A stretch of DNA of 64,000 nt from Hyalangium gracile (GTDB taxonomy: Bacteria; Myxococcota; Myxococcia; Myxococcales; Myxococcaceae). A model generated the notes under the pieces. It was not told the origin of the DNA. It was given only the letters and a program-made list of their open reading frames with translations, and ran no database searches. Where the stretch lies: NCBI RefSeq assembly GCF_020103725.1, contig NZ_JAHXBG010000007.1, positions 434,001 to 498,000 on the forward strand, in the 5' to 3' direction. This document shows, piece after piece, positions 1-64,000 of the stretch; positions within the stretch are counted from its first letter, which is position 1, and each line of letters opens with the position of its first letter. A program made the position numbers and the translations under genes.

Positions 1-380
1 GCCCGGCTCCCACGGCCAACATCCCCGAGGCCGCCGAGCTGGCCCGCCGCGTGGCGGACAAGGTGGACGGCATGCCCATGAGCCTGGTCAACGAGACGGT
101 GCTGGGCATCCCCACGACGGCGCATATCCTCGGCGGGTGCTGCATGGGCGACTCGGCGCGCACGGGCGTCATCGACGCCCAGCACCGCGTGCATGGCTAC
201 GAGGGCCTGTACGTCATCGACGGCTCGGCGGTCTCTGCCAACCCGGGCGTCAACCCGTCGCTGACCATCACCGCGCTGGCCGAGCGCGCCATGACCTTCA
301 TCCCCGCGAAGCAGCAGCTCGAGCAGGGCCAGACGGACGCCCAGACGGAGCCGCCTCGACCCGCCGCCATCGCTCGCTGA
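1..380 (+). CDS. GMC-family oxidoreductase, C-terminal fragment
   Basis: This is the 3' end of a flavin-dependent GMC oxidoreductase (cholesterol oxidase/glucose dehydrogenase superfamily). The frame is open from base 3 and its start lies outside the window. The visible 125 residues hold the family's C-terminal signature. A His sits in the [10 protein letters not shown] segment, and [20 protein letters not shown] carries the Asn-Pro that completes the FAD site and the catalytic His/Asn pair. The protein ends in a short Pro/Ala/Gln-rich tail. The fold assignment is secure. The substrate (sterol, alcohol or sugar) cannot be told from this piece. The gene converges on the glycosidase at 403, leaving only 22 bp between stop codons. 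Confidence 0.85.
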
Positions 381-402
381 GCTCGCGCTCGGGCGAAGAG
401 GC

Positions 403-2796
403 TCAGAAGTTCACGACGAGCCGGTCCCAGGTCGCGCTCATGGGGACCTCGAGCACTCCGTCCTTCATGGAGCCCAGCTCCAGCGCGCCCGTGACCGAGC
501 GCACCCCCTTGACGCCGTAGATGAACAGCGTCTCCCGCTGGCGCGTGAGGGGCAGGTTGCCCTGGACCTTCCGCTCCACCCAGAAGCGTCCCCGGTCCAT
601 GCCCCCGGTGAGGATGGAGGTCCGGGAGGCCCCGTACCCGTCGCCCTCGTCCTCGTAGAGCCGCGTGCGCAGGTCCGGGCCGGCGTGGATGTGCCACTCG
701 AGGTAGTCCCAGTTGGCCGTCGTCGTGTGCGGCGCCGGCTTCGTGAGCGCGATGGCTCCTCCGGCCCGCAGCCACACGGGCACCGTGTCCAGCGGGCCGT
801 CGGCGATGACGTGCTGGCCTCCCTCCCGCACCGCGCAGGCCCTCTCCAGGTTGGGCCACTCCAGCCACTGGCCCTTCGGCAGGTACACCATCCGCCTGGT
901 GTGGCCCGGCTTCGTGATGGGCGCCACCAGCAGCTCCCTCCCGAAGAGGAACTGATCGAACGCGCGCAGCGCATCCAGGTCCGCCGGATCCAGCATGAGC
1001 AGCGGCCGCATCACCGGCAGCCCCGTCTCCGCCGCCTCCTGCATCAACGAGTACAGCGTGGGCAGCAGCCGGTACCGCCGCTCCATCGCCTCCTTCGCCA
1101 GCGCCAGGTGCTTGTCTCCGAAGCGCCAGGGCTCCTGGAAGGGCATCGGCTTGGCCGCGTGGTTGCGCATCAGCGGATAGAACGTCCCCAGCTGGGTCCA
1201 CCGCGCCATCAGGTCCGCGCTCGGGCGGCCGATGAAGCCGGGGATGTCCACGCCCGTGAACGCCACCCCCGACAGCCCCAGGCCCATGAGCATCGGCATC
1301 GACAGCTCCAGGTGCTCCCAGTGGCTCGAGTTGTCTCCCGTCCACGCCGCCGCGTAGCGCTGCATGCCCGCATACCCCGCGCGCGTCAGCAGGAAGGGCC
1401 GGCGCTGCGGCGCGTACTGGCGGAAGCCCTCGAAGGCCGCCTTCGTCATCGCCAGCCCGTAGACGTTGTGCACCTCCAGGTGCCGCCGCTTCCCGTGCCT
1501 GGCCGCGTACGGCAGCGTCTTGCCCTCGCGCCGCCTGGCCTCCTCCATCCGCCCGCCCGTGGCCGCCACGCTCCCCGAGGCCTCGAGCAGCTCGAAGCAC
1601 GCCGGCTCGTTCATGTCGTTCCAGAAGCCCGCGATGCCCTGCTCGAGGAACTCCTGGTGCCAGTTGCCCCACCAGCGCTGCACCTCCTCGCGGGTGAAGT
1701 CCGGGAACACCGCTGGCCGCGCCCACACCTCGCCCACCAGCACGTCCCCGCTGTCGGCGCGCACCAGGTAGTCCTGGGCCTTCGCCTCCTCGTACGTGAC
1801 GTAGCCGGGCTCGGCCTTCACGTTGGGGTTGATGATGGGCACCAGGCGCACGCCCGCGCCGGCCGCCTCGCGCGTGAGCCCCTGCGGATCCGGGAACCGC
1901 GTGCGATCCCACGTCCACACCTTGTAGGCGTCCAGGTAGTCGATATCGAGGTACACCGCGTCCAGCGGCAGCCCGCGCGAGCGGTACGCCTGGATGACGC
2001 CTCGGATGTCGTCCGCGCTCTCGTAGCCCCAGCGCGACTGCTGCGCGCCCAGGCTCCACAGCGGCGGCAGCGGCGGGCGCCCCGTCAGCGTCACGTACCG
2101 CCGCACCACGTCCGCCGGGTGCGGCCCGACGATGAGGTACACGTCCAGCTCCGGGCCCCAGCTCTCCCAGCGCACCCGGTCCGGCTCTGCGTACGCCACG
2201 TCCACCTCGGAGCGCCACGTCTCGTCCAGGAAGAAGCCCCACGCGATGCCATCGCGCAGGCCCATGCTGAAGGGGATGGAGATGTAGAGCGGATCCGTGT
2301 CCGGGTGGTGCGGCATCACGTCCGTGTTCCAGAACGTGAAGCGCATGCCGCGCTTGTCGAGCGAGCCCACCTTCTCCCCGAAGCCCAGGTACGCCTCGTC
2401 CGGAGGGGCGTGCAGCGCCAGCCGCGCCCGGTGGTGGTTCACCGGCATGTGCGGCGAGGACTCTCCGGAGACCGACTCGCACCGCGCCAGCTCCCGGCCC
2501 TCCGCGTCCCGGAAGCGCCAGGTGCCCGTCGCCGCCGACAGCTCCAGCGAGGCGCCCTCCGCCGTGAGGTGGATCGTCTCTCCGTCGCGGCGGACCTCGA
2601 GGGGCCGCGCCTCGTCGGTGACCACCGCCCAGGACTGCTTGGGCGCCAATTGGGGGTGCGCGAAGCCCACGCCCGCCGAGGAGGGCGCGTGGCGGATGCG
2701 CAGCACTCCCGGTAGCGGGCACCGGACCTCGAGCGCGGCGCGCGCTCCCCAGAGGTGCAGGCGAGTGGGCTCGATGGCGGAGTCAGTGAGGCGCAT
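403..2796 (-). CDS. Glycoside hydrolase family 31 (alpha-glucosidase/alpha-xylosidase-like)
   Basis: A 797-aa enzyme expected to hydrolyse alpha-linked terminal glucose or xylose with retention. The GH31 nucleophile motif is complete: GFWNDMNEP with Asp394. The general acid/base Asp488 lies in WTGDNSSHW. An N-terminal beta-sandwich (about 1-240) precedes the barrel, and a C-terminal beta region follows residue 640. Other GH31 blocks visible are DAVYLDIDY and the MRNHAAKPMPFQEPW segment. No signal peptide is seen, so it is probably cytoplasmic. The Met start at 2796 gives full family length. Family membership is firm. Alpha-glucosidase versus alpha-xylosidase specificity is inference. Confidence 0.9.
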   Translation of the reverse strand: MRLTDSAIEPTRLHLWGARAALEVRCPLPGVLRIRHAPSSAGVGFAHPQLAPKQSWAVVTDEARPLEVRRDGETIHLTAEGASLELSAATGTWRFRDAEGRELARCESVSGESSPHMPVNHHRARLALHAPPDEAYLGFGEKVGSLDKRGMRFTFWNTDVMPHHPDTDPLYISIPFSMGLRDGIAWGFFLDETWRSEVDVAYAEPDRVRWESWGPELDVYLIVGPHPADVVRRYVTLTGRPPLPPLWSLGAQQSRWGYESADDIRGVIQAYRSRGLPLDAVYLDIDYLDAYKVWTWDRTRFPDPQGLTREAAGAGVRLVPIINPNVKAEPGYVTYEEAKAQDYLVRADSGDVLVGEVWARPAVFPDFTREEVQRWWGNWHQEFLEQGIAGFWNDMNEPACFELLEASGSVAATGGRMEEARRREGKTLPYAARHGKRRHLEVHNVYGLAMTKAAFEGFRQYAPQRRPFLLTRAGYAGMQRYAAAWTGDNSSHWEHLELSMPMLMGLGLSGVAFTGVDIPGFIGRPSADLMARWTQLGTFYPLMRNHAAKPMPFQEPWRFGDKHLALAKEAMERRYRLLPTLYSLMQEAAETGLPVMRPLLMLDPADLDALRAFDQFLFGRELLVAPITKPGHTRRMVYLPKGQWLEWPNLERACAVREGGQHVIADGPLDTVPVWLRAGGAIALTKPAPHTTTANWDYLEWHIHAGPDLRTRLYEDEGDGYGASRTSILTGGMDRGRFWVERKVQGNLPLTRQRETLFIYGVKGVRSVTGALELGSMKDGVLEVPMSATWDRLVVNF

Positions 2797-2977
2797 GACC
2801 GCGATTGTATGGATGCTGGCCGATCAGGCGACTGCAATCGGAAGGACCGAGGGGGATGCAGGCGTTATCGCAGGAGTTTCGTGACGCAGTGCTCCGGATA
2901 CCTGCTCCCAGGAGCCAGCCCTCGAGAGAGGGGCTCCGGGGCGGGAGCGGTGACGGCGAAACCCCAGGTGCGACGAG

Positions 2978-3829
2978 ATGAGCAACCGGCCTGCCTGCCT
3001 CGGACCGGGAGGCCCGTGGCGCTCCCCGCGCTGCCTTCGAGCAGTGGGGAGCGCGGCGGTGCTCCTCCTGGCCCTCGGATGTGAACCCAAGGATTTCGGA
3101 AGGACGACCCCGACGATGAATGGACAGCGAGCAACCCGTTTGAACGACACCCTGGCCCGCCAGGGCCGGCTGGAGGCACGGCCTCGGGCATTGACGGTGG
3201 AAAGCCCCCAGCGCGGCAGGATGCCACTGGGACTGGGAGGCAAGCGTGACGGCTTCCTCTACGTGCCGGAGAGCTATCGCGCGGACCAGCCAGCGCCCCT
3301 GGTGGTGATGCTCCATGGGGCGGGGGGCCACGCGCAGCACGCCCTGGGCATCCTCCAGCCGCTCGCGGACGCACAGGGCCTCATCCTCGTGGCTCCGGAC
3401 TCCCGGGGACCGACGTGGGATGTCATCCGCGGCGACTATGGCGCGGACGTCCTCTTCATCGACGCGGCGCTCGCCTGGGTCTTCGAGCACTACGCCGTGG
3501 ACCCGGAGCGTGTCGCCATCGGCGGCTTCTCGGATGGCGCCTCGTATGCCCTGTCGCTGGGCATCTCCAACGGCGATCTGTTCACGCACGTCCTGGCTTT
3601 CTCGCCGGGGTTCGCCGCTCCGCGCGAGCAGCACGGCGAGCCGCGCATCTTCATCTCGCATGGGACGGAGGACGCGGTCCTCCCCATCGACCCTTGCAGC
3701 CGGCGCCTCGTGCCCCGGCTCGAAGGCGTGGGGTACGACGTGCTCTACCGCGAGTTCGAGGGGCCGCACACCGTCCCCGCGGAGATCGCGCGCGAGGCGG
3801 CGGAGTGGTTCCGGACCGCCTCGAACTGA
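2978..3829 (+). CDS. Lipoprotein alpha/beta-hydrolase (PHB depolymerase/LpqC-like esterase)
   Basis: A 283-aa predicted lipoprotein esterase. A hydrophobic N-terminus ends in LLLALGC with Cys35 as the likely lipidation site; the box is slightly non-canonical. The hydrolase core starts near residue 85 with the oxyanion segment VVMLHGAGGHA. The nucleophile Ser is in GGFSDGAS (a GxSxG elbow), an acidic residue in SHGTEDAVLPID, and the catalytic His in GPHTVPAEI. This order matches the LpqC/polyhydroxybutyrate depolymerase-like subfamily, whose members often act on feruloyl or short-chain esters. The substrate is unknown. The start at 2978 was chosen because it gives an intact signal sequence. 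Confidence 0.8.
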   Translation: MSNRPACLGPGGPWRSPRCLRAVGSAAVLLLALGCEPKDFGRTTPTMNGQRATRLNDTLARQGRLEARPRALTVESPQRGRMPLGLGGKRDGFLYVPESYRADQPAPLVVMLHGAGGHAQHALGILQPLADAQGLILVAPDSRGPTWDVIRGDYGADVLFIDAALAWVFEHYAVDPERVAIGGFSDGASYALSLGISNGDLFTHVLAFSPGFAAPREQHGEPRIFISHGTEDAVLPIDPCSRRLVPRLEGVGYDVLYREFEGPHTVPAEIAREAAEWFRTASN

Positions 3830-3847
3830 CACGCTCCCGTCGTGTCA
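3827..3847. terminator. Bidirectional hairpin formed by two stop codons
   Basis: TGACACG (3827-3833) and CGTGTCA (3841-3847) are a perfect 7-bp inverted repeat with a 7-nt loop. It lies between the convergent genes at 2978 and 4030, and the two arms contain the TGA stops of both. There is no long T-run, so intrinsic termination is plausible but not certain. Confidence 0.45.
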
Positions 3848-4030
3848 CTTCTTGCGGAGGACCTCGGCCGGCAGGTTGCGCCGGTGGGGATCGACGATGG
3901 CTGCCAGCACCAGCACCAGGGGCGTAGGCAGCATCACCAGTCCGAGGATGAAGAGGAACCGCAGGACGCGAACGAGGAATTGGAAGAGGGCGCGCACGTG
4001 TGCGCGCACCCCGGTAGGGCGAGTCATCAT
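3845..4030 (-). CDS. Small single-span membrane protein
   Basis: A 61-aa ORF on the minus strand. It has a basic N-terminus (about 1-20), one strongly hydrophobic helix (about 21-46, FLFILGLVMLPTPLVLVLAA core), then a short basic tail (DPHRR...LRKK). This charge pattern suits an inner-membrane microprotein. An ACGGAG ribosome-binding sequence lies about 8 nt upstream of the ATG. It converges on the esterase gene, sharing the hairpin at 3827-3847. No family was recognised and no function is proposed. It is called real because of the RBS, the membrane-helix composition and the position between two well-formed genes. Confidence 0.55.
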   Translation of the reverse strand: MMTRPTGVRAHVRALFQFLVRVLRFLFILGLVMLPTPLVLVLAAIVDPHRRNLPAEVLRKK

Positions 4031-4086
4031 GAGCTACTCCGTGAGCTGAGAGGGAAGGCGTTCCAGGGACAGGGGCCTGGGACGGC

Positions 4087-4395
4087 TCAGCGCAGGAGGG
4101 CTCGGTGGACGATGAACAGCGGCTGCGGTGGACCCGGAGGGCGCGTCTCGGGCGCAGGACGCTCGGCGCGGACCCGTGTGTGGACCGGGCGCGGGTGTCC
4201 CGCCGTGGGCTGGGAATGCACGGCCGTCGGGGCCGCCCGAGGCTGCTTCGCGGAGGTGGCGCGCTGCTCGACGGAGAGCGTCACCTCGGCCCGGACCGCG
4301 GGAAGCGCATGCGCCGGCACCGCGCCCAGCGCGATCGCCAGGCTGGTCAATCCCAGCCTCAGCCAGCGGCTCATGCGGTGCGGAGGTCCGTGCAT
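4087..4395 (-). CDS. Small secreted Pro-rich protein, function unknown
   Basis: A 102-aa ORF with a clear Sec-type signal: basic RMSRWLR, hydrophobic LGLTSLAIALGAV, and an AHA-like cleavage site near residue 30. The rest is Pro/Ala/Arg/Thr-rich low-complexity sequence without Cys or recognisable domains, probably disordered in the periplasm or outside. An internal Met at residue 8 (position 4374) is an equally good start, since neither has a strong ribosome-binding site. It lies 57 bp upstream of the small membrane-protein gene on the same strand, so the two may be co-transcribed. Confidence 0.5.
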   Translation of the reverse strand: MHGPPHRMSRWLRLGLTSLAIALGAVPAHALPAVRAEVTLSVEQRATSAKQPRAAPTAVHSQPTAGHPRPVHTRVRAERPAPETRPPGPPQPLFIVHRALLR

Positions 4396-4523
4396 GTGGG
4401 GTTCAACGTAGCCACAGGCCCATTTCTGTCAAACCTGCCCGGCGGCAGAGAGCTCCTCCGCCCAGGTGGCATGGCTCGCGTGGGACTTGGACGCGGGGCA
4501 TGCTGCGAGGCGGAGGAGCACGG

Positions 4524-5301
4524 ATGGAGCACTTCGAGCAGGTACAGACACTGAGCACGGAGGCGCTGCGACAGCTCCTGGTGACCGGCAGCGCGCGTGA
4601 GCGGATCTGGGCCGCCTGGTCGCTCGGGCTTCGGCTCGGGTCCGCAGCGCAGCCGGAGCTCCTTCAGGCCTCGCGCCGTGAGCCGGATGCGGGGGCGCGC
4701 CGCCACACTGCGGAAGCGGGTGCCCGTGGAGCAGGAGCCGGATCTGCGGCGCAGGTGGCTGAAGTCCTGGCACGAACTGGAAGGCGAGGGCCCCCTGCTG
4801 GCCTTCGCGGTATCCCAGCCCTCTGACCGGATCGAAGAGGTGTTCGCGGTCCTGCACGGCAAGGCGGGCGAGATCGCCTGGGAGAGCCTCGCGCCGCTCG
4901 TCGCGCTCGACGAGCCAGAGGCCGAGAAGCGCGTGCTCACGTGGCTGAAGCTTCCAGGCGCTCCGGCTGCGGCTCGAGAGTGGCTGCTCTCCCTGGCGCT
5001 CCGAGAGACAGAGCCGCGGATGCCCTGGGAGCCCCGCGCCATGCAGGCCTGGCAGGTCGTGAGGACCGCGCGGCACCTGCTCCTGGAGGCGCTCGAGGGG
5101 ATGAGTGCGCGGGAACTTGGGGCGGGGGAGTGGCCGCTGCTCTCTGGCCTTCGGGAACTGCTCGAGGCCAGGCCCGCCGATGAGAGAGAGGAGGAGGAGG
5201 AGTTCTTCGACGAGGCTCAGGACATGTGGGTCTACGGCCCAAGTGTCGAGACCCAGCTGCTGCAGCGGCTCCAGCAACTCCTCTCCGAGCGCGTGGGATG
5301 A
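4524..5301 (+). pseudogene. Frameshifted HEAT-like repeat gene
   Basis: A GGAGG sequence at 4512-4516 precedes ATG 4524. The first about 55 codons (MEHFEQVQTLSTEALRQLL...) read in one frame and look like a helical HEAT-type repeat (SARERIWAAWSLGLRLG). Near 4687-4693, at a run of five G, coding quality passes to the next frame. That frame continues with RKRVPVEQEPDLRRRWLKSW and ends at 5301. Removing one G would join both parts into a single protein of about 258 aa. The downstream part is Leu/Glu-rich and helical. This is either a recent frameshift or a homopolymer sequencing error. The HEAT assignment rests on pattern only. Confidence 0.5.
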
Positions 5302-5376
5302 CCGCCTGAGCAGGTCCGAAGAAGGGCTTGCACCCAGAAGGGAGGCGCCCTGTGCGCGGAGCGTTGCCCAACTGGT

Positions 5377-5934
5377 ATGACAAGTAGACCAGTTCGGACA
5401 AAGACCGGCGGCGTCTCGCTGCCGCAGCTGAAGCAGATCATGCCGCACCTGTCGGATGCGCGGGCGCGCGAGTGCCTGCCGCACCTCAACAAGGCCATGC
5501 AGGAGGCGGGCATCAACACGCCGAAGCGGCAGGCGGCCTTCCTGGCCCAGCTGGCGCACGAGAGTGGTGAGTTCCGCTACTTCGAGGAGCTGGCCTCGGG
5601 CGCGGCGTACGAGGGCCGCAAGGACCTGGGCAACACCCAACCGGGTGATGGCGTGCGCTACAAGGGCCGCGGGCCCATCCAGCTGACCGGCCGCGCCAAC
5701 TACCGGGCGGCGGGCAAGGCGCTGGGCATCGAGCTCGAGGGCAACCCCAAGCGCGCCGCGGACGTGGACGTGGGCTTCCGCACCGCCGCGTGGTTCTGGA
5801 ACAGCCGCAACCTGAACACCTACGCGGACGCGGGCAACTTCCGTGAAGTCACCCGCCGCATCAATGGCGGCTACAACGGCATGGCCAGCCGCGAGGCCTA
5901 CTACGCCCGCGCCAGGCAGGTCCTCGGCGCGTAG
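5377..5934 (+). CDS. GH19-type muramidase/chitinase-like enzyme
   Basis: A 185-aa single-domain glycoside hydrolase of the GH19/phage-endolysin type. Catalytic Glu62 is in AHESGEF, a second Glu lies near residue 71, and the GH19 signature KGRGPIQLTGRANY covers residues 96-109. The WFWNSRNLNTYAD and RRINGGYNGMASR segments are typical of the C-terminal half. Such enzymes cleave chitin or peptidoglycan glycan strands. There is no signal peptide, and no holin or phage genes are nearby, so it may be a domesticated endolysin or predation-linked enzyme. The start is uncertain: ATG 5377 lacks a good ribosome-binding site, and a start around residue 13 would keep the whole domain. Confidence 0.8.
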   Translation: MTSRPVRTKTGGVSLPQLKQIMPHLSDARARECLPHLNKAMQEAGINTPKRQAAFLAQLAHESGEFRYFEELASGAAYEGRKDLGNTQPGDGVRYKGRGPIQLTGRANYRAAGKALGIELEGNPKRAADVDVGFRTAAWFWNSRNLNTYADAGNFREVTRRINGGYNGMASREAYYARARQVLGA

Positions 5935-6000
5935 CCCACGGTCCGCGGTGCCCTCGCGTCCATGCCTGACGCGGGGGCATACCGAGGTGGCCGGGTTCGC

Positions 6001-6516
6001 TCAGAAGCGGACCTGGATCTCGTAGCGGCGGTTCTTCGCCTTCTTGGCCGCCGTGTCGTCCGGCTTCACGAGCATCTGCTCCGAGCCGCGCCCCAGCGCG
6101 ATGATCTCGCCGCTGGGAATGCCGCGAGCCACCAGCTCCTTGACGATGACGGCGGCTCGCTTCTGGCTCAGCTCCTTGTTCTTCGCCGCGTCGCCGGTCG
6201 AGTCGGTGTGGCCGGACACCTCGAACTTGTAGTTCTTCACCCCTCCGGAATCGAGCTGCTTCTTGGCGTCGACCAGGGCGGCCGTCAGCTTCTTGAGCTT
6301 CTGGTCACAGCCGGCCTCCAGCACGTCCGTGCCGGACTTGAAGCTGCACTGGTTCTTGCTCGCCTCCTGCTTGAGCTTGGAGTTGATCTTCTTCTCCAGC
6401 GCGCCCTTGCCCGCGTCGCCCGCCGCCTTCTTGAGCTGATCGAGCGGGCCCTGCGCGAGCGCCACCCCGGGAGCCGCCAGCAGCGACACCGCCATCCACA
6501 GCGCCTTCAACCTCAT
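6001..6516 (-). CDS. OmpA-family peptidoglycan-associated protein
   Basis: A 171-aa exported protein. It has a signal peptide (MRLKALWMAVSLLAAPGVALA, cut after ALA), then a Lys-rich helical linker with two Cys (QCSFK and EAGCD). The OmpA C-terminal peptidoglycan-binding domain covers about 75-171, with VSGHTDSTGDAAKNKELSQKRA and the closing KNRRYEIQVRF. The start at 6516 was preferred to upstream Mets because GGAGGT lies just before it and the signal peptide begins there. It probably sits in the periplasm bound to the cell wall. It is divergent from the dGTPase gene, 148 bp apart. Confidence 0.85.
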   Translation of the reverse strand: MRLKALWMAVSLLAAPGVALAQGPLDQLKKAAGDAGKGALEKKINSKLKQEASKNQCSFKSGTDVLEAGCDQKLKKLTAALVDAKKQLDSGGVKNYKFEVSGHTDSTGDAAKNKELSQKRAAVIVKELVARGIPSGEIIALGRGSEQMLVKPDDTAAKKAKNRRYEIQVRF

Positions 6517-6664
6517 ACGTACCTCCGGTGAAAACAGGTGCAGCGCGCCAAGGCTGCCCCGGAGCGCCGCGCTCGTCCATGAGGATGAAGCGCCCCACGG
6601 AGGTTGGCGTCCCCGGGCTGACGGAGCAGGATGCGCCGCCCGCCACCCTGGAGGACGAGTACCC

Positions 6665-8065
6665 GTGAGCACGGAACGCAATGAGCGATGGCAGCAGCTG
6701 CTGTCTGGTCACCGCCTGGGCTCCACCCGCCCGCCCGAGTCCCATGACGAGCGGACCGAGTATGACAAGGACTATGACCGCATCGTCTTCTCCAGCGCCT
6801 TCCGAAGGCTGCATGACAAGACGCAGGTGTTCCCGCTCTCGACGAGCGACTACACGCGGACGCGGCTGACCCACAGCATCGAGGCCTCGTGCGTGGGGCG
6901 CACGCTGGGCCAGCTCGCGGGCAAGGCCTTGGGCCGCCAGGACGTGAAGGTGGAGCCGTCCCACCTGGGCACCCTCGTCGCCGCGGCCTGCCTGGCGCAT
7001 GACATCGGCAACCCGCCGTTCGGCCACTCGGGAGAGGCGGCCATCCAGCACTGGGTCGAGCAGAAGCTGAAGCCCTGGTCGCCCGAGCCCGCTGGCGACG
7101 GCCCCCCGAGCCCGTTCGCCACCGAGGCCGAGTGGAAGGATCTGCTGAGCTTCGAGGGCAACGCGCAGGGCTTCCGTATCCTCAACCGGCTCCAGTCTCG
7201 CGAGCGCCAGGGCGGGCTGCGCTACACCGTCGCGACCATCGGGGCCATGAGCAAGTACCCGCGGCCCTCCGTCATCCCGGGCCGGGAGCGGGACAAGCGC
7301 CGCGTCTCGGAGAAGAAGTTCGGATACTTCCAGGACGACGCGGAGCTGGCGCGCGAGGCGTTCCAGCGGCTCGGCCTTCAGGAGCGCGAGCCGGGAGTCT
7401 TCGCCCGCCACCCGCTGGCCTTCCTCGTCGAGGCCGCGGATGACATCTGCTACGCGATCATCGACCTGGAGGACTCGGCCATGCTGGGCCTCATCCCGAT
7501 GGAGCAGGCGTGCGCGCTGCTCGAAGGCGCGGCGCGGATCCGCAACGGCTACATCCCCCCGTCGGAGCTCCAGCCCGAGAGCCGCCTGGGCGCGCTGCGC
7601 TCGAGCGCCATCGGCGTGCTCATCCAGGAGTGCGTGGGTGTGTTCTCCGAGGTGGTGAAGGAGATGGAGCAGGGGAGCTGGGAGCAGTCGCTCGCCTCCG
7701 TCAGGGAGCCCGTGCGCGCCACGCTCAAGCAGATCACCGGCATCACCCGCGAGAAGGGCTACGAGAGCGAGCGCGTCCTGCAGATCGAGAGCGCGGGCTT
7801 CAAGACACTCGGAGGCCTGCTGGACATGTTCGCCTCCGCCGTCGTCACGGACTCACCCAACAAGGAGGAGAAGAAGCTGCGCCAGCTCCTCCCCCTGGAG
7901 TTCCTCCAGCGCCCCGGACCGCACCAGCCGGACCGCGACGATGCCATCCGCCGCCTCACTCCGTACCAGCGCCTGCTGTGCGTCACCGACTACGTCTCCG
8001 GCATGACCGACGGCTTCGCCGTGGAGCTCTACCAGCGGCTGTCGGGCATCAAACTCCCCGCGTAG
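6665..8065 (+). CDS. dgt: Deoxyguanosinetriphosphate triphosphohydrolase (dGTPase)
   Basis: A 466-aa HD-superfamily enzyme predicted to hydrolyse dGTP or other dNTPs to the deoxynucleoside and triphosphate. HD-domain metal ligands are visible: His70 in RTRLTHSIEA and His112-Asp113 in LAHDIGNPPFGHSGE, with a later Asp in EAADDICYAIIDLED. The N-terminal RTEYDKDYDRIVFSSAFRRL block is diagnostic of this family. Length matches the roughly 450-500-residue dGTPases. Translation starts at GTG 6665, preceded by GGAGGA at 6650-6655. It would control dNTP pools and replication fidelity. Confidence 0.9.
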   Translation: MSTERNERWQQLLSGHRLGSTRPPESHDERTEYDKDYDRIVFSSAFRRLHDKTQVFPLSTSDYTRTRLTHSIEASCVGRTLGQLAGKALGRQDVKVEPSHLGTLVAAACLAHDIGNPPFGHSGEAAIQHWVEQKLKPWSPEPAGDGPPSPFATEAEWKDLLSFEGNAQGFRILNRLQSRERQGGLRYTVATIGAMSKYPRPSVIPGRERDKRRVSEKKFGYFQDDAELAREAFQRLGLQEREPGVFARHPLAFLVEAADDICYAIIDLEDSAMLGLIPMEQACALLEGAARIRNGYIPPSELQPESRLGALRSSAIGVLIQECVGVFSEVVKEMEQGSWEQSLASVREPVRATLKQITGITREKGYESERVLQIESAGFKTLGGLLDMFASAVVTDSPNKEEKKLRQLLPLEFLQRPGPHQPDRDDAIRRLTPYQRLLCVTDYVSGMTDGFAVELYQRLSGIKLPA

Positions 8066-8275
8066 GCGCCGCGCGCGCTCGGAGACAGGTGCCACTGGGT
8101 TGCAATATCAGGAAACTGCAAAATTGCGACAACGCGATAACTGAAGACTTACACGTAAAAGAGAGCATTTCGACTTAGCAGGGATTGACCGTAATGAGTG
8201 GCGCCGGTACCTTCACGCGCCGTCTCACCTGGCGCCCCGTGGCGCCACGCATCCCCCAATCCCCCGAGAGGTCGA
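8066..8275 (+). promoter_or_regulatory. AT-rich leader upstream of the protease gene
   Basis: The 210-bp gap has an unusually AT-rich core (8100-8170) in otherwise GC-rich DNA. It contains TTGCAA at 8100-8105 and TTGCGA at 8124-8129, with GATAACT further on. It probably holds the promoter and a long 5' leader for the protease at 8276. No -35/-10 pair with good spacing stands out. Confidence 0.3.
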
Positions 8276-10276
8276 ATGAAGCGCATCAAGCAAGCTGCGT
8301 GCACCTTCTCCTTCCTGGCCGTCACCGCGTGCGGTGGCATGGAAGGCCAGGAGTTCCCGGTCGAAGAGGTGAAGGAGGAGATCGGCCAGACGGCCCAGCT
8401 CCTGCGGAGCAGCCGTCCCGTCCCCGGGCAGTACATCGTCGTGCTGAAGGACCTCAAGGGCGTGGCGCAGGTGGGCCCGGAGGGCGTCGCGCAGGAGATG
8501 GCGCTGAAGACGGGTGGCCAGGTGCTCCACACCTATAAGTCGGCGCTCAAGGGCTTCGCGATGAAGCTGTCCGAGGCCGAGGTCCAGAAGCTGCTCCAGG
8601 ATCCGCGCGTGGCCTACGTGCAGGAGAACGGCTACAAGCAGGTGGTGGGGACCCAGACGGGCGCCACCTGGGGCATCGACCGCACGGACCAGCGCAACCG
8701 GCCGCTGAACAGCACCTACAACTACGCGAACACGGCGAGCAACGTTCACGCGTACATCATCGACACCGGCATGCGGCTGACGCACCAGCAGTACACGGGC
8801 CGCGTGGGCAACGGCTTCGACGCCATCACCGCGGGCGGCAACGCCAACGACTGCCACGGCCACGGCACGCACGTGGCGGGCACGGTGGGCGGCACCACGT
8901 GGGGCATCGCCAAGGGCGTGACGCTGCACCCGATCCGCGTGCTGGACTGCTCCGGCTACGGCGATGACGCGCAGGTCATCGCGGGCGTGGACTGGGTGAC
9001 GGCCAATCACGTCAAGCCGGCCGTGGCCAACATGAGCCTCGGCGGCGACCCCTCGCAGCCGCTGGATGACGCGATCGCCAACTCCATCGCCGCGGGCGTG
9101 GTGTACGCCGTCGCCGCGGGCAACGACAGCTCGAGCGCCTGCAACTACTCTCCGGCCCGCCTGCCGACGGCCATCACCGTGGGCTCCACCACCAGCTCGG
9201 ACGCGCGCTCCTCGTTCTCGAACTACGGCACCTGCGTGGACATCTTCGCGCCGGGCTCCAGCATCACCTCGGCCTCGTCCAGCAGCGACACGGGCAGCAC
9301 CAGCATGAGCGGCACCTCGATGGCCAGCCCCCACGTGGCCGGCGTCGCGGCGCTCTACCTGAGCGAGAACCCCGCTGCCACGCCGCAGCAGGTGCGTGAC
9401 GCGCTGGTGAACAACGGCACCGCGGGCGTGGTGGGCAGCCCCGGCACGGGCTCGCCCAACGTGCTGCTCTACAGCGGCTTCATCGGCGGCGGCACGCCGG
9501 GCGACACCACGGCGCCCTCCACCTCCATCACCGCGCCGGCGGGCGGCTCCACGCTGAGCGGCGTCACCACCATCAGCGCCAGCGCCTCGGACAACGTGGG
9601 CGTGGCGAAGGTGGAGTTCTACGCGGGCACCACGCTGCTGGGCACTGACACCTCCGCGCCGTACAGCTTCGACTGGAACACCTCGGCGGTGATCAACGGC
9701 GGCTACTCGCTGACCACGAAGGCCTTCGACACGTCCGGCAACACGGCCACCTCGGCCGCGGTGGCCGTGACGGTGAGCAACACCACGGGCAGCTGCACCA
9801 GCGCGCAGCAGCTCCTGCTCAACCCGGGCTTCGAGAGCGGCAACGTGAACTGGTCGGCCTCCACGGGCGTCATCACCAGCTCGACGAACGGCAGCGCCGC
9901 CCGCACGGGGAGCTACAGGGCCTGGCTGAACGGCTACGGCACCACGAGGACGGAGTACGCCTACCAGGACATCTCCATCCCGGCGACGGCCTGCAACGCC
10001 TCGCTCAGCTTCTGGCTGCTGATCACCACCTCGGAGACCACGACGGCCACGGCGTACGACAAGCTCACCGTGACGGTCCGCAACACCGCGGGCACCACGC
10101 TGGCGACGCTGGCCACCTACAGCAACCTGAACAAGGGCTCGGCCTACGTGCAGCGGACGTTCGATCTGTCCGCGTACAAGGGCCAGACGATCCGCGTGTA
10201 CTTCAACGGCACCGAGGACTCGTCGCTGGCGACGAGCTTCTTCATCGATGACACCGCGGTGAACATCACCCAGTAG
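8276..10276 (+). CDS. Subtilisin-like (S8, proteinase K-type) exported serine protease
   Basis: A 666-aa protease with a lipobox (LAVTAC, Cys19), so possibly surface-anchored. An I9-type propeptide (about 45-125, PGQYIVVLKD to RVAYVQEN) precedes the S8 domain. The catalytic triad is Asp163 (IIDTGM), His196 (GHGTHVAGTVGG) and Ser348 (SGTSMASPHVAG), with oxyanion Asn283 (AAGND). After about residue 410 come a fibronectin/Ig-like domain (TTAPSTSITAPAGG to VAVTVSN) and a C-terminal jelly-roll module of CBM/P-domain type ending SFFIDDTAVNITQ. The start at 8276 was chosen for GAGAGG upstream and the signal sequence. It is likely used in extracellular proteolysis or predation. Confidence 0.92.
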   Translation: MKRIKQAACTFSFLAVTACGGMEGQEFPVEEVKEEIGQTAQLLRSSRPVPGQYIVVLKDLKGVAQVGPEGVAQEMALKTGGQVLHTYKSALKGFAMKLSEAEVQKLLQDPRVAYVQENGYKQVVGTQTGATWGIDRTDQRNRPLNSTYNYANTASNVHAYIIDTGMRLTHQQYTGRVGNGFDAITAGGNANDCHGHGTHVAGTVGGTTWGIAKGVTLHPIRVLDCSGYGDDAQVIAGVDWVTANHVKPAVANMSLGGDPSQPLDDAIANSIAAGVVYAVAAGNDSSSACNYSPARLPTAITVGSTTSSDARSSFSNYGTCVDIFAPGSSITSASSSSDTGSTSMSGTSMASPHVAGVAALYLSENPAATPQQVRDALVNNGTAGVVGSPGTGSPNVLLYSGFIGGGTPGDTTAPSTSITAPAGGSTLSGVTTISASASDNVGVAKVEFYAGTTLLGTDTSAPYSFDWNTSAVINGGYSLTTKAFDTSGNTATSAAVAVTVSNTTGSCTSAQQLLLNPGFESGNVNWSASTGVITSSTNGSAARTGSYRAWLNGYGTTRTEYAYQDISIPATACNASLSFWLLITTSETTTATAYDKLTVTVRNTAGTTLATLATYSNLNKGSAYVQRTFDLSAYKGQTIRVYFNGTEDSSLATSFFIDDTAVNITQ

Positions 10277-10298
10277 TCATCGCCAAGGCTGTCACTTC

Positions 10299-10344
10299 CC
10301 GGCGTGGGGACGGAACTGCTCCGGCCTCACGCCGGTTTCTTTTT
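10299..10344 (+). terminator. Rho-independent terminator after the S8 protease
   Basis: CCGGCGTG (10299-10306) pairs with CACGCCGG (10328-10335), extended by three inner pairs. The hairpin is followed directly by TTTCTTTTT (10336-10344). It lies 23 bp after the protease stop. Confidence 0.85.
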
Positions 10345-10444
10345 GCGGGGCTGGCCCGGCAGCCGCCAGGGGCGGCGCTCGTGTGGCTGGCAGGCCTGCT
10401 CGTAATACTTGGAGGGCCCGAGGCTCGCGGCGATACTTGGAGCC

Positions 10445-11119
10445 ATGTGCGGCCGTGTAACCATTCAGACTCCTGCAGTGGAGATCGCGCGTGAGTTCGG
10501 CCTGGCCGGCATTCGCTCCGCGATCGAGCGTCCCCGGTTCAATCTCGCTCCCACGCAGCTGATGCCCGTGGTGGCCAATGACGGGCAGCGGATGCTGGAT
10601 GCGTTCCGCTGGGGGCTCATCCCGTCCTGGGCCAAGGACGCCTCCATCGGCAACAAGCTCATCAACGCGCGCTGCGAGACGGTGGCGGAGAAGCCCAGCT
10701 TCCGCTCGGCGCTCAAGCGCAAGCGCTGCCTGCTCCTGGTGGACGGCTTCTACGAGTGGAAGCAGTCCACCAAGCCGAAGACGCCGTTCTTCTTCCACCG
10801 CAAGGACCGCAAGCCGTTCGCGATCGCCGGGCTGTGGGAGGAGTGGACGGCTCCGGACACCGGAGAGGTGCTGCGCACCTGCTGCATCATCACCACGGGC
10901 CCCAATGGGCTGATGGCGCCCATCCACGACCGGATGCCCGTCATCCTCTCGAAGGAAGGGCAGGAGCAGTGGCTGCGCCCGGAAGCGATGGATGCCGCGC
11001 AGCTGCAGCCGCTGCTGGTGCCGTGCGCGGATGACTTCCTCGACTCCTATGAGGTGGCGCGCGTGGTGAACTCGCCCACGAACGACGTGCCGGCCTGCAT
11101 CGAACGGCTGGCCGCCTGA
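10445..11119 (+). CDS. SRAP-domain DNA-protein crosslink protein (YedK/HMCES family)
   Basis: A 224-aa SOS-response-associated peptidase family protein. It shields abasic sites in single-stranded DNA by forming a thiazolidine crosslink through Cys2. All family active-site residues are visible: Met1-Cys2-Gly-Arg, Asn74 in LINARCE, Glu104 in DGFYEW and His161 in PIHDRMP. Cys2 must become N-terminal by Met removal, which fixes the start at 10445 and excludes an upstream in-frame Met at 10409. Length matches E. coli YedK. No LexA-type box was confidently seen upstream. Confidence 0.93.
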   Translation: MCGRVTIQTPAVEIAREFGLAGIRSAIERPRFNLAPTQLMPVVANDGQRMLDAFRWGLIPSWAKDASIGNKLINARCETVAEKPSFRSALKRKRCLLLVDGFYEWKQSTKPKTPFFFHRKDRKPFAIAGLWEEWTAPDTGEVLRTCCIITTGPNGLMAPIHDRMPVILSKEGQEQWLRPEAMDAAQLQPLLVPCADDFLDSYEVARVVNSPTNDVPACIERLAA

Positions 11120-11135
11120 GGTGCGGGCGTCCGAG

Positions 11136-11537
11136 CTACGGGCGGCGCCGCAGCTTCGCGTCGACGCTCCACGGGCCCGCGCCGATGAGCGACAGCGCCA
11201 CGAAGACGGCCAGGTAGAGCAGCGCCTTCTCCGCCTTGGTGAACGGATCGCCCTTGTGGATGAGGTGCTGGTAGAGGGCGACGAGCATGGTGAAGCTCGC
11301 CATGGCGGACACGGGCCGGGTGAGGAAGCCCACGGCGATGAGGATTCCGCCGACCAGCTCCGTGAGCGCCGCGCACCAGGCGAAGAAGACGGGGAAGGGG
11401 AAGCCGAGCGAGGCGACGCTCTGGGAGAAGTCAGTCACGCCTCCCGACACCTTGCCCCAGCCGTGTCCGAACGCGAGCCCCAGACCGAAGACGACCCGCA
11501 CCACCGTCCATCCCAGCTCTGCCTGTCTCCCCTGCAT
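11136..11537 (-). CDS. DoxX-family membrane protein
   Basis: A 133-aa protein with four predicted membrane helices (about 8-28, 48-72, 75-92 and 103-122). It carries the DoxX-type motifs VVRVVFGLGLAFGHGWGK and the ELVGGILIAVGFLTRP turn between helices 2 and 3. DoxX proteins are small inner-membrane subunits linked in other bacteria to quinone-dependent oxidation or redox-stress complexes; the partner here is unknown. The gene is convergent with the SRAP gene, 16 bp apart. It is 43 bp downstream of the NtrC-type regulator on the same strand, which may place both in one transcript. Confidence 0.8.
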   Translation of the reverse strand: MQGRQAELGWTVVRVVFGLGLAFGHGWGKVSGGVTDFSQSVASLGFPFPVFFAWCAALTELVGGILIAVGFLTRPVSAMASFTMLVALYQHLIHKGDPFTKAEKALLYLAVFVALSLIGAGPWSVDAKLRRRP

Positions 11538-11580
11538 CCTGGATTCTCCGCTCGCGCTCGATTCGTGGACCTGGCGTGCC

Positions 11581-13080
11581 TCAGGGAGTGACGTCGCTGG
11601 ACGGACCGCGCCTCAGTCCCAGGGCCTTCATCTTCTTATAGAAGTGGCCACGCTCCAGATCGAGCAGACGTGCCGCCTCCGTCACGTTGTCCTGCGTATG
11701 CGCCAGCGCGTGGAGGATGATCTCCCGCTCCGCATCCTCCACCTGCTCACGGAAGGTGCGGTCCACTCGCGGACGGAAGCCCGCTGGCGCGGCGGGCTCT
11801 GGAGGAGGCGGTGCCACCGGCGCGGCAGCCGTCGGAGCAGGCATGGAGGCCGCCACCGGGAGAGGCGGAGGCGCGGAGGGGAGGGCGCTCACGGGCACCG
11901 CCGATGAGGCCTGGCCACGGCCGCGCGGCAGCAGCTCCAGCGCCTCCGTGCCCGAGACGACCGGGCCCTCGCAGAGGATGGCCAGCCGCTCCACCAGGTT
12001 GCGCAGCTCCCGCACGTTGCCCGGGTAGTCGTAGGAGGCCATCACCGAGAGCGCCTCCGGCGAGAGCTTCAGCGGCTTGCGCCCGTTGCGCGCGCACGCC
12101 TCCTTCAGGAAGGTGTCGATCAGGTCCGGCAGGTCCTCGCGCCGCTCGCGCAGCGGAGGCGCGTGAATCTGCACCACGTTGATGCGGTAGTAGAGGTCCT
12201 CGCGGAAGTGGCCCCCGGCGATCTCCTTCTCCAGGTTCTTGTTCGTCGCGGCGATGACGCGCACGTCCACCTTGATCGTCTCCGCCCCGCCCACGCGCTC
12301 CAGCTCGCCCTCCTGCAGCACCCGCAGCAGCTTGGCCTGCATGGCCGCCGGCATGTCGCCAATCTCGTCCAGGAACAGCGTCCCCTCGTGCGCCAGCTCG
12401 AACTTGCCGCGCCGCACGCTCACCGCGCCCGTGAAGGCGCCCTTCTCGTGGCCGAACAGTTCGCTCTCGATGAGCTCGTGCGGCACCGCCGCGCAGTTGA
12501 GCTTCACGAACGGGCCCGCCTTGCGCCGCGAGTTCTGGTGCAGCGCGCGCGCGATCAGCTCCTTGCCCGTGCCGTTCTCGCCGGTGATGAGCACCCGGCC
12601 CTCGGACGGCGCCGTGCGCTGGATGAGCGAGAAGATGCGCTGCATGGCCGGCCCCGTGCCCACCATGTCATAGCGGCCCAGCTGCGCCCGAAGCTCCTGC
12701 AGCTCCTCGATGACTGCCTGGTGCTTGAGCGCGTTGCGCAGCGCCACCAGCAGCCTGTCCCGCGCGATGGGCTTCTCCAGGAAGTCCCGCGCCCCCAGCT
12801 GCGTGGCCTTCACCGCCGTGTCGATGGTGCCGTGCCCCGACATCATGATGACGGGCAGCTCCGGCTTCATCTCGTGCAGCCGGGCCAGCGCCGTCAGCCC
12901 GTCCATGTCCGGCATCTTCACGTCCATCAGCACCGCGTCCACCGGCCTGGCGGAGATGACATCCAGCGCCACCTGCCCCGAGCTCGCCAGCTCCGTCCGG
13001 TAGCCTGCCAGCTGGAGGGACTGGCTCAGCGTGAGCAGGATGTTCTTCTCGTCGTCGACAATCAGGACGGACGCTGGCAT
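11581..13080 (-). CDS. NtrC-type sigma-54-dependent response regulator
   Basis: A 499-aa bacterial enhancer-binding protein. The receiver domain (1-120) has the acidic pair DDE, phospho-acceptor Asp53 (AVLMDVKMPDMDG) and a Lys in LEKPIARD. The AAA+ domain (about 140-375) has Walker A GENGTGKE, an intact GAFTGA loop for sigma-54 contact, and LFLDEIGDM as Walker B. A Pro/Ala-rich linker precedes a Fis-type HTH at the C-terminus (NVTEAARLLDLERGHFYKKM). ATG 13080 starts directly at the receiver. No cognate histidine kinase lies beside it, so it is an orphan regulator here. Confidence 0.92.
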   Translation of the reverse strand: MPASVLIVDDEKNILLTLSQSLQLAGYRTELASSGQVALDVISARPVDAVLMDVKMPDMDGLTALARLHEMKPELPVIMMSGHGTIDTAVKATQLGARDFLEKPIARDRLLVALRNALKHQAVIEELQELRAQLGRYDMVGTGPAMQRIFSLIQRTAPSEGRVLITGENGTGKELIARALHQNSRRKAGPFVKLNCAAVPHELIESELFGHEKGAFTGAVSVRRGKFELAHEGTLFLDEIGDMPAAMQAKLLRVLQEGELERVGGAETIKVDVRVIAATNKNLEKEIAGGHFREDLYYRINVVQIHAPPLRERREDLPDLIDTFLKEACARNGRKPLKLSPEALSVMASYDYPGNVRELRNLVERLAILCEGPVVSGTEALELLPRGRGQASSAVPVSALPSAPPPLPVAASMPAPTAAAPVAPPPPEPAAPAGFRPRVDRTFREQVEDAEREIILHALAHTQDNVTEAARLLDLERGHFYKKMKALGLRRGPSSDVTP

Positions 13081-13208
13081 GGGTCGTGGACCTCGGACTT
13101 CAGGGTGTGGCCGCCGGGCCACACTGTTCGAGAAAGGGCTTTGTGTTTCAAGGACTTCGGCCGTGCGGGGTTCAGCCGGATGCAAGGTCGCGGCCGGGAC
13201 AAATTGCT

Positions 13209-13268
13209 TTGACTCACTCGGCGTCTTGAGACTACACGCGGCGACCTGAAGCCCGTCCCTGGACGGGC
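13209..13268 (+). promoter_or_regulatory. Possible promoter and 5' hairpin of the Cys-rich OmpA lipoprotein gene
   Basis: TTGACT (13209-13214) with TACACG (13233-13238) 18 bp on is a weak sigma-70-like pair. Between it and ATG 13296 lies a perfect inverted repeat, GCCCGTCC-CT-GGACGGGC (13251-13268). That is an 8-bp dyad that would form a hairpin in the leader or serve as an operator. No T-run follows. Confidence 0.35.
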
Positions 13269-13295
13269 ATCTCAACGAATCTTCTGGAGGGAACG

Positions 13296-14048
13296 ATGCG
13301 GCGAATTTCGATGGTGGCAGGGCTCGCTCTCGCCATGGCGCTCATGACGGGCTGTCCGAAGCCCTATCCCAACTGCGAGAACGACGAGGCCTGCAAGGAG
13401 CACGGCGAGGTCTGCGTCCAGGGCACCTGCCAGGAGTGCGCCACCGACACCAACTGCAAGGAAGGCTTCACCTGCCAGGCCAACAAGTGCGTGCCCAAGG
13501 GCCCCGAGTGCTCCACGGACACCCAGTGCGGCTCGGGCCGCATCTGCGAGGCCGGCAAGTGCGCCCCCGCCCAGTGCAAGGGTGACGACCAGTGCAACGG
13601 CGGCAAGTGCCAGAACGGCCGCTGCCAGACGGCTCCGGGCACCTGCTCCACCAGCGCCGACTGCGGCGAGGGCCAGGAGTGCCAGGCGGGCAAGTGCGTG
13701 TCGGCCGGCGCCAAGGAGTGCAACTGGGACGCGGTGCGCTTCGGCTTCAACGAGGCCACCCTCACCTCCGAGTCCCAGGGCCGCCTGTCCGAGCTGGCCG
13801 ACTGCATCAAGGCCACCAAGGTGACGGGGAAGATCACCCTCGAGGGCCACGCCGACGAGCGCGGCACCGAGGAGTACAACCTCCAGCTCTCCAACCGCCG
13901 CGCCGCCGCCGTCAAGCGCTACCTCACCGACCTGGGCCTCCCCGCCCGCAGCCTGGACACCGTGGGCTTCGGCGAGGCTCGCCCGGTCAACCAGGCGTCA
14001 GACGAGGAAGCGTGGTCGCAGAACCGCCGCGTCGAGTTTCGCCGCTGA
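13296..14048 (+). CDS. Cys-rich OmpA-family lipoprotein (Pal-like)
   Basis: A 250-aa lipoprotein. The signal sequence ends at MTGC (Cys20). Residues 25-135 are a run of disulfide-rich short repeats of the form C-x-x-D-x-x-C...G-x-x-C-x-x-G-x-C, with roughly 20 Cys. The OmpA peptidoglycan-binding domain covers about 145-250 (LEGHADERGTEEYNLQLSNRRA, then NRRVEFRR). Pal-like proteins tether the outer membrane to peptidoglycan. The Cys-rich insert suggests an extracytoplasmic binding or structural module. GGAGG lies before ATG 13296. It is 21 bp upstream of the first chemosensory gene and may lead that operon. Confidence 0.88.
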   Translation: MRRISMVAGLALAMALMTGCPKPYPNCENDEACKEHGEVCVQGTCQECATDTNCKEGFTCQANKCVPKGPECSTDTQCGSGRICEAGKCAPAQCKGDDQCNGGKCQNGRCQTAPGTCSTSADCGEGQECQAGKCVSAGAKECNWDAVRFGFNEATLTSESQGRLSELADCIKATKVTGKITLEGHADERGTEEYNLQLSNRRAAAVKRYLTDLGLPARSLDTVGFGEARPVNQASDEEAWSQNRRVEFRR

Positions 14049-14069
14049 TCTGAGGTAGGCTCCCGCCCG

Positions 14070-14504
14070 ATGGGCGTTTCTGAGTCCGAAGGGCGACAAT
14101 CCTACCTTGTATTTGCATGTGGTAGCAGCTGGTACGCGGTACCTGCGGAGAGCGCGGCGGAGGTGGTCACCTTCCCGGAGCTCACGCGGGTACCGGGTGC
14201 ACCGGCCTACCTGCTGGGCGTCTTCGCGCACCGGGGCGAGGTCATCCCCGTAGTGGACATAGGGCTGCTGGTGGGAACCGGCAGCCAGTCCACGCGGCGC
14301 GCGGTGCTCGTCCGGCTGCCGCGTGGCTCGCTGGCGCTCACGGCCAGCACCGTGGCGGGTGTGTCCCTGGTGTCCGGCAGCCTGGAGCCGCTGGGAGCCA
14401 GCGGCGTCCACCTGCACCTGCGAGGCCCCGCCAAGGGCGCCCAGCGGGACGTGGCGGTGATTGATGCCGAAGGGCTCTTCGATCACCTCAGCCAGGGGGC
14501 CTGA
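14070..14504 (+). CDS. CheW-like coupling protein 1
   Basis: A 144-aa single CheW domain that should link chemoreceptors to the CheA-type kinase at 18487. Family features include the N-terminal SYLVFACGSSWYAVPAESAAEVV strands, the VPGAPAYLLGVFAHRGEVIPVVDI core (the usual N-x-RG motif appears as HRG) and the closing VAVIDAEGLFDHL. It opens a compact operon: the next gene starts 3 bp after its stop. GAGGTAGG lies upstream of ATG 14070. Confidence 0.88.
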   Translation: MGVSESEGRQSYLVFACGSSWYAVPAESAAEVVTFPELTRVPGAPAYLLGVFAHRGEVIPVVDIGLLVGTGSQSTRRAVLVRLPRGSLALTASTVAGVSLVSGSLEPLGASGVHLHLRGPAKGAQRDVAVIDAEGLFDHLSQGA

Positions 14505-14507
14505 GCC

Positions 14508-14882
14508 ATGGTGGGCTTGCGCGTCAGCGGGACACTCCTGTGCCATGCCGGTCCGTACCGCATCGCGTTCCCCGCGGTGGACGTGGCCGTCATCGACGCG
14601 CCCGCGCTCCATGCGGGGCGCGCGCGCTCGGCGCGCCAGGCCTTCGGCGAGCCCGGCGGCGCGTCGCGGGTGCTGCTGGCTCCCTCGGGTGAGACGGTGG
14701 GCGTGGACACGCTGGAGATCGACGCGGAGATGCACCGCGTGCTGCCCATGCCGGCGGTGATGCAGCGCATGGCGGGCGGCAGCCTGCTGGGGTTCATCTC
14801 CGTGCGCGGGATGCTCTGGCCGCTGGTGCGGCTGGTGGAGTTCGAGCACTACCTGGCCAGCGCCTCCCGGGAGGCCGCATGA
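14508..14882 (+). CDS. CheW-like coupling protein 2, divergent
   Basis: A 124-aa protein. It is shorter and more divergent than the CheW gene before it, but keeps the pattern RVSGTLLCHAGPYRIAFPAVDVAVID and a C-terminal GFISVRGMLWPLVRLVEFEHYL in place of the usual RG-x-x-x-P-V-(I/V)-D block. The layout recalls FrzA plus FrzB, where one CheW is canonical and one reduced. Its stop overlaps the next receptor's ATG by 4 bp (14879-14882), indicating translational coupling. It may scaffold only one of the two receptors; that is inference. Confidence 0.7.
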   Translation: MVGLRVSGTLLCHAGPYRIAFPAVDVAVIDAPALHAGRARSARQAFGEPGGASRVLLAPSGETVGVDTLEIDAEMHRVLPMPAVMQRMAGGSLLGFISVRGMLWPLVRLVEFEHYLASASREAA

Positions 14883-16675
14883 GCAAGACCTCGGGGTTGA
14901 TCGGGCTGACGCGGTGGCTGACCCGCCCGTCCTGGCTGGGCGGCGGTGTGGGCGTGGTGCTCGCGCTGACGCACGGGCAGCTGGAGTACTCGCCACCCGA
15001 GGGGGCGTGGGTCCGCTTCCTCACGCTGGTGGCGCTGGCGGTGGGGCTGAACCTGGCCCTCACGCGCCTGCTCGGGCGGCGGGCCACGCGGGTGCTGAGG
15101 TCCGTGGAGCAGGGCCGGCTGCCCTCCACGCCCGAGACGCTGCGCCAGGCGCTCCAGGAGGCGCGCGCCATCCCCGAGCGCTGCTTCTGGTACACGCTGC
15201 TGGGGTGGCTGGGGGGCACGCTGCTGGTGTCCCTGGCGTTTCCGCCGCTGGTGCAGCAGCCGTGGCTCTTGAGCGTGCGCATCGCGCTGGTGGTGCTGGC
15301 GCTGGGGCCGCTGAGCGCGCTGCTCGTCTACCTGCTGGTGGTGCGCCGCAGCCGCACCGCCGCCGAGCGCATCGCCCACGAGGGGCTGTCCGCGCTGGAG
15401 GTCATCACCGCGGTGCCTCCCCAGCGGCAGAACATCCGCCGGCGGCTGCTCATCTTCACCGCCATCGCGGTGCTCTGCCCGTCGCTCTTCATCCTGGACG
15501 TCTCCGTGTCGCGCGCGGTGCGGGTGATGGATGAGATCCTCCAGGCCGGCAGCCACGCGGCCCAGCAGGAGGTGGTGGCCCAGGCGCACAGCGATCACAA
15601 CCTGGCGCTGGGGCTGCTGTCGGGGCTCGTCATCCTGCTGGTGCTGGGGACTTCCTACGCCGCGGGCGCCGCCCTCTCCGAGCCGCTGAGCGCCATCACC
15701 GAGGACGCCACGCGCATCGCCAGGGGAGACCTGCGCCCGCCGCGCGTCATCCCCGCCGAGGACGAGGTGTGGGCCGCCTCCGCCGCCTTCGTGCAGATGC
15801 AGGCCCAGCTGGGGCAGGCGCTGGCGCAGATGCGGCGCGCGGGTATGCAGATCTCCAGCACCACCGAGCAGCTGGTGGCCACCTCCTCCGAGCAGGAGAT
15901 GGGCGCGGACGAGCAGTCCAGCTCGCTCAACGAGACGAGCGCCACCACGGAGGAGCTGGCCCGGAGCGCGCAGCAGATCGCCGGCAACGCCGAGTCCGTG
16001 GCGGGCATCGCCGAGCGGACGTTCGCCGCGGCCCAGGGGGGCCAGCGCAACGCGGCGGCCTTCCTCACCGCCATGCAGCGGATGAAGGAGGACAACCAGT
16101 CCATCGCGGACGCGGTGGTGCGGCTCAACAAGCGGGTGCAGCAGATCGGCAAGGTGGTCGAGTTCATCAACGAGATCGCCGACAAGACGGACCTGCTGGC
16201 GCTCAACGCGGAGCTGGAGGGCACCAAGGCGGGCGAGGTGGGCCGGGGCTTCTCGCTGGTGGCCGCGGAGATGCGCCGCCTGGCCGAGAACGTCATCCGC
16301 TCCACGCGCACCATCGAGCAGCTCATCGAGGAGATCCGCGACGCCACCCACGCGGCGGTGATGGCCACCGAGGCGGGGCTGAAGACGACCGAGGCCGGCA
16401 CGCTGCTGGCCGCGCAGGTGGACGAGAGCCTGAGCCTCATCCTCGAGCTGGCGCGGCAGACGTCCCACGCGGTGCGCTCCATCTCGCTGGCCACGCAGCA
16501 GCAGCAGACGGGCACCGACCAGCTCGCCGCCGCCATGGGCGACATCCTCCGCGTGACGGAGCAGAACGCCTCGGCGACCAAGCAGATGGTGGCGGCCAAC
16601 AGCGATCTGTCCTCGCTGGCCCGGGACTTGAAGCTCGTGGTGGAGCGCTTCCAACTGGCCGGGAGAGAGGGCTAG
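14879..16675 (+). CDS. Methyl-accepting chemotaxis protein A, no periplasmic sensor domain
   Basis: A 598-aa chemoreceptor with several membrane helices in the first 275 residues (about 22-38, 45-65, 118-165, 205-225 and 245-272). Only short loops separate them, so no large ligand-binding domain is present. A HAMP segment (about 272-325) leads into the coiled-coil signalling domain. The hairpin tip reads DKTDLLALNAELEGTKAGE then GRGFSLVAAEMRRLAEN. This differs from the classical NAAIEAARAGE tip in a way I associate with Frz-like receptors. QSSSLNETSATTEELA is a likely methylation helix. It is followed 3 bp later by a paralogue. Confidence 0.92.
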   Translation: MSKTSGLIGLTRWLTRPSWLGGGVGVVLALTHGQLEYSPPEGAWVRFLTLVALAVGLNLALTRLLGRRATRVLRSVEQGRLPSTPETLRQALQEARAIPERCFWYTLLGWLGGTLLVSLAFPPLVQQPWLLSVRIALVVLALGPLSALLVYLLVVRRSRTAAERIAHEGLSALEVITAVPPQRQNIRRRLLIFTAIAVLCPSLFILDVSVSRAVRVMDEILQAGSHAAQQEVVAQAHSDHNLALGLLSGLVILLVLGTSYAAGAALSEPLSAITEDATRIARGDLRPPRVIPAEDEVWAASAAFVQMQAQLGQALAQMRRAGMQISSTTEQLVATSSEQEMGADEQSSSLNETSATTEELARSAQQIAGNAESVAGIAERTFAAAQGGQRNAAAFLTAMQRMKEDNQSIADAVVRLNKRVQQIGKVVEFINEIADKTDLLALNAELEGTKAGEVGRGFSLVAAEMRRLAENVIRSTRTIEQLIEEIRDATHAAVMATEAGLKTTEAGTLLAAQVDESLSLILELARQTSHAVRSISLATQQQQTGTDQLAAAMGDILRVTEQNASATKQMVAANSDLSSLARDLKLVVERFQLAGREG

Positions 16676-16678
16676 CCG

Positions 16679-18490
16679 ATGAGCACCGGTGGCACGACGC
16701 GGCGGGCTTCCTTCAGCCGGCACCTGGTGAGGCCCGTGCCCGTGGGCAACCTCGTGGGCGCGGCGCTGGCCTACTACTACGCCTCGCTGACCATGGCGGA
16801 GAAGCTGGCCAGGGCCTTCCCGCTCTTCAAGTCCCTGGGCGTGGTGGCCTGCGTGCTCGCCACGCTGGCCGGGGGCGGCATGCTGCTGCGGCGGCTGCGC
16901 GTGCTGCGCGGCCTGGAGCGCGGCGACCTGTCTCCCAGCTCGGAGAACCTGGCGCGGGCCGCGGTCGAGGCCACGAGCGCCGCGGATGCGACGTTCGTCA
17001 AGTCGCTGATGATGTGGCTCGGCTCCACGGTGGTGCTGGGCGTGCTGGTGAGCACGGTGGGTGGGGTGGGCTGGCGCGCGGGCATGGGCGTGGCCTGCCT
17101 GGGGCTGCTGTTCGGGCCCATCACCGCGCTGCTCGTCCACTGCATGGTGACGCTGCGGGCGCGCCAGGTGGTGCTGTGGCTGAGCGAGCTCGGGCTGAGC
17201 CACTCGCAGATCGTCTCCGCCATGCCCCGGCGCGCGCAGATCCGCGTCCGGCTGGTGCTCTTCACCGCCATCGCCGTGGTGACGCCCGCGGTGCTCTCCT
17301 CCAACCTCGCCTCGGCCCTGGCGGAGCATGCCTATGAGGCGGTGCTCGCCACGCCGGAGCCGCAGCAGGCGCAGCGCGTGCAAGAGCTGCGCATGGAGGC
17401 CCTCACCTCCGGCGGGGCGCTGTGTCTGCTCGTGTTCGGGCTGGCGCTCACCACCGCGTACCTGGGTGGCACGCTGGTGGGGCGTCCCATCCGCCAGCTC
17501 GCCGACGAGGCGCGGCGCATCGCGGATGGGAACCTGGCGACGCCGCGGCTCATCCCCGCCGAGGACGAGGTGTGGGGCGTGTCCGCCGCGTTCGCGATGA
17601 TGCGGGCGCACCTGGCGGACGTGCTCTCGCAGCTGCAGCGCGCGGGCGCGCAGATCAGCGCCACCACGGAGGAGATCCTCGCCACCTCGGGCCGCTACGA
17701 GGCCGGGGCCGCCGAGCAGGCCAGCTCGCTGGACGAGACGAGCGCCACCACGGAGGAGCTGGCCCGGAGCGCTCGGCAGATCGCGGAGAACGCCGGCTCG
17801 GTGGCGGAGATCGCCCAGCGCACGCTCGGGGCGGCGCAGGGAGGGCAGGGCAGCGCGGAGGCCTTCCTCGCCTCCATGAGCCGCATGCGCAACGACAACC
17901 AGGCCATCGCCTCGGCCGTCACCCGGCTCAACAAGCGCGTGCAGCAGATCGGCAAGATCGTCGAGTTCATCAACGGCGTGGCCGACAAGTCGGACCTGCT
18001 GGCGCTCAACGCGGAGCTGGAGGGCACCAAGGCGGGCGAGGTGGGCCGGGGCTTCTCGCTGGTGGCCGCGGAGATGCGCCGCCTGGCCGAGAACGTGCTG
18101 GAGTCCACCAAGGAGATCGAGGGGCTCATCGAGGAGGTGCGTGAGGCCTCGCGCGCGGCGGTGGCGGCCACCGAGGGCGGCGTGCGCGCCACGGAGACGG
18201 GCACCTCCCTGGCGCAGCAGGTGTCCGAGTCGCTCAAGCAGATCCTCGATCTGGCCGGGCAGACGTCGGACGCGGTGCGCTCCATCTCGCTGGCCACGCA
18301 GCAGCAGCAGACGGGCACCGACCAGCTCGCCGACACCATGGCGGACATCCTCCGCATCACCCAGCAGAGCCTGAACGCCACCAAGCAGGTGAGCACGGCC
18401 AACGGGGATCTGCTGGTGCTCGCGCTGGATCTGCGCAACGTGGTGGAGCGCTTCCAGATCAGCCAGCCGCCGCCGAGGAGCGAAGGGTGA
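16679..18490 (+). CDS. Methyl-accepting chemotaxis protein B, paralogue of the preceding receptor
   Basis: A 603-aa chemoreceptor with the same architecture as the gene before it: a multi-helix membrane N-terminus without a periplasmic domain, HAMP (about 270-325) and a long signalling coiled coil. The tip sequence (NAELEGTKAGEVGRGFS) and the tail SISLATQQQQTGTDQLA are identical to its neighbour's, while the membrane parts differ, suggesting tandem duplication with divergent sensing. Its TGA overlaps the GTG of the kinase gene by 4 bp (18487-18490). The two receptors may form mixed arrays; that is inference. Confidence 0.92.
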   Translation: MSTGGTTRRASFSRHLVRPVPVGNLVGAALAYYYASLTMAEKLARAFPLFKSLGVVACVLATLAGGGMLLRRLRVLRGLERGDLSPSSENLARAAVEATSAADATFVKSLMMWLGSTVVLGVLVSTVGGVGWRAGMGVACLGLLFGPITALLVHCMVTLRARQVVLWLSELGLSHSQIVSAMPRRAQIRVRLVLFTAIAVVTPAVLSSNLASALAEHAYEAVLATPEPQQAQRVQELRMEALTSGGALCLLVFGLALTTAYLGGTLVGRPIRQLADEARRIADGNLATPRLIPAEDEVWGVSAAFAMMRAHLADVLSQLQRAGAQISATTEEILATSGRYEAGAAEQASSLDETSATTEELARSARQIAENAGSVAEIAQRTLGAAQGGQGSAEAFLASMSRMRNDNQAIASAVTRLNKRVQQIGKIVEFINGVADKSDLLALNAELEGTKAGEVGRGFSLVAAEMRRLAENVLESTKEIEGLIEEVREASRAAVAATEGGVRATETGTSLAQQVSESLKQILDLAGQTSDAVRSISLATQQQQTGTDQLADTMADILRITQQSLNATKQVSTANGDLLVLALDLRNVVERFQISQPPPRSEG

Positions 18491-20964
18491 CTCCCCGCGA
18501 CAGGCTGCTCAAGCAGTTCCGCGACCTGGTCGGGGTGCGCATGGAGCGCATCAACCGCGCCATCGTGGAGCTGGAGTCCGGAGGCAACGTGGAGACGGGG
18601 CGCAAGGCGCTCCGAGAGCTCCACGGCCTCAAGGGCGAGGCCCGGATGATGGGCTTCGACAGCATCAACGTGCTCGTCCACGAGATGGAGGAGCTGGTCC
18701 GCTCCAGCGAGGTTGCCCAGTACGCCCTCTCCCACGAGTCCGCCGACGCGCTCCTGAAGTCCGCGGACGCGGTGACGGTGCTCTCGGGCCTGGTGGCCTC
18801 GGAAGAGGCTCCCGAGGTGGAGAAGCTGGTGTCTTGGCTCCGGGAGCGCACCAAGGTGGAGCAGACCCAGCTCGGCAGCGGCGTCCCCGAGCCCGTGCTG
18901 CTGCCCGCCGTGCCGAAGCCGATTGTGCCCGAGAAGGCGCCGCCCGCGGCTCCCCCGGCGACGGCTTCGCCGCCTGCCTCCCGGCAGACTCCGAGCCCGG
19001 TTCCTTCCACGCCTCGGAGCCCTCTTCCGGCCGCCCCGGCTCCGACGGCCTCGCCTCCGACGGCCTCGCCTCCGGCAGCGGCTTCCGGGACTCCGGGCGG
19101 GCCGTCCACCTCCGCGCCTGCCACCACCCCGGGCTCGGGCCCTGCAGGCACGAGCCGCCAGCCCGCTGCCAGCACATGGCCGCAGGCGCCCACCCGCTCC
19201 GCGGGGGCCGCCACTTCCGGGGCGGGGCCGTCCGGAGCGCCCGCTGCAGCGGCCCAGACTTCGCGGCCGGAGATGCGCGCGGACAGCTCGGTGCGCATCG
19301 ACGTGGGCAGCCTGGATCTGCTCACCAGCGCCGCCACCAACCTCTCCCAGGTGGCGCGCCGCCGGGAGCTGGCCAACACCCGCCGCCTGGCCCTGGCCCG
19401 GGAGCTGGCCCAGCTCGCCCGCGAGGCGGAGGATCTGGGGCCGGCGGGCTCGGCGCTCGCCGCCAAGCTGAGCAAGGCCAAGGATGAGGCCGCCGCGCTC
19501 CACCGCGAGTCGAAGCTGCTGGCCAACGAGGAGCTGAGGGATTTGGGGCAGGTGGTCGAGGAGGTGCAGCGCATCCGCATGCTGCCGCTCTCGGTCCTCT
19601 TCGAGCCCTATCCGCGCGTGGTGCGCGACATGGCCCGGGAGCTGGGCAAGGAAGTGGACCTGGTGGTGGACGGCGAGGACACCCGCGCCGACCGCGCCGT
19701 CGTCGAGGCGCTGCGCGAGCCGCTGCTCCACCTCATCCGCAACGCGCTGGATCACGGCCTGGAGACCCGGGTGGATCGCGTGGCGGCGGGCAAGCGCCCC
19801 AAGGGGTGTCTGACGCTGCGCGCCTCGCGCGAGGGCAACCGCATCGTCCTGCGGGTGGAGGACGACGGCCTGGGCCTGGACACGGCGATGCTGCGCAAGG
19901 TGGCCGTGCGCAAGGGCTTCCTGGACGAGATGGCCGCTGGCGCCCTCACCGAGGCTCAGGCCCGCGAGCTCATCTTCCTCTCCGGCTTCTCCTCCCGCGA
20001 GGAAGTCACCCACATCTCCGGGCGAGGCGTGGGGCTGGATGCCGTGCGCACCGCGGTGCAGACCCTGGGCGGGGACGTGGGCGTCGAGTCCGCGCCGGGC
20101 TGGGGCACCATCTTCGAGATCCGCGTCCCCGTCTCCCTCACGGTGGCGCCGCTGCTCTTCGTGAAGGCGGGGGACGAGACGCTGGCCCTGAGCGCCGCCC
20201 ACGTCACCCGGGCGCTCAAGCTGGACCTCTCCGCGATGACGGAGCTGGCCGGGCGGCCGGCGCTGGACGTGGACGGCCGGGTGCTGCCCTTCGGCCACCT
20301 CTCCTCGCTGCTCGGACTGGCCCCGGAGCGCCGCCCGTCCGAGGGAGAGCTGGTGCTCGTGGTCCGCAGCCAGGGCGCCACCGCCGCGCTGTCGGTGGAG
20401 CGGGTCCTCGAGGAGCGCGTCCAGGCCATCCTCCCCCTGCGGGGGCTGCTGGGCCGCTTTGGACACCTCACCGGCGCCACCACCCTGGCGGACGGTCGGC
20501 TGGCGATGGTGCTGTCGGCCGCCTACCTGACGGCTGGCGCCCACGGCTCGCTCTCCGTCCGCCTGCCGCGCGCGGCCGCCCGGGCTCCCGAAATCCACCG
20601 TCGGCGGATTCTGGTCGTGGATGACTCACCCCTCACCCGCGAGCTCATCTCCGCGCTCCTGGAGGCGGTGGGGTACGACATCGTCGCCGCCGCGGACGGC
20701 GCCGAGGCCCTCCACCTGCTCACCCAGACCCAGGTGGACCTGGTGGTGACGGACCTGGAGATGCCCGGCCTGGACGGCCTGGAACTCACCCGCCAGCTCA
20801 AGGGGCATGACACCCTTAACCGACTCCCGGTCATCATCCTCACCACGCGTGGAGGGGAGGAGGACCGCAAGAAGGGGTTGGCGGCGGGGGCCAACGGCTA
20901 CATCACCAAGGGCGATCTGGTCCGGCAGGACCTGGTGGACGTGGTGAAGCGCCTGCTGGGGTAA
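18487..20964 (+). CDS. Hybrid CheA-type histidine kinase with C-terminal receiver
   Basis: An 825-aa CheA-REC fusion like FrzE. The Hpt domain has phospho-acceptor His46 ([14 protein letters not shown]). A long Pro/Ala/Ser linker (about 140-260) replaces the P2 region. Then come a dimerisation helix (about 270-340), an HATPase domain with N-box [20 protein letters not shown] and [10 protein letters not shown] boxes, a CheW-like regulatory domain (about 550-695), and a receiver (708-825) with Asp756 (VVTDLEMPG). Intramolecular phosphotransfer to the receiver is the likely output, since no separate CheY is present. It starts at GTG, overlapping the receptor gene. Confidence 0.93.
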
Positions 20965-21032
20965 AGGGCACCCTGAGACAGGCGACTCCATTGGGTATAC
21001 TCCTGGTGGCGCGCACGGGGTATGCACAGGTA

Positions 21033-22088
21033 ATGGGCAAGAAAGTGTCGGTGCTGGTGGTCGATGACTCGCTCATCTGCCGACAGCTCATCTGCGAAGC
21101 ACTGGGCCAGGACCCGGATCTCACGGTCGTGGGCACGTGCGTGGACGGCAAGGAAGCGCTGGCGCGCGTCAAGGAGCTGCGCCCCAACGTCGTCACCATG
21201 GATGTGGACATGCCGGTGATGGACGGGCTCACCGCCGTGGAGCACATCATGGCTGAGTGCCCCACCCCCATCCTGGTGCTCACCGCGGATCCGCGGCAGC
21301 AGGCGCCGGAGCTGACGTGCCGGGCGCTGGAACTGGGCGCGCTGGGGCTGCGCGTCAAGCCGTCCATCGACGATGGGCTGGAGGCGTGGAACCTGGCCAA
21401 GGAGCTGAAGCTGCTGGCCTCGGTGCGGGTGATCCGCCACCTGCGAGGCCCCAAGCGCATCACTCCGCCGGTGCGCAACGAGCTGCCCTCGCTGCTGCCG
21501 CCGAGCATGGGCATGGTGGCGGTGGCCGCCTCGACGGGCGGGCCGCAGGTGCTGCACCGGATGCTGTCGGAGCTGCCGGCGGACTTCCCGGCGCCCATCG
21601 CCATCGTCCAGCACATCAACGCGGCGTTCGCCGAGTCGCTGGCGGGCTGGCTGGCCAACTCCTGCCGCCTGAAGGTCCGGCTGGCGCAGGACGGCGAGCT
21701 GCTGATGCCGGGGCACGTGCTGATCGCCCCGCCGGGCATGCACATGGTCATCCCGTTCCGGGGGCGCGTGGCGCTCAAGCCGGGCGTGGAGCGCGACGGG
21801 CACATGCCGTCGGCCACGGTGCTCCTGGAGAGCGCGGCCAAGGCGTACGGGCGGCGCGCGCTGGGCGTCATCCTCACCGGCATGGGCGAGGACGGCGCGG
21901 CGGGCATGCTCGCCATCAAGCAGGCCGGAGGGTTCACGATCGCTCAGAACGAGGAGTCTTGCGTCGTGTTCGGCATGCCGGGCGCGGCCGTGGAGCGCAA
22001 CGCGGTGGATCACCTCGTCCATGGGGACGAGGTGGCCGCGGCGCTGATACGGCTGTCGCGCGGTGAAGCCCTCGCCCAGGGGCGGTGA
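21033..22088 (+). CDS. cheB: CheB chemotaxis protein-glutamate methylesterase
   Basis: A 351-aa two-domain CheB. The receiver (1-125) has acidic DDS and phospho-acceptor Asp57 ([13 protein letters not shown]). The methylesterase domain (from about 160) has catalytic Ser168 (AASTGGPQ), His195 (IVQHIN) and an Asp in [10 protein letters not shown]. It removes methyl groups from, and deamidates, receptor glutamates, giving adaptation to the two MCPs upstream. ATG 21033 was chosen because it begins at the receiver; an in-frame start at 20991 would add 14 residues. The gap to the kinase is 68 bp. Confidence 0.92.
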
Positions 22089-22092
22089 CGGC

Positions 22093-23922
22093 GTGACGTC
22101 GGCTCGGCCAGGCTCGCTCATCCACGCGTACATCACCACGCGGACGGGCATGGCCCTGAGTGACAACCAGAGGCGCAGGCTGGACGAGCGGCTGGCGGTG
22201 CTCCGGGGCTCGCTCTCGGAGCAGCAGTACCTGATGCACCTGCAGTCCGCGTCGGGCGCGGCGGAGCTGTCCACGCTCATCTCCGTGGTGGCCGTCCACA
22301 AGACGGACCTGTTCCGGGACGAGGTGCAGCTGGGGGACTTCCGCACCCAGGTGCTCGTGCCGCTGGTGGCGAAGTCGGCGGGGCGGCCGCTGCGCTTCTG
22401 GAGCGCGGGCTGCGCCACGGGCGAGGAGGTGGCCACGCTCCTGATGATGCTCGACGAGGCGGGGGCGGATCCGGGCAGCTCGGTGCTGGGGACGGACATC
22501 TCCGAGGCGGCGCTCAACCGGGCGCGGACGCTGAGCTTCTCCGCGGAGCAGGTGCGCCGGCTGCCGGCCGTGCTCCGCGAGCGCTACTTCATGCCCGACG
22601 GCTCGCGCAGCCTGCTGGTGCCGGAGCTGCGCGAGCGCGCCAACTTCCATCTCCACAACCTGATGGAGACGCCGTACCCCACCGCCGGCGGCAACGAGGG
22701 CTTCGACGTCATCTTCTGCCGCAACGTCCTCATCTACTTCACGGCGGAGGCGTTCGAGCGGGTGGTGCTCGCGCTGGCGGAGCGGCTCGCGCCCGGGGGG
22801 ACGCTGGTGCTCTCCGCCGCGGAGCCGCTGCTGCAAGCCCCGCCCAGCCTGCGCGTCATCCGCAGCGAGCACGCCTTCTTCTATGTGCGCACGCCGAACC
22901 TGCTGGCGGCACCTTCGTCCCGGCACCTGCTGACGGGAGGGGGCGCGAGCGAGCCGTTCTCGTCCGGCCTCGAGCGCCGCAGGGACGCGGGGGCCTTTCC
23001 GGTGGTAGCGCCCTCGGCGCCTTCGGAGCGTCCGCGGGAGCAGGGGGCCGCGCCGCCCCAGCCACCCCCTGCTCCAGCGCCCGAGTGGCCGAAGGAGACA
23101 GGGGCTCCTCCAGGTCCGCCTCCCACGACGAGCGGCGAGCCTCGGAGGGACTCCGGGCGCTACGCCACGGTGCCGGGTGAGCCGCGGAGGGACTCCGGGC
23201 GCTACGCCACGGTGGGGACGGAGCCTCGGCGGGACTCGGGGCGCTACGCCAGCGTACCGGGTGAGCCGAGGCGTGAATCGGGCAGCTACGCCACGGTGCC
23301 GGGTGAGCCGCGGAGGGACTCGGGGCGCTACGCCACGGTGGGGACGGAGCCTCGGCGGGACTCCGGGCGCTACGCCAGCGTGCCGGGTGAGCCTCGGCGG
23401 GACTCCGGGAGCTTTGCCACGGTTGCTCCCGAGCCTCGGCGTGAATCGGGGAGCCATGCCACCGTGTCTCCCGAGCCACGGCGTGACTCGGGCCGCCATG
23501 CCGCCGTGCCTTCCGGCTCGTGGCCCGCTGGCAGTCCCCAGTCCGGCTCGTTCCCAGCGGTCATGCCCTCCGAGGGGTATGGCGCCCCGGATGGGTCCGA
23601 GGAGCACCCGCTGCTCGCCGAGGCCGACAGCCTCTTCGCCCAGGTGCTCGACGGGGTAGGGGAGACGGACTCGCAGACGGAGGACTACCTGCGGCGCTGC
23701 CTGGCGCTGGATCCGGACCTCTCCGCCGCGCGCTACCTGCTGGGAATGCTGCTGGAGCTGCGGGAGGCGTTCGCCGAGGCCGCCTCCGAGTACCGCCGCG
23801 CCCTGCGCTCCCTGGAGGACGGCCGGGCGCGCCACACCCCCTTCTTCCTCAACCACTCCCGCCTCCGGGTGGCCTGCGCGAAGGCCATCGAGCGCATGGA
23901 GGGGGGCGGCAAGCCCCGCTGA
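22093..23922 (+). CDS. cheR: CheR receptor methyltransferase with 14-aa repeat linker and TPR tail
   Basis: A 609-aa CheR fusion. The SAM-dependent methyltransferase (about 1-265) has FWSAGCATGEEVATL (motif I), GTDISEAALNRA and FDVIFCRNVLIYF. It methylates receptor glutamates opposite CheB. Residues 348-473 are nine tandem 14-aa repeats rich in Glu-Pro-Arg-Arg and Ser-Gly. The C-terminus (about 510-609) is helical and TPR-like, similar in layout to FrzF. The GTG at 22093 has AGGGG about 10 nt upstream and follows the cheB stop. An in-frame GTG at 22063 inside cheB would add 10 residues. Confidence 0.9.
   Translation: MTSARPGSLIHAYITTRTGMALSDNQRRRLDERLAVLRGSLSEQQYLMHLQSASGAAELSTLISVVAVHKTDLFRDEVQLGDFRTQVLVPLVAKSAGRPLRFWSAGCATGEEVATLLMMLDEAGADPGSSVLGTDISEAALNRARTLSFSAEQVRRLPAVLRERYFMPDGSRSLLVPELRERANFHLHNLMETPYPTAGGNEGFDVIFCRNVLIYFTAEAFERVVLALAERLAPGGTLVLSAAEPLLQAPPSLRVIRSEHAFFYVRTPNLLAAPSSRHLLTGGGASEPFSSGLERRRDAGAFPVVAPSAPSERPREQGAAPPQPPPAPAPEWPKETGAPPGPPPTTSGEPRRDSGRYATVPGEPRRDSGRYATVGTEPRRDSGRYASVPGEPRRESGSYATVPGEPRRDSGRYATVGTEPRRDSGRYASVPGEPRRDSGSFATVAPEPRRESGSHATVSPEPRRDSGRHAAVPSGSWPAGSPQSGSFPAVMPSEGYGAPDGSEEHPLLAEADSLFAQVLDGVGETDSQTEDYLRRCLALDPDLSAARYLLGMLLELREAFAEAASEYRRALRSLEDGRARHTPFFLNHSRLRVACAKAIERMEGGGKPR
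23134..23511 (+). repeat. Nine tandem 42-bp repeats within cheR
   Basis: Nine consecutive in-frame 42-bp units encode [GTP]EPRR[DE]SG[RS][YFH]A[TSA]V[PGAS]. Units 2-4 (23176-23301) and 5-7 (23302-23427) are almost identical, forming a 126-bp higher-order duplication. The last two units are the most diverged. Confidence 0.95.
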
Positions 23923-23983
23923 CGGGCGGGCAGGCGACAGAGCCTGTGAGAAGGATCGGACGCGCGCGGGTTTTGGCCTTAAG

Positions 23984-24871
23984 ATGCGCCCCCTTATGAG
24001 AAGGCTCGCCCTGCTCTCCCTGCTCGCTCTCTCGGGCTGCTTCTACCCAGCCGACCGCGGCCGTGCGCTCGAGGCCAAGGTCGACAGGCTCAGCGCGGAC
24101 AACACCCGGCTCAACGAGGAGCTGAAGCAGGCGCGCGAGCAGCTCGCCGCCACGCTGCCTCGCATCGACGAGAAGGTCGCCCAGGTCACCCAGGCGCTGG
24201 ACAGCCTGGAGAAGGGCTCGCGCCGCAACGACGCGGACATCGGCATCCAGCTGCAGAAGACGGTGGAGGACCTTGCGAACCTGCGCGGGCAGGTGGAGAC
24301 GTACCTCTACCGCATTGGCGAATTGGAGACGGCGCTCGGCCGGCTCACCTCCGAGGCGGAGAAGAAGCAGCTGTCGCAGCAGGGGCCGGACGCGCTGAAG
24401 GAGGCCGAGGCCAGGAAGCAGGCCGAGACCCTGAAGCGTCCGGAGGACAAGAAGGAGTTCCTGGCGCTGGCCCAGGACAAGGCGAAGGCGGGGGAGTTGC
24501 CCCTGGCGCGCCAGCTCTACTCGGAGTTCATGAAGAAGTGGGCCAAGGATCCCCTCATGGGCGAGGCCCACTTCGGCCTGGGAGAGACGTACTTCACCGA
24601 GGAGAAGTGCCGCGAGGCCCTCTTCGAGTACGGCAAGGTCATCCAGGACTTCGCGAAGACGCCGTCCGCGCCGCGGGCGTACCTGCGCTCCTCGGACTGC
24701 TTCGCGAAGCTGAAGATGACGGAGGAGTCCCGGCTGGCGCTGGAGGAGCTCATCAAGAGCTTCCCCAAGTCCGAGGAAGCCAAGACGGCCAAGACGAAGA
24801 TCGCCGAGCTGGACAAGGCGAAGAAGAAGCCGGCGCCGGCACCGGCGCCCGCGAAGAAGGGAACCAAATGA
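23984..24871 (+). CDS. CpoB/YbgF-like TPR lipoprotein
   Basis: A 295-aa lipoprotein with lipobox LALSGC (Cys19). A coiled coil (about 25-125, DRLSADNTRLNEELKQA and following) resembles the YbgF trimerisation domain, and three TPR-like repeats cover about 160-275 (KAGELPLARQLYSEFMKKW, then FGLGETYFTEEKCREALFEY). A Lys/Pro/Ala tail ends the protein. CpoB/YbgF coordinates outer-membrane constriction with peptidoglycan synthesis in E. coli, but no tol-pal genes are nearby. A second Met at 23996 could be the start. The stop overlaps the next gene's ATG by 4 bp, so the two are translationally coupled. Confidence 0.85.
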   Translation: MRPLMRRLALLSLLALSGCFYPADRGRALEAKVDRLSADNTRLNEELKQAREQLAATLPRIDEKVAQVTQALDSLEKGSRRNDADIGIQLQKTVEDLANLRGQVETYLYRIGELETALGRLTSEAEKKQLSQQGPDALKEAEARKQAETLKRPEDKKEFLALAQDKAKAGELPLARQLYSEFMKKWAKDPLMGEAHFGLGETYFTEEKCREALFEYGKVIQDFAKTPSAPRAYLRSSDCFAKLKMTEESRLALEELIKSFPKSEEAKTAKTKIAELDKAKKKPAPAPAPAKKGTK

Positions 24872-25983
24872 GACTGGGTCGCCTGGCGCTCGCCGCGCTG
24901 GCGTTGCTGCTCGTGCCCTTCGTGGCCGGCGCGGCGCCGAAGAACGTGGTGCTGCTCTTCACCGGAGACAATGGGGGCGAAATCGCCCCCTGTGGTTGAA
25001 TCCACAACCCGTCTGGCGGTCTGGCCAGGCGAAAGATGGCGATTGAAGCAGAGCGTGCGAAGGGCGCGGCGGTGCTCGTGTTGGATGCGGGCAATGCGCT
25101 CTTCAAGTTCCCCAACAGCACCGGAGACAAGAACGAGAAGGCGCGAGCGGAGCTCTTGCTCAAGCAGATGGACGCGATGGGCACCGTGGCCATGGCCGTG
25201 GGCGCGCGCGACCTGACGCTGGGGCTTAACTTCCTGCGCAACGGGGCCAAGGGCGCGAAGATGAAGCTCCTGTCCGCCAACCTGGTGGACAAGGAGGGCA
25301 AGCCCGTGTTCCCGGCCTCCACGGTGGCCACCGTGGGAGGGCTCAAGATCGGCGTGGTGGGAGCCTCGCCGGAGGGCACGCTGCCGGAGTCCAAGGGGCT
25401 GCCGGTGGGCCCGGCCGTGCTCGCCGAGGCCAGGCGCCTGCGCGAAAAGGAGAAGGTGGACGTGGTGGTGCTGCTCGCCGCGGTGCCCTACGAGGTGACG
25501 CGGCGGCTGGCCTCGCAGGCCGAGGGTGTGGACTTCGTCATGCAGTCCCACGAGGGCCGAGGCCCGGGCGTTGCCTACCGCGACGGCCTGGCCACCATGG
25601 TTCCTCCCGGGGAGCGGGGGCGCCAGGTGGCGCGCCTGGAACTGGCCGTGTCCGGCCCGGGCACGTTCCAGGACCTGGCCACCGCCGGTCAGGCCAAGGA
25701 GAGCCTGAAGAACCTGGAAGCCAACCTGAAACGGGCCAAGGAGCGGCTGGCGGCAACCAAGGACGAGGCTGCCCGGAAGGCACTCGAGGAGACGGTCGCC
25801 TCCTTCGAGGCCCGGCGGGCCGCCCTGCAGAAAGACGCGAAGCTCGACGCAACGGGGATGGCCCGTACGCATCAGTTGTCGTACATCCAGCTGGGGGCGG
25901 ATAAGCCCTCGGATCCCGCCGTCCAGAAGCTGGTGGAGCGCATCGAGCCCCCGGGCTCGAGTGACCACGGACACCCACATTGA
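24868..25983 (+). CDS. UshA-like metallophosphoesterase-family selenoprotein (in-frame UGA = Sec44)
   Basis: One reading frame of 372 codons is interrupted only by TGA at 24997-24999. Upstream lie a signal peptide (cut near GAA, residues 21-23) and VVLLFTGDNGGEIAPCG. Downstream, the same frame continues IHNPSGGLARRK and then about 315 residues of 5'-nucleotidase/UshA-like fold (LVLDAGNALF, VGARDLTLGLNFL, DFVMQSHEGRG). From memory, relatives carry CGC-x(3)-P-x-GGL-x-RR here, so the TGA takes the place of the second Cys: CGU at 42-44. A SECIS-like hairpin follows at 25010-25031. A Lys/Ala-rich coiled coil lies near 275-325. The substrate is unknown. Read conventionally it would wrongly appear as a 43-aa peptide plus a truncated gene at 25036. 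Confidence 0.85.
25010..25031 (+). promoter_or_regulatory. SECIS-like selenocysteine insertion hairpin
   Basis: CGTCTGGC (25010-25017) pairs with GCCAGGCG (25024-25031), 8 bp with one U-G wobble. They enclose the 6-nt loop GGUCUG (25018-25023), which begins 18 nt after the UGA. Loop sequence and distance agree with bacterial SECIS elements bound by SelB; the E. coli fdhF element has a GGUCU apical loop. Confidence 0.82.
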
Positions 25984-25995
25984 AGCAAGGCGGTC

Positions 25996-26024
25996 TTGTG
26001 CAGCACCCGGCGCGCCGTTATAAG
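25996..26024 (+). promoter_or_regulatory. Sigma-70-type promoter of the L31 gene
   Basis: TTGTGC (25996-26001), exactly 17 bp, then TATAAG (26019-26024). It predicts a start near 26031 and a leader of about 65 nt before ATG 26096. It is one of the best-matched promoter sequences in the window. Confidence 0.7.
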
Positions 26025-26050
26025 CGCCGGCCACCTCAAACGCTGGACCT

Positions 26051-26070
26051 CCTCCCCAATGGTGGGGAGG
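26051..26070 (+). promoter_or_regulatory. Hairpin in the L31 mRNA leader
   Basis: CCTCCCC (26051-26057) pairs with GGGGAGG (26064-26070) around loop AATGGT, 25 nt before the start codon. L31 leaders in other bacteria carry autoregulatory structures, so this may be an equivalent; that role is inference. Confidence 0.45.
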
Positions 26071-26095
26071 GGCAAGGCGCACTGGAGATGTCGTC

Positions 26096-26407
26096 ATGAA
26101 GCCTGAAGCGCACCCGGTCTACCCGCCCGCCCGCATCACCTGCGCGTGCGGCAACATCGTCGAGACCAAGTCCACGCGCGGCTCGTTCAGCGTGGAAATC
26201 TGCTCGAACTGCCACCCCTTCTTCACCGGTAAGTACAAGCTGCTCGACACGCAGGGCCGCGTCGACCGCTTCCGCAAGAAGTACGCCGCCACCAACGCCG
26301 CCAAGGACGCCGCGAAGGAGGCCGCCGCCGCTGGTGGCGAGGCCGCTGCCGCCGCTCCGGCCGCGGGCGCTGGCAAGAAGGGCAAGAAGGGCGAGGCGAA
26401 GGCGTAA
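26096..26407 (+). CDS. rpmE: 50S ribosomal protein L31 with long basic tail
   Basis: A 103-aa bL31 protein of the zinc-binding (C+) type. Cys16 and Cys18 (TCACGN) with Cys36 and Cys39 ([15 protein letters not shown]) form the zinc site. The core ends near residue 62 at VDRFRKKY. It is followed by about 40 residues of Ala/Lys/Gly low-complexity sequence ending [10 protein letters not shown], longer than the usual ~70-aa L31. L31 bridges the 50S and 30S subunits. GGAG lies 8 nt before the ATG. It has its own promoter (25996-26024) and is not part of a larger ribosomal operon here. Confidence 0.95.
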
Positions 26408-26514
26408 CGACGCCGTCGCTCAGTCCGTGCTGTCCCCGCCGAGCAGGGTGACGGAGGGCTTCCTCGGGAAGCGCTCCCGCCCTGCTCGCGGCCGTTTCAG
26501 GGGGTCAAGTTTTC

Positions 26515-26548
26515 GAGTGCTACAGATCGAAATTTGGACGTAGCACTC
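26515..26548. promoter_or_regulatory. Perfect 9-bp inverted repeat upstream of the DNA methyltransferase
   Basis: GAGTGCTAC (26515-26523) and GTAGCACTC (26540-26548) are exact reverse complements 16 bp apart, in a locally AT-rich patch 50 bp before the methyltransferase start. It could be an operator for a dimeric regulator or a leader hairpin. A second dyad, GAGCAGGG/CCCTGCTC (26441-26448/26480-26487), lies upstream and may end L31 transcription. Confidence 0.45.
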
Positions 26549-26597
26549 AGGTGACTGCACAGTCCGCCGCGTCAACGAAGTGCGAGACGGAGGCGAG

Positions 26598-27467
26598 ATG
26601 TCCGCGGAAGCCACAGCGCTGAAGATTGCTGACCGCTCCTTGAGCGAGAGCCTGTTCGCGAAGGGCGATGCGTACCGGCTGTACCAGGGTGACAGCATCG
26701 AGCTGATGAACCAGTTCCCCGAGCAGCAGTTCGACATGGTGTTCGCGGATCCGCCCTACTTCCTGTCCAACGGCGGCTTCACGTGCAAGAGCGGCAAGCG
26801 GGCCTCGGTGCAGAAGGGCGCCTGGGACGTGTCGCGGGGCGTGGAGGAGGACCACCGCTTCACCACCGAGTGGCTCAAGGCCTGCCAGCGGGTGCTCAAG
26901 CCCACGGGCACGCTGTGGGTGAGCGGCACCCAGCACGTCATCTTCAACGTCGGCTTCGCGATGCAGAAGCTGGGCTTCAAGCTGCTGAACACGGTGACCT
27001 GGTACAAGCCGAACGCCAGCCCCAACCTGTCGTGCCGCTACTTCACGCACTCCACGGAGCTGCTCATCTGGGCGTCGCCGCGGCAGACGAAGACGCTGCA
27101 GCACACGTTCAACTACGCGCGGATGAAGGCGGAGAACGGCGGCAAGCAGATGCGCGACGTGTGGAACCTGCCGCGCACGGGCGAGGAGGAGCTGACGGCG
27201 GACGGCGCCGGGCGGATGTGGACGCAGATTGCGCCGCGCCGCGAGGAGAAGGCCTTCGGCAGCCACCCCACGCAGAAGCCGGTGGCGCTGCTGGAGCGCA
27301 TCATCGAGGCGAGCACGCCGGAGGACGCGGCCATCCTGGACCCGTTCAACGGCAGCGGCACGAGCGGCGTGGCGTCGCTGAAGCTGGGCCGGCGCTACAC
27401 GGGCATCGACCTGGATCCGAAGTACCTGGAGCTGACGAAGAAGCGCCTGGACGCCGTCGGCCGCTGA
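26598..27467 (+). CDS. Beta-class DNA (adenine-N6 or cytosine-N4) methyltransferase
   Basis: A 289-aa SAM-dependent DNA methyltransferase. The catalytic motif IV DPPY (51-54) comes first, and the SAM-binding motif I (DPFNGSGTSG, 248-257) lies at the C-terminus. This is the beta-class order seen in DpnA/MboII-like and CcrM-like enzymes. The WYKPNASPNLSCRYFTHSTELLIWA block and SHPTQKPVALLERII are typical. No restriction endonuclease gene is adjacent, so it is an orphan that may regulate genes or protect DNA. ATG 26598 follows GGAGGCG; an upstream GTG at 26580 is less likely. The target sequence cannot be predicted. Confidence 0.9.
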   Translation: MSAEATALKIADRSLSESLFAKGDAYRLYQGDSIELMNQFPEQQFDMVFADPPYFLSNGGFTCKSGKRASVQKGAWDVSRGVEEDHRFTTEWLKACQRVLKPTGTLWVSGTQHVIFNVGFAMQKLGFKLLNTVTWYKPNASPNLSCRYFTHSTELLIWASPRQTKTLQHTFNYARMKAENGGKQMRDVWNLPRTGEEELTADGAGRMWTQIAPRREEKAFGSHPTQKPVALLERIIEASTPEDAAILDPFNGSGTSGVASLKLGRRYTGIDLDPKYLELTKKRLDAVGR

Positions 27468-27485
27468 GCCTTGGAGGGGGGACCC

Positions 27486-28181
27486 ATGACGATGAAGTGC
27501 CCGAAGTGTGGTCGCCCCATCGAGGCGACCGGTTTGCAGCCTGGCTCCAACGTCACCTGTGTATGCGGCAACGTGGTGGCGGTGCCGAAGAAGGGCATGA
27601 GCCGCACGCTGCTGTGGGTGCTCATCGCTGGAGGAGCGGTGGTGCTGGCCTGCCCATGCCTGGGCGTGCTGTCGGCGATCGCCATCCCCAACTTCATCCG
27701 GTACCAGGCGCGGGCGAAGCAGGCGGAGTGCAAGGCCAACCTGAAGTCCTTCTACATCGCCGCCCAGATGGCACAGGAGTCGGAGGGCAGCCAGGCGGAC
27801 CTCTCCAAGCTGGGCTTCAACCCGGAGCGGGGCAACCGCTACGCGTACTTCCTGGGGCCGGGGGCCATGGAGGATCGCAGCGGCGCCCAGGCCACGGGCA
27901 CGGAGGGGGCGCAGGCCATCGGCGTGGACACGTTCAAGTTCCCGACGGGGCGTGAGCTCACGTTCAGGGATCTGCCGCCGGAGGTGGCCTCTCAGGTCGG
28001 GGTCTCGGGCCAGTGCCCGGACTGCTCCATCACCATGGCCTGCGCGGGGGACGTCGACAACAACGCCCTGGATGCGCCGGACGTGTGGAGCATCTCCACC
28101 CGCGAACGGCAGGGCCCGCAGGGGGAGACCATTCTCGCGGGAGAGCCCTACAACCACGTGAACGACGTCACCTCGGACTGA
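27486..28181 (+). CDS. Zinc-ribbon plus pilin-like membrane protein
   Basis: A 231-aa protein of unusual build. Residues 1-35 form a zinc ribbon (CPKC at 5-8, CVC at 25-27). A membrane helix covers about 42-66, and IAIPNFIRYQARAKQAECKANL then resembles the N-terminal helix of type IV pilins such as PilA, followed by a small globular region with several Cys. No prepilin-peptidase site (G/FTLIE) is present, because the zinc ribbon precedes the helix. So it is not a standard pilin; it may have adopted the pilin head as an extracytoplasmic domain. It starts at ATG 27486 after GGAGGGG, 18 bp downstream of the methyltransferase. Confidence 0.7.
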   Translation: MTMKCPKCGRPIEATGLQPGSNVTCVCGNVVAVPKKGMSRTLLWVLIAGGAVVLACPCLGVLSAIAIPNFIRYQARAKQAECKANLKSFYIAAQMAQESEGSQADLSKLGFNPERGNRYAYFLGPGAMEDRSGAQATGTEGAQAIGVDTFKFPTGRELTFRDLPPEVASQVGVSGQCPDCSITMACAGDVDNNALDAPDVWSISTRERQGPQGETILAGEPYNHVNDVTSD

Positions 28182-28340
28182 GCCACGTCCGAGGGGGGGG
28201 CGCTGAGCGCCAGGGGTGCGTGCGGTGGATTCGCGCGACCGTCTCGGGTGCTGGACGGGTTGGACTGACTCGGGGTGTTCCTTCCCTCGGGTTCACAGGG
28301 GACCTGCATTGGCACGCGGCGTGCTCAGGCACTGCCGGCG

Positions 28341-29327
28341 ATGCCGGGACCCCATGATCTCTTCGCTCGTTTCACCTTTGGCCAGCCGGAGCGGGCTGCG
28401 GCGGAGCTGCGCGCCATCCTGCCCGCCGAGGTGGCGTCTCAAGTGGACTGGTCCAGCCTGCGCCGCGAGTCCGGCAGCGTGGTGGACCCGGAGCTGAGAG
28501 AGAGCCAGAGCGACCTGCTGTTTTCGGCCCGGCTCCATGGCGGCCAGCCGCTGCTGCTCTACCTGCTGCTGGAGCACCAATCCTCGGTGGATCGGTGGAT
28601 GGCGCTGAGGATGCTTCGCTATGTGGTGCGCCAGCTCGAGCACTGGCGGCAGGAGCACCCGGAGAGCGAGGTGTTGCCGCTGGTGATTCCCCTGGTCATG
28701 TACCACGGGCCAGAGGGAGCCTGGACCGCGCCGCGTCGCGTGGAGGAGCTGTTCCCGTTGCCGCGTGAGGGTCCCCAGGCAGAGCACTGGCGGGCGCTGG
28801 CACCGCGCTTCGAGTACCTGGTTGATGACCTGACGAGAGAGCGAGAAGAGGCGCTGAGGGCGCGTCCGGGGCCACCGCTTCCGCGCTTGACGCTGCTCAT
28901 CCTGCGCTACGGGAGAACCGAGGAACTCGCCTGGAGGCTGGAGAGCTGGAAGGCCCTGTTCGCGGAGGTCTACGGAGAACCGGAAGGGCTCGAAAACCTG
29001 CGCGCGGTCGTCCGTTACCTGATGGAAGTGGGAGACGAGGCCACGCGCCAGGCAGTGAAGCGAGTGTTACATTCCGTGACGAGTGAGCAGCGAACGGAGG
29101 AACTCATGATGACCGTGGGGGAGAAGCTCATCGAGCAGGGCCGTCAGCAGGGGATTGCGCTGGGGCGCGCGGAAAGCGTGCTGAGGATTCTGACTCTTCG
29201 TGGCATCCCCGTGGACGAGAGTGCGCGCAAGCTCGTCCTGTCTTGTACGGACCTGGCGACTCTCGGCCAGTGGTTCGATCGGGCGCTGACTGCCACCCGT
29301 TTTTCGGATCTCATGGAAAGCCAGTGA
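28341..29327 (+). CDS. Rpn-family PD-(D/E)XK nuclease / transposase-like protein
   Basis: A 328-aa protein of the Rpn (YhgA-like, PDDEXK) family, once called transposase_31. These nucleases promote RecA-independent recombination in E. coli. The nuclease core is in the first half: ESQSDLLFSARL gives the Asp, and LLYLLLEHQSS gives the Glu-x-Gln of the D-(E/Q)xK site. VLPLVIPLVMYHGPEGAW is the family block. The C-terminal helical part ends with IEQGRQQGIALGRAESVLRIL and RGIPVDE. It starts at ATG 28341. These genes are often multicopy and strain-variable. Its 3' end is only 9 bp from the convergent aminopeptidase. Confidence 0.8.
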   Translation: MPGPHDLFARFTFGQPERAAAELRAILPAEVASQVDWSSLRRESGSVVDPELRESQSDLLFSARLHGGQPLLLYLLLEHQSSVDRWMALRMLRYVVRQLEHWRQEHPESEVLPLVIPLVMYHGPEGAWTAPRRVEELFPLPREGPQAEHWRALAPRFEYLVDDLTREREEALRARPGPPLPRLTLLILRYGRTEELAWRLESWKALFAEVYGEPEGLENLRAVVRYLMEVGDEATRQAVKRVLHSVTSEQRTEELMMTVGEKLIEQGRQQGIALGRAESVLRILTLRGIPVDESARKLVLSCTDLATLGQWFDRALTATRFSDLMESQ

Positions 29328-29336
29328 CGCCGAGCC

Positions 29337-31091
29337 TCACGCCCTCGCCAGGATGCCCTCGATGCCCTGGCGGGCGATGGGGTGGTAGCGCTCGGCGTAC
29401 TTCTGGAAGATCTCCCGGGCCTTGCCCCGGTACTCCTTGGTGGAGTGCAGCGTGCTGTAGAGGGGCTTGAGGTACTTCATCCGTCCCACCTCGCCCAGGA
29501 ACTGCTCGGTGCGCTCCAGCGCGGGCGCGTACTGGGCCCGCAGCGCCGCGATCAGCCAGGACAGCAGCACCTCCGAGTTGGTGCTCTTCGTGAACTGGAA
29601 GCGCTCGTCCAGCGCCCGGAGCGTGTCGCGCGGCGTGTCCGAGGGCAGCCACTCCAGGAAGAGCTGCCACTCGGCAGGCGTCCACGTCTTCACCTCCTCG
29701 CGCGAGGGCAGGGTGCCCTTGAGCCGCTGCAACTCCTCCAGCCGCCGCGAGCGGGGCGAGGGCGCGCTGTCCGGAATCCCCGGCTGGTGCAGGTAGGCCT
29801 CCCCGTTCACCTTGGCCAGCACTCCCGGCAGCTCGCGCTCGGTGAAGGCCACCCAGTCCTCGCTGGTGAGCGCCTTGAACCGGAACGTGTCGATGTACTT
29901 GCGCAGGTACGCGTCGAACGCTGGCCGCCCCACGGCCGTCTCCATCGCGCACAGCATCAGGTAGCCCTTCTCGTAGGGGATCTGCGAGAAGACGTCGTCC
30001 GGATCGATGCCCGTCAGGTGCGTGCGCAGCGCCGTGAGCTGCGGGTGCGCGCGGAAGTGCTCCAGCGCCGTCTCCAGCGAGCGGCGGCCCAGCGCGGCGT
30101 GCAGCGTGGCCATCTCCGGGCCCTCCAGCGCCTCGAGGATGCGGCGCTCGGCGAACACGGTGAAGCTCTCGTTGAGCCAGAAGTGCTCCGCGGAGGCGTT
30201 CGTCACCAGGTTGCCCGTCCACGAGTGGGCCAGCTCGTGCGCCACCACGTTCACCAGGCTCTTGTCCCCGGCCAGCAGCGTCGGCGTGAGGAACGTCAGC
30301 CGCGGGTTCTCCATGCCCCCGTAGGGGAACGAGGGCGGCATGGTGAGCAGATCGAACCGCTCCCAGTCATACGGGCCGAAGAGGGACTCGGCCACCCGCA
30401 GCATCTCGTCCACATCCTCGAACTCGGAGGCGGCGTCCTCCAGCAGCTCCGGCTCGGCCCACACCCGCGAGCGCGGCCCCAGATCCTTGGGCGCCAGGCT
30501 CCCCACCGCGAACGCCAGCAGGTACGGGGGAATGGGCTGGGGCATCTCGTAGTGCTCCACCGCCTCCACCCCGGGCTCCTCGCGGCGCACGAAGCCGGCC
30601 GCCATCACCGCCTTGAGCGCCTTGGGAATCGTCAGCGCCGCCGTGTACCGGATGCGGATGCGCGGCGTGTCCTGAAGCGGAATCACCGAGCGTGCGTGGA
30701 TGGCCTGGCACTGGCTGAACAGGAACGGGTGCTGCCCGCCCGCCGTCTGCGAGGGCGTGAGCCACTGCAGGGCGCTGGCCTGCGGAGAGGTGCGATAGCG
30801 CACCGTGAGCTGGCGCAGCCCCGAGGGCAGCTCGATGCGCAGCCGGCTGCCGAGGATGGGCTCCGGGGACGACAGGGTGAAGGGCAGCGGCTTGCCCTGG
30901 GCGTCCACCACTGCACGAATGTCGAGTTCCCGGGTATCCAGATCCAGGGGCCCCGCGGACGCTTCCTTCAAGGTGAGGGTCACCTCCGCGTGCAGGCGGC
31001 GCGTCCGGAAGTCCACACGGGCCTTCCAGTCAAGGGTTTCGGTCTCGGGCTGCGTGGTGTCGTTGTACGAGTGTGGGTCGAGGCGGGGCAT
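29337..31091 (-). CDS. M1-family aminopeptidase (leukotriene A4 hydrolase-like)
   Basis: A 584-aa zinc aminopeptidase. The substrate-anchoring GGMEN motif is at 258-262. The zinc site HELAH (285-289), followed 18 residues later by Glu308 in WLNESF, is the HEXXH-x18-E consensus. FLFSQCQAIHARSVIPLQDTP resembles the Q-x-Q-A motif of leukotriene A4 hydrolases, and the C-terminal part (about 440-584) is all helical, as in that subfamily. No signal peptide is seen, so it is probably cytoplasmic, trimming N-terminal residues from peptides. ATG 31091 lacks a clear ribosome-binding site. It is divergent from the beta-oxidation operon. Confidence 0.92.
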   Translation of the reverse strand: MPRLDPHSYNDTTQPETETLDWKARVDFRTRRLHAEVTLTLKEASAGPLDLDTRELDIRAVVDAQGKPLPFTLSSPEPILGSRLRIELPSGLRQLTVRYRTSPQASALQWLTPSQTAGGQHPFLFSQCQAIHARSVIPLQDTPRIRIRYTAALTIPKALKAVMAAGFVRREEPGVEAVEHYEMPQPIPPYLLAFAVGSLAPKDLGPRSRVWAEPELLEDAASEFEDVDEMLRVAESLFGPYDWERFDLLTMPPSFPYGGMENPRLTFLTPTLLAGDKSLVNVVAHELAHSWTGNLVTNASAEHFWLNESFTVFAERRILEALEGPEMATLHAALGRRSLETALEHFRAHPQLTALRTHLTGIDPDDVFSQIPYEKGYLMLCAMETAVGRPAFDAYLRKYIDTFRFKALTSEDWVAFTERELPGVLAKVNGEAYLHQPGIPDSAPSPRSRRLEELQRLKGTLPSREEVKTWTPAEWQLFLEWLPSDTPRDTLRALDERFQFTKSTNSEVLLSWLIAALRAQYAPALERTEQFLGEVGRMKYLKPLYSTLHSTKEYRGKAREIFQKYAERYHPIARQGIEGILARA

Positions 31092-31137
31092 GGGCCAGAG
31101 GGTTGTAGTCGCAAGGGCGACCTGGTGGCGAGACTCT

Positions 31138-31159
31138 CGATTGACTTTCGGGTCAAACG
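31138..31159. promoter_or_regulatory. Palindrome in the aminopeptidase / beta-oxidation intergenic region
   Basis: CGATTGAC (31138-31145), a 6-bp spacer, and GTCAAACG (31152-31159) form a dyad with 7 of 8 paired positions. The left arm includes TTGACT, a potential -35 for the operon starting at 31204. Its position suggests an operator of a fatty-acid regulator. Confidence 0.4.
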
Positions 31160-31203
31160 CCGACATTTGTGCAGTCCCCTCATCCCTACAGGGAGCCTTT
31201 TTG

Positions 31204-33603
31204 ATGAAGACGCGGATCCGCAAAGTGGCAGTGCTGGGCGCTGGCGTGATGGGCAGTGGCATCGCCGCGCACCTGGCCAACTCGGGCGTGCGCGCGCTGC
31301 TGCTGGACATCGTCCCGCCCAAGGCGGCGCCGGGCGAGGACACCTCCTCCAAGGCCTTCCGCAACAAGTTCGTGCTGGGGGCCCTGGCGAACATGCGCAA
31401 GCAGCGCCCCAGCCCCATCGTCTCCGAGCAGGTGTTCACCGCCATCGAGGTGGGCAACTTCGAGGACGACATGGCCCGCATCTCCGAGTGCGACTGGGTC
31501 ATCGAGGTCGTCAAGGAGGACATGGCCGTCAAGCAGGCCCTGTTCGCCAAGGTGGAGCAGCACGCGCGCAAGGACGCCATCGTCAGCTCCAACACCTCGG
31601 GCCTCTCCATCGCCGGCATGCTCCAGGGCCGTGGCCCCGAGTTCCGCAAGCACTTCCTCGTCACGCACTTCTTCAACCCCGTGCGCTACATGAAGCTGCT
31701 GGAGCTGGTGGCCGGCCCCGAGACGGATCCCGAGGTGGTGCGCACCATCCACGGCTTTGGCGAGGCCGTGCTCGGCAAGGGCATCGTCTACGGCAAGGAC
31801 ACCACGAACTTCATCGCCAACCGCATCGGCGTGTACGGGATGATGAAGACCATCTCCGAGATGCGCGAGGCGGAGATGACGGTGGAGGAGGTGGACAAGA
31901 TCTTTGGCCCGGCCATGGGGCGGCCCAAGTCCGCCGTCTTCCGCACCGCGGACATCGTCGGCCTGGACACCTTCATCCACGTGGCGAAGAACTGTTACGA
32001 CACGCTCACCCAGGACGAGAAGCGTGACACGTTCGCCATCCCCGACTTCCTCCAGAAGATGGTGGAGAAGGGGCTGCTGGGCGACAAGAGCGGCTCGGGC
32101 TTCTACAAGAAGTCCAAGGGCGGCGGCGGGGACGGCGAGAAGGAGATCCTCGCGCTGGATCTGAAGACGCTCGACTACCGCTCGCAGAACAAGGTGCGCT
32201 TCGAGTCGCTGGGCGCCGCCAAGAACGTGGAGGACGTGCGCGAGCGCGTGGCCACGGTGATGAAGGGCCAGGACAAGGCCGCGAAGTTCGCCGAGCGCGT
32301 GACGCTGGACGTGCTGGCCTACTCCAGCCGCCGCATCCCCGAGATCGCCGACGACATCGTCAACATCGACCGCGGCGTGCGCTGGGGCTTCGGGTGGGAC
32401 CTGGGCCCCTTCGAGACGTGGGACGCGTACGGCGTGAAGGCCGGCGTGGCGCGGATGAAGGAGCTGGGCATCCAGCCGGCCGCCTGGGTGGAGCAGATGC
32501 TGGCCTCCGGCCGCGAGTCCTTCTACGGCGTGCAGGACGGCCGGGACACGTACTGGGACATCCCCAGCAAGTCCGTGAAGCCGGTGCAGGAGAGCCCGCG
32601 CACCATGCGCGTGGAGTACCTCAAGCGCGGCAACAAGAAGATCACCGGCAACGACAGCGCCTCGCTGTGGGACATGGGCGACGGCGTCACGCTGCTCGAG
32701 TTCCACTCGAAGATGAACTCCATCGACGATGACATCATCGCGATGATGAACAAGGCCCTGGACGAGACGGAGAAGAACTTCCAGGGGCTCGTGATTGGCA
32801 ACGACGGGGCGAACTTCTCGGCGGGCGCCAACATCATGGCGCTGCTGATGGCGGCCAAGAGCGACGAGTTCGAGGCCATCCGGAAGATGGCGGCGGCCTT
32901 CCAGGCGGCCAACCAGCGCATGCGCTACAGCGGCGTGCCGGTGGTGACGGCGCCCTTCAACCTCACCCTGGGCGGCGGCGCGGAGGTGACGATGGGCGGC
33001 AACGCCATCCAGGCCTCGGCCGAGCTGTACATGGGCCTGGTGGAGGTGGGCGTGGGCCTCATCCCCGGCGGCGGCGGCAACATGCAGCTGCTGCGCAACG
33101 TGTACGGCCCCTACGCCTCGGACAAGGACTTCGATCCGCTGCCCTTCCTCAAGAAGGTGTTCCTGTCCATCGGCACGGCGAAGGTGGCCACCAGCGCCGA
33201 GGAGGCTCGGGAGGCGGGCTTCCTGAAGGCCAGCGACGGCATCAGCGCCAACCGCGACTTCCTGCTCATGGACGCCAAGGCCCGGGTGCTGGGCATGGCG
33301 GCCTCGGGCTTCCAGCCGCCTCGGCCCACGCGCTTCCGGCTGCCGGGGCCCAGCGGCGCCGCCACCATCGACATGATGCTGTACGACATGCAGCTCAACA
33401 ACCAGATCTCCGAGCACGACCGGAAGATCGGCCAGAAGCTGGCCCACGTGCTCACCGGTGGTGACACCAGCCCCACGGCGCTGGTCACCGAGGAGCGGCT
33501 GCTGGAACTGGAGCTGGAGGCCTTCCTGAGCCTCACGGGCGAGGCGAAGACGCAGGATCGGCTCATGCACATGCTGGAGAAGGGCAAGCCGCTGCGGAAC
33601 TAG
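31204..33603 (+). CDS. 3-hydroxyacyl-CoA dehydrogenase / enoyl-CoA hydratase multifunctional enzyme
   Basis: A 799-aa beta-oxidation enzyme. The N-terminal half is the NAD-dependent 3-hydroxyacyl-CoA dehydrogenase: Rossmann motif GAGVMGSGIA near residue 12, SSNTSGLSI, then HFFNPVRYMKLLELV. The C-terminal part (about 485-720) is crotonase-like with an oxyanion segment GANFSAGANIMALL and FNLTLGGGAEV. Dehydrogenase-first order is that of B. subtilis FadN rather than E. coli FadB, which is reversed. It hydrates enoyl-CoA and oxidises the product for the thiolase next door. ATG 31204 follows GGGAG. Confidence 0.93.
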   Translation: MKTRIRKVAVLGAGVMGSGIAAHLANSGVRALLLDIVPPKAAPGEDTSSKAFRNKFVLGALANMRKQRPSPIVSEQVFTAIEVGNFEDDMARISECDWVIEVVKEDMAVKQALFAKVEQHARKDAIVSSNTSGLSIAGMLQGRGPEFRKHFLVTHFFNPVRYMKLLELVAGPETDPEVVRTIHGFGEAVLGKGIVYGKDTTNFIANRIGVYGMMKTISEMREAEMTVEEVDKIFGPAMGRPKSAVFRTADIVGLDTFIHVAKNCYDTLTQDEKRDTFAIPDFLQKMVEKGLLGDKSGSGFYKKSKGGGGDGEKEILALDLKTLDYRSQNKVRFESLGAAKNVEDVRERVATVMKGQDKAAKFAERVTLDVLAYSSRRIPEIADDIVNIDRGVRWGFGWDLGPFETWDAYGVKAGVARMKELGIQPAAWVEQMLASGRESFYGVQDGRDTYWDIPSKSVKPVQESPRTMRVEYLKRGNKKITGNDSASLWDMGDGVTLLEFHSKMNSIDDDIIAMMNKALDETEKNFQGLVIGNDGANFSAGANIMALLMAAKSDEFEAIRKMAAAFQAANQRMRYSGVPVVTAPFNLTLGGGAEVTMGGNAIQASAELYMGLVEVGVGLIPGGGGNMQLLRNVYGPYASDKDFDPLPFLKKVFLSIGTAKVATSAEEAREAGFLKASDGISANRDFLLMDAKARVLGMAASGFQPPRPTRFRLPGPSGAATIDMMLYDMQLNNQISEHDRKIGQKLAHVLTGGDTSPTALVTEERLLELELEAFLSLTGEAKTQDRLMHMLEKGKPLRN

Positions 33604-33687
33604 CGCGCGGCCTTTATCCAACGTTCCCAGAGCGATTCAGATGGAGACTTTGACTGCCTGGACGCTGTCCAGGCGAGGAGACGAAAC

Positions 33688-34860
33688 ATGGCCGGTCGAG
33701 TCGTGATTGCCAGCGCGGTGCGAACCCCGTTCACCCGCGCCCACAAGGGAGAGTTCAAGGACACGCGGCCGGACACGCTCGCCGCCCACGTCATCAAGGA
33801 GGCGGTGGCTCGGGTTCCCGGGCTGAAGCCGGAGGAAGTGGAGGACGTCATCCTCGGCTGCGCCATGCCGGAGGCCGAGCAGGGGATGAACGTCGCTCGC
33901 CAGGCCTCCCTGCTGGCGGGCCTGCCGGACACCGTTCCGGCGATGACGATCAACCGCTTCTGCTCGTCGGGCACCCAGTCGATCGCCCAGGCGGCGCAGG
34001 CGATCCAGGCGGGGATGCTCCAGGTGGCGGTCGCCGGTGGCACCGAGTCCATGACGATGGTGCCCATGGGCGGCAACAAGGTGAGCGCCAACCCGGAGAT
34101 CATGGCCAAGCACCCGGAGGTGTACACCTCCATGGGCGCGACGGCGGAGAACATCGCCACCCGCTACAGCGTGACGCGCGCGGACGCGGACAAGTTCGCC
34201 TACGAGTCCCAGCGCCGGGCGGCCACGGCCCGTGAGCAGGGGAAGTTCAAGGAGGAGATCCTCCCGGTCACCACGACGGTGTACGACGACGACGGCAAGC
34301 CCAAGCAGGTGACCGTCACGTTCGACACCATCCTGCGGCCGGACACCACGCTGGAGGGCCTGGCGAAGCTGAAGCCGGCCTTCAACGCCAAGGGCGTGGT
34401 GACGGCGGGCAACGCGTCGCCGCTGACGGACGGCGCGGCGGCGGCGGTCGTCATGAGCGAGGAGAAGGCGAAGTCGCTCGGGGTGAAGCCGCTGGGCTAC
34501 TTCCTGGACTACCAGGTGGCGGGCGTGCCGCCGGAGATCATGGGCATCGGGCCCATCCCGGCGGTGAAGAAGCTGCTGGCGAAGAACAAGCTCAAGGTCG
34601 AGGACATCGACGTCTTCGAGCTGAACGAGGCCTTCGCGGCGCAGGTGCTGCACTGCATCCGTGAGCTGGGCATCCCGCTGGACAAGGTGAACCCGAACGG
34701 CGGCGCCATCGCCCTGGGCCACCCGCTGGGCGTGTCCGGTGCGCGCATGGTGGCCACCATCCTGTACGAGCTGAAGCGCCGCAACGGCCGCTACGGCGTG
34801 GTCAGCATGTGCATCGGCGGCGGCATGGGCGCCGCGGCGCTCATCGAGCTGGCGAAGTAG
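33688..34860 (+). CDS. Acetyl-CoA acyltransferase (3-ketoacyl-CoA thiolase)
   Basis: A 390-aa thiolase completing beta-oxidation by cleaving 3-ketoacyl-CoA with CoA. The nucleophile Cys92 is in INRFCSSGTQS. The catalytic His (about 345) lies in NGGAIALGHPLGVSGAR and the second Cys (about 375) in SMCIGGGMGAA. The N-terminal VVIASAVRTPFTRAHKGEFKD is standard. Length is normal for FadA/FadI-type degradative thiolases. It lies 84 bp after the multifunctional enzyme and ends in a strong terminator (34897-34930), so the two form one operon. Confidence 0.95.
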   Translation: MAGRVVIASAVRTPFTRAHKGEFKDTRPDTLAAHVIKEAVARVPGLKPEEVEDVILGCAMPEAEQGMNVARQASLLAGLPDTVPAMTINRFCSSGTQSIAQAAQAIQAGMLQVAVAGGTESMTMVPMGGNKVSANPEIMAKHPEVYTSMGATAENIATRYSVTRADADKFAYESQRRAATAREQGKFKEEILPVTTTVYDDDGKPKQVTVTFDTILRPDTTLEGLAKLKPAFNAKGVVTAGNASPLTDGAAAAVVMSEEKAKSLGVKPLGYFLDYQVAGVPPEIMGIGPIPAVKKLLAKNKLKVEDIDVFELNEAFAAQVLHCIRELGIPLDKVNPNGGAIALGHPLGVSGARMVATILYELKRRNGRYGVVSMCIGGGMGAAALIELAK

Positions 34861-34896
34861 TCCCCGACGCGAACATCCGTGTTGTTCTCTCGAAAT

Positions 34897-34930
34897 GGCC
34901 TCTCCCAGCTGCTGGGAGGGGCCGTTTCTT
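34897..34930 (+). terminator. Rho-independent terminator of the beta-oxidation operon
   Basis: Arms 34897-34909 and 34911-34923 are complementary over 13 positions with one G-U pair; in practice a stem of about 11 bp with a small loop forms. TTTCTT follows. It lies 37 bp after the thiolase stop. Confidence 0.85.
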
Positions 34931-34946
34931 CATGGAGGGAGTGTCC

Positions 34947-35477
34947 ATGCGAACGCGGCAGTGGGTAACGGTGATGGCGCTGGTGCTGGGCGCGGTGTCG
35001 AGCCTGGGGTGCGGCTCGGCCCGGGACGACCAGATGCTGACCTATTACTACAAGGGCACCAACACGACCCGCTCTCCGGACGGGCAGATCACGGCCAGGG
35101 GGGAGACCCTGCTGCGCCGGGTCTTCGATGGGCCCCGGAACGAGATCATCGAGAACGTGCTCACCCGGGACGAGCAGCAGGTGGTTCAGGAGAGCACCCT
35201 GACGTTCCGGGTGTCGGGCTGGTCCATGGTGGATCCCACCACGGGCTTCTCGGGCGAGCTCAAGGGTGACCCGTGGGACTGGGTCCAGTGGACGGTCACG
35301 GGGACGCTGCCGAACGGCCTCACCGTTCAGAGCACCAGCAGCATCAGCGAGAACAAGGTCATCGTGGACATGCGCTTCCTGAGCGGAGAGACGCTCCAGT
35401 CCACCCTGCGGCACGAGCTGGCCGCCGTCCTGGCGAACAGCTACGACGACCAGCGCGCGCAGTGGCTGCCCGAGTAG
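34947..35477 (+). CDS. Small lipoprotein, function unknown
   Basis: A 176-aa predicted lipoprotein: basic MRTRQW, a hydrophobic stretch, then VSSLGC with Cys22 as lipidation site. The mature part is rich in beta-strand-forming residues (QVVQESTLTFRVSGWSMVD, LPNGLTVQSTSSISENKVIVDMRF). It alternates Thr/Ser/Val without further Cys, suggesting a small beta-sandwich or lipocalin-like fold. No family was recognised. ATG 34947 follows GGAGGGAG. It lies just after the thiolase terminator, so it is expressed separately or by read-through. Confidence 0.7.
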   Translation: MRTRQWVTVMALVLGAVSSLGCGSARDDQMLTYYYKGTNTTRSPDGQITARGETLLRRVFDGPRNEIIENVLTRDEQQVVQESTLTFRVSGWSMVDPTTGFSGELKGDPWDWVQWTVTGTLPNGLTVQSTSSISENKVIVDMRFLSGETLQSTLRHELAAVLANSYDDQRAQWLPE

Positions 35478-35489
35478 CGGGGGCCGTGC

Positions 35490-37739
35490 TCAGTTGTTCG
35501 AGTAGAAGAGGCCGAGCTGCCCCGGCAGCCGCCGGAACTCCAGGGCGGGCATGTCGTCGCTGTTGTAGAAGGCGGGGGAGCGCGAGGAGAGCTCCTGGAG
35601 CGTCTCGTCGCCCATCAGCACCAGCCGCTCGAAGCCCGCCAGCCCGTCCTGGATGCCGATGGTCCCCAAGAGCGCCCGGCCTCCGTCGTAGCGCTGCATG
35701 AACAGCTCGCGCTGGTGGGGCTGGAGCGGCTCCACCGAGGCGATGACCGTCAGCCCGTTGCCGTACGCGGGGATGCCCTTCACGTGGGGGAACACCTCGC
35801 GGATGCCGTGGTAGAGCGAGGCCATGTCCGGCCCGAAGATGTGCTGCGCCAGCACGCCTCCGGGCTTCAGGCGGGAGCGGGCCAGGGCGTAGAACTCGCG
35901 GCTGAAGAGGCTCGAGGAGCCCGGCAGGTACGGGTCCGAGACGTTGATCGAGATGATGTCGTAGCGCTCGGTGGCCGTGGCCAGGAAGTGCCGCCCGTCG
36001 GTGACGTGGATCTGCACGCGCGGGTTGGAGAAGTAGTCGTGGTTGCCCGGGCTGAACAGCTTCGCGTGCTCCACGAGCGCCGGGACGATCTCCACCGCCT
36101 CGATGGAGCCCACCTCCGCCACGCGCGAGAAGGCGCCCGCGGTGATGCCGTAGCCCGAGCCGATGACCAGCGCCTTCTCCAGCTTCGGCGCGTAGAGGAT
36201 GGGCAGGAAGGCCTGGGACTCCTGCACGTACTGCGTGCTGGCGTCTCCATAGAGGTAGACGAGGTCCGTCCGGTTGTTCAGCACGCGCAGCTTGCTGTCA
36301 TCCACGCGCACCACGCTGAAGATGCCGTGGGCGTCCTCGGTCCGGACGATGGCCTTCTCGGCATCCACCACCGGCGGCACCTCGAGGCTCTTGGGCGCGA
36401 TGATGGCCAGGAAGCCGAGCACCGCCACTCCGCCGAGCGCATGGTCCGCGAGCTTGAACTGGGGACGGAACGCGTACGCCAGCCCCGCCAGGGCGATCAG
36501 CAGCAGCACGGAGTTGAAGGCGATGAGGCCGTTGGAGCCGATGAGGTTGATGAGGATGTAGCCGCTCGCCAGCGAGCCCACGAGGCTGGCCAGCGTGTTC
36601 ATGCCGTACACCAGCCCCACCCAGCTGGCCCCGTTCGTCACTCCGGCGGGCCGCGCCGCGAGCGTCAGCGGGAAGATGAGCCCGAGCGTCGTCGCCGGGA
36701 ACACCACCATCAGCAGGATGAAGAGGACCACCAGCCCCGGCTCCTTGGGCTGGAAGGCCGAGCGCTCCAGCAGCAGCGCGGCCGAGAAGGAGATCAGCGT
36801 CAGCGAGCACGCGTACAGCAGGATGCGCCACAGCGGCGTGGACCCGCGTAGCATGGCGCTGCTCATGCGCGCCGCCTGGCCCATGAAGAGCAGGATGATG
36901 GCCAGGGTGATGCTCGTCACGTAGATGCGGTTGCCGAAGCACAGTGACAGGAAGCGCGTCCAGGTGATCTCGCAGGAGAGCGCGACGAAGCCCGAGAAGA
37001 TGGCGAGCGCCAGCATCAGCGGGCGGCTGAGCATCCGCCCCTCGGCGGTGTCGGCAGCGCTGGGGGCGGGTTCCTCGACGGCGGCCTCGGTGGCGGGCGG
37101 GAAGAAGCGGTTGGTCAGCAGGGCGACGGCGAAGATGAGGACGTTGATCGCCGTGGCGACCGCTCCGGCTCGGATGCAGCCAAAGTAGTAGATGAGGAAG
37201 AAGCTGGAGATGATGCTCCCCGTGGCCGCGCCGATGGTGTTGATGCCGTAGAGGGCGGACACCTGCCGGCGGTCCGGGACGAGCTGGCTCAACAGCGGCA
37301 GCGTCATCCCCATGAGCACCGTGGGAACGCCGATGAGCGCCAGGCACACCGTCACCTGCGCGGCCATCCGCGACACCAGCGGCGCCGTGGGCGAGCCGGA
37401 CATCGACAGGTAGAAGTCCTGGTGGGTGAAGAGCGTCCAGGTGACGAGCAGCGCGCTGAGCCCCACCAGCAGCTCCACCGTGCCGTAGGCCGCCAGCGGG
37501 CTCTGGGCCAGCTTCCGGCCGTTCTTCAGCAGCCGGGACATGGCCAGGCTCCCCAGCGCCAGCCCGAGCATGAAGACGGTGATGACGCTGGCCATCGAGT
37601 AGATGGTGCTGCCGAGGATGATGCTGAAGCCGCGCAGCCAGATGATCTGGAAGATGAGCGACGTCATCCCCGTGCAGAACAGGAGCGCGCACAGGAAGCG
37701 GAAGCGAGAACGGCTGAGTGTGGCGGGAGCGTCGTTCAT
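35490..37739 (-). CDS. Membrane-embedded spermidine synthase-like fusion protein 1
   Basis: A 749-aa fusion. Residues about 1-450 hold some 12-14 membrane helices of transporter-like character (GMTSLIFQIIWLRGFSIILG start, with internal repeat structure). Residues about 460-730 form an aminopropyltransferase/SAM-type Rossmann domain: VIGSGYGITAGAF (motif I), SIEAVEIVPAL with the acidic ribose ligand, VTDGRHFL and ISINVSDPYL. Related proteins are annotated as fused MFS/spermidine synthase, but enzymatic activity and substrate are largely unproven. It overlaps the upstream paralogue by 4 bp (37736-37739), so the two are translated together. Confidence 0.85.
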   Translation of the reverse strand: MNDAPATLSRSRFRFLCALLFCTGMTSLIFQIIWLRGFSIILGSTIYSMASVITVFMLGLALGSLAMSRLLKNGRKLAQSPLAAYGTVELLVGLSALLVTWTLFTHQDFYLSMSGSPTAPLVSRMAAQVTVCLALIGVPTVLMGMTLPLLSQLVPDRRQVSALYGINTIGAATGSIISSFFLIYYFGCIRAGAVATAINVLIFAVALLTNRFFPPATEAAVEEPAPSAADTAEGRMLSRPLMLALAIFSGFVALSCEITWTRFLSLCFGNRIYVTSITLAIILLFMGQAARMSSAMLRGSTPLWRILLYACSLTLISFSAALLLERSAFQPKEPGLVVLFILLMVVFPATTLGLIFPLTLAARPAGVTNGASWVGLVYGMNTLASLVGSLASGYILINLIGSNGLIAFNSVLLLIALAGLAYAFRPQFKLADHALGGVAVLGFLAIIAPKSLEVPPVVDAEKAIVRTEDAHGIFSVVRVDDSKLRVLNNRTDLVYLYGDASTQYVQESQAFLPILYAPKLEKALVIGSGYGITAGAFSRVAEVGSIEAVEIVPALVEHAKLFSPGNHDYFSNPRVQIHVTDGRHFLATATERYDIISINVSDPYLPGSSSLFSREFYALARSRLKPGGVLAQHIFGPDMASLYHGIREVFPHVKGIPAYGNGLTVIASVEPLQPHQRELFMQRYDGGRALLGTIGIQDGLAGFERLVLMGDETLQELSSRSPAFYNSDDMPALEFRRLPGQLGLFYSNN

Positions 37740-40477
37740 GGCGTCTCAGTGGCGGCGAGCCGGGAGTAGGGGGCGAGCGTGCGGACCCGCTCGATGTACT
37801 TGTGGGCCTCGGTCTTGTCACCTCTCTGGAGGGCCAGACGCGCGAGCGCCTCGGCCACGGCGAGGTCCGAGGGGTTGTAGCGGCTGGCTTCTTCCAGGAG
37901 CCCCCGGGCCTTCTCGGGCTCCAGCGGAGGCTGCACCTTCGCGGCGAGCCCCAGCACCTGCGCCATCCACACGGCGGAGGCGTGGTGGCGGGGGTACACC
38001 TCGAGCGCTCGCCGGAAGTCGGCCGTCAGGGGCTCGGCATTCGCCAGCACCTCCGCCGGGGGGCGGGCGCCGAACCGGTCGAGCGCCTGGACACCTTGGA
38101 GGAAGAGCTGATCCGCTTCGTGGATGCGTTGGGCCTCTTCGGTCAGCGACTGCAAATCCTGGCTCGGCGGGGCGCCGTCCTTCACGTGGGCGAAGACGGA
38201 GCCCGGCGGGTACGAGATGATCTGCCGGACGGCGGAGTCGATCTCGGCGGGCGGCTCCTGGGGGAGGAAGTCCAGCACGGGGTTCATGTCCCGGTTCACC
38301 ATCGGCACGCGCTCGGCGATGTCCTTCAGACGGTCCGGACCCGCGCGGAAGCTGGCGAAGAAGAGCCCCGGCGAGTCCCAGCCGAACGCGCTCAGGTCCT
38401 CTCGCGCCACCCGCTCGTACTTCTGCCGCCAGGCCGCCAGGTCGATGGTCGCCTCGTCCCGGAAGCCGATGAGGAAGGCCTCCTGCGTGTTGAGGCCCAG
38501 CGGCAGCCACAGCAGGCTCTGGGGGAAGACCTGCTGGAAGGTCTTCAGGATGACCATCGCCTTGGTGGTGCCCGAGTTGAGCGGCAGCCAGGCGAGCGCC
38601 ACGCCTCCGGGGCGGAGGTGCCGGCGCGCCTCGCGGAAGTGCTCCTCCGTGTAGAGCCGGAGGCTGCCCTCGCTGGCGAGGATCATCGAGTCCGACATGA
38701 TGACGTCGTACTGCTCCGGGCTCATCTTCAGGAAGTGCCGGCCGTCCATCACGTCCACGCGCACGTTGGGCTTGCTGCTCGCGTGCTCGTTGAGGGCGCC
38801 GAAGTACTGCTCGGCCATGGGGACCATGTTCTCGTCGAGCTCGACGAGGTGGAGCAGCTCCGGCTGGTAGAGCAGCAGGGTGCGCGCGAGCTCTCCCACG
38901 CCGTAGCCAATCTCCAGCACCCGCTGCGGGTTCGGGTGGACGAGCATGGGCAGGTGCGCCTGGAGCTTCTGGGTCTGCCGCCGCGCGGGCACCGTCTCGC
39001 CGGACTGGAAGGGCCCACCCAGCAGGACGCGCTCGCCCTGGGGGTTCTCGGCCACGAGCACCGGCTGCAGGCTGCTCTCCTGCTGCGCGATGATGCGGAA
39101 GTCGGGGCGGAGGCTGACGTGCTCGTAGTAGCGGGTGAGCCAGTCGCTGCTGAACCAGACCCCCAGCCCGACCACCGCGAGCCCCACGCCCGTCCCCAGC
39201 CATCGGGTGCTCAGCGGGCGGAGCGAGAAGCCCGCAACGCCCGCGGCGATGGCGAGGTTGAGCCCCGCGACAAGCAGGAGGCTGCCCGAGGTGCCAATCA
39301 CGGGGAAGAGGACGAAGCCGGTCAGGAACGAGCCCAGCACCGAGCCGATGGTGTTGGCCGAGTAGATGCTGCCGACGGTCCGGCCGAGCAGGCGCAGCGG
39401 CCCCGCGTGGAGCTTGCCCGCCAGGGGGAAGAGGCCGCCCAGCAGCAGGGTCATGACGAAGAGGATGAGGAAGCCCGCGACCATGCTGACCGTCCGGTTC
39501 CCCGCTCCGCTGATCAGGGACAGCAGCGGCAGGCTGAGCAGCCCGAGGAAGCCCAGCACGGCTTCGAAGACCACGAACAGCCTGAGGTCGCTCAGGCCGG
39601 CGGGGCTCCAGCGGCTGAAGGCCAGGCTGCCGAGGCTGATGCCCAGCAGGTACACGGACAGGACGCAGGCGAACGTGGTGAGCCGGCCCAGCAGGAGGAA
39701 GTCGAGCAGGCGGAACCAGATGACCTCGTACGCCAGCGCGCAGAAGCCGGAGAGGGCGAAGGCGGGCAGGAGGATGCGGCCGTCGAGCGTCTCTCCCCGC
39801 TCTGGAGGAAGGGGAGGGGCCGCGGGAGCCTCGGTGTCGGCACGCCGCGCGGAGATCTCCCGGCGGGCCAGGAGCAGGGCCGCGGCGCCCGTGACGGCAT
39901 TGAGCGCGAGCGCGAGGTGATAGCCGGCCTCGTAGCCCAGCACCCACACCAGCGCGATCATCAGGATGGAGCCCGCGGCGGCTCCCAGGGTGTTGATGGA
40001 GTAGAGCTGGCCCAGCTGGGCCTTCAGCCCTTTGTCACGGTCCACCACGTACCGGGCGAGCACGGGCAGGGTGCCCCCGATGAGCGTGGCGGTGAGCGAG
40101 ACGAAGACGAAGGCGATGAGGAAGACGAGCCACTTGACCGTGGCCTGTGGTGCCCAGGCGTAGAGGGCCGAGTAGAGCGCTTCGATGTGGCGGAAGGCGT
40201 AGAACGCGATGAGCCCGCTGAAGACTACGCCTAGCTCCAGCAGTCCATAGGTGCGCAGCGGCCGGGTCTGCCGGTCCGCGAGCCTGCCGAAGAGGTACGC
40301 GCCCAGCCCCATGCCGAGCATGAACGCCGTGATGACGGCGGTGACGCTGTGGGAGGTGCCCCCGAGCAGGTACGTGAAGATGCGCGTCCAGAGGACCTCG
40401 AAGAGGATCCCCGAGAGGCCCGAGACGAAGAAGAGACGCAGCACCCAATGCTGCGCGGTGGGGACGGGGGCGGCCAT
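37736..40477 (-). CDS. Membrane-embedded spermidine synthase-like fusion protein 2 with TPR tail
   Basis: A 913-aa paralogue of the gene downstream. Its N-terminal membrane region has about 12-14 helices (FVSGLSGILFEVLWTRIFTYLLG opens it). The spermidine-synthase-like domain follows at about 480-700 (VLEIGYGVGELARTLL, LHLVELDENM, VMDGRHFL, YDVIMSDS). A helical C-terminus (about 760-913) has TPR-like periodicity (AVAEALARLALQRGDKTEAHKYIERV). The GxGxG motif is altered to GYGVG, and the catalytic acid region reads MSDSMI. ATG 40477 begins at the first helix; an upstream in-frame ATG at 40603 would add 42 uncharacteristic residues. Confidence 0.85.
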   Translation of the reverse strand: MAAPVPTAQHWVLRLFFVSGLSGILFEVLWTRIFTYLLGGTSHSVTAVITAFMLGMGLGAYLFGRLADRQTRPLRTYGLLELGVVFSGLIAFYAFRHIEALYSALYAWAPQATVKWLVFLIAFVFVSLTATLIGGTLPVLARYVVDRDKGLKAQLGQLYSINTLGAAAGSILMIALVWVLGYEAGYHLALALNAVTGAAALLLARREISARRADTEAPAAPPLPPERGETLDGRILLPAFALSGFCALAYEVIWFRLLDFLLLGRLTTFACVLSVYLLGISLGSLAFSRWSPAGLSDLRLFVVFEAVLGFLGLLSLPLLSLISGAGNRTVSMVAGFLILFVMTLLLGGLFPLAGKLHAGPLRLLGRTVGSIYSANTIGSVLGSFLTGFVLFPVIGTSGSLLLVAGLNLAIAAGVAGFSLRPLSTRWLGTGVGLAVVGLGVWFSSDWLTRYYEHVSLRPDFRIIAQQESSLQPVLVAENPQGERVLLGGPFQSGETVPARRQTQKLQAHLPMLVHPNPQRVLEIGYGVGELARTLLLYQPELLHLVELDENMVPMAEQYFGALNEHASSKPNVRVDVMDGRHFLKMSPEQYDVIMSDSMILASEGSLRLYTEEHFREARRHLRPGGVALAWLPLNSGTTKAMVILKTFQQVFPQSLLWLPLGLNTQEAFLIGFRDEATIDLAAWRQKYERVAREDLSAFGWDSPGLFFASFRAGPDRLKDIAERVPMVNRDMNPVLDFLPQEPPAEIDSAVRQIISYPPGSVFAHVKDGAPPSQDLQSLTEEAQRIHEADQLFLQGVQALDRFGARPPAEVLANAEPLTADFRRALEVYPRHHASAVWMAQVLGLAAKVQPPLEPEKARGLLEEASRYNPSDLAVAEALARLALQRGDKTEAHKYIERVRTLAPYSRLAATETP

Positions 40478-40674
40478 GTGGGTCAGGCGAGGATGCCACA
40501 GGAGAAGGCTCCTCCGCCCGGCTGGTTGCTGGGCATTCGTGGGCCTCTCCCGAAACAGGGCTGTATCGGGGGCGTGGGGGCATCTCCATTCCCGATGGGG
40601 CACATCAAAACAATTCGCTGCCGTGGGGGGCGCCCAGGAAGCACCTTTACAGGCAAGGAAGCGGGAGGTGCCCA

Positions 40675-41763
40675 GTGACGGATTCCAGCTCGTGGCGCAG
40701 GTTCGCGGCTCGGCTCGGGGTGGAGCACTCGATCATCCAGGCTCCCATGGGCGGAGGAATCACCACGCCCGAGCTGGTCGCCGAGGTCTCGAATGCCGGG
40801 GCGCTGGGCTCCATCGGAGCTTCCTATCTGCCTCCCGAGGAGCTCATCCGGCAGGCGCGAGCGGTACGCGCGCTCACGCAGCGCCCGTTCGCCATCAACC
40901 TGTTCGCTCCCGTGAGCGCGGAGACGAAGGTCGATCCGGCTCCCATGCTGGAGCGCCTGGCGCGCTACCACCAGCAGCTCGGCTTGCCGGCGCCCCAGGT
41001 GACGGCGACCGCGCTTCCCGACTTCTTCGAGCAGGTCGAGGCGGTGCTCGAGTCCGGTCCGACGCTCTTCAGCTTCACGTTCGGCATTCCCCCGGCCCGC
41101 GTGCTCGAGTCGTTCAAGTCGAAGGGCATCCTGGTGGCGGGAACGGCCACGAGCGTCCAGGAGGCTCGGCAGCTCGAGGCGGCGGGGGTGGACTTCATCG
41201 TCGCCCAGGGCGCGGAGGCGGGGGGCCATCGAGGCACCTTCGCCGTTCCGTTCGAGGCCGGCCTGGTCGGGACGATGGCGCTCGTTCCCCAGGTCGTCGA
41301 CGCCGTGCGGCTGCCGGTCATCGCGAGCGGAGGAATCATGGACGGCCGTGGCATCGTGGCCTCGCGCGTGCTCGGGGCGAGCGGCGTGCAGCTCGGCACG
41401 GCCTTCATGACGTGTCGCGAGGCAGGCACCGCGCCGGCCCACAAGGCCGCGCTGCGCTCGGCGCGGGATGATGCGACACGGATCACCCGCGCTTTCACGG
41501 GCCGCCCGGGCCGCATGATCTCCAACGAGTTCATCGAGGCGCTTGCGGGCAGCGAGGCCATCCTCCCATTCCCCGCGCAGCACTACGCCACGGTGGCCTT
41601 GAGGGGCGCGGCGGCGAAGCAGGGAGAGACGCGCTTCATGGCGCTCTGGGCGGGCCAGGCGGCGTCGCTGACGCGCGACATGTCCGCCGCGGAGCTCGTT
41701 CGGGCCCTGGTCGCCGAGTCCGAAGGAGCCGCCGCGTCGGCCCTGCGCGAGTCGCACTCCTGA
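40675..41763 (+). CDS. Nitronate monooxygenase family (NMO/2-nitropropane dioxygenase)
   Basis: A 362-aa FMN-dependent TIM-barrel enzyme. It has the N-terminal IIQAPMGGGITTPELVAEVS (flavin phosphate loop), INLFAP, and GVDFIVAQGAEAGGHRGTF with the His-rich signature used by nitronate monooxygenases. VIASGGIMDGRGI and GASGVQLGTAFMTCREA bind FMN near the C-terminus. These enzymes oxidise alkyl nitronates such as propionate-3-nitronate, though some relatives are enoyl reductases. GTG 40675 has GGGAGG upstream. It is divergent from the spermidine-synthase pair and starts a same-strand group with the next two genes. Confidence 0.88.
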   Translation: MTDSSSWRRFAARLGVEHSIIQAPMGGGITTPELVAEVSNAGALGSIGASYLPPEELIRQARAVRALTQRPFAINLFAPVSAETKVDPAPMLERLARYHQQLGLPAPQVTATALPDFFEQVEAVLESGPTLFSFTFGIPPARVLESFKSKGILVAGTATSVQEARQLEAAGVDFIVAQGAEAGGHRGTFAVPFEAGLVGTMALVPQVVDAVRLPVIASGGIMDGRGIVASRVLGASGVQLGTAFMTCREAGTAPAHKAALRSARDDATRITRAFTGRPGRMISNEFIEALAGSEAILPFPAQHYATVALRGAAAKQGETRFMALWAGQAASLTRDMSAAELVRALVAESEGAAASALRESHS

Positions 41764-41793
41764 CGTCGAGAGCGGGCGGGGTAGAATCCCCCC

Positions 41794-42444
41794 ATGCGCT
41801 TCCAGCCACCCTGGAGTGGGGCCTTTCGCCTCCAGACCTTCGTCCACCGCACACCCGAGGCCCTGCCGCCCGATGCGGTCGAGTCCATCCGGTCAGCCAT
41901 CCTGGGCTCCTCGCTGCTCGGAGCGAGCAACCTGACGGAGCAGTTCTCGGGCACCTATGGCTTCTCCATCTCCTTCCGGCGCGAGGCCCTGGCCGAGGTG
42001 ACGGCCCGGTTCCCCGCCTTCGCTCCCTTCCTCGAGGCCGCGCTCCTGCCGGACTGCAATGCGTTCCTGCTCAACCCGCTCCTCATCCAGAACGGACGCG
42101 GCGTGGGGGCGCACATCGATCGAAGCCTGAACTTCTATGGAGAGAGCATCGGCTGCCCGCTCGCCGTGAGCGTCCTCTATGTCCAGGTGCCGGAGCACCT
42201 CGCGGGAGGAGAGCTGCGGCTCTATCACCGTGGCAGGCGTGTGGCGGCACTGTCCCCCATGCCGAGAGCCCTGGTGACGTTCCGAGGGGACATGATGCAC
42301 GAGGTGGCGGCGGTCGAGGCCGGAGCCCCGGAGCTCTCGGGGGCACGCATCAGCCTGGTGGTCGAGCAGTACCGCGTGCCCGAGGCCCTGAAGGCGGAGG
42401 TGCCTCACTTCCAGGTGCGCAACCGGACGGGAGCGCTGGCATGA
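41794..42444 (+). CDS. 2-oxoglutarate/Fe(II)-dependent oxygenase family protein
   Basis: A 216-aa double-stranded beta-helix protein with the iron triad His107-x-Asp109 (GVGAHIDRSL) and His169 (GDMMHEVAAV). Arg185 in SGARISLVVEQYR is the expected 2-oxoglutarate carboxylate ligand, 16 residues after the last His. LAVSVLYVQVPEHLAGGELRLYH is the core strand pattern of prolyl-hydroxylase-like enzymes. A substrate cannot be assigned. It is 30 bp after the nitronate monooxygenase and overlaps the next gene by 4 bp, so the three may be one operon. Confidence 0.8.
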   Translation: MRFQPPWSGAFRLQTFVHRTPEALPPDAVESIRSAILGSSLLGASNLTEQFSGTYGFSISFRREALAEVTARFPAFAPFLEAALLPDCNAFLLNPLLIQNGRGVGAHIDRSLNFYGESIGCPLAVSVLYVQVPEHLAGGELRLYHRGRRVAALSPMPRALVTFRGDMMHEVAAVEAGAPELSGARISLVVEQYRVPEALKAEVPHFQVRNRTGALA

Positions 42445-43103
42445 GCGAGCTGGTGATGGACAGGTGGATGCCTCAGTCGCCGGAGGAGCTCTTCACGGCC
42501 TTCGAGGATCCGTTCCGGCTGCGGCGGTGGTACGGCGCGCCTCCGGGCTGCCACCGCCTCGGGGCGGATGGCAACGTGGCGCCGGGCGAGCCGTTTCGAG
42601 TGGAGCTGATCGACGCGCAGGGAGCCCGCTTCGCGCAGCTGGGCCGCGTCCTGTCCGTGGTGCCGGGCGAAGAGCTCGTGATGGAGATGGCCTGGGAAGG
42701 AGGAGACTTTGGTCCGGAGACGACGCGCGTCTCGCTCACCTTCCAGCCCGTGGATGGAGGCACGCGGCTCGAGTTGCTGCAGGGCCCGTTCTCGAGTCCC
42801 GAGGCGCTCGAAGCGCACCGTGCCTACTGGAACGCGAACCTGGCGCGGCTGGCCCGGGTCGCCGCCGGGGAAGCCGTGCCCTGCTTCGAGGAGTTCTGGG
42901 AGGAGTCGCTCGGCTTTGGCGATCCGCTCGGCATGGCCGCCTACGCCGTGCTCGCTGGCATCCGGGAGGCCGGTGCACCGCCCGAGGTCATCTCCCAGCT
43001 CGAGGAGACGCTCTACAGCCACCTCGCTCGCCTGCCGGAGGACACGGCGGGGGTGCTGGGGGCGGTGCTCCGCTGGCGGCTCAAGGAGCTCTCCTCTCCC
43101 TGA
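42441..43103 (+). CDS. SRPBCC / AHSA1-like domain protein
   Basis: A 220-aa protein. The first about 140 residues match the START-like SRPBCC fold of the AHSA1 group: DRWMPQSPEELFTAFEDPFRLRRWYGAP, GEPFRVELIDAQGARFAQLGRVLSVVPGEELVMEM, then TTRVSLTFQPVDGGTRLELLQGPF. The final 80 residues form an added helical region (FEEFWEESLGFGDPLGM, ISQLEETLYSHLARLPEDTA). SRPBCC proteins bind hydrophobic ligands; the ligand here is unknown. It is translationally coupled to the oxygenase through an ATGA overlap at 42441-42444. Confidence 0.78.
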   Translation: MSELVMDRWMPQSPEELFTAFEDPFRLRRWYGAPPGCHRLGADGNVAPGEPFRVELIDAQGARFAQLGRVLSVVPGEELVMEMAWEGGDFGPETTRVSLTFQPVDGGTRLELLQGPFSSPEALEAHRAYWNANLARLARVAAGEAVPCFEEFWEESLGFGDPLGMAAYAVLAGIREAGAPPEVISQLEETLYSHLARLPEDTAGVLGAVLRWRLKELSSP

Positions 43104-43115
43104 GCCGAAGCGGCG

Positions 43116-44960
43116 TCAGGCCCGCTGCGTGGGGGGGTCCTCGGCCTCCACGACAGGCACCCCCGCCATGCGCAGCACCCGCAGCGCGTTGGTGGTGTCC
43201 ACCACGCCGGGGCGCAGCTTGTAGTCGAACACCATCTTCCCGTCCTCGAGGTGGTCCCGGAAGTGGACGTTCACCACGTGCGCGCCCTGCTCATCCGCCA
43301 GCGCGGCCAGGGACAGATCGTGCGTCGTCACCGCTCCACAGGCCCCCGTGCCCAGCAGCAGCCGCAGCACCTCGCGTGAGGCGATCTGCCGCTCGCGCGT
43401 GTTCGTGCCCAGGAGGATCTCGTCCAGCAGGAACAGGCTCTGACCCTTCGCGGCCTCGGCCGCGTCCAGCACGGCCTTGATGCGCTGCACCTCCGCGTAG
43501 AAGTAGGACACGCCCCGCTCCAGCGAGTCCTTCACCCGCATGCTCGTGAGCACGTGGAGCGGGGACAGCGTGAACTCCCGCGCGCAGACCGGCGCCCCGG
43601 CCAGTGCCAGCACCACGTTGGCGCCCACCGCCCGCATCAGCGTCGTCTTCCCGGACATGTTGGAGCCGGTGATGAGCAGCGCGTGGCGCGGTCCCGGCAG
43701 CGACACGTCATTGGGCACCGGGTTGTCCAGCAGCGGGTGGCCCAGCTCCTTCGCCTCCACCCGGGGCCCCTCGGGCACCAGCGTGGGCCAGGTGAACGCC
43801 GGCCGATCATGCGCGAAGCCCGCCAGGCACGAGAGCGCCTCCAGCTCCGCGAGCGACTCGAACCAGCCGCGCACCTCCTTGCCGTGCCGGGCCCTCCAGT
43901 TCTCCAGCGCGAACAGCGCGTGGATGTCCCAGAGCGTGAACAGGTGCACCACCGGGTGGAACTGGTGGCGCTTGAACTCGACGAAGGAGTACAGCCGGCT
44001 GAAGCGGTGGAAGTGCGTGGAGACCCGGGGCTCTCCCACGCGCTGGAGCCCGGACTGGAGCTTCTGGAGCAGCGGGTGGCGCACCTCCTGGCCCTCGACG
44101 CGGGCGAAGAGGGGCGCATAGCGCACGAAGCCCTCCTCGCCGGCGGACATCTTCTCCTCCATCTCCCGGAGCGTCCGGCGCGTGGCCACCACCACCCCGA
44201 GCTGAATGAACAGCCCCACCCACCACGCCCAGCGCGGCACCAGGTCGAACTGGCCCAGCACATAGAGCCCGATCGTGATGGGCGGAAGGATGAGGGCCAG
44301 CGGCCGGGACCAACGGATGGAGTCGAGCGAGGGGCCCGCCTCGGCCCACTCGATGAAGCGGGCCGGGTTCGCCTTCTCCCGGGACACCACCTGCGCCTCG
44401 ACGCACAGGTCCTGCCGGAACCCCACCAGCGGCGCCAGCTCGCTCGCCGCGCCCTGCCTCTCCACCACCTCCGCGGCCGAGGCCGGGGCGGACAGCCAGG
44501 ACGCCAGCCGCTCCTCGCCGGACCGCGTCGCCGTCTCGTTCAGCAGCTGGAAGAGGCTGGCCTGGCCGAAGACGTCCAGGTCCGGAGTGTACAGGTGGGC
44601 GCCGGAGAGGAAGCGCTCACCCCGCTCGGTGAACTCGCGCCACGCGCCGCTCAGCCGGGCCAGTCCCCGCTCGTTCAGCGTGACGTACAGCCGCTCGCGA
44701 GCCTCCCGGCGGAACACGTAGTGGTGCAGCACGGCCAGCACCGCGTAGACGAGCACGGCCCCCGCCACCGCCCACCAGTAGAGCTTCTGCAGGCGCCCGA
44801 AGAGGATGAGCCCCGCGACTCCGGCCGCCGCCAGGAAGGTGAGGCCGCGCAGGTTCGCGTAGCGTGCGTTGACCCGATCCAGCTCCGCCAGCCTCGCCTG
44901 GGCGGCGGCTCGGCGCTCGGTGTACGTGCGGTGCGGAGTGGACTCGGCTGAGGCGGTCAT
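43116..44960 (-). CDS. Membrane-anchored MutS-like ATPase
   Basis: A 614-aa protein with only the core and ATPase parts of MutS. Membrane helices are predicted at about 38-55, 62-80, 220-236 and 243-260. The MutS lever/clamp-like helical section spans about 270-400, and the ABC-type ATPase (about 405-590) has Walker A ITGSNMSGKTTLMRAVG (Lys438), LTSMRVKDSLERGVSYFYAEV, Walker B SLFLLDEILLGTN and VTTHDLSLA. The mismatch-recognition domain I is absent, so it is not a canonical repair MutS. Its role is unknown. ATG 44960 was chosen because upstream sequence is non-coding in character. Confidence 0.85.
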   Translation of the reverse strand: MTASAESTPHRTYTERRAAAQARLAELDRVNARYANLRGLTFLAAAGVAGLILFGRLQKLYWWAVAGAVLVYAVLAVLHHYVFRREARERLYVTLNERGLARLSGAWREFTERGERFLSGAHLYTPDLDVFGQASLFQLLNETATRSGEERLASWLSAPASAAEVVERQGAASELAPLVGFRQDLCVEAQVVSREKANPARFIEWAEAGPSLDSIRWSRPLALILPPITIGLYVLGQFDLVPRWAWWVGLFIQLGVVVATRRTLREMEEKMSAGEEGFVRYAPLFARVEGQEVRHPLLQKLQSGLQRVGEPRVSTHFHRFSRLYSFVEFKRHQFHPVVHLFTLWDIHALFALENWRARHGKEVRGWFESLAELEALSCLAGFAHDRPAFTWPTLVPEGPRVEAKELGHPLLDNPVPNDVSLPGPRHALLITGSNMSGKTTLMRAVGANVVLALAGAPVCAREFTLSPLHVLTSMRVKDSLERGVSYFYAEVQRIKAVLDAAEAAKGQSLFLLDEILLGTNTRERQIASREVLRLLLGTGACGAVTTHDLSLAALADEQGAHVVNVHFRDHLEDGKMVFDYKLRPGVVDTTNALRVLRMAGVPVVEAEDPPTQRA

Positions 44961-45086
44961 AGGTCCCGGGCGTAGGTGGCGGGGCGAGAGGGCCGGCAGG
45001 ATAACGGCGACGCGGCCCGTGTGGGGATCGTTGATGGGCCTCGGGGGCCGCTTCCGTGAAACTGCCCACGGGCGGGCCGGCGTGCC

Positions 45087-46175
45087 ATGCTCCCGCACGA
45101 GATGATCGCCACCCTGCGAGACGGATATCACGCCCTGGCGCTCGGCGTCCGGCTCGCCCGGGAGCTGCTCCCCCAGGTGGACATCGCGCTGGACCAGAAG
45201 TGGGGGCCCCTGGCCGCGGCCATCCCGGATCCGGAGCTTCGCCGCCAGGCGCAGGCGAGCCTCCACGGCAAGCGTTTCCAGAGCGAGGGTGGGGCGGCCT
45301 ACGCCCTCCTGCCCGAGGGTATCCACTCCGAGCTGCTGACGGCCATCGTGGCCCTGCAGACGCTCGCGGACTACCTCGACAATCTGTGCGATCGCTCCAC
45401 CAGCCGCTCCCCGGAGGACTACCGAGCCCTCCACGACGCCTGGCTGGATGCCTTCAGCCCCGAGCCCCCCACCGGCGACTACTACCGTCTCCACCCCGAG
45501 AAGGACGATGGGGGCTACCTCGCGGCCCTCGTCGCCGCGGGCCGTGCCGGGGTGCTCGCGCTGCCTTCCTACGCGGCGGTGGCTCCGGACGTCCGTCGAC
45601 TGGCGGCTCTGTACGTGGAGAACCAGGTGCTCCAGCACCTTCCGCCTTCCGAGCGGCCGGAGGCGCTTCGGGCCTGGCACGCCCGGGACTGTGGCTGGCC
45701 GGGGCTGAAGTGGTGGGAGTTCGCCGCCGCCTCGGCGGGCACCATCGGCATCTACGCCCTGCTGCGCGCCGCGACGGCTCCGGGCCTCGAGCGGCCCCGG
45801 ATCGACACCATCCTGGAGCGCTACTACCCGTGGTTCAACGCGACCAACACCCTGCTCGACCACTACGTCGATCAGCAGGAGGACGCGGACAGCGGCGATC
45901 TCAACTACATCGCCCTCTACCCGGCGGAGCAGCGGGATGAGCAGCTCGCGGCCATCCTCCGCCGCGTCATCCAGGAAGCCAGCCAGCTGCCGGACGCGCG
46001 CTTCCACCAGGTCGTCGCCCGGGGCATGCCGGCGCTCTACCTCAGTGAAAAGAAGATGCAGGGGCCCGAGCGGCGAGCGGGCCGCAAGCGGATGCTGCGG
46101 GCCATCGGCGTGGTGGGCTGGGCGCTCTACCTGCTGGTCCGAGCCGTCCGCGCCCGCCGACCGTCCCAGGCCTGA
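45087..46175 (+). CDS. Tetraprenyl-beta-curcumene synthase-like terpene synthase (YtpB family)
   Basis: A 362-aa class IB large-terpene synthase of the YtpB/DUF2600 type. In Bacillus these enzymes convert long C25/C35 prenyl diphosphates to curcumene-type terpenes. The aspartate-rich motif ADYLDNLCDRS (Asp95, Asp98, Asp102) and the second metal-binding region LLDHYVDQQEDADSGDLNY are both intact. LKWWEFAAASAGTIGIYAL also fits. A hydrophobic tail with basic residues (GVVGWALYLLVRAVRARR) may contact membranes. Start ATG 45087; Met6 at 45102 is an alternative. No prenyltransferase or cyclase gene is adjacent. Confidence 0.85.
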   Translation: MLPHEMIATLRDGYHALALGVRLARELLPQVDIALDQKWGPLAAAIPDPELRRQAQASLHGKRFQSEGGAAYALLPEGIHSELLTAIVALQTLADYLDNLCDRSTSRSPEDYRALHDAWLDAFSPEPPTGDYYRLHPEKDDGGYLAALVAAGRAGVLALPSYAAVAPDVRRLAALYVENQVLQHLPPSERPEALRAWHARDCGWPGLKWWEFAAASAGTIGIYALLRAATAPGLERPRIDTILERYYPWFNATNTLLDHYVDQQEDADSGDLNYIALYPAEQRDEQLAAILRRVIQEASQLPDARFHQVVARGMPALYLSEKKMQGPERRAGRKRMLRAIGVVGWALYLLVRAVRARRPSQA

Positions 46176-46185
46176 GCCCCGAAAG

Positions 46186-46225
46186 CACAGCGGGCCCGAC
46201 CGCTTCGCGCGGCCGAGCCCGTGTG
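46186..46225. terminator. Long hairpin between convergent terpene synthase and mrpC
   Basis: Arms 46186-46203 and 46209-46225 pair over about 15 positions with one bulge and two mismatches around a TTCGC loop. On the minus strand a short TTTC follows. It probably ends transcription of both convergent genes. Confidence 0.5.
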
Positions 46226-46257
46226 TGTTCGTGCGTTCAGGTCTCGGGAGCGGAGGA

Positions 46258-47004
46258 TTACTTCTCCTTGCCAGCGATCTTCCGCAGTGCCTTCTGGTCA
46301 CGCACGCAGAGGATACGGCCCACGTTGCCGAGCACGCCCTCGCGCTTCATCTCGTTGATGAGCGTGGACACGAACGAGCGGGACGCGCCCACCAGATCCG
46401 CCAGGTCCTGCTGGGTGATGCCGCGCAGGTCCGTCTCGCCGCCGTGCGGGCAGCGCTCGCCGTGCGCCTCGACCAGGGTGAGCAGGGTGTCCGCCAGGCG
46501 GGCCGGAACCTCCTTGAAGGTCAGGCCCAGCACGCGCTTGCGCAGGGCACGCACGCGCTCGGCGTAGGCGCGCACCACGTCCAGGGCCAGCGCCGGGCGG
46601 GCCTCGAGCTGCGCGCGGAAGTCACGGCCCTCGATGGACCACACCTCGGCCTCGCCGGAAGCCACCGCCATCTCCTCGATGGTGGTGCCCTCGGGGCGGA
46701 ACACCTCGCCGAAGATCTCGCCAGGGCGCAGGATGCTCACCACCGAGCGGGTGCCGTTCTTGCCCACGCGCATCAGGCGCACGCGGCCCGACTTCAGCAG
46801 GTACACGCGGTCCGTCGTGTCGCCGTAGCGATAGATGACCGAGTTGTGCGGGAAGGACTCGACCTTGAAGTACCCCTTGAAGTCGATCGCCTCCTGGCCA
46901 GGGACGATCTTGTTCGCGGTCACCATCATTCCGGAGCTGGTGGTCTGCAGCGGGGCAACGACGTTGGAACCGATGGGGCCGAGGGGACGGTTGAAGCCGT
47001 GCAT
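46258..47004 (-). CDS. mrpC: Crp/Fnr-family developmental regulator MrpC
   Basis: A 248-aa transcription factor whose length and N-terminus (MHGFNRPLGPIGSNVVAPLQ) agree with Myxococcus xanthus MrpC as I remember it. A cyclic-nucleotide-binding-like domain covers about 40-150 (DRVYLLKSGRVRLMRVGKNGTRSVV, GEIFGEVF). A Crp-type HTH lies near 185-225 (GITQQDLADLVGASRSFVSTL). In M. xanthus MrpC activates fruA and other developmental genes, represses its own promoter, and does not need cAMP. The gene lies downstream of mrpB and mrpA with a 287-bp control region. It converges on the terpene synthase gene. Confidence 0.95.
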   Translation of the reverse strand: MHGFNRPLGPIGSNVVAPLQTTSSGMMVTANKIVPGQEAIDFKGYFKVESFPHNSVIYRYGDTTDRVYLLKSGRVRLMRVGKNGTRSVVSILRPGEIFGEVFRPEGTTIEEMAVASGEAEVWSIEGRDFRAQLEARPALALDVVRAYAERVRALRKRVLGLTFKEVPARLADTLLTLVEAHGERCPHGGETDLRGITQQDLADLVGASRSFVSTLINEMKREGVLGNVGRILCVRDQKALRKIAGKEK

Positions 47005-47070
47005 TGAGTTCTCTCCTGCGAGCTGAAGTGGGTGGGGCTGAATCCCGAGTGCCGAACGCAGGACCTTCTT

Positions 47071-47086
47071 TCCAAGCTTTGTGCCA
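47071..47086 (-). promoter_or_regulatory. Candidate sigma-54 promoter (-24/-12) of mrpC
   Basis: On the minus strand the sequence is TGGCAC-AAAGC-TTGGA. The -24 half is perfect and spacing is correct. The -12 half has TTGG instead of TTGC. It predicts a start near 47061, giving a leader of about 56 nt before ATG 47004. In M. xanthus mrpC is activated by the enhancer-binding protein MrpB, encoded next door. Confidence 0.6.
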
Positions 47087-47188
47087 ACGCGGGAATGAAA
47101 TGCTCCCGGGGTAACAAACCGAGGAATGCCGGGTACTTAGCGCTCCAGCTCCAAAATCTGGCGAGCGCTGTGTCCGAAACTTGAAACA

Positions 47189-47229
47189 GAACGTTCAAAC
47201 AGTCTGATCAACGTGAACGAAACGTTCAA
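47189..47229. promoter_or_regulatory. Paired palindromic elements upstream of mrpC (candidate MrpB sites)
   Basis: GAACGTTC (47189-47196) and GAACG-AAA-CGTTC (47215-47227) are palindromes that share ACGTTCAA (47191-47198, 47222-47229) exactly 31 bp apart, three helical turns. They lie about 100-145 bp upstream of the -24/-12 element, the usual range for enhancer sites. Confidence 0.5.
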
Positions 47230-47243
47230 TTCCGGGACGGCTT

Positions 47244-47258
47244 TGTCGAGGCCGAAAC
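47244..47258 (+). promoter_or_regulatory. Candidate MrpC self-binding site
   Basis: TGTC-GAGGCCGA-AAC matches the MrpC consensus TGT(C/T)-N8-(A/G)AC as I recall it. It lies next to the paired palindromes, which fits reported negative autoregulation by competition with MrpB. A single short match could occur by chance. Confidence 0.35.
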
Positions 47259-47291
47259 AGTGTCGGAAAGCCCACGGGCTTCGACAGGACG

Positions 47292-48737
47292 CTAACCCTG
47301 TCCACCCAAGGACGAGGGGACCGACGGAGAAAGCCCGAATTTCTGGAGCTTGCGCTCCAAGGTCGGCCGGCTGATCCCCAGAATCTGACAGACCTTGCCC
47401 TTGTGGCCCTTGGTCACGGCCATGGCGCGCTGGATGAGCATGCGCTCGGCCTCCTCCAGCGTGGGGATCTGGCTGGCGTCGTCCACGGCAGGGGCGGCGA
47501 GCAGGGGAACCGGGGTGGGCGTGGTGAGGGCGGGGGAGCCCGGCTCGGGAGCGCCAGGCTCCAGGGCGGGCAGATCGTCGCCCAGCAGCACCTCGCCCGG
47601 CGCCAGCACCACGGCGCGGGTGAGCACGTTCTCCAGCTCGCGGACGTTGCCGCGCCAGGGCAGGCGGGTGAGGTGCGCGAGCACCTCTGGCGGCACGCGC
47701 GTCACGCGCTTGTGCACCTTCTCGTTGATGCGCTCCAGCAGGTGGTGGACGAGCGGGGGGATGTCCTCGCGCCGCTCGCGCAGGGGCGGGATGGTGAGGG
47801 TGATGACCTTGAGGCGCTGGTAGAGGTCCTCGCGGAAGCGTCCGGCGGCCACCTCGTCGGCCAGGTTGCGGTGGGTGGCGGCGATGACGCGCGCGCGCAG
47901 CTTGACCTTCTTCACTCCGCCCACGCGCTCGAACTCGCGCTCCTGCAGCACGCGCAATAGCTTGGCCTGGAGCATCAGCGACATGTCGCCGATCTCGTCC
48001 AGGAAGACGGTGCCGTCCTCGGCCAGCTCGAACTTGCCCAGCTTGGTGCTGGTGGCGCCGGTGAACGAGCCCTTCTCGTGGCCGAACAGCTCGCTCTCCA
48101 GCAGCGTGTCCACGATGGCCGAGCAGTTGATGCCGATGAAGGGCTTGGGCTCGTCGTACGAGTAGTTGTGGATGACGCGGGCGAACAGCTCCTTGCCCGT
48201 GCCGCTCTCTCCGTTGATGAGCACGGTGGCGCGGCTGCTGGTGACCTTGCCGATCTCCTTCACCAGCTGCTGCATGAGCGGGCTGGTGCCGACGATGTCA
48301 CCCAGGCGCGCCGCGGCGTTCTCCACGTTGACGGAGGCGGCCCGGCGCGACAGCTGCCGGTACTCCAGGGCCCGCTCCACCACGAGGTCCAGCGCGGCTG
48401 GCTCGGGGAAGGGCTTGTGGATGTAGTCGAACGCTCCGGCCTTCATGGCCCGGATGGTCGTCTCCATGTCGTGGTGGGCGGTGACGAGGATGATGCGCGC
48501 GTCGCCGCACAGCGTCTTGAGCTCCTCGATGATCTCCAGGCCGCTGCGGTCCGGCAGCATCATGTCCAGGATGACCACGCTGGGCATGGCCTCCTGGGCG
48601 GCCTTGAGGCCCGCGGCCGCGTTGGTGGCCGTCACCACGTGATAACGCGGTGCGCCATCCTGGAGGATCTCCTCGAAGTGCATCTGGAGGTTCTCCAGGA
48701 GCCCCACGTCGTCATCGATGATGAGAAGGGTCTCCAT
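47292..48737 (-). CDS. mrpB: NtrC-type enhancer-binding response regulator MrpB
   Basis: A 481-aa sigma-54 activator between mrpA and mrpC. The receiver (1-125) has phospho-acceptor Asp58 ([13 protein letters not shown]) and HKPFPEP. The AAA+ domain (about 145-385) has Walker A GESGTGKE and the sigma-54-contacting loop as GSFTGA (223-228), a tolerated variant of [15 protein letters not shown] is Walker B. A Fis-type HTH ends it ([19 protein letters not shown]). In M. xanthus MrpB switches on mrpC during starvation. ATG 48737 is preferred; a GTG at 48746 would add three residues. It is 9 bp from the mrpA stop, so the two form one operon. Confidence 0.9.
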
Positions 48738-48746
48738 GCGGCTCAC

Positions 48747-49784
48747 TCACACGGCGAAGGTGAGTGTGAACACCATTCCCGGGTCCGAGCTTCCCTCGGC
48801 CGAGATGTCACCCCCCTGGTTGAGCATGACACGTCGGAGCGCGGCAAGGGAGAGGCCCGCCCCGCGAGCCAGGCGCGAGCCGAAGGGCTCGAAGAGGGTT
48901 CCGCGCTCCTCCGGGGGAAGGGCGGCGGCGGAGTCCTTGAGGACCATCAAGGGCTGGCCCGAGGCGCCACGGCGCAGCTGGACCTCGACCTGGGAGTCCT
49001 CGGGCTGACCCATGGCGATGTTGAGCAGGAGCTGGGCGAGCACGGGCCGCAGGCGGGTGGCATCCACACGCACCCGAGGCAGCTCCGGATCCTCCTCCAC
49101 CTTCAGCTCGATGCGGCGCTCGGCCAGCTCGGGGGCCACCATGGCCTGGGCCTCTTGAATCACCGTGCGCAGGGGCTGCTGCTCCAGGTTGGGCACGCTG
49201 TCGCGGCCGTACTCGGAGAGCAGCCAGAGCATCCGCTCCATGGTGCGGATCTCCCGGTTGGCGATGGTCAGCCGGCGCTTGTCCCGGTCCGACAGGCCGG
49301 TGTTCCGCTGGAGCGTCTGCACCGCCATCTTCACGGAGCTGAGCGGGTTGCGGATCTCATGGCTGAGGGAGGAGGAGAGCTTGGAGATCTGCACCGGAGG
49401 GGCGCCGTCCAGCAGGGCGTCCAGGTCCTGGATGGCGGCCGTGGCCTCGCCTGCCTCCAGGCCGAGCACCAGGCGCAGGGGCGCGGGCTCCTCGGTGCGG
49501 GAGGGCGGGCCCTCGGCGTAGGGGTTCTGCTTCTCCGCTGCCGGGGGCCTGGGCTTGGGGCCGAGCCGGGCGGAGATGAACTCCACGGCTCGGCGGTCCT
49601 CGCGGGCGCGGGTATCCAGCTCGCGGGCGCGCTCGGGAGAGATGCCCAGGGCCAGGTGAAGCGGCGCATCCTGGAGCTCCGCGGCGGAGCGGCGGAGCAC
49701 GGCGGTGCAGTCTCCCTCCACGCGGGTGATCCGCATGCCTGGGGACCAGACGAGCTGCAGGGCTTGCAGGAGGTGGGCGTTCAT
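48747..49784 (-). CDS. mrpA: Soluble sensor histidine kinase MrpA
   Basis: A 345-aa histidine kinase without membrane segments. An N-terminal PAS-like sensory region (about 1-130) precedes the H-box SLSHEIRNPLSSVKMAV with His142. In the catalytic domain the N-box is weak (LAQLLLNIAMG). The G1 box reads VLKDSAAAL where D-x-G-x-G is expected, and G2 survives as GAGLSLAAL. ATP binding may therefore be poor, fitting the idea that MrpA acts mainly as a phosphatase on MrpB. It lies 9 bp upstream of mrpB. ATG 49784 is preferred to an upstream Met at 49829, which overlaps the divergent gene. Confidence 0.88.
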   Translation of the reverse strand: MNAHLLQALQLVWSPGMRITRVEGDCTAVLRRSAAELQDAPLHLALGISPERARELDTRAREDRRAVEFISARLGPKPRPPAAEKQNPYAEGPPSRTEEPAPLRLVLGLEAGEATAAIQDLDALLDGAPPVQISKLSSSLSHEIRNPLSSVKMAVQTLQRNTGLSDRDKRRLTIANREIRTMERMLWLLSEYGRDSVPNLEQQPLRTVIQEAQAMVAPELAERRIELKVEEDPELPRVRVDATRLRPVLAQLLLNIAMGQPEDSQVEVQLRRGASGQPLMVLKDSAAALPPEERGTLFEPFGSRLARGAGLSLAALRRVMLNQGGDISAEGSSDPGMVFTLTFAV

Positions 49785-49827
49785 TGGTCGGACCTGAACA
49801 TAACGAGTAAGGTTCCGCGCTGTCCCC

Positions 49828-52719
49828 ATGCACGGTGCCTCGGGCTTCCCGAAGAATCTGGTTTCAAGCTTCCTGTTCCTCTCCGGGGCGACCGCCCTGG
49901 TCTATGAGCTCGTCTGGTCCAAGTATCTCGCCAATGTGCTCGGGAACAGCGGGCAGGCGCATGCCGTGGTGCTCGCCACCTTCATGGGAGGGTTGGCACT
50001 GGGGGCATATGTCTTCGGGAGAACAGCAGACCGGGTGAAGAGCCCCCTGGCCATGTACGGCCTGCTGGAGCTGGGGGTGGGCATCTACGCGCTGCTGTTC
50101 CCCTGGGTGCTGGAGCTGCTGAGCGCGGCATACCTGGCGGTGGCGGTGAAGGTGCCGGACGGGGCGAGGGTGGTGCCCAAGCTGGCGCTGGCGGCGCTGT
50201 CCCTGGTGGTGCCCACCATGCTCATGGGCGGCACGCTGCCGGCGCTGGTGCGGCACTTCTCCGCGACGCTGGCCCACGTGCGGCGCGAGCTGGCGCGCCT
50301 GTACGCCATCAACAGCCTGGGCGCCGCGCTGGGCGTCTTCCTCGCGGGCGTCAGCCTGGTGCCGGCCATCGGCCTGTCGCTGTCGGCGAAGCTGGCCGCG
50401 ACGCTCAACATCCTGCTGGCGCTCGGGGCCATCGCGCTGGCGCGCAAGCCCCCGCCCGCGCTCGTCCAGGACACGTCGGCCGAGGGGGCCGCGTCCGCCG
50501 AGAGCGGTGACGAGCTGTCCTATCCCCGCTCGGCGGTGCGGGCCGCGCTGCTGGGCGTGGCGCTGTCGGGCTTCACGTCCATGCTCTACCAGGTGACGTG
50601 GATCCGCCTGCTGTCCGTCGTCCTGGGGGCCTCCACCTACGCCTTCACGCTCATCCTCACGGCCTTCATCCTGGGCATCGGCCTGGGCAGCTTCTGGCTG
50701 ATGACGCGCAAGGGGAGGGGGGACCTGCTGCGCCTGTTCGCGTGGCTGCAGGTGGCGCTGGTGGCCAGCGTGTGCGTGGCGCTGCCGCTCTACGTCCGGC
50801 TGCCCTACCTGTTCCGCAAGGCGCAGTTCGTGATGACGCGCTCGCTGGACACGTGGCCGTACTTCCAGGGCCTCACCTTCGTGTTCTGCTGCGTGGTGCT
50901 GCTGGTGCCGACGTTCTTCATGGGCGCGGCCTTCCCGGCGGCGGCGCGCGTGGCCACCGCGAAGGTGACGGAGGTGGGGCGCCAGCTGGGCGGCGTGTAC
51001 CTGTGGAACACCCTGGGCACCATCACGGGCGCGGCGCTGGGCGGGCTGGTGCTGATGCCGTGGTGGGGCATGGAGGGCAACTTCATCGCCGGGCTGGTGG
51101 GCAACCTCGTGGCCGCCGCGGTGGCCTTCGCCGCCGTCCCCGGGCGCCCCGCTCAGCCAGCCCGCGCCTTCTGGCCGCTGGGTGTCGGAGTGGCCTGCGG
51201 CCTGCTGTTCCTCCTGCCCATGTCCGGCTGGGCCACGCGGCTGTCGGGCATCGCGTCCTTCCGCATGATGGAGGCGCCGCCCCGGAGCTACGACGAGGCC
51301 GTCTCCACCTTCGAGCAGAGCACCCAGCCCCTCTTCTACCAGGACGACACCTTCGCCACCGTGCTGGTGGGCGAGCTGAAGGGCGGGCACCGCTTCCTGA
51401 AGCTCAACGGCAAGGTGGACGCCTCCACCGGCCTGGACATGGAGACGCAGATCCTCGCCGGCCACCTGGGCATGCTGCTGCACCCGCGCCCGCCGGAGAA
51501 CGTGCTCCTGGTGGGCGCTGGCTCGGGCGTCACGGCGGGCTCGGTGCTGGCCCACCCCGTCAAGCACCTGGACATGGTGGAGATCTCCCCCGCCGTGGTG
51601 GAGGCGGCCCGCCTCTTCAAGGCCGTCAACCGCAACGCCGTGGATGATCCGCGGACGTTCGTCCACATCGACGACGCCAAGACGTTCATGGCGCTGGCGC
51701 CGCTCAAGTACGATCTCGTCATCAGCGAGCCGTCCAACCCCTGGGTGGCGGGCGTCTCCGGCCTCTTCTCGCGGGACTTCTTCCGCACCGTGGATCAGCA
51801 CCTCACCGAGGACGGCATCCTGGTGCAGTGGATCCACACCTACGAGAGCAGCGAGGAGATCATCCGGCTCGTCATGCGCACCCTGCGCGAGACGTTCCCC
51901 TACGCCACCACCTGGCTGGGCCCGACGGACCTCATCCTCGTGGCCAGCCGCAAGCCGCTGACGTTCGACGCGCGGCAGGTAGCCGAGCGCATGGCCCTGC
52001 CGGACGTGCGCGAGGACCTGGGGCGCACCGACATCCACGACGTGTTCGGGCTGCTCGCCAAGCAGGTGCACAGCGACGAGGGGCAGCGCGAGTTCGCCCG
52101 CACCGGCCCCATCAACACCGACGACCACAACCTGCTCGAGTACGCCGCGCCGGTGGCCTTCTTCCTCCAGAACCAGGAGACGCGCGTCCACGACGAGCGC
52201 CGCGGGCCGGATGGTGGCGCGCGGCTGTGGATCCACCGCTACCTCCAGGAGAACCCGCCCACCGCCGAGCAGGCGGCCCACCTCTACCGCAACCTGGATC
52301 GCAACCACGCCATCAATGATCCGCTCCTGCGCGGGGCCGCGGCGCTCTGGTACTCGCTGGCGCCGGACAGCCTGGAGGCCCGGGTGGCGCTCGCCAACAC
52401 CACCATCGCCCAGAAGGATCTGACGCTGGCCGAGTCAGTGCTCGCGCCGGCGCTGGAGCGGGGGCGCGAGGATCCCCGCTTCGTCTCCGCCTGGCTGCGG
52501 CTGATGACGGCTCGGGCCTGGTCCTCGCGCACCGCATGGACGCCTGCGTCCGGACTCACCGAGGCCGTGGCGCTGGGGCGGGCTCGAGTGGCGGCTCATC
52601 CGGAGGATGCGGAGCTGGCCAAGGCGCTCAAGGGGATCTGCGAGGTCGTGCCACAGGCCTGTATCCCCTCGGGTCCCGCGGTTTCGGCGCCCGCCGAGGC
52701 GGCTCCGGGGACGCCGTGA
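49828..52719 (+). CDS. Membrane-embedded spermidine synthase-like fusion protein 3
   Basis: A 963-aa protein with the same architecture as the pair at 35490-40477. A membrane region of 12-14 helices (SGATALVYELVWSKYLANVLG start, then a second half from about 230) is followed by a spermidine-synthase-like domain (about 550-720) with LLVGAGSGVTAGSV, LDMVEISPAVVEAA, HIDDAKTFM and LVISEPSNPWVAG. The last about 200 residues are helical with TPR-like character, ending in Ala/Pro-rich sequence. ISEPSNPW replaces the DPY-type motif of fusion 1, suggesting a different substrate. Start ATG 49828 lies 43 bp from the divergent mrpA start, so the two share a short control region. Confidence 0.85.
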   Translation: MHGASGFPKNLVSSFLFLSGATALVYELVWSKYLANVLGNSGQAHAVVLATFMGGLALGAYVFGRTADRVKSPLAMYGLLELGVGIYALLFPWVLELLSAAYLAVAVKVPDGARVVPKLALAALSLVVPTMLMGGTLPALVRHFSATLAHVRRELARLYAINSLGAALGVFLAGVSLVPAIGLSLSAKLAATLNILLALGAIALARKPPPALVQDTSAEGAASAESGDELSYPRSAVRAALLGVALSGFTSMLYQVTWIRLLSVVLGASTYAFTLILTAFILGIGLGSFWLMTRKGRGDLLRLFAWLQVALVASVCVALPLYVRLPYLFRKAQFVMTRSLDTWPYFQGLTFVFCCVVLLVPTFFMGAAFPAAARVATAKVTEVGRQLGGVYLWNTLGTITGAALGGLVLMPWWGMEGNFIAGLVGNLVAAAVAFAAVPGRPAQPARAFWPLGVGVACGLLFLLPMSGWATRLSGIASFRMMEAPPRSYDEAVSTFEQSTQPLFYQDDTFATVLVGELKGGHRFLKLNGKVDASTGLDMETQILAGHLGMLLHPRPPENVLLVGAGSGVTAGSVLAHPVKHLDMVEISPAVVEAARLFKAVNRNAVDDPRTFVHIDDAKTFMALAPLKYDLVISEPSNPWVAGVSGLFSRDFFRTVDQHLTEDGILVQWIHTYESSEEIIRLVMRTLRETFPYATTWLGPTDLILVASRKPLTFDARQVAERMALPDVREDLGRTDIHDVFGLLAKQVHSDEGQREFARTGPINTDDHNLLEYAAPVAFFLQNQETRVHDERRGPDGGARLWIHRYLQENPPTAEQAAHLYRNLDRNHAINDPLLRGAAALWYSLAPDSLEARVALANTTIAQKDLTLAESVLAPALERGREDPRFVSAWLRLMTARAWSSRTAWTPASGLTEAVALGRARVAAHPEDAELAKALKGICEVVPQACIPSGPAVSAPAEAAPGTP

Positions 52720-52887
52720 TCCGGCTCCAGGGTCCTCCGGAGAGGCTCAAGTTCCTGGAATTACGCGCCTTTCCATCCATCCTCCCGATGACCGATGGTA
52801 GTGCTGGCCGGATCTCTCTAGTGTCCGCATGCCCTCGATATTGAAGGGTGCCGTTTCCCCACCGCCATACCCCCCAGGGAGTATCTC

Positions 52888-53142
52888 ATGAAGGCCCTTC
52901 CGAAGAAGCAGCTGCGCAAGGCTCGTGGTCAAGGCATGACCGAGTACATCATCATCGTGGCCCTGATCGCGATCGCGGCCATCGGCGTGATCACGCTGTT
53001 CGGCGACAACATCCGCAAGCTGTTCGGCGCCTCCGCGGCGGCCCTGGCGGGTAACTCCAGCGTCTCCAACGACGGTGCGAGCTCCAACGCCACCCTGAAC
53101 AAGAAGACGATGAAGAGCTTCGCCGAGAACAACGCTTACTAG
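52888..53142 (+). CDS. Flp-type (type IVb) pilin
   Basis: An 84-aa prepilin. A short basic leader (MKALPKKQLRKARG) ends at Gly14. Cleavage there by a TadV-type peptidase would leave a mature N-terminus with Glu at +5 and Tyr at +6 (QGMTEY), the Flp signature. The hydrophobic assembly helix IIIVALIAIAAIGVITLFG follows, then a small Ser/Asn/Ala-rich surface part. Such pilins form Tad/Flp fibres for attachment. No other tad gene is in the window, so the assembly machine lies elsewhere. A strong terminator follows, indicating a monocistronic, probably abundant transcript. Confidence 0.85.
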   Translation: MKALPKKQLRKARGQGMTEYIIIVALIAIAAIGVITLFGDNIRKLFGASAAALAGNSSVSNDGASSNATLNKKTMKSFAENNAY

Positions 53143-53192
53143 TTCTCGTTCTGGGGGAGCCCTGCTTCGGCGGGGCACTTCCCGGTGGAAGA

Positions 53193-53235
53193 GGCGGCGC
53201 GGGCCCAAGAGGGACCCCGCCGCCTTTCTGCTTTT
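53193..53235 (+). terminator. Rho-independent terminator after the pilin gene
   Basis: GGCGGCG (53193-53199) pairs with CGCCGCC (53218-53224), with GGG/CCC pairing inside. The hairpin is followed by TTTCTGCTTTT (53225-53235). Confidence 0.85.
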
Positions 53236-53272
53236 CTGGGCTCCAGGTGCCCGAGGCGCTGGAAGCGCTCGA

Positions 53273-53650
53273 TCAAGCCGCCTGCGAGGAGACGGGCTGA
53301 AAGCTCGTCCCGCCGTTCTGCCAGTTCGAGATCGCCCTGCCGTGGCGCAGGGTGATGATGTTGGTGGCGGAGGAGGTGACGCGCTGCCCGCTGGTGCTGT
53401 CCGTGCCGACCAGCGTCCAGCGAATGGCCACCTTGTCCTCCTCGCCGATCAGATCCTCGATGGTGAAGTGCATGTCCGGGAGCTGCTTCCTCAAGGCCTC
53501 CGCCCAGGCCTTGGTCCCCGAGGCCGTGCCCGGCTGGCCGTTGTAGGTGTAGTCCGGGCCGATCAGCTGATCGATCGGGGCCATGTTGCCGTGGTTGAAC
53601 ACCTGCTCCCAGAAGTTGCGCACCAGCTTCTTGTTCTCGTGGACGGACAT
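53273..53650 (-). CDS. SnoaL-like / NTF2-fold protein
   Basis: A 125-aa protein of the SnoaL-like ester-cyclase group: LVRNFWEQVFNHGNMAPIDQLIGPDYTYNGQPGTASG, then WAEALRKQLPDMHFTIEDLIGEEDKVAIRWTLVGT and a final NIITLRHGRAISNWQ. This cone-shaped fold is used for polyketide ring closure and for many other small-molecule reactions, so no substrate is assigned. No polyketide genes are nearby. Start Met at 53650 gives the standard domain; an upstream in-frame Met at 53761 would add a 37-residue extension without clear character. Confidence 0.8.
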   Translation of the reverse strand: MSVHENKKLVRNFWEQVFNHGNMAPIDQLIGPDYTYNGQPGTASGTKAWAEALRKQLPDMHFTIEDLIGEEDKVAIRWTLVGTDSTSGQRVTSSATNIITLRHGRAISNWQNGGTSFQPVSSQAA

Positions 53651-53949
53651 CGGACGCCCTTTCGCGCTGCGAGGTGGCTGCGGCAGCGAGTCCCATGAGA
53701 GTGCAGGGCACAGGCCATGGAGCAAGTTAGGGGAAACCCCCAGAGCGCCTGTCCTCCCCACCGCGAAGAGCGAGTTCTCGCAAGGCAGTGCGTCCGAGCC
53801 AGACGCACCCGCGTTCTCCCAGGACGCGGCGGTGACTCAGGGCCAGATCCAGCGCCACCCGAGCATCGGCTATCCTCTCGCCTTCGGATTCCTGCTCGTG
53901 CTTCAAGGCCCAGGAAATCGCCTCGGTAACTTCCTCAAGGAGTGTGCCG

Positions 53950-55725
53950 GTGTCCTGCTTCCACAAGACAAACCCTGTCTTCTCCTTCAACCCCAAGAAG
54001 AAGGCCCGCCCCTTCGGAGATGGAAAGGCCGCCAAGGGGGACGACAAGGACAGTGACGCCAAAACGTCCAAGGAGGAGGTGAAGGCCACCATCGACTGCC
54101 CGCTCTGCTATGCCCTGGGCTTCCGCAGCGCGTGGCGCGAGACGCTGCTCGGTTCGCTGGCCTCGAGCACCGCGCCCAAGGCTTCCACCGCCAAGGGGGC
54201 CGACACCAAGGCTTCCGCTGCCAACAAGAAGGGCGCTCCAGTGGCACCCTCCAAGGGGCCGGACCTGGTTGTGGTCGACGGCGCCTCCTTTGAGGCGGGC
54301 TACAAAGCGTTCTGGGATCAGTCGGCGAAGGTGACGGTGGAGCGCAGCCTGCCATGGGCACCCGGGGCGGAGACGAAGTACACCCCCTCCACCAACAAAA
54401 CGCCCCTGTGCTTCGACATCGTGAAGGGACAGAACGGGGAGACGTACCATGGGTTGATCGCCGCGCTGATCAGCCCGAGCGTCCAGGTGGTCATCGGGAC
54501 GGAGGGAAGTCCGAAAGCGGCCTCGGCGGCCCAGAAGGAGTTCCTCTACTACTATCTGCCTCACGAGCAGATCGTGAAGGACTCGAAGAGCGCGGCCAGC
54601 AGCCGGGAGGAGTGCACGCGGCTCATCGCCCGGTTCTTCAAGGCCAACCTGCTCGTCCAGGACGAAATTCACGCCAGCTTCCGGGACTACTTCAGCGACC
54701 GAGCACTCTCCACCGCCATCAAGAACCCCTACGTGGAGGTGTCCTACCTGTCGAAGTTCTACATCAACCGCTTCCTGACCGAGGCGAACGACAACACCAA
54801 GACGAAGCTCCCCAAGGCCAGTGCGGTCAATCTCATCGCGCTGGTCTTCGTCCGACGCGGCCACGAGGCGGGGGATGCCCGGGCGATGACCCCGCAGAAC
54901 CTCGCGGCCATCCTGGAGGGCTTCAAGACAGCCAATGCGGCCGAGGCGCCCAAGAAGGGCACCGCCACCGCGGCGGACGCCAAGAGCGAGTTCAAGCCCT
55001 CGGGCAAGGCCATCACGCATGTCATCCTGTTCGGAGACATCGGCCGGCTCGAGGTCGCCAAACTCCAGGAGACCTACGCCCCGGAGAAGGGAGGCTTTAC
55101 CTTCATCCACCTCCCGAGCCCCTTCTTCGAGGACCCGGATGTGAAGTCCTCGGCGTCATCTCAGGCCATGCAGGCCTTCCGAGGTGTGGGCATCTTCGGC
55201 GAGAAGCCCGACCACGCTCCGACCGAGGCGAAGATGATGGCGATCTTCATCGCCTTGCAGGAGCGCTATGGAGACAAGCTCTTCGGCGTCGGCTTCCGCT
55301 CTGGCACCCTCGACGGGGCGGGCTTCCTCGGCATCCCCATCCTCTACTTCGATGACACGACCTCCAAGACGGCCAAGGAGTTCGCCCGGTATGCCGACGG
55401 CAAGTACCTCGTGAGCCTCGCCAGCGATACGACCTCCACGGACGAGAAGGAGCCTACGTTCGAGCGGATCCTCGAGCTCACGCGCGCGGTCAACACCTTC
55501 ATCCGCATCAACAACGAACCCATCAAGGACAGCACGGGAAAGGTCATCGTGCTCAATGACAAGGCGCGCGCGCACCTCGTGCTGGCCTTGAGGCTGTGGA
55601 TCTTCACCGACACGCCGAATCGCTCGGGCCCGCTCTGGCGGAAGCGGGTCGCCTTGCTCACCACCAAGGATCCCCGAACGGTCAAGTACCTCCAGGACCT
55701 CTTCGCCGCCTACCATGTCTCCTGA
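53950..55725 (+). CDS. Unrecognised 591-aa protein coupled to a methyltransferase gene
   Basis: I do not recognise this gene. The N-terminus has basic low-complexity sequence (NPKKKARPFGDGKAAKGDDKD) and a CPLC pair near residue 50. A Thr/Ala/Lys-rich linker follows, then an alpha/beta region from about 100 (DLVVVDGASFEAGY, YHGLIAALISPSVQVVIGTEG). A second linker lies near 335-355. The C-terminal alpha/beta part (about 355-591) has THVILFGDIGRLEVAKL and GVGFRSGTLDGAGFLGIPILYFDD. That last segment faintly recalls nucleotide-sugar-binding pockets, but I would not assign a glycosyltransferase. AAGGAG 7 nt before GTG 53950 decides the start. It overlaps the next gene by 11 bp. Confidence 0.75.
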   Translation: MSCFHKTNPVFSFNPKKKARPFGDGKAAKGDDKDSDAKTSKEEVKATIDCPLCYALGFRSAWRETLLGSLASSTAPKASTAKGADTKASAANKKGAPVAPSKGPDLVVVDGASFEAGYKAFWDQSAKVTVERSLPWAPGAETKYTPSTNKTPLCFDIVKGQNGETYHGLIAALISPSVQVVIGTEGSPKAASAAQKEFLYYYLPHEQIVKDSKSAASSREECTRLIARFFKANLLVQDEIHASFRDYFSDRALSTAIKNPYVEVSYLSKFYINRFLTEANDNTKTKLPKASAVNLIALVFVRRGHEAGDARAMTPQNLAAILEGFKTANAAEAPKKGTATAADAKSEFKPSGKAITHVILFGDIGRLEVAKLQETYAPEKGGFTFIHLPSPFFEDPDVKSSASSQAMQAFRGVGIFGEKPDHAPTEAKMMAIFIALQERYGDKLFGVGFRSGTLDGAGFLGIPILYFDDTTSKTAKEFARYADGKYLVSLASDTTSTDEKEPTFERILELTRAVNTFIRINNEPIKDSTGKVIVLNDKARAHLVLALRLWIFTDTPNRSGPLWRKRVALLTTKDPRTVKYLQDLFAAYHVS

Positions 55726-57313
55726 GCCTCGCGCGCCAGCGGAGCCTCGGGAGCCGGATCCGCGCGTGCGTGAGCGGGATCGGCGCCTGTCCGAGTCGAC
55801 GCTCTGGGCGCTGCAGCGGCGCTACTTCGAGCGGGAGGGCGTGGACGCCTGGCGCACGATGGAGGTGCCGCACTACGTCACCTGCAACCCCGCGCTGGCG
55901 CACTCGGTGGCGCTCATCGTCTGCGGATACCTGCGAGACTGCCTGGCGGCGGAGTCCCGCCCCGGCTCGGAGCAGCCCTTCCACATCCTCGAGCTGGGGG
56001 CGGGCAGCGGGCGTTTCGGCTACCTGTTCCTGAAGGCCTGGCTCGAGCAGCGCGAGGCCTGGGGCCTGGCGCACGTGCCGGTGCGATACGTGCTGACGGA
56101 CTTCACCGAGTCCAACCTGTCCTTCTGGCGCAACCACCCATCCCTGGCGCCCTTCGTGGCCCAGGGACTGCTGGACTTCGCCCTCTTCGATCTGGAGCGC
56201 AGCGCCACGCTGGAGCTGCGCGAGGCCGGAAGGGTGCTGGGTCCGGGGAGCCTGGAGCGGCCACTGCTGGTGCTGGCCAACTACGTGCTCGACAGCGTTC
56301 CGCAGGACGCCTTCCACTTCCAGGGCGGGCAGGTCCACGCGTGCCTCGCCACCCTCACCACGGAGTCGCCGGAGGTGGACCTGGGCTCCGAGGATGCGCT
56401 CTCACACCTTCGCCTGGAGCTGGGCCGCTCGCCCGTGGCCGACCCCACCCCTTATGCCGAGCCCGAGTTCAACGAGCTGCTGGGCGACTACGCCCGCCTG
56501 GTGGAGGACAGGACGCTGCTGTTTCCGGTGGTGGCGCTGCGGGGCATGCGGCGCCTGGCGGCGCTCTCGGGCGGGCGGCTGCTGCTGATCGCGGGAGACA
56601 AGGGCTACGTACGGGACGAGGAGCTGCAGGGCCAGCAGTCTCCGCACATGGCGGTGCACGGCAGCTTCTCGCTGCCGGTCAACTTCAACGCCCTGCGGCG
56701 CTGGTTCCAGCGCCAGGGAGGCGAGGTGCTCGAGCCCGCGCACCGACAGCTCAGCCTGCCGCTGGTGGCCTGCATGCTCGGTGCGCCGGCCGCGGGGACG
56801 AGAGAGAGCCGGCTGGGGTTCCACCTGGCCTTTGGCGGAGGTGGCTCGGATGACTTCTTCCGCCTGCGCCAGGGTATCCAGGACCACTACGGAGGACTGG
56901 AGTTCGACCAGCTGCTCAGCCTGCTGCGCATGAGCCGCCATGACTGCCGGATCCTCAGAGACTGTATGCCGGTGCTGTCGGCGCAGGCGGAGGCGCTCAC
57001 CGACGTGCAGCGTCAGGAGTTGCGCGACGCGGTGCGGCGCACCTGGGACAATTACTTCCACATCGGCGAGGAGCGGGACCTGGCCTTCGAGTTCGCGCTG
57101 CTGCTTCACCTGGCAGGAGAGGTGGAGCAAGCCCTGGCGCTCTATCAGGAGTCCCTGCGGCTCTACGGGGAGGATCCGCGCACGCGGTGGAACATGGCGC
57201 TCTGTCTGTTTCGGCTCCATCGCCAGGAGGAGGCCGCGGGCTGTCTGGCCAGGGCCTGGGAGGTCGCGCCGGACTTCGCGCCGACCCGAGGCCTGCTCAT
57301 CAAGGGAGACTGA
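55715..57313 (+). CDS. SAM-dependent methyltransferase-like protein with TPR tail
   Basis: A 532-aa protein. Residues about 85-340 resemble a class I methyltransferase of MidA-like type: FHILELGAGSGRFGYLFLKA (motif I), VRYVLTDFTESNLSFW, PLLVLANYVLDSVPQDAFHF. After about 430 a TPR-like pair appears (FALLLHLAGEVEQALALYQESLRLYGEDPRTRWNMALCLFRL). It probably modifies a protein partner held by the repeats. Its ATG lies inside the 3' end of the unrecognised gene (11-bp overlap), so the two products are made together and may act as a pair. Confidence 0.78.
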   Translation: MSPEPRAPAEPREPDPRVRERDRRLSESTLWALQRRYFEREGVDAWRTMEVPHYVTCNPALAHSVALIVCGYLRDCLAAESRPGSEQPFHILELGAGSGRFGYLFLKAWLEQREAWGLAHVPVRYVLTDFTESNLSFWRNHPSLAPFVAQGLLDFALFDLERSATLELREAGRVLGPGSLERPLLVLANYVLDSVPQDAFHFQGGQVHACLATLTTESPEVDLGSEDALSHLRLELGRSPVADPTPYAEPEFNELLGDYARLVEDRTLLFPVVALRGMRRLAALSGGRLLLIAGDKGYVRDEELQGQQSPHMAVHGSFSLPVNFNALRRWFQRQGGEVLEPAHRQLSLPLVACMLGAPAAGTRESRLGFHLAFGGGGSDDFFRLRQGIQDHYGGLEFDQLLSLLRMSRHDCRILRDCMPVLSAQAEALTDVQRQELRDAVRRTWDNYFHIGEERDLAFEFALLLHLAGEVEQALALYQESLRLYGEDPRTRWNMALCLFRLHRQEEAAGCLARAWEVAPDFAPTRGLLIKGD

Positions 57314-57494
57314 AGCGGCCCGGCGCCCTGGCGCGGTGGGGCTCCAGCGACCTCCCCTCGTGCCAGTTCCTCGCCATGGCTCCGACGAAAAATGCCTTCT
57401 GATACGGATGCAGGCGTAAACGGCAAACCTTGAAAAAACAGCCATTTTTTGAGACTTCCCTGCGCGCGATCCCCCGAAATGGAAGGAGCACCGC

Positions 57495-59543
57495 ATGCGG
57501 AGCCGTCTCGGCCTCGGGCCCTGGAGCTGTCTGTCCCTCTCGTTCATGTCGGTCCTGGCGCTGAGCCAGGGCTGCAACCCGGTGATGGAGGAGGAGCAGG
57601 AGACGCTGCCTGAAGCGGAGGCGCCCGCGGGCGAGGTGGCCCAGCCGCTGGCCGCGCCGGGCTTCGCCGAGCTGCACCACCACATGTTCGCCGAGGAGGC
57701 CTTCAGCGGCGGCTGGTTCCACGGCAAGCACACCGGCACCCTGGCCAGCTGCGACGGGGGCATGCCGGAGAGCTCCCACGCGCGCGTCCGCATGGACCTG
57801 AGCAACATGCTCAACCTGTGCCCCAACTCGGGCAGCGTGAACCTGGGCGGCGTGCCGCTGCTGTCCGCCTTCTTCGGCATCGGCGGCGCCGCGGCCTCGG
57901 AGTTCATCGGGAAGATCGAAGGCACCGAGGGCGACACCGGCATCCACCTGGGCCGCGCGAGCGTGAACACCCAGTGGCCACGCTGGGACACCATCGCCCA
58001 CCAGCAGGCGTGGGAGGGCTGGCTCCAGAAGGCGCACCAGGGCGGCATGTCCCTGGTGATGATCTCCCTGGTGAGCAACGAGTTCCTCTGCAAGGCGCTG
58101 CCCTACCAGAACATCAAGCGCCCCTGTGACGAGATGATGGACGTGGACGTGCAGCTGCAGATGGCCCGGGACTTCGACGCGCGCACCAGCTGGGCGGAGA
58201 TCGCCCTGTCGCCGGCGCACGCCCGGCAGATCATCGCCTCCGGCAAGCTGGCGATGGTGCTCTCCATCGAGTCCAGCAAGCTGTTCGGCACCAAGGACTG
58301 GCGCGCCGAGCTCAACCGCGTCTACTCGCTGGGCGTGCGCTCGCTGCAGCCGGTGCACCAGCTGGACAACCGCTTCGGCGGCGCGGCGCCCCACAACCCC
58401 ATCTTCCAGGCCGCCCAGTTCCTGGAGAACTGCCACATCGACACCGACTGCGGCATCACCGGCAACGGCTTCACGCTGGGCTTCGACGTGGACGCCAACT
58501 GCAAGAACGTGAAGGGCCTGTCGGCCGACGGCAAGCTGCTGGTCCAGGAGATGATGAACAAGGGCATGCTCATCGACCTGGCGCACATGTCCGAGCGCAG
58601 CATCCAGGACACCTTCGCCCTCTCCCAGGCCCGGACGTACTACCCGCTGTACATCTCCCACGGCCACTTCCGAGAGGTGATGAACCCGGAGCTGGCCGCC
58701 ACCGAGAAGACGACGCCGGCCTGGGTGGTGAAGTATGTGCGGCAGACGGGCGGCATCTTCGGCCTGCGCACCGCGCATGACGAGACGCGCGCCTACACCA
58801 AGACGACCGTGGCCAACAGCTGCCAGGGCTCCACGCGCTCGCTGGCCCAGGCCTACGAGTTCGGCCGCCAGGGCCTCAAGGTGCCCATGGCCTTCGGCGC
58901 GGACCTCAACGGCTTCATCCAGCAGACCCGCCCGCGCTTCGGCAACCACGGGGCGTGCTCGGCCGGCTTCAAGGCCGAGGCGGATGCGCAGATGAACCAG
59001 CAGCGCCTCACCGGCCCGGGCCGGCTGGGCACCGACTTCGACGTGTACGGCCTGGCCCACGTGGGCCTGCTGCCGGACGTGGTGAGGGACCTCAAGCAGC
59101 TGGGGGTCAACACCGCGGGCCTGGAGGGCTCCACGGAGACGTTCATCCAGATGTGGGAGCGCGCCAACACCACGCGCACGGGCATGGCGAACGCGGCCAC
59201 GGACATCGACACCTCCGGCGTTGCCGCCTACGTGCCCAAGGCCACCCGCGAGGCGCAGTACCCGCAGATCTGCGGCAAGGCCTACGCCCCCAACTCCAAG
59301 CAGGTCGGTGACACCTGCCGCTTCGCCCAGGAGTGCGTCAGCGGCACCTGCTCCACCACCGAGGGCTGCTCCGGCTCCACGGGCACCTGCATCTGCGACG
59401 CCGACAGCGACTGCGCCACCGGCTACTACTGCGGCCGCGGCCTCAACCTGGGCTCCTGCATGAAGAAGAAGCCGCGCGGCGAGCTGTGCACCGGAGGCTG
59501 GGAGTGCCTCTCGGGCAAGTGCAGCTGGCTGACCTGCACCTGA
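57495..59543 (+). CDS. M19 (membrane dipeptidase)-like lipoprotein with Cys-rich tail
   Basis: A 682-aa exported protein; the signal ends VLALSQGC (Cys27 as lipidation site). A renal-dipeptidase-like barrel (about 55-580) is visible through LAMVLSIESSKLF (bridging Glu), GVRSLQPVHQLDN, GMLIDLAHMSERS and PLYISHGHF (zinc His residues), and GTDFDVYGL. The first metal motif, usually H-x-D, reads LHHHMF. The last about 75 residues hold disulfide-rich repeats (GDTCRFAQECVSGTC and CDADSDCATGYYC). It may be a hydrolase on the cell surface, or a binding protein if the altered metal site is inactive. GGAGG precedes ATG 57495, and an AT-rich block lies at 57409-57455. Confidence 0.8.
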   Translation: MRSRLGLGPWSCLSLSFMSVLALSQGCNPVMEEEQETLPEAEAPAGEVAQPLAAPGFAELHHHMFAEEAFSGGWFHGKHTGTLASCDGGMPESSHARVRMDLSNMLNLCPNSGSVNLGGVPLLSAFFGIGGAAASEFIGKIEGTEGDTGIHLGRASVNTQWPRWDTIAHQQAWEGWLQKAHQGGMSLVMISLVSNEFLCKALPYQNIKRPCDEMMDVDVQLQMARDFDARTSWAEIALSPAHARQIIASGKLAMVLSIESSKLFGTKDWRAELNRVYSLGVRSLQPVHQLDNRFGGAAPHNPIFQAAQFLENCHIDTDCGITGNGFTLGFDVDANCKNVKGLSADGKLLVQEMMNKGMLIDLAHMSERSIQDTFALSQARTYYPLYISHGHFREVMNPELAATEKTTPAWVVKYVRQTGGIFGLRTAHDETRAYTKTTVANSCQGSTRSLAQAYEFGRQGLKVPMAFGADLNGFIQQTRPRFGNHGACSAGFKAEADAQMNQQRLTGPGRLGTDFDVYGLAHVGLLPDVVRDLKQLGVNTAGLEGSTETFIQMWERANTTRTGMANAATDIDTSGVAAYVPKATREAQYPQICGKAYAPNSKQVGDTCRFAQECVSGTCSTTEGCSGSTGTCICDADSDCATGYYCGRGLNLGSCMKKKPRGELCTGGWECLSGKCSWLTCT

Positions 59544-59560
59544 TGTCGTGCTCGGGCTCG

Positions 59561-59588
59561 GGCCGTCCCGGAGCTTCCGTGGACGGCC
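59561..59588 (+). terminator. Hairpin after the M19-like gene
   Basis: GGCCGTCC (59561-59568) pairs with GGACGGCC (59581-59588). An inner CGGA/TCCG pairing is separated by one bulged base. It lies 17 bp after the stop. No T-run follows, so it may stabilise the 3' end rather than terminate. Confidence 0.45.
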
Positions 59589-59726
59589 TGGGCCCTCGCT
59601 GGTGGAAGGTCCCTGGGCTCTCGAGCAGGCCCCCGAGCGGGTGTAGGACTTTCAACCATCGGAAGGAGGGCGACTTTCACGTCGTTTCGTGAGCCCGTTA
59701 GCCTTCCTCGGGTCAATTCGTGACAC

Positions 59727-62700
59727 ATGCTCGACTTTCCGGGGTACACGCTCGTTGGAGCGATCAAGTCGAACAGCACGAACCCGCTGTTTGATGCGGT
59801 GCGTGATGCAGATGGCCTGAGGCTGATCCTCAAGACGCCCGCGGCGCCGTCTCCCGGCCCCCGCGAGTGCGCGCGCTACCGGCGCGAGTACGACATCCTT
59901 CAGCGGCTCCGAGACGTGCGCGGCGTGCTGCGCGCCCACGCCTACGAGGAGCTCGCGGAGCGCCCGGTGCTCCTGCTGGAGAAGGTGCCAGGCGAGCCGA
60001 TGAGCAAGCTCATCGGTCCCCCGTGCGATGTGGCGCGGGCGCTCGAGCTGGCCATCGACCTGGCGACGACGCTCGCGGAGCTCCACCGGGGCGGCGTCAT
60101 CCACAAGGATCTCAAGCCCTCCAACATCCTCGTCACCCCGGAGGGGGGGACGTACCTGTTCGAGTTCGGCAGCGCGACGCTGCAGCGCGTCGAGCACGTG
60201 GCGGCGGTACCCGCGACCCTGATCCAGGGGACGCTGGCCTATATGTCCCCGGAGCAGACGGGGCGGATGAACCGCGCGGTGGACTACCGCAGCGACTTCT
60301 ACTCGCTGGGCGTCACACTCTACGAGCTGCTCACCGGCCACCGGCCCTTCCAGGGGCGCGATGCGCTGGAGTGGTTCCATGCCCACCTGGCGCTGACCCC
60401 TCCGCCGCCGCACGAGCTCGTCCCGTCCATCCCGCCGGCCCTGTCCGCCATCGTGATGAAGCTCCTGGCCAAGCTGGCCGAGGAGCGCTACCAGAGCGCC
60501 CATGGCCTGCGGGCCGACCTGGAGCGGTGTCGCGCCGCCCTGCACCCGGGAGTGCTGGAGGAGTTCCCCCTGGGCCAGCACGACGTGCCCGGCCGCTTCC
60601 AGCTCCCCCAGCGGCTCTACGGGCGGGATGCGCAGGTGGCCACGCTGCTCCAGGGCTTCGAGCGCGTGGCCCAGGGCGGGTGCCCGGAGTTCATGCTCGT
60701 CAGCGGGTACTCGGGCATCGGCAAGTCCTCGGTGGTGTCCGAGCTGCACAAGCCGGTGGTACGGCGCCGCGGCTTCTTCCTGAGCGGCAAGTTCGACCAG
60801 TTCCAGCGAGACATCCCCTACGCCACCCTGGCGCAGGCGCTGCGCGGGCTGACGCAGCAGCTGCTGGCGGGCACCAACGAGGAGCTGGCGCGGTGGCGCG
60901 AGCAACTGCACGACGCGTGGGAGGGCCAGGGCCAGGTGCTCGTGGATGTGGTGCCCCAGCTGGAGCTGGTGGTGGGCCGTCAGCCGCCCGCCCCCGAGCT
61001 GCCCCCCATGGAGGCCCAGGGGCGCTTCACCCGACTGCTGCAGAAGCTGTTCGGGGTGTTCTCCACGTCCGAGCATCCGCTCGTCCTGTTCCTGGATGAT
61101 CTCCAGTGGGCGGACCTGGCCAGCCTCCGGCTCCTTCATTCCCTGCTCACCCACCCGGAGACGCCGCTGCTGCTGGTGATTGGCGCCTACCGGGAGAACG
61201 AGGTGAGCCCCTCCCATCCGCTGGCGCTGTCCCTGGCGGAGATGCGCAAGGCGGGAGCGCGGATGACGGACCTCCGCCTCGAGGCGCTGAGCCTCGAGCA
61301 GGTCCAGCTGCTCGTCGCCGACTCGCTCCCGGGAGCGGAGCAGACCGTCGTGGGGCCACTGTCGGCGCTGGCCCACGAGAAGACCGGCGGCAACCCGTTC
61401 TTCCTCATCCAGCTGATGAGCACGCTGGTGCAGGACGGCCTGGTGACGCGCACGACCGAGGGGCGGTGGCGGTGGGATGCCGAGGGCGTCCGGGCGAAGG
61501 AGTACTCGGACAACGTCGTCGACTTCCTGGTGAGCAAGCTGCGCCAGCTGCCGCTCCGGGCGCAGCACCTGCTGCAGCTGGCCTCGTGCGCGGGCAGCAG
61601 CTTCTCGCTCCAGCTGCTGATCATCATCTCCGGCATGGCGCCGGGCGAGGTGGAGCAGGGCCTCGAGCATGCGCTCCAGGAAGGCATGCTGGTGCGCGGC
61701 GGGCCGGAGCAGTACCGGTTCCTCCATGATCGCGTCCAGCAGGCGGCCTCCGCGCTCATCCCCGAGCCGGAGCGCAAGGCGGTGCACCTGCGCATCGGCC
61801 GGCTGCTGCTGGCGAGCCTGTCCCCCGAGGAGATCCGCGAGAAGGTCTTCGACGTGGTGGCGCACCTCAACGCCGGAGCGGACCTGATCGAGGACCCCGG
61901 GGATCGCCACCGCCTGGCGCGGCTGAACGCCGAGGCCGGTGCGAGGGCGCGCGCGGCGACCGCGTTCCGGGAGGCCGCCGACGCCTACAAGTCGGCCTTC
62001 GAGCTCATCCCCGGCGATCCCTGGGAGACGGACCGAGACCTGGCTTTCAAGGCCTGGCTCGATCGGGCCAGCAGCGAGTTCATGTGCGGCAATGCCGCCG
62101 AGACGCGCCGCCTGGTGGAGCAGCTGCTGCCTCGGGCCCGGAGCCGCGCGGAGATGGCCGCGGTCTACCGGATGAAGAGCGACATCCACGTCATCGCCAA
62201 CGAGGCCCAGGACGCCATCTCCTGCCTGCTGGAGGGCCTGGCCCGGCTCGGCATGCCGATGTCTCCGCACCCGTCGTGGGAGGAGGTCACCGCCGCCAAC
62301 GAGGAGGTGTGGGCCCTGCTGGGCGAGCGCTCCATCGAGAGCCTCATCGACCTGCCTCCGATGACGGACCCGGAGGTGAAGGCGGTGATGGATGTGCTCT
62401 CCGCGCTGTTCATGCCGGCCTTCATCACCGACAACAACCTGCTGGTGCTCCACCTGTGCCGGATGGTGGCGCTCAGCCTCCGGCACGGCAACTCGGAGGC
62501 CAGCGTGCACGGGTACGCCTGGTACGGGCTCGTGCAGGGGTCCGCCTTCAGGCGGTACCGCGAGGGCCACGCCTTCGGGGTCCTGGCGTGCGAGCTCGTC
62601 GAGCGCCGCTCCTTCCCCAACGCGCGCGGCAAGGCGCTCTACACCCTGGAGCTCATCAACTACTGGACGCGCCCGCTGTCCCGCTCGCTGGAGCTCATCC

Positions 62701-64000
62701 GCGACGCGTTCCACCACGCGCTCCAGGCCGGGGACTTCCAGGTCGCCTGCTACTGCTGCAACCACATCGTCACGGACCGCCTCACCCTGGGCCACTCGCT
62801 GGATGAGGTCTACCAGGAGTCCGTGGCGCGGCTCGACTTCGTGCGCAAGGCGGGCTTCCTGGCCGTGCGGGACGGCCTCCAGCACACCCAGCGCTACGTG
62901 CAGCAGCTCCGAGGGCTCTCGCGCTCGTTCGACACCCTGAGCGGCGATGACTTCGACGAGGAGGCCTTCGAGGCGGGGCTGACGCCCCAGCACCACAGCA
63001 CCATGAAGTGCTGGTACTGGATCCTCAAGATGCAGTCGCGCTTCATGTGCGGCGCATACGAGCAGGCCCGGGAGGCGGGAGTCAGGGCCGGAGAGCTGCT
63101 CTGGTCCTGTCCGGGCCACATCCAGCAGCTGGACTACCACCTCTACGAGGCCCTGACGCTGGCCGCCTGCTACCCCTCGGCGGATCCCCGGGAGCAGTCT
63201 CGCTACCTGGATGCCATCCAGCGGCACCAGCGCCAGCTGGAGGCGTGGGCGAGCAACTGCCCCGAGAACTTCCGCGCCCCGGAGCGCATGGTCTCCGCGG
63301 AGCTGGCCCGCATCACCGGCCGGACGGAGGACGCGCTGCGCGCCTATGAGGAGGCGCTCTTCTCCGCGCGGGCGCATGGCTTCATCCAGAACGTGGGGCT
63401 CGCCAGCGAGCTGGCGGCGAAGTTCTGGTATGCGCGCCAGGCGCCCACCGTCGCCGAGGTCTACGCCCGCCAGTCCTGGGAGGCCTGGCAGCAGTGGGGC
63501 GCTCGAGGAAAGGCGAGGCACCTGGAGGCGCAGTGGCCCCACCTCGTCTCCTTCACGGCCTCGCGGGGCTCGCTGCTCGAAGTGGGCTCCACGCACCTCG
63601 AGGCGCACACCCTGGCCAGGGCCCAGCAGGCCGTCTCCAGCGAGCTGGGGCTCGAGGGGCTGGGGACGACGCTGGTGCGCGTGGCCCTCCAGGCCACGGG
63701 GGCAGGGTGGGGCGCGCTCCTGTTGCCGCAGGAGGACCAGCTCACGGTGGTCGCGCTCTCCGGCGCCACGCCCGAGGGCGCGCCGGATCGCACCGTCGAG
63801 GACACCCTGCCGTGGACGCTCATCTCCTACGTCCGGCGGGCGAAGGAGCACGTGCTCATCGGCGATACCTCGCAGCCGCACCCGTTCGCGTCAGATCCGT
63901 GGCTCGGGCGCGGCCTGGCCCGCTCGGTGCTGTGCCTGCCGCTGCTGCGTGGCGAGCAGTTCCTCGGGGTGCTGTACCTGGAGAATGATCTCTCGCCCCG
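59727..64000 (+). CDS. Ser/Thr kinase-like / AAA ATPase / GAF multidomain sensor, 3' partial
   Basis: The frame is open from ATG 59727 to the window end (over 1,420 residues). The kinase-like domain (about 1-270) has VIHKDLKPSNIL, MSPEQTGRMNRAVDYRSDFYSLGVTLYELLTG and a Lys in LILKTP. The usual DFG reads EFG (LFEFGSA), and the Gly-rich loop is missing. Next comes a predictive-ATPase module (about 300-600) with Walker A SGYSGIGKSSVV and Walker B LVLFLDDLQWADLASL. A long helical TPR-like region (about 720-1270) is followed by a GAF domain (about 1305-1424). Relatives end in a histidine kinase, expected past the edge. No clear ribosome-binding site precedes the start. Confidence 0.88.
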   Translation, partial: MLDFPGYTLVGAIKSNSTNPLFDAVRDADGLRLILKTPAAPSPGPRECARYRREYDILQRLRDVRGVLRAHAYEELAERPVLLLEKVPGEPMSKLIGPPCDVARALELAIDLATTLAELHRGGVIHKDLKPSNILVTPEGGTYLFEFGSATLQRVEHVAAVPATLIQGTLAYMSPEQTGRMNRAVDYRSDFYSLGVTLYELLTGHRPFQGRDALEWFHAHLALTPPPPHELVPSIPPALSAIVMKLLAKLAEERYQSAHGLRADLERCRAALHPGVLEEFPLGQHDVPGRFQLPQRLYGRDAQVATLLQGFERVAQGGCPEFMLVSGYSGIGKSSVVSELHKPVVRRRGFFLSGKFDQFQRDIPYATLAQALRGLTQQLLAGTNEELARWREQLHDAWEGQGQVLVDVVPQLELVVGRQPPAPELPPMEAQGRFTRLLQKLFGVFSTSEHPLVLFLDDLQWADLASLRLLHSLLTHPETPLLLVIGAYRENEVSPSHPLALSLAEMRKAGARMTDLRLEALSLEQVQLLVADSLPGAEQTVVGPLSALAHEKTGGNPFFLIQLMSTLVQDGLVTRTTEGRWRWDAEGVRAKEYSDNVVDFLVSKLRQLPLRAQHLLQLASCAGSSFSLQLLIIISGMAPGEVEQGLEHALQEGMLVRGGPEQYRFLHDRVQQAASALIPEPERKAVHLRIGRLLLASLSPEEIREKVFDVVAHLNAGADLIEDPGDRHRLARLNAEAGARARAATAFREAADAYKSAFELIPGDPWETDRDLAFKAWLDRASSEFMCGNAAETRRLVEQLLPRARSRAEMAAVYRMKSDIHVIANEAQDAISCLLEGLARLGMPMSPHPSWEEVTAANEEVWALLGERSIESLIDLPPMTDPEVKAVMDVLSALFMPAFITDNNLLVLHLCRMVALSLRHGNSEASVHGYAWYGLVQGSAFRRYREGHAFGVLACELVERRSFPNARGKALYTLELINYWTRPLSRSLELIRDAFHHALQAGDFQVACYCCNHIVTDRLTLGHSLDEVYQESVARLDFVRKAGFLAVRDGLQHTQRYVQQLRGLSRSFDTLSGDDFDEEAFEAGLTPQHHSTMKCWYWILKMQSRFMCGAYEQAREAGVRAGELLWSCPGHIQQLDYHLYEALTLAACYPSADPREQSRYLDAIQRHQRQLEAWASNCPENFRAPERMVSAELARITGRTEDALRAYEEALFSARAHGFIQNVGLASELAAKFWYARQAPTVAEVYARQSWEAWQQWGARGKARHLEAQWPHLVSFTASRGSLLEVGSTHLEAHTLARAQQAVSSELGLEGLGTTLVRVALQATGAGWGALLLPQEDQLTVVALSGATPEGAPDRTVEDTLPWTLISYVRRAKEHVLIGDTSQPHPFASDPWLGRGLARSVLCLPLLRGEQFLGVLYLENDLSP

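Follow-up and report, generated by a model that had tools for sequence, protein, structure and literature searches.

An UshA-like selenoprotein gene with a conserved SECIS hairpin overlaps a CpoB-like lipoprotein gene in Hyalangium gracile and many related bacteria

The family of UshA-like selenoproteins is already known in outline, through the NCBIfam model NF041198 and its CxU motif, and the branch described here falls, on its sequence score, below the cut-off of that model. Proteins of the NF041198 type are tabulated with the motif CxU in PMC9312934, where they appear as COG0737, and in PMC13188914, where they appear as NF041198; CxU is also among the motifs in the GOS survey PMC2398784. 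The bSECIS model given in PMC13188914 describes an apical loop of 3–9 nt on an upper stem of 4–16 bp, with a G within the first two loop positions, a distance of 16–37 nt from the UGA to the apical loop and a minimum free energy (MFE) of at most −7.5 kcal/mol, and the same source assigns selenoprotein genes to genomes that contain selA, selB, selC and selD. We found no treatment of an UshA-like selenoprotein in myxobacteria in the open-access literature, judged by titles and abstract openings; across the main texts of PMC2398784, PMC9312934 and PMC13188914, no word starts with "myxobacter" or "Myxococc" in one of them, or with "Myxo" in the other two.

The window analysed here, a stretch of 64,000 nucleotides in the 11.7-Mb genome of H. 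gracile (G000:C7:434001-498000), carries on its forward strand a coding sequence for an UshA-like selenoprotein of 371 residues (24868–25983, stop codon TGA at 25981–25983), delimited by its translation and its homologues. The frame contains a single internal TGA (24997–24999), which the codons of homologues indicate to be the last position of a Cys42-Gly43-Sec44 (CGU) motif (24991–24999, forward strand). An earlier note on this DNA had described a signal peptide, then APCG, TGA and 315 more codons, and the sequence reads accordingly, with a hydrophobic signal-like N-terminus: the TGA is followed by IHNPSGGLARRK and by 315 codons up to the stop. The signal-peptide-like segment comprises residues 1–22 (24868–24933, forward strand), with cleavage after AGA placed by eye. 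Some distant relatives, such as L123, L128 and L129, have by eye a lipobox-like Cys in place of the signal-like end. A list of open reading frames that respects stop codons divides the region into a 153-residue frame ending at the TGA (24538–24999) and a 315-residue frame on the same strand starting at ATG 25036 (25036–25983). The closest named relative of the gene belongs to Hyalangium versicolor, with 84% identity over the matched part, and six other genomes of the order-wide search belong to the same genus.

Alternation of Sec and Cys at residue 44, named by the earlier note as a check on its reading, is seen among 104 homologous loci, in which the codon is TGA in 79 and a Cys codon in 25 (19 short and 6 long forms). 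These are what was left of 112 loci entered in the comparison: the stretches around sel and tRNA genes (L139–L143) had no match, as expected, and L101, L135 and L138 were dropped for having no CGC or CGU motif in the extracted frame, that of L101 having run into the next gene with its state unread. The 79 TGA loci represent 76 genomes, because L062 and L063 seem to come from species identical or close to those of L033 and L041, and genome G039 holds two copies. Across the order, a TGA copy occurs in 88 of 145 genomes (76 read, 12 by the search table only). Within the phylum, a short-form profile has matches in 162 of 195 genomes at E-values up to 1e-15, the weaker of which, unsorted, include long forms and other nucleotidase-like proteins. 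On a quick tree of 112 rows, which left out L062, L063, L125, L194, L195, L201, L202, L206 and L209, the Sec/Cys state changes at least six times on well-supported branches and ten times in all. Most short forms carry Sec, while Cys marks several separate tips and one clade of ten paralogues from large genomes; the Cys paralogues do not lie beside a CpoB-like gene. Cys short-form paralogues with PCGC or HCGC (L091–L100, L084, L086 and L088) come from large genomes that also have the Sec form, and they lack both the loop GGTCT and an adjacent CpoB gene.

Downstream of the TGA lies a SECIS hairpin (25010–25031, forward strand) with an 8-bp stem (25010–25017 paired with 25024–25031) and the loop GGUCUG (25018–25023), assigned from folding, loop conservation, covariation and the bSECIS rules. 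The 42 nt from the TGA fold with an MFE of −15.8 kcal/mol (z −2.5; 5 of 200 shuffles fold as well), and this one stem and loop accounts for 79% of the ensemble. Measured against the bSECIS rules as PMC13188914 gives them, the element has a 6-nt loop on an 8-bp stem, G at the start of GGUCUG, 18 nt between TGA and loop, and the −15.8 kcal/mol just cited over 42 nt. The stem and the fdhF-like loop of the earlier note are thus present, the loop being identical to that of Escherichia coli fdhF and placed at nt 22–27 from the UGA in both; the 42-nt fdhF element used as query matched fdhF at 100% in three E. coli records among the matches listed. The 18-nt spacing claimed in that note holds for the loop, which starts after 18 nt, and not for the stem, which starts after 10 nt. 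By chance, an 8-bp stem with a GGTCT loop arose in 0.17% of 20,000 random synonymous recodings drawn with the codon usage of the family.

Conservation of the element follows the codon state. The loop GGTCT is found at 78 of the 79 TGA loci, L130 (GGCTT) being the sole exception, vs none of the 25 Cys-codon loci; put in codons, the loop Gly is GGT in 78 of 79 TGA forms against a background of 354 GGT among 3980 Gly codons across all compared coding sequences. Over 43 distinct rows, 88% of stem positions pair, compared with 21–42% after one side is slid by 1–3 columns. Eleven cells have two-sided changes, and the covariation score is higher than in any of 500 shuffles. Counting against covariation, pairs with a two-sided change are no more numerous than in shuffles (2 vs 1.6), and two of the outer pairs are unpaired in 12 and 18 of the 43 rows. 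In L106 the loop is kept with the stem register shifted by one, and in L119 the element folds differently. Nine TGA forms from outside the order have inner stems of 6–8 bp at the same place, with GGTCT in eight and GGACT in L201. Since TGA, loop and stem are all conserved across relatives, a chance origin is untenable. Rfam gave no match anywhere in the window at its gathering score and, over 24850–25200 at E-values up to 10, only weak unrelated matches and no SECIS family; as the hairpin is conserved, this was not counted against it. A scan of the same genome with a model of the hairpin was strong only at the window gene (E 2.6e-14; next 0.2; 150 of 13655 candidates scored) and, among those scored, did not return selD.

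The genome also holds selA, selB, selC and selD, all four of the genes that the earlier note had named as a check. A tRNA-Sec scores 71.6 bits with Rfam and is also called tRNA-SeC by ARAGORN, with anticodon TCA (UCA), while the only other Rfam tRNA-Sec match over the cut-off (47.3 bits) is a serine tRNA. SelA scores 577 bits, SelB 308 bits summed over two pieces (cut-off 242) and SelD 377 bits. The selD gene has an in-frame TGA of its own with GGTCT 36 nt downstream of it, so that, judging from these two features, the SelD of this genome is itself probably a selenoprotein. At selD (L021, G000:C7:46327-47256 plus flanks), the context of the TGA reads HCAGU. For formate dehydrogenase alpha (TIGR01591), five matches were found in the genome, all below the cut-off and none with an internal stop.

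Across genomes, the presence of selA follows the Sec codon. It was found over the cut-off in 75 of the 76 genomes with a TGA copy vs one of the five with Cys copies only (Fisher 1.5e-5, ignoring relatedness), a table that covers 81 of the 145 genomes of the order and leaves out those with only long forms, fragments or no match. Adding the twelve genomes with a short-form match and a TGA by table only gives 86 of 88 vs one of five. The four Cys-only genomes without selA sit at four separate places of the tree. The clearest is G077, of the same genus and 100% complete, in which the codon is TGC and the loop is changed to GGCTTG, no selA exceeds the cut-off and the best tRNA-Sec match is a serine tRNA. 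Three genomes are exceptions: G124 (87% complete) has a TGA copy and no selA, G050 (80% complete) has a TGA by table only and no selA, and G129 has Cys copies only with selA present; the best tRNA-Sec matches in G124 and G129 are serine tRNAs. Taken with the hairpin, these data make it almost certain that the window gene is a selenoprotein gene decoded at its in-frame TGA.

The assignment to the UshA-like family made in the earlier note is borne out by three lines of comparison. Among NCBIfam models, NF041198, UshA-like (seleno)protein, fits best with 179.1 bits (cut-off 275), over profile positions 17–374 of 519 with the C-terminal part of the profile unmatched; NF049981, UshA-like (seleno)protein family 2, follows at 38.4 bits, short of its cut-off of 140. 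Sequence matches lead to SoxB and 5'-nucleotidases. An AlphaFold2 model, built from three sequences and weak (mean pLDDT 62), recovers UshA (2ush, E 6.5e-13) and SoxB (2wdc, E 1.5e-9) in Foldseek, with TM scores of 0.40–0.47 on the query among the matches listed. In Pfam, the window protein has no match over the cut-off, and none to a phosphoesterase model. The model predicts two long, coiled-coil-like helices (residues 270–296 and 300–329; 25675–25854, forward strand), with pLDDT of 81–88 over residues 281–320 and lower values at the two helix ends (63 and 48); this predicted pair would replace a C-terminal 5'-nucleotidase or cytochrome domain. Residues 35–50, which include the CGU motif, have pLDDT under 50, so the model does not fix the geometry of the motif.

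The metal site of the 5'-nucleotidase fold, the ligands of which we take to be those of the motifs DxH, GD, GNH, H and GHxH, is largely gone. Aligned to the Thermus thermophilus 5'-nucleotidase 2z1a, the 79 Sec forms keep the first Asp (Asp34) in all 79, and Asp73 and Asp115 in 77 each. The His of DxH is Gly in 72, the Asp of GD is Asn in 71, and an Asp at position 76 is kept in 7. In GNH, at least 72 forms have A, Q, T, E or L for the Asn and 77 have Arg for the His. Ala replaces a later His in 66, and 62 retain the final one (His228). Most positions of the two-metal site that marks UshA and 5'-nucleotidase enzymes are therefore substituted, which makes hydrolysis by the window protein improbable as judged from its residues; a remnant metal or phosphate function may persist, because Asp34, Asp73 and Asp115 are nearly invariant. 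Cys42, Gly43 and residue 44 are invariant in all 79, and Cys42 is the only Cys besides Sec in 66 of them, including the window protein.

The gene is immediately preceded by one for a CpoB/YbgF-like TPR lipoprotein (23984–24871, forward strand), which overlaps its start by 4 nt (ATGA). The earlier note had read this as translational coupling to a CpoB-like lipoprotein, hinting at a redox role in the cell envelope, and the arrangement recurs: a CpoB-like frame terminates no more than about 130 nt from the start at 76 of 79 Sec loci and at 81 of 104 overall, and the same 4-nt overlap is found at 66 of these 81, with starts picked by script. The neighbour scores 74 bits with the tol_pal_ybgF model (cut-off 90.1), and over the TPR region it can be aligned with E. 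coli CpoB (6g5s, E 8e-6), a protein reported in PMC7391070 to regulate PBP1B-dependent peptidoglycan crosslinking with Tol-Pal. Two of its residues, Cys209 and Cys239, are co-conserved, with both present in 73 of the 81 neighbours, neither in five and only Cys239 in three, whereas E. coli CpoB has Lys and Ile at these positions. The TPR register would put Cys209 where one helix B begins and Cys239 towards the end of the following helix A, perhaps at disulfide distance. The UshA-like protein persists in the five relatives without the pair, three of which are close to one another, and the pair therefore cannot be its only substrate. The CpoB-like protein further matches NF053852, the model of a predatory vesicle lipoprotein, at 33 bits, below the cut-off of 250.

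Further out, CheA-, CheB- and CheR-type genes form a chemosensory cluster directly upstream of the gene pair (18487–23922; Pfam). CheB and CheR recur upstream in closer relatives fetched with 3–4 kb flanks (L062–L083, L085, L087, L089 and L090) and are mostly not seen there in the distant relatives L103–L130. Ribosomal protein L31 and a DNA methylase lie downstream (Pfam).

We propose that UGA at codon 44 is decoded through the SECIS hairpin to yield an exported selenoprotein, which would keep the metallophosphatase fold of 5'-nucleotidases and SoxB with its two-metal site dismantled. The Cys42-Gly-Sec44 pair would be placed after the strand that, in relatives, ends in the first metal ligands. 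There the Cys–Sec bond would be formed and broken, cycling between a selenenylsulfide and the reduced pair, so that the protein would serve as a selenol/thiol oxidoreductase of the periplasm. It would work alongside the CpoB-like TPR lipoprotein, its partner in the overlapping gene pair, and perhaps act upon it. To this explanation as a whole, a SECIS-decoded periplasmic oxidoreductase on a former nucleotidase fold beside a CpoB-like partner, we assign a probability of roughly 60%. The co-conserved Cys pair of the neighbour is a candidate substrate. A more specific form, in which the CGU protein is a dedicated redox regulator that makes or breaks a Cys209–Cys239 disulfide in the TPR domain and ties envelope redox to outer-membrane or peptidoglycan remodelling, we consider doubtful; if it is true, a former nucleotidase would have become a switch that depends on selenium and acts on a component of the Tol-Pal type.

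Among other explanations, the one that survives best takes the CGU motif as the electron-transfer site for a separate multihaem cytochrome, the short form having lost a fused cytochrome and using a partner in trans. The profile of NF041198 spans a c554-type domain, joining the CGC/CGU domain to a multihaem cytochrome, and the window protein belongs to a cytochrome-less branch. The same genome encodes a longer homologue with PCGC (L137, G000:C8:340000-344500, ORF 1479–3266, minus strand), in which Cytochrome_C554 matches residues 391–458 at 53.7 bits (cut-off 20.8); it covers the rest of the NF041198 profile, yet at 239.6 bits it too is below the cut-off. By its domain matches, this protein ties the UshA-like selenoprotein family to haem electron transfer. 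Moreover, a Sec form with PCGU, a GGTCT hairpin and four CxxCH motifs exists in another Myxococcota genome outside the order (L200, G155:C129:24000-29500). However, no frame of at least 80 codons at 20–31 kb of the window contains two CxxCH motifs, and only one of the 74 frames there, that of L31, contains one. We regard such a partner cytochrome as rather unlikely.

The CGU pair could also bind a soft metal such as copper, zinc, mercury or arsenic, making the protein a metal chaperone or sensor. CxC-type pairs are able to bind such metals, and Cys42 and Sec are the only two chalcogen ligands in the 66 Sec forms noted above. However, Sec is usually retained for redox catalysis and not for metal storage, and nothing about the neighbours identified in the window (chemosensory proteins, the CpoB-like protein, L31 and a DNA methylase) points to metal handling; we regard this reading as quite improbable. 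Lower still stands a working metallophosphatase or sulfur hydrolase with Sec as a new active-site ligand or nucleophile. Its relative SoxB acts on a sulfur substrate carried on Cys, and the three near-invariant aspartates would suit it, but the substitution of most metal-site positions and the lack of any phosphoesterase Pfam match leave it very improbable. Finally, while a lone in-frame TGA in a single genome looks like a sequencing error, a recent nonsense mutation or a pseudogene, such a lesion is refuted by its recurrence in 79 of 104 loci with a conserved, covarying hairpin and by purifying selection on codons 45–371 (dN/dS 0.28–0.57 in six pairs), and is practically excluded.

Ordinary gene finding would cut the gene at the UGA and neither curated selenoprotein model, NF041198 or NF049981, reaches its cut-off; annotations may therefore truncate or miss a selenoprotein of predatory, multicellular bacteria. 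Very probably, this is an envelope selenoprotein conserved across many myxobacteria. The old phosphatase fold, without most of its metal site and with just one Cys–Sec pair, seems to have been converted to a redox role; natural Cys replacements accompany the loss of selA, and the overlap with the CpoB-like gene offers a concrete place to look for its role.

Set against the described systems, the window protein resembles NF041198 members in the PCGU motif of the UshA-like N-terminal domain, with Sec or Cys at the same place, and differs in stopping before the C-terminal part of the profile, which in the longer relative is a c554-type multihaem domain. NF049981 belongs to the same superfamily and is listed in PMC13188914 with the motif CxxU, whereas the window protein has CxU. 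Its hairpin differs from the fdhF SECIS in stem sequence and is a regular 8-bp stem. With E. coli UshA, T. thermophilus 5'-nucleotidase and SoxB it has the fold of the first domain in common; unlike them, it carries the CGU motif, has most metal-site residues replaced and lacks a C-terminal 5'-nucleotidase domain.
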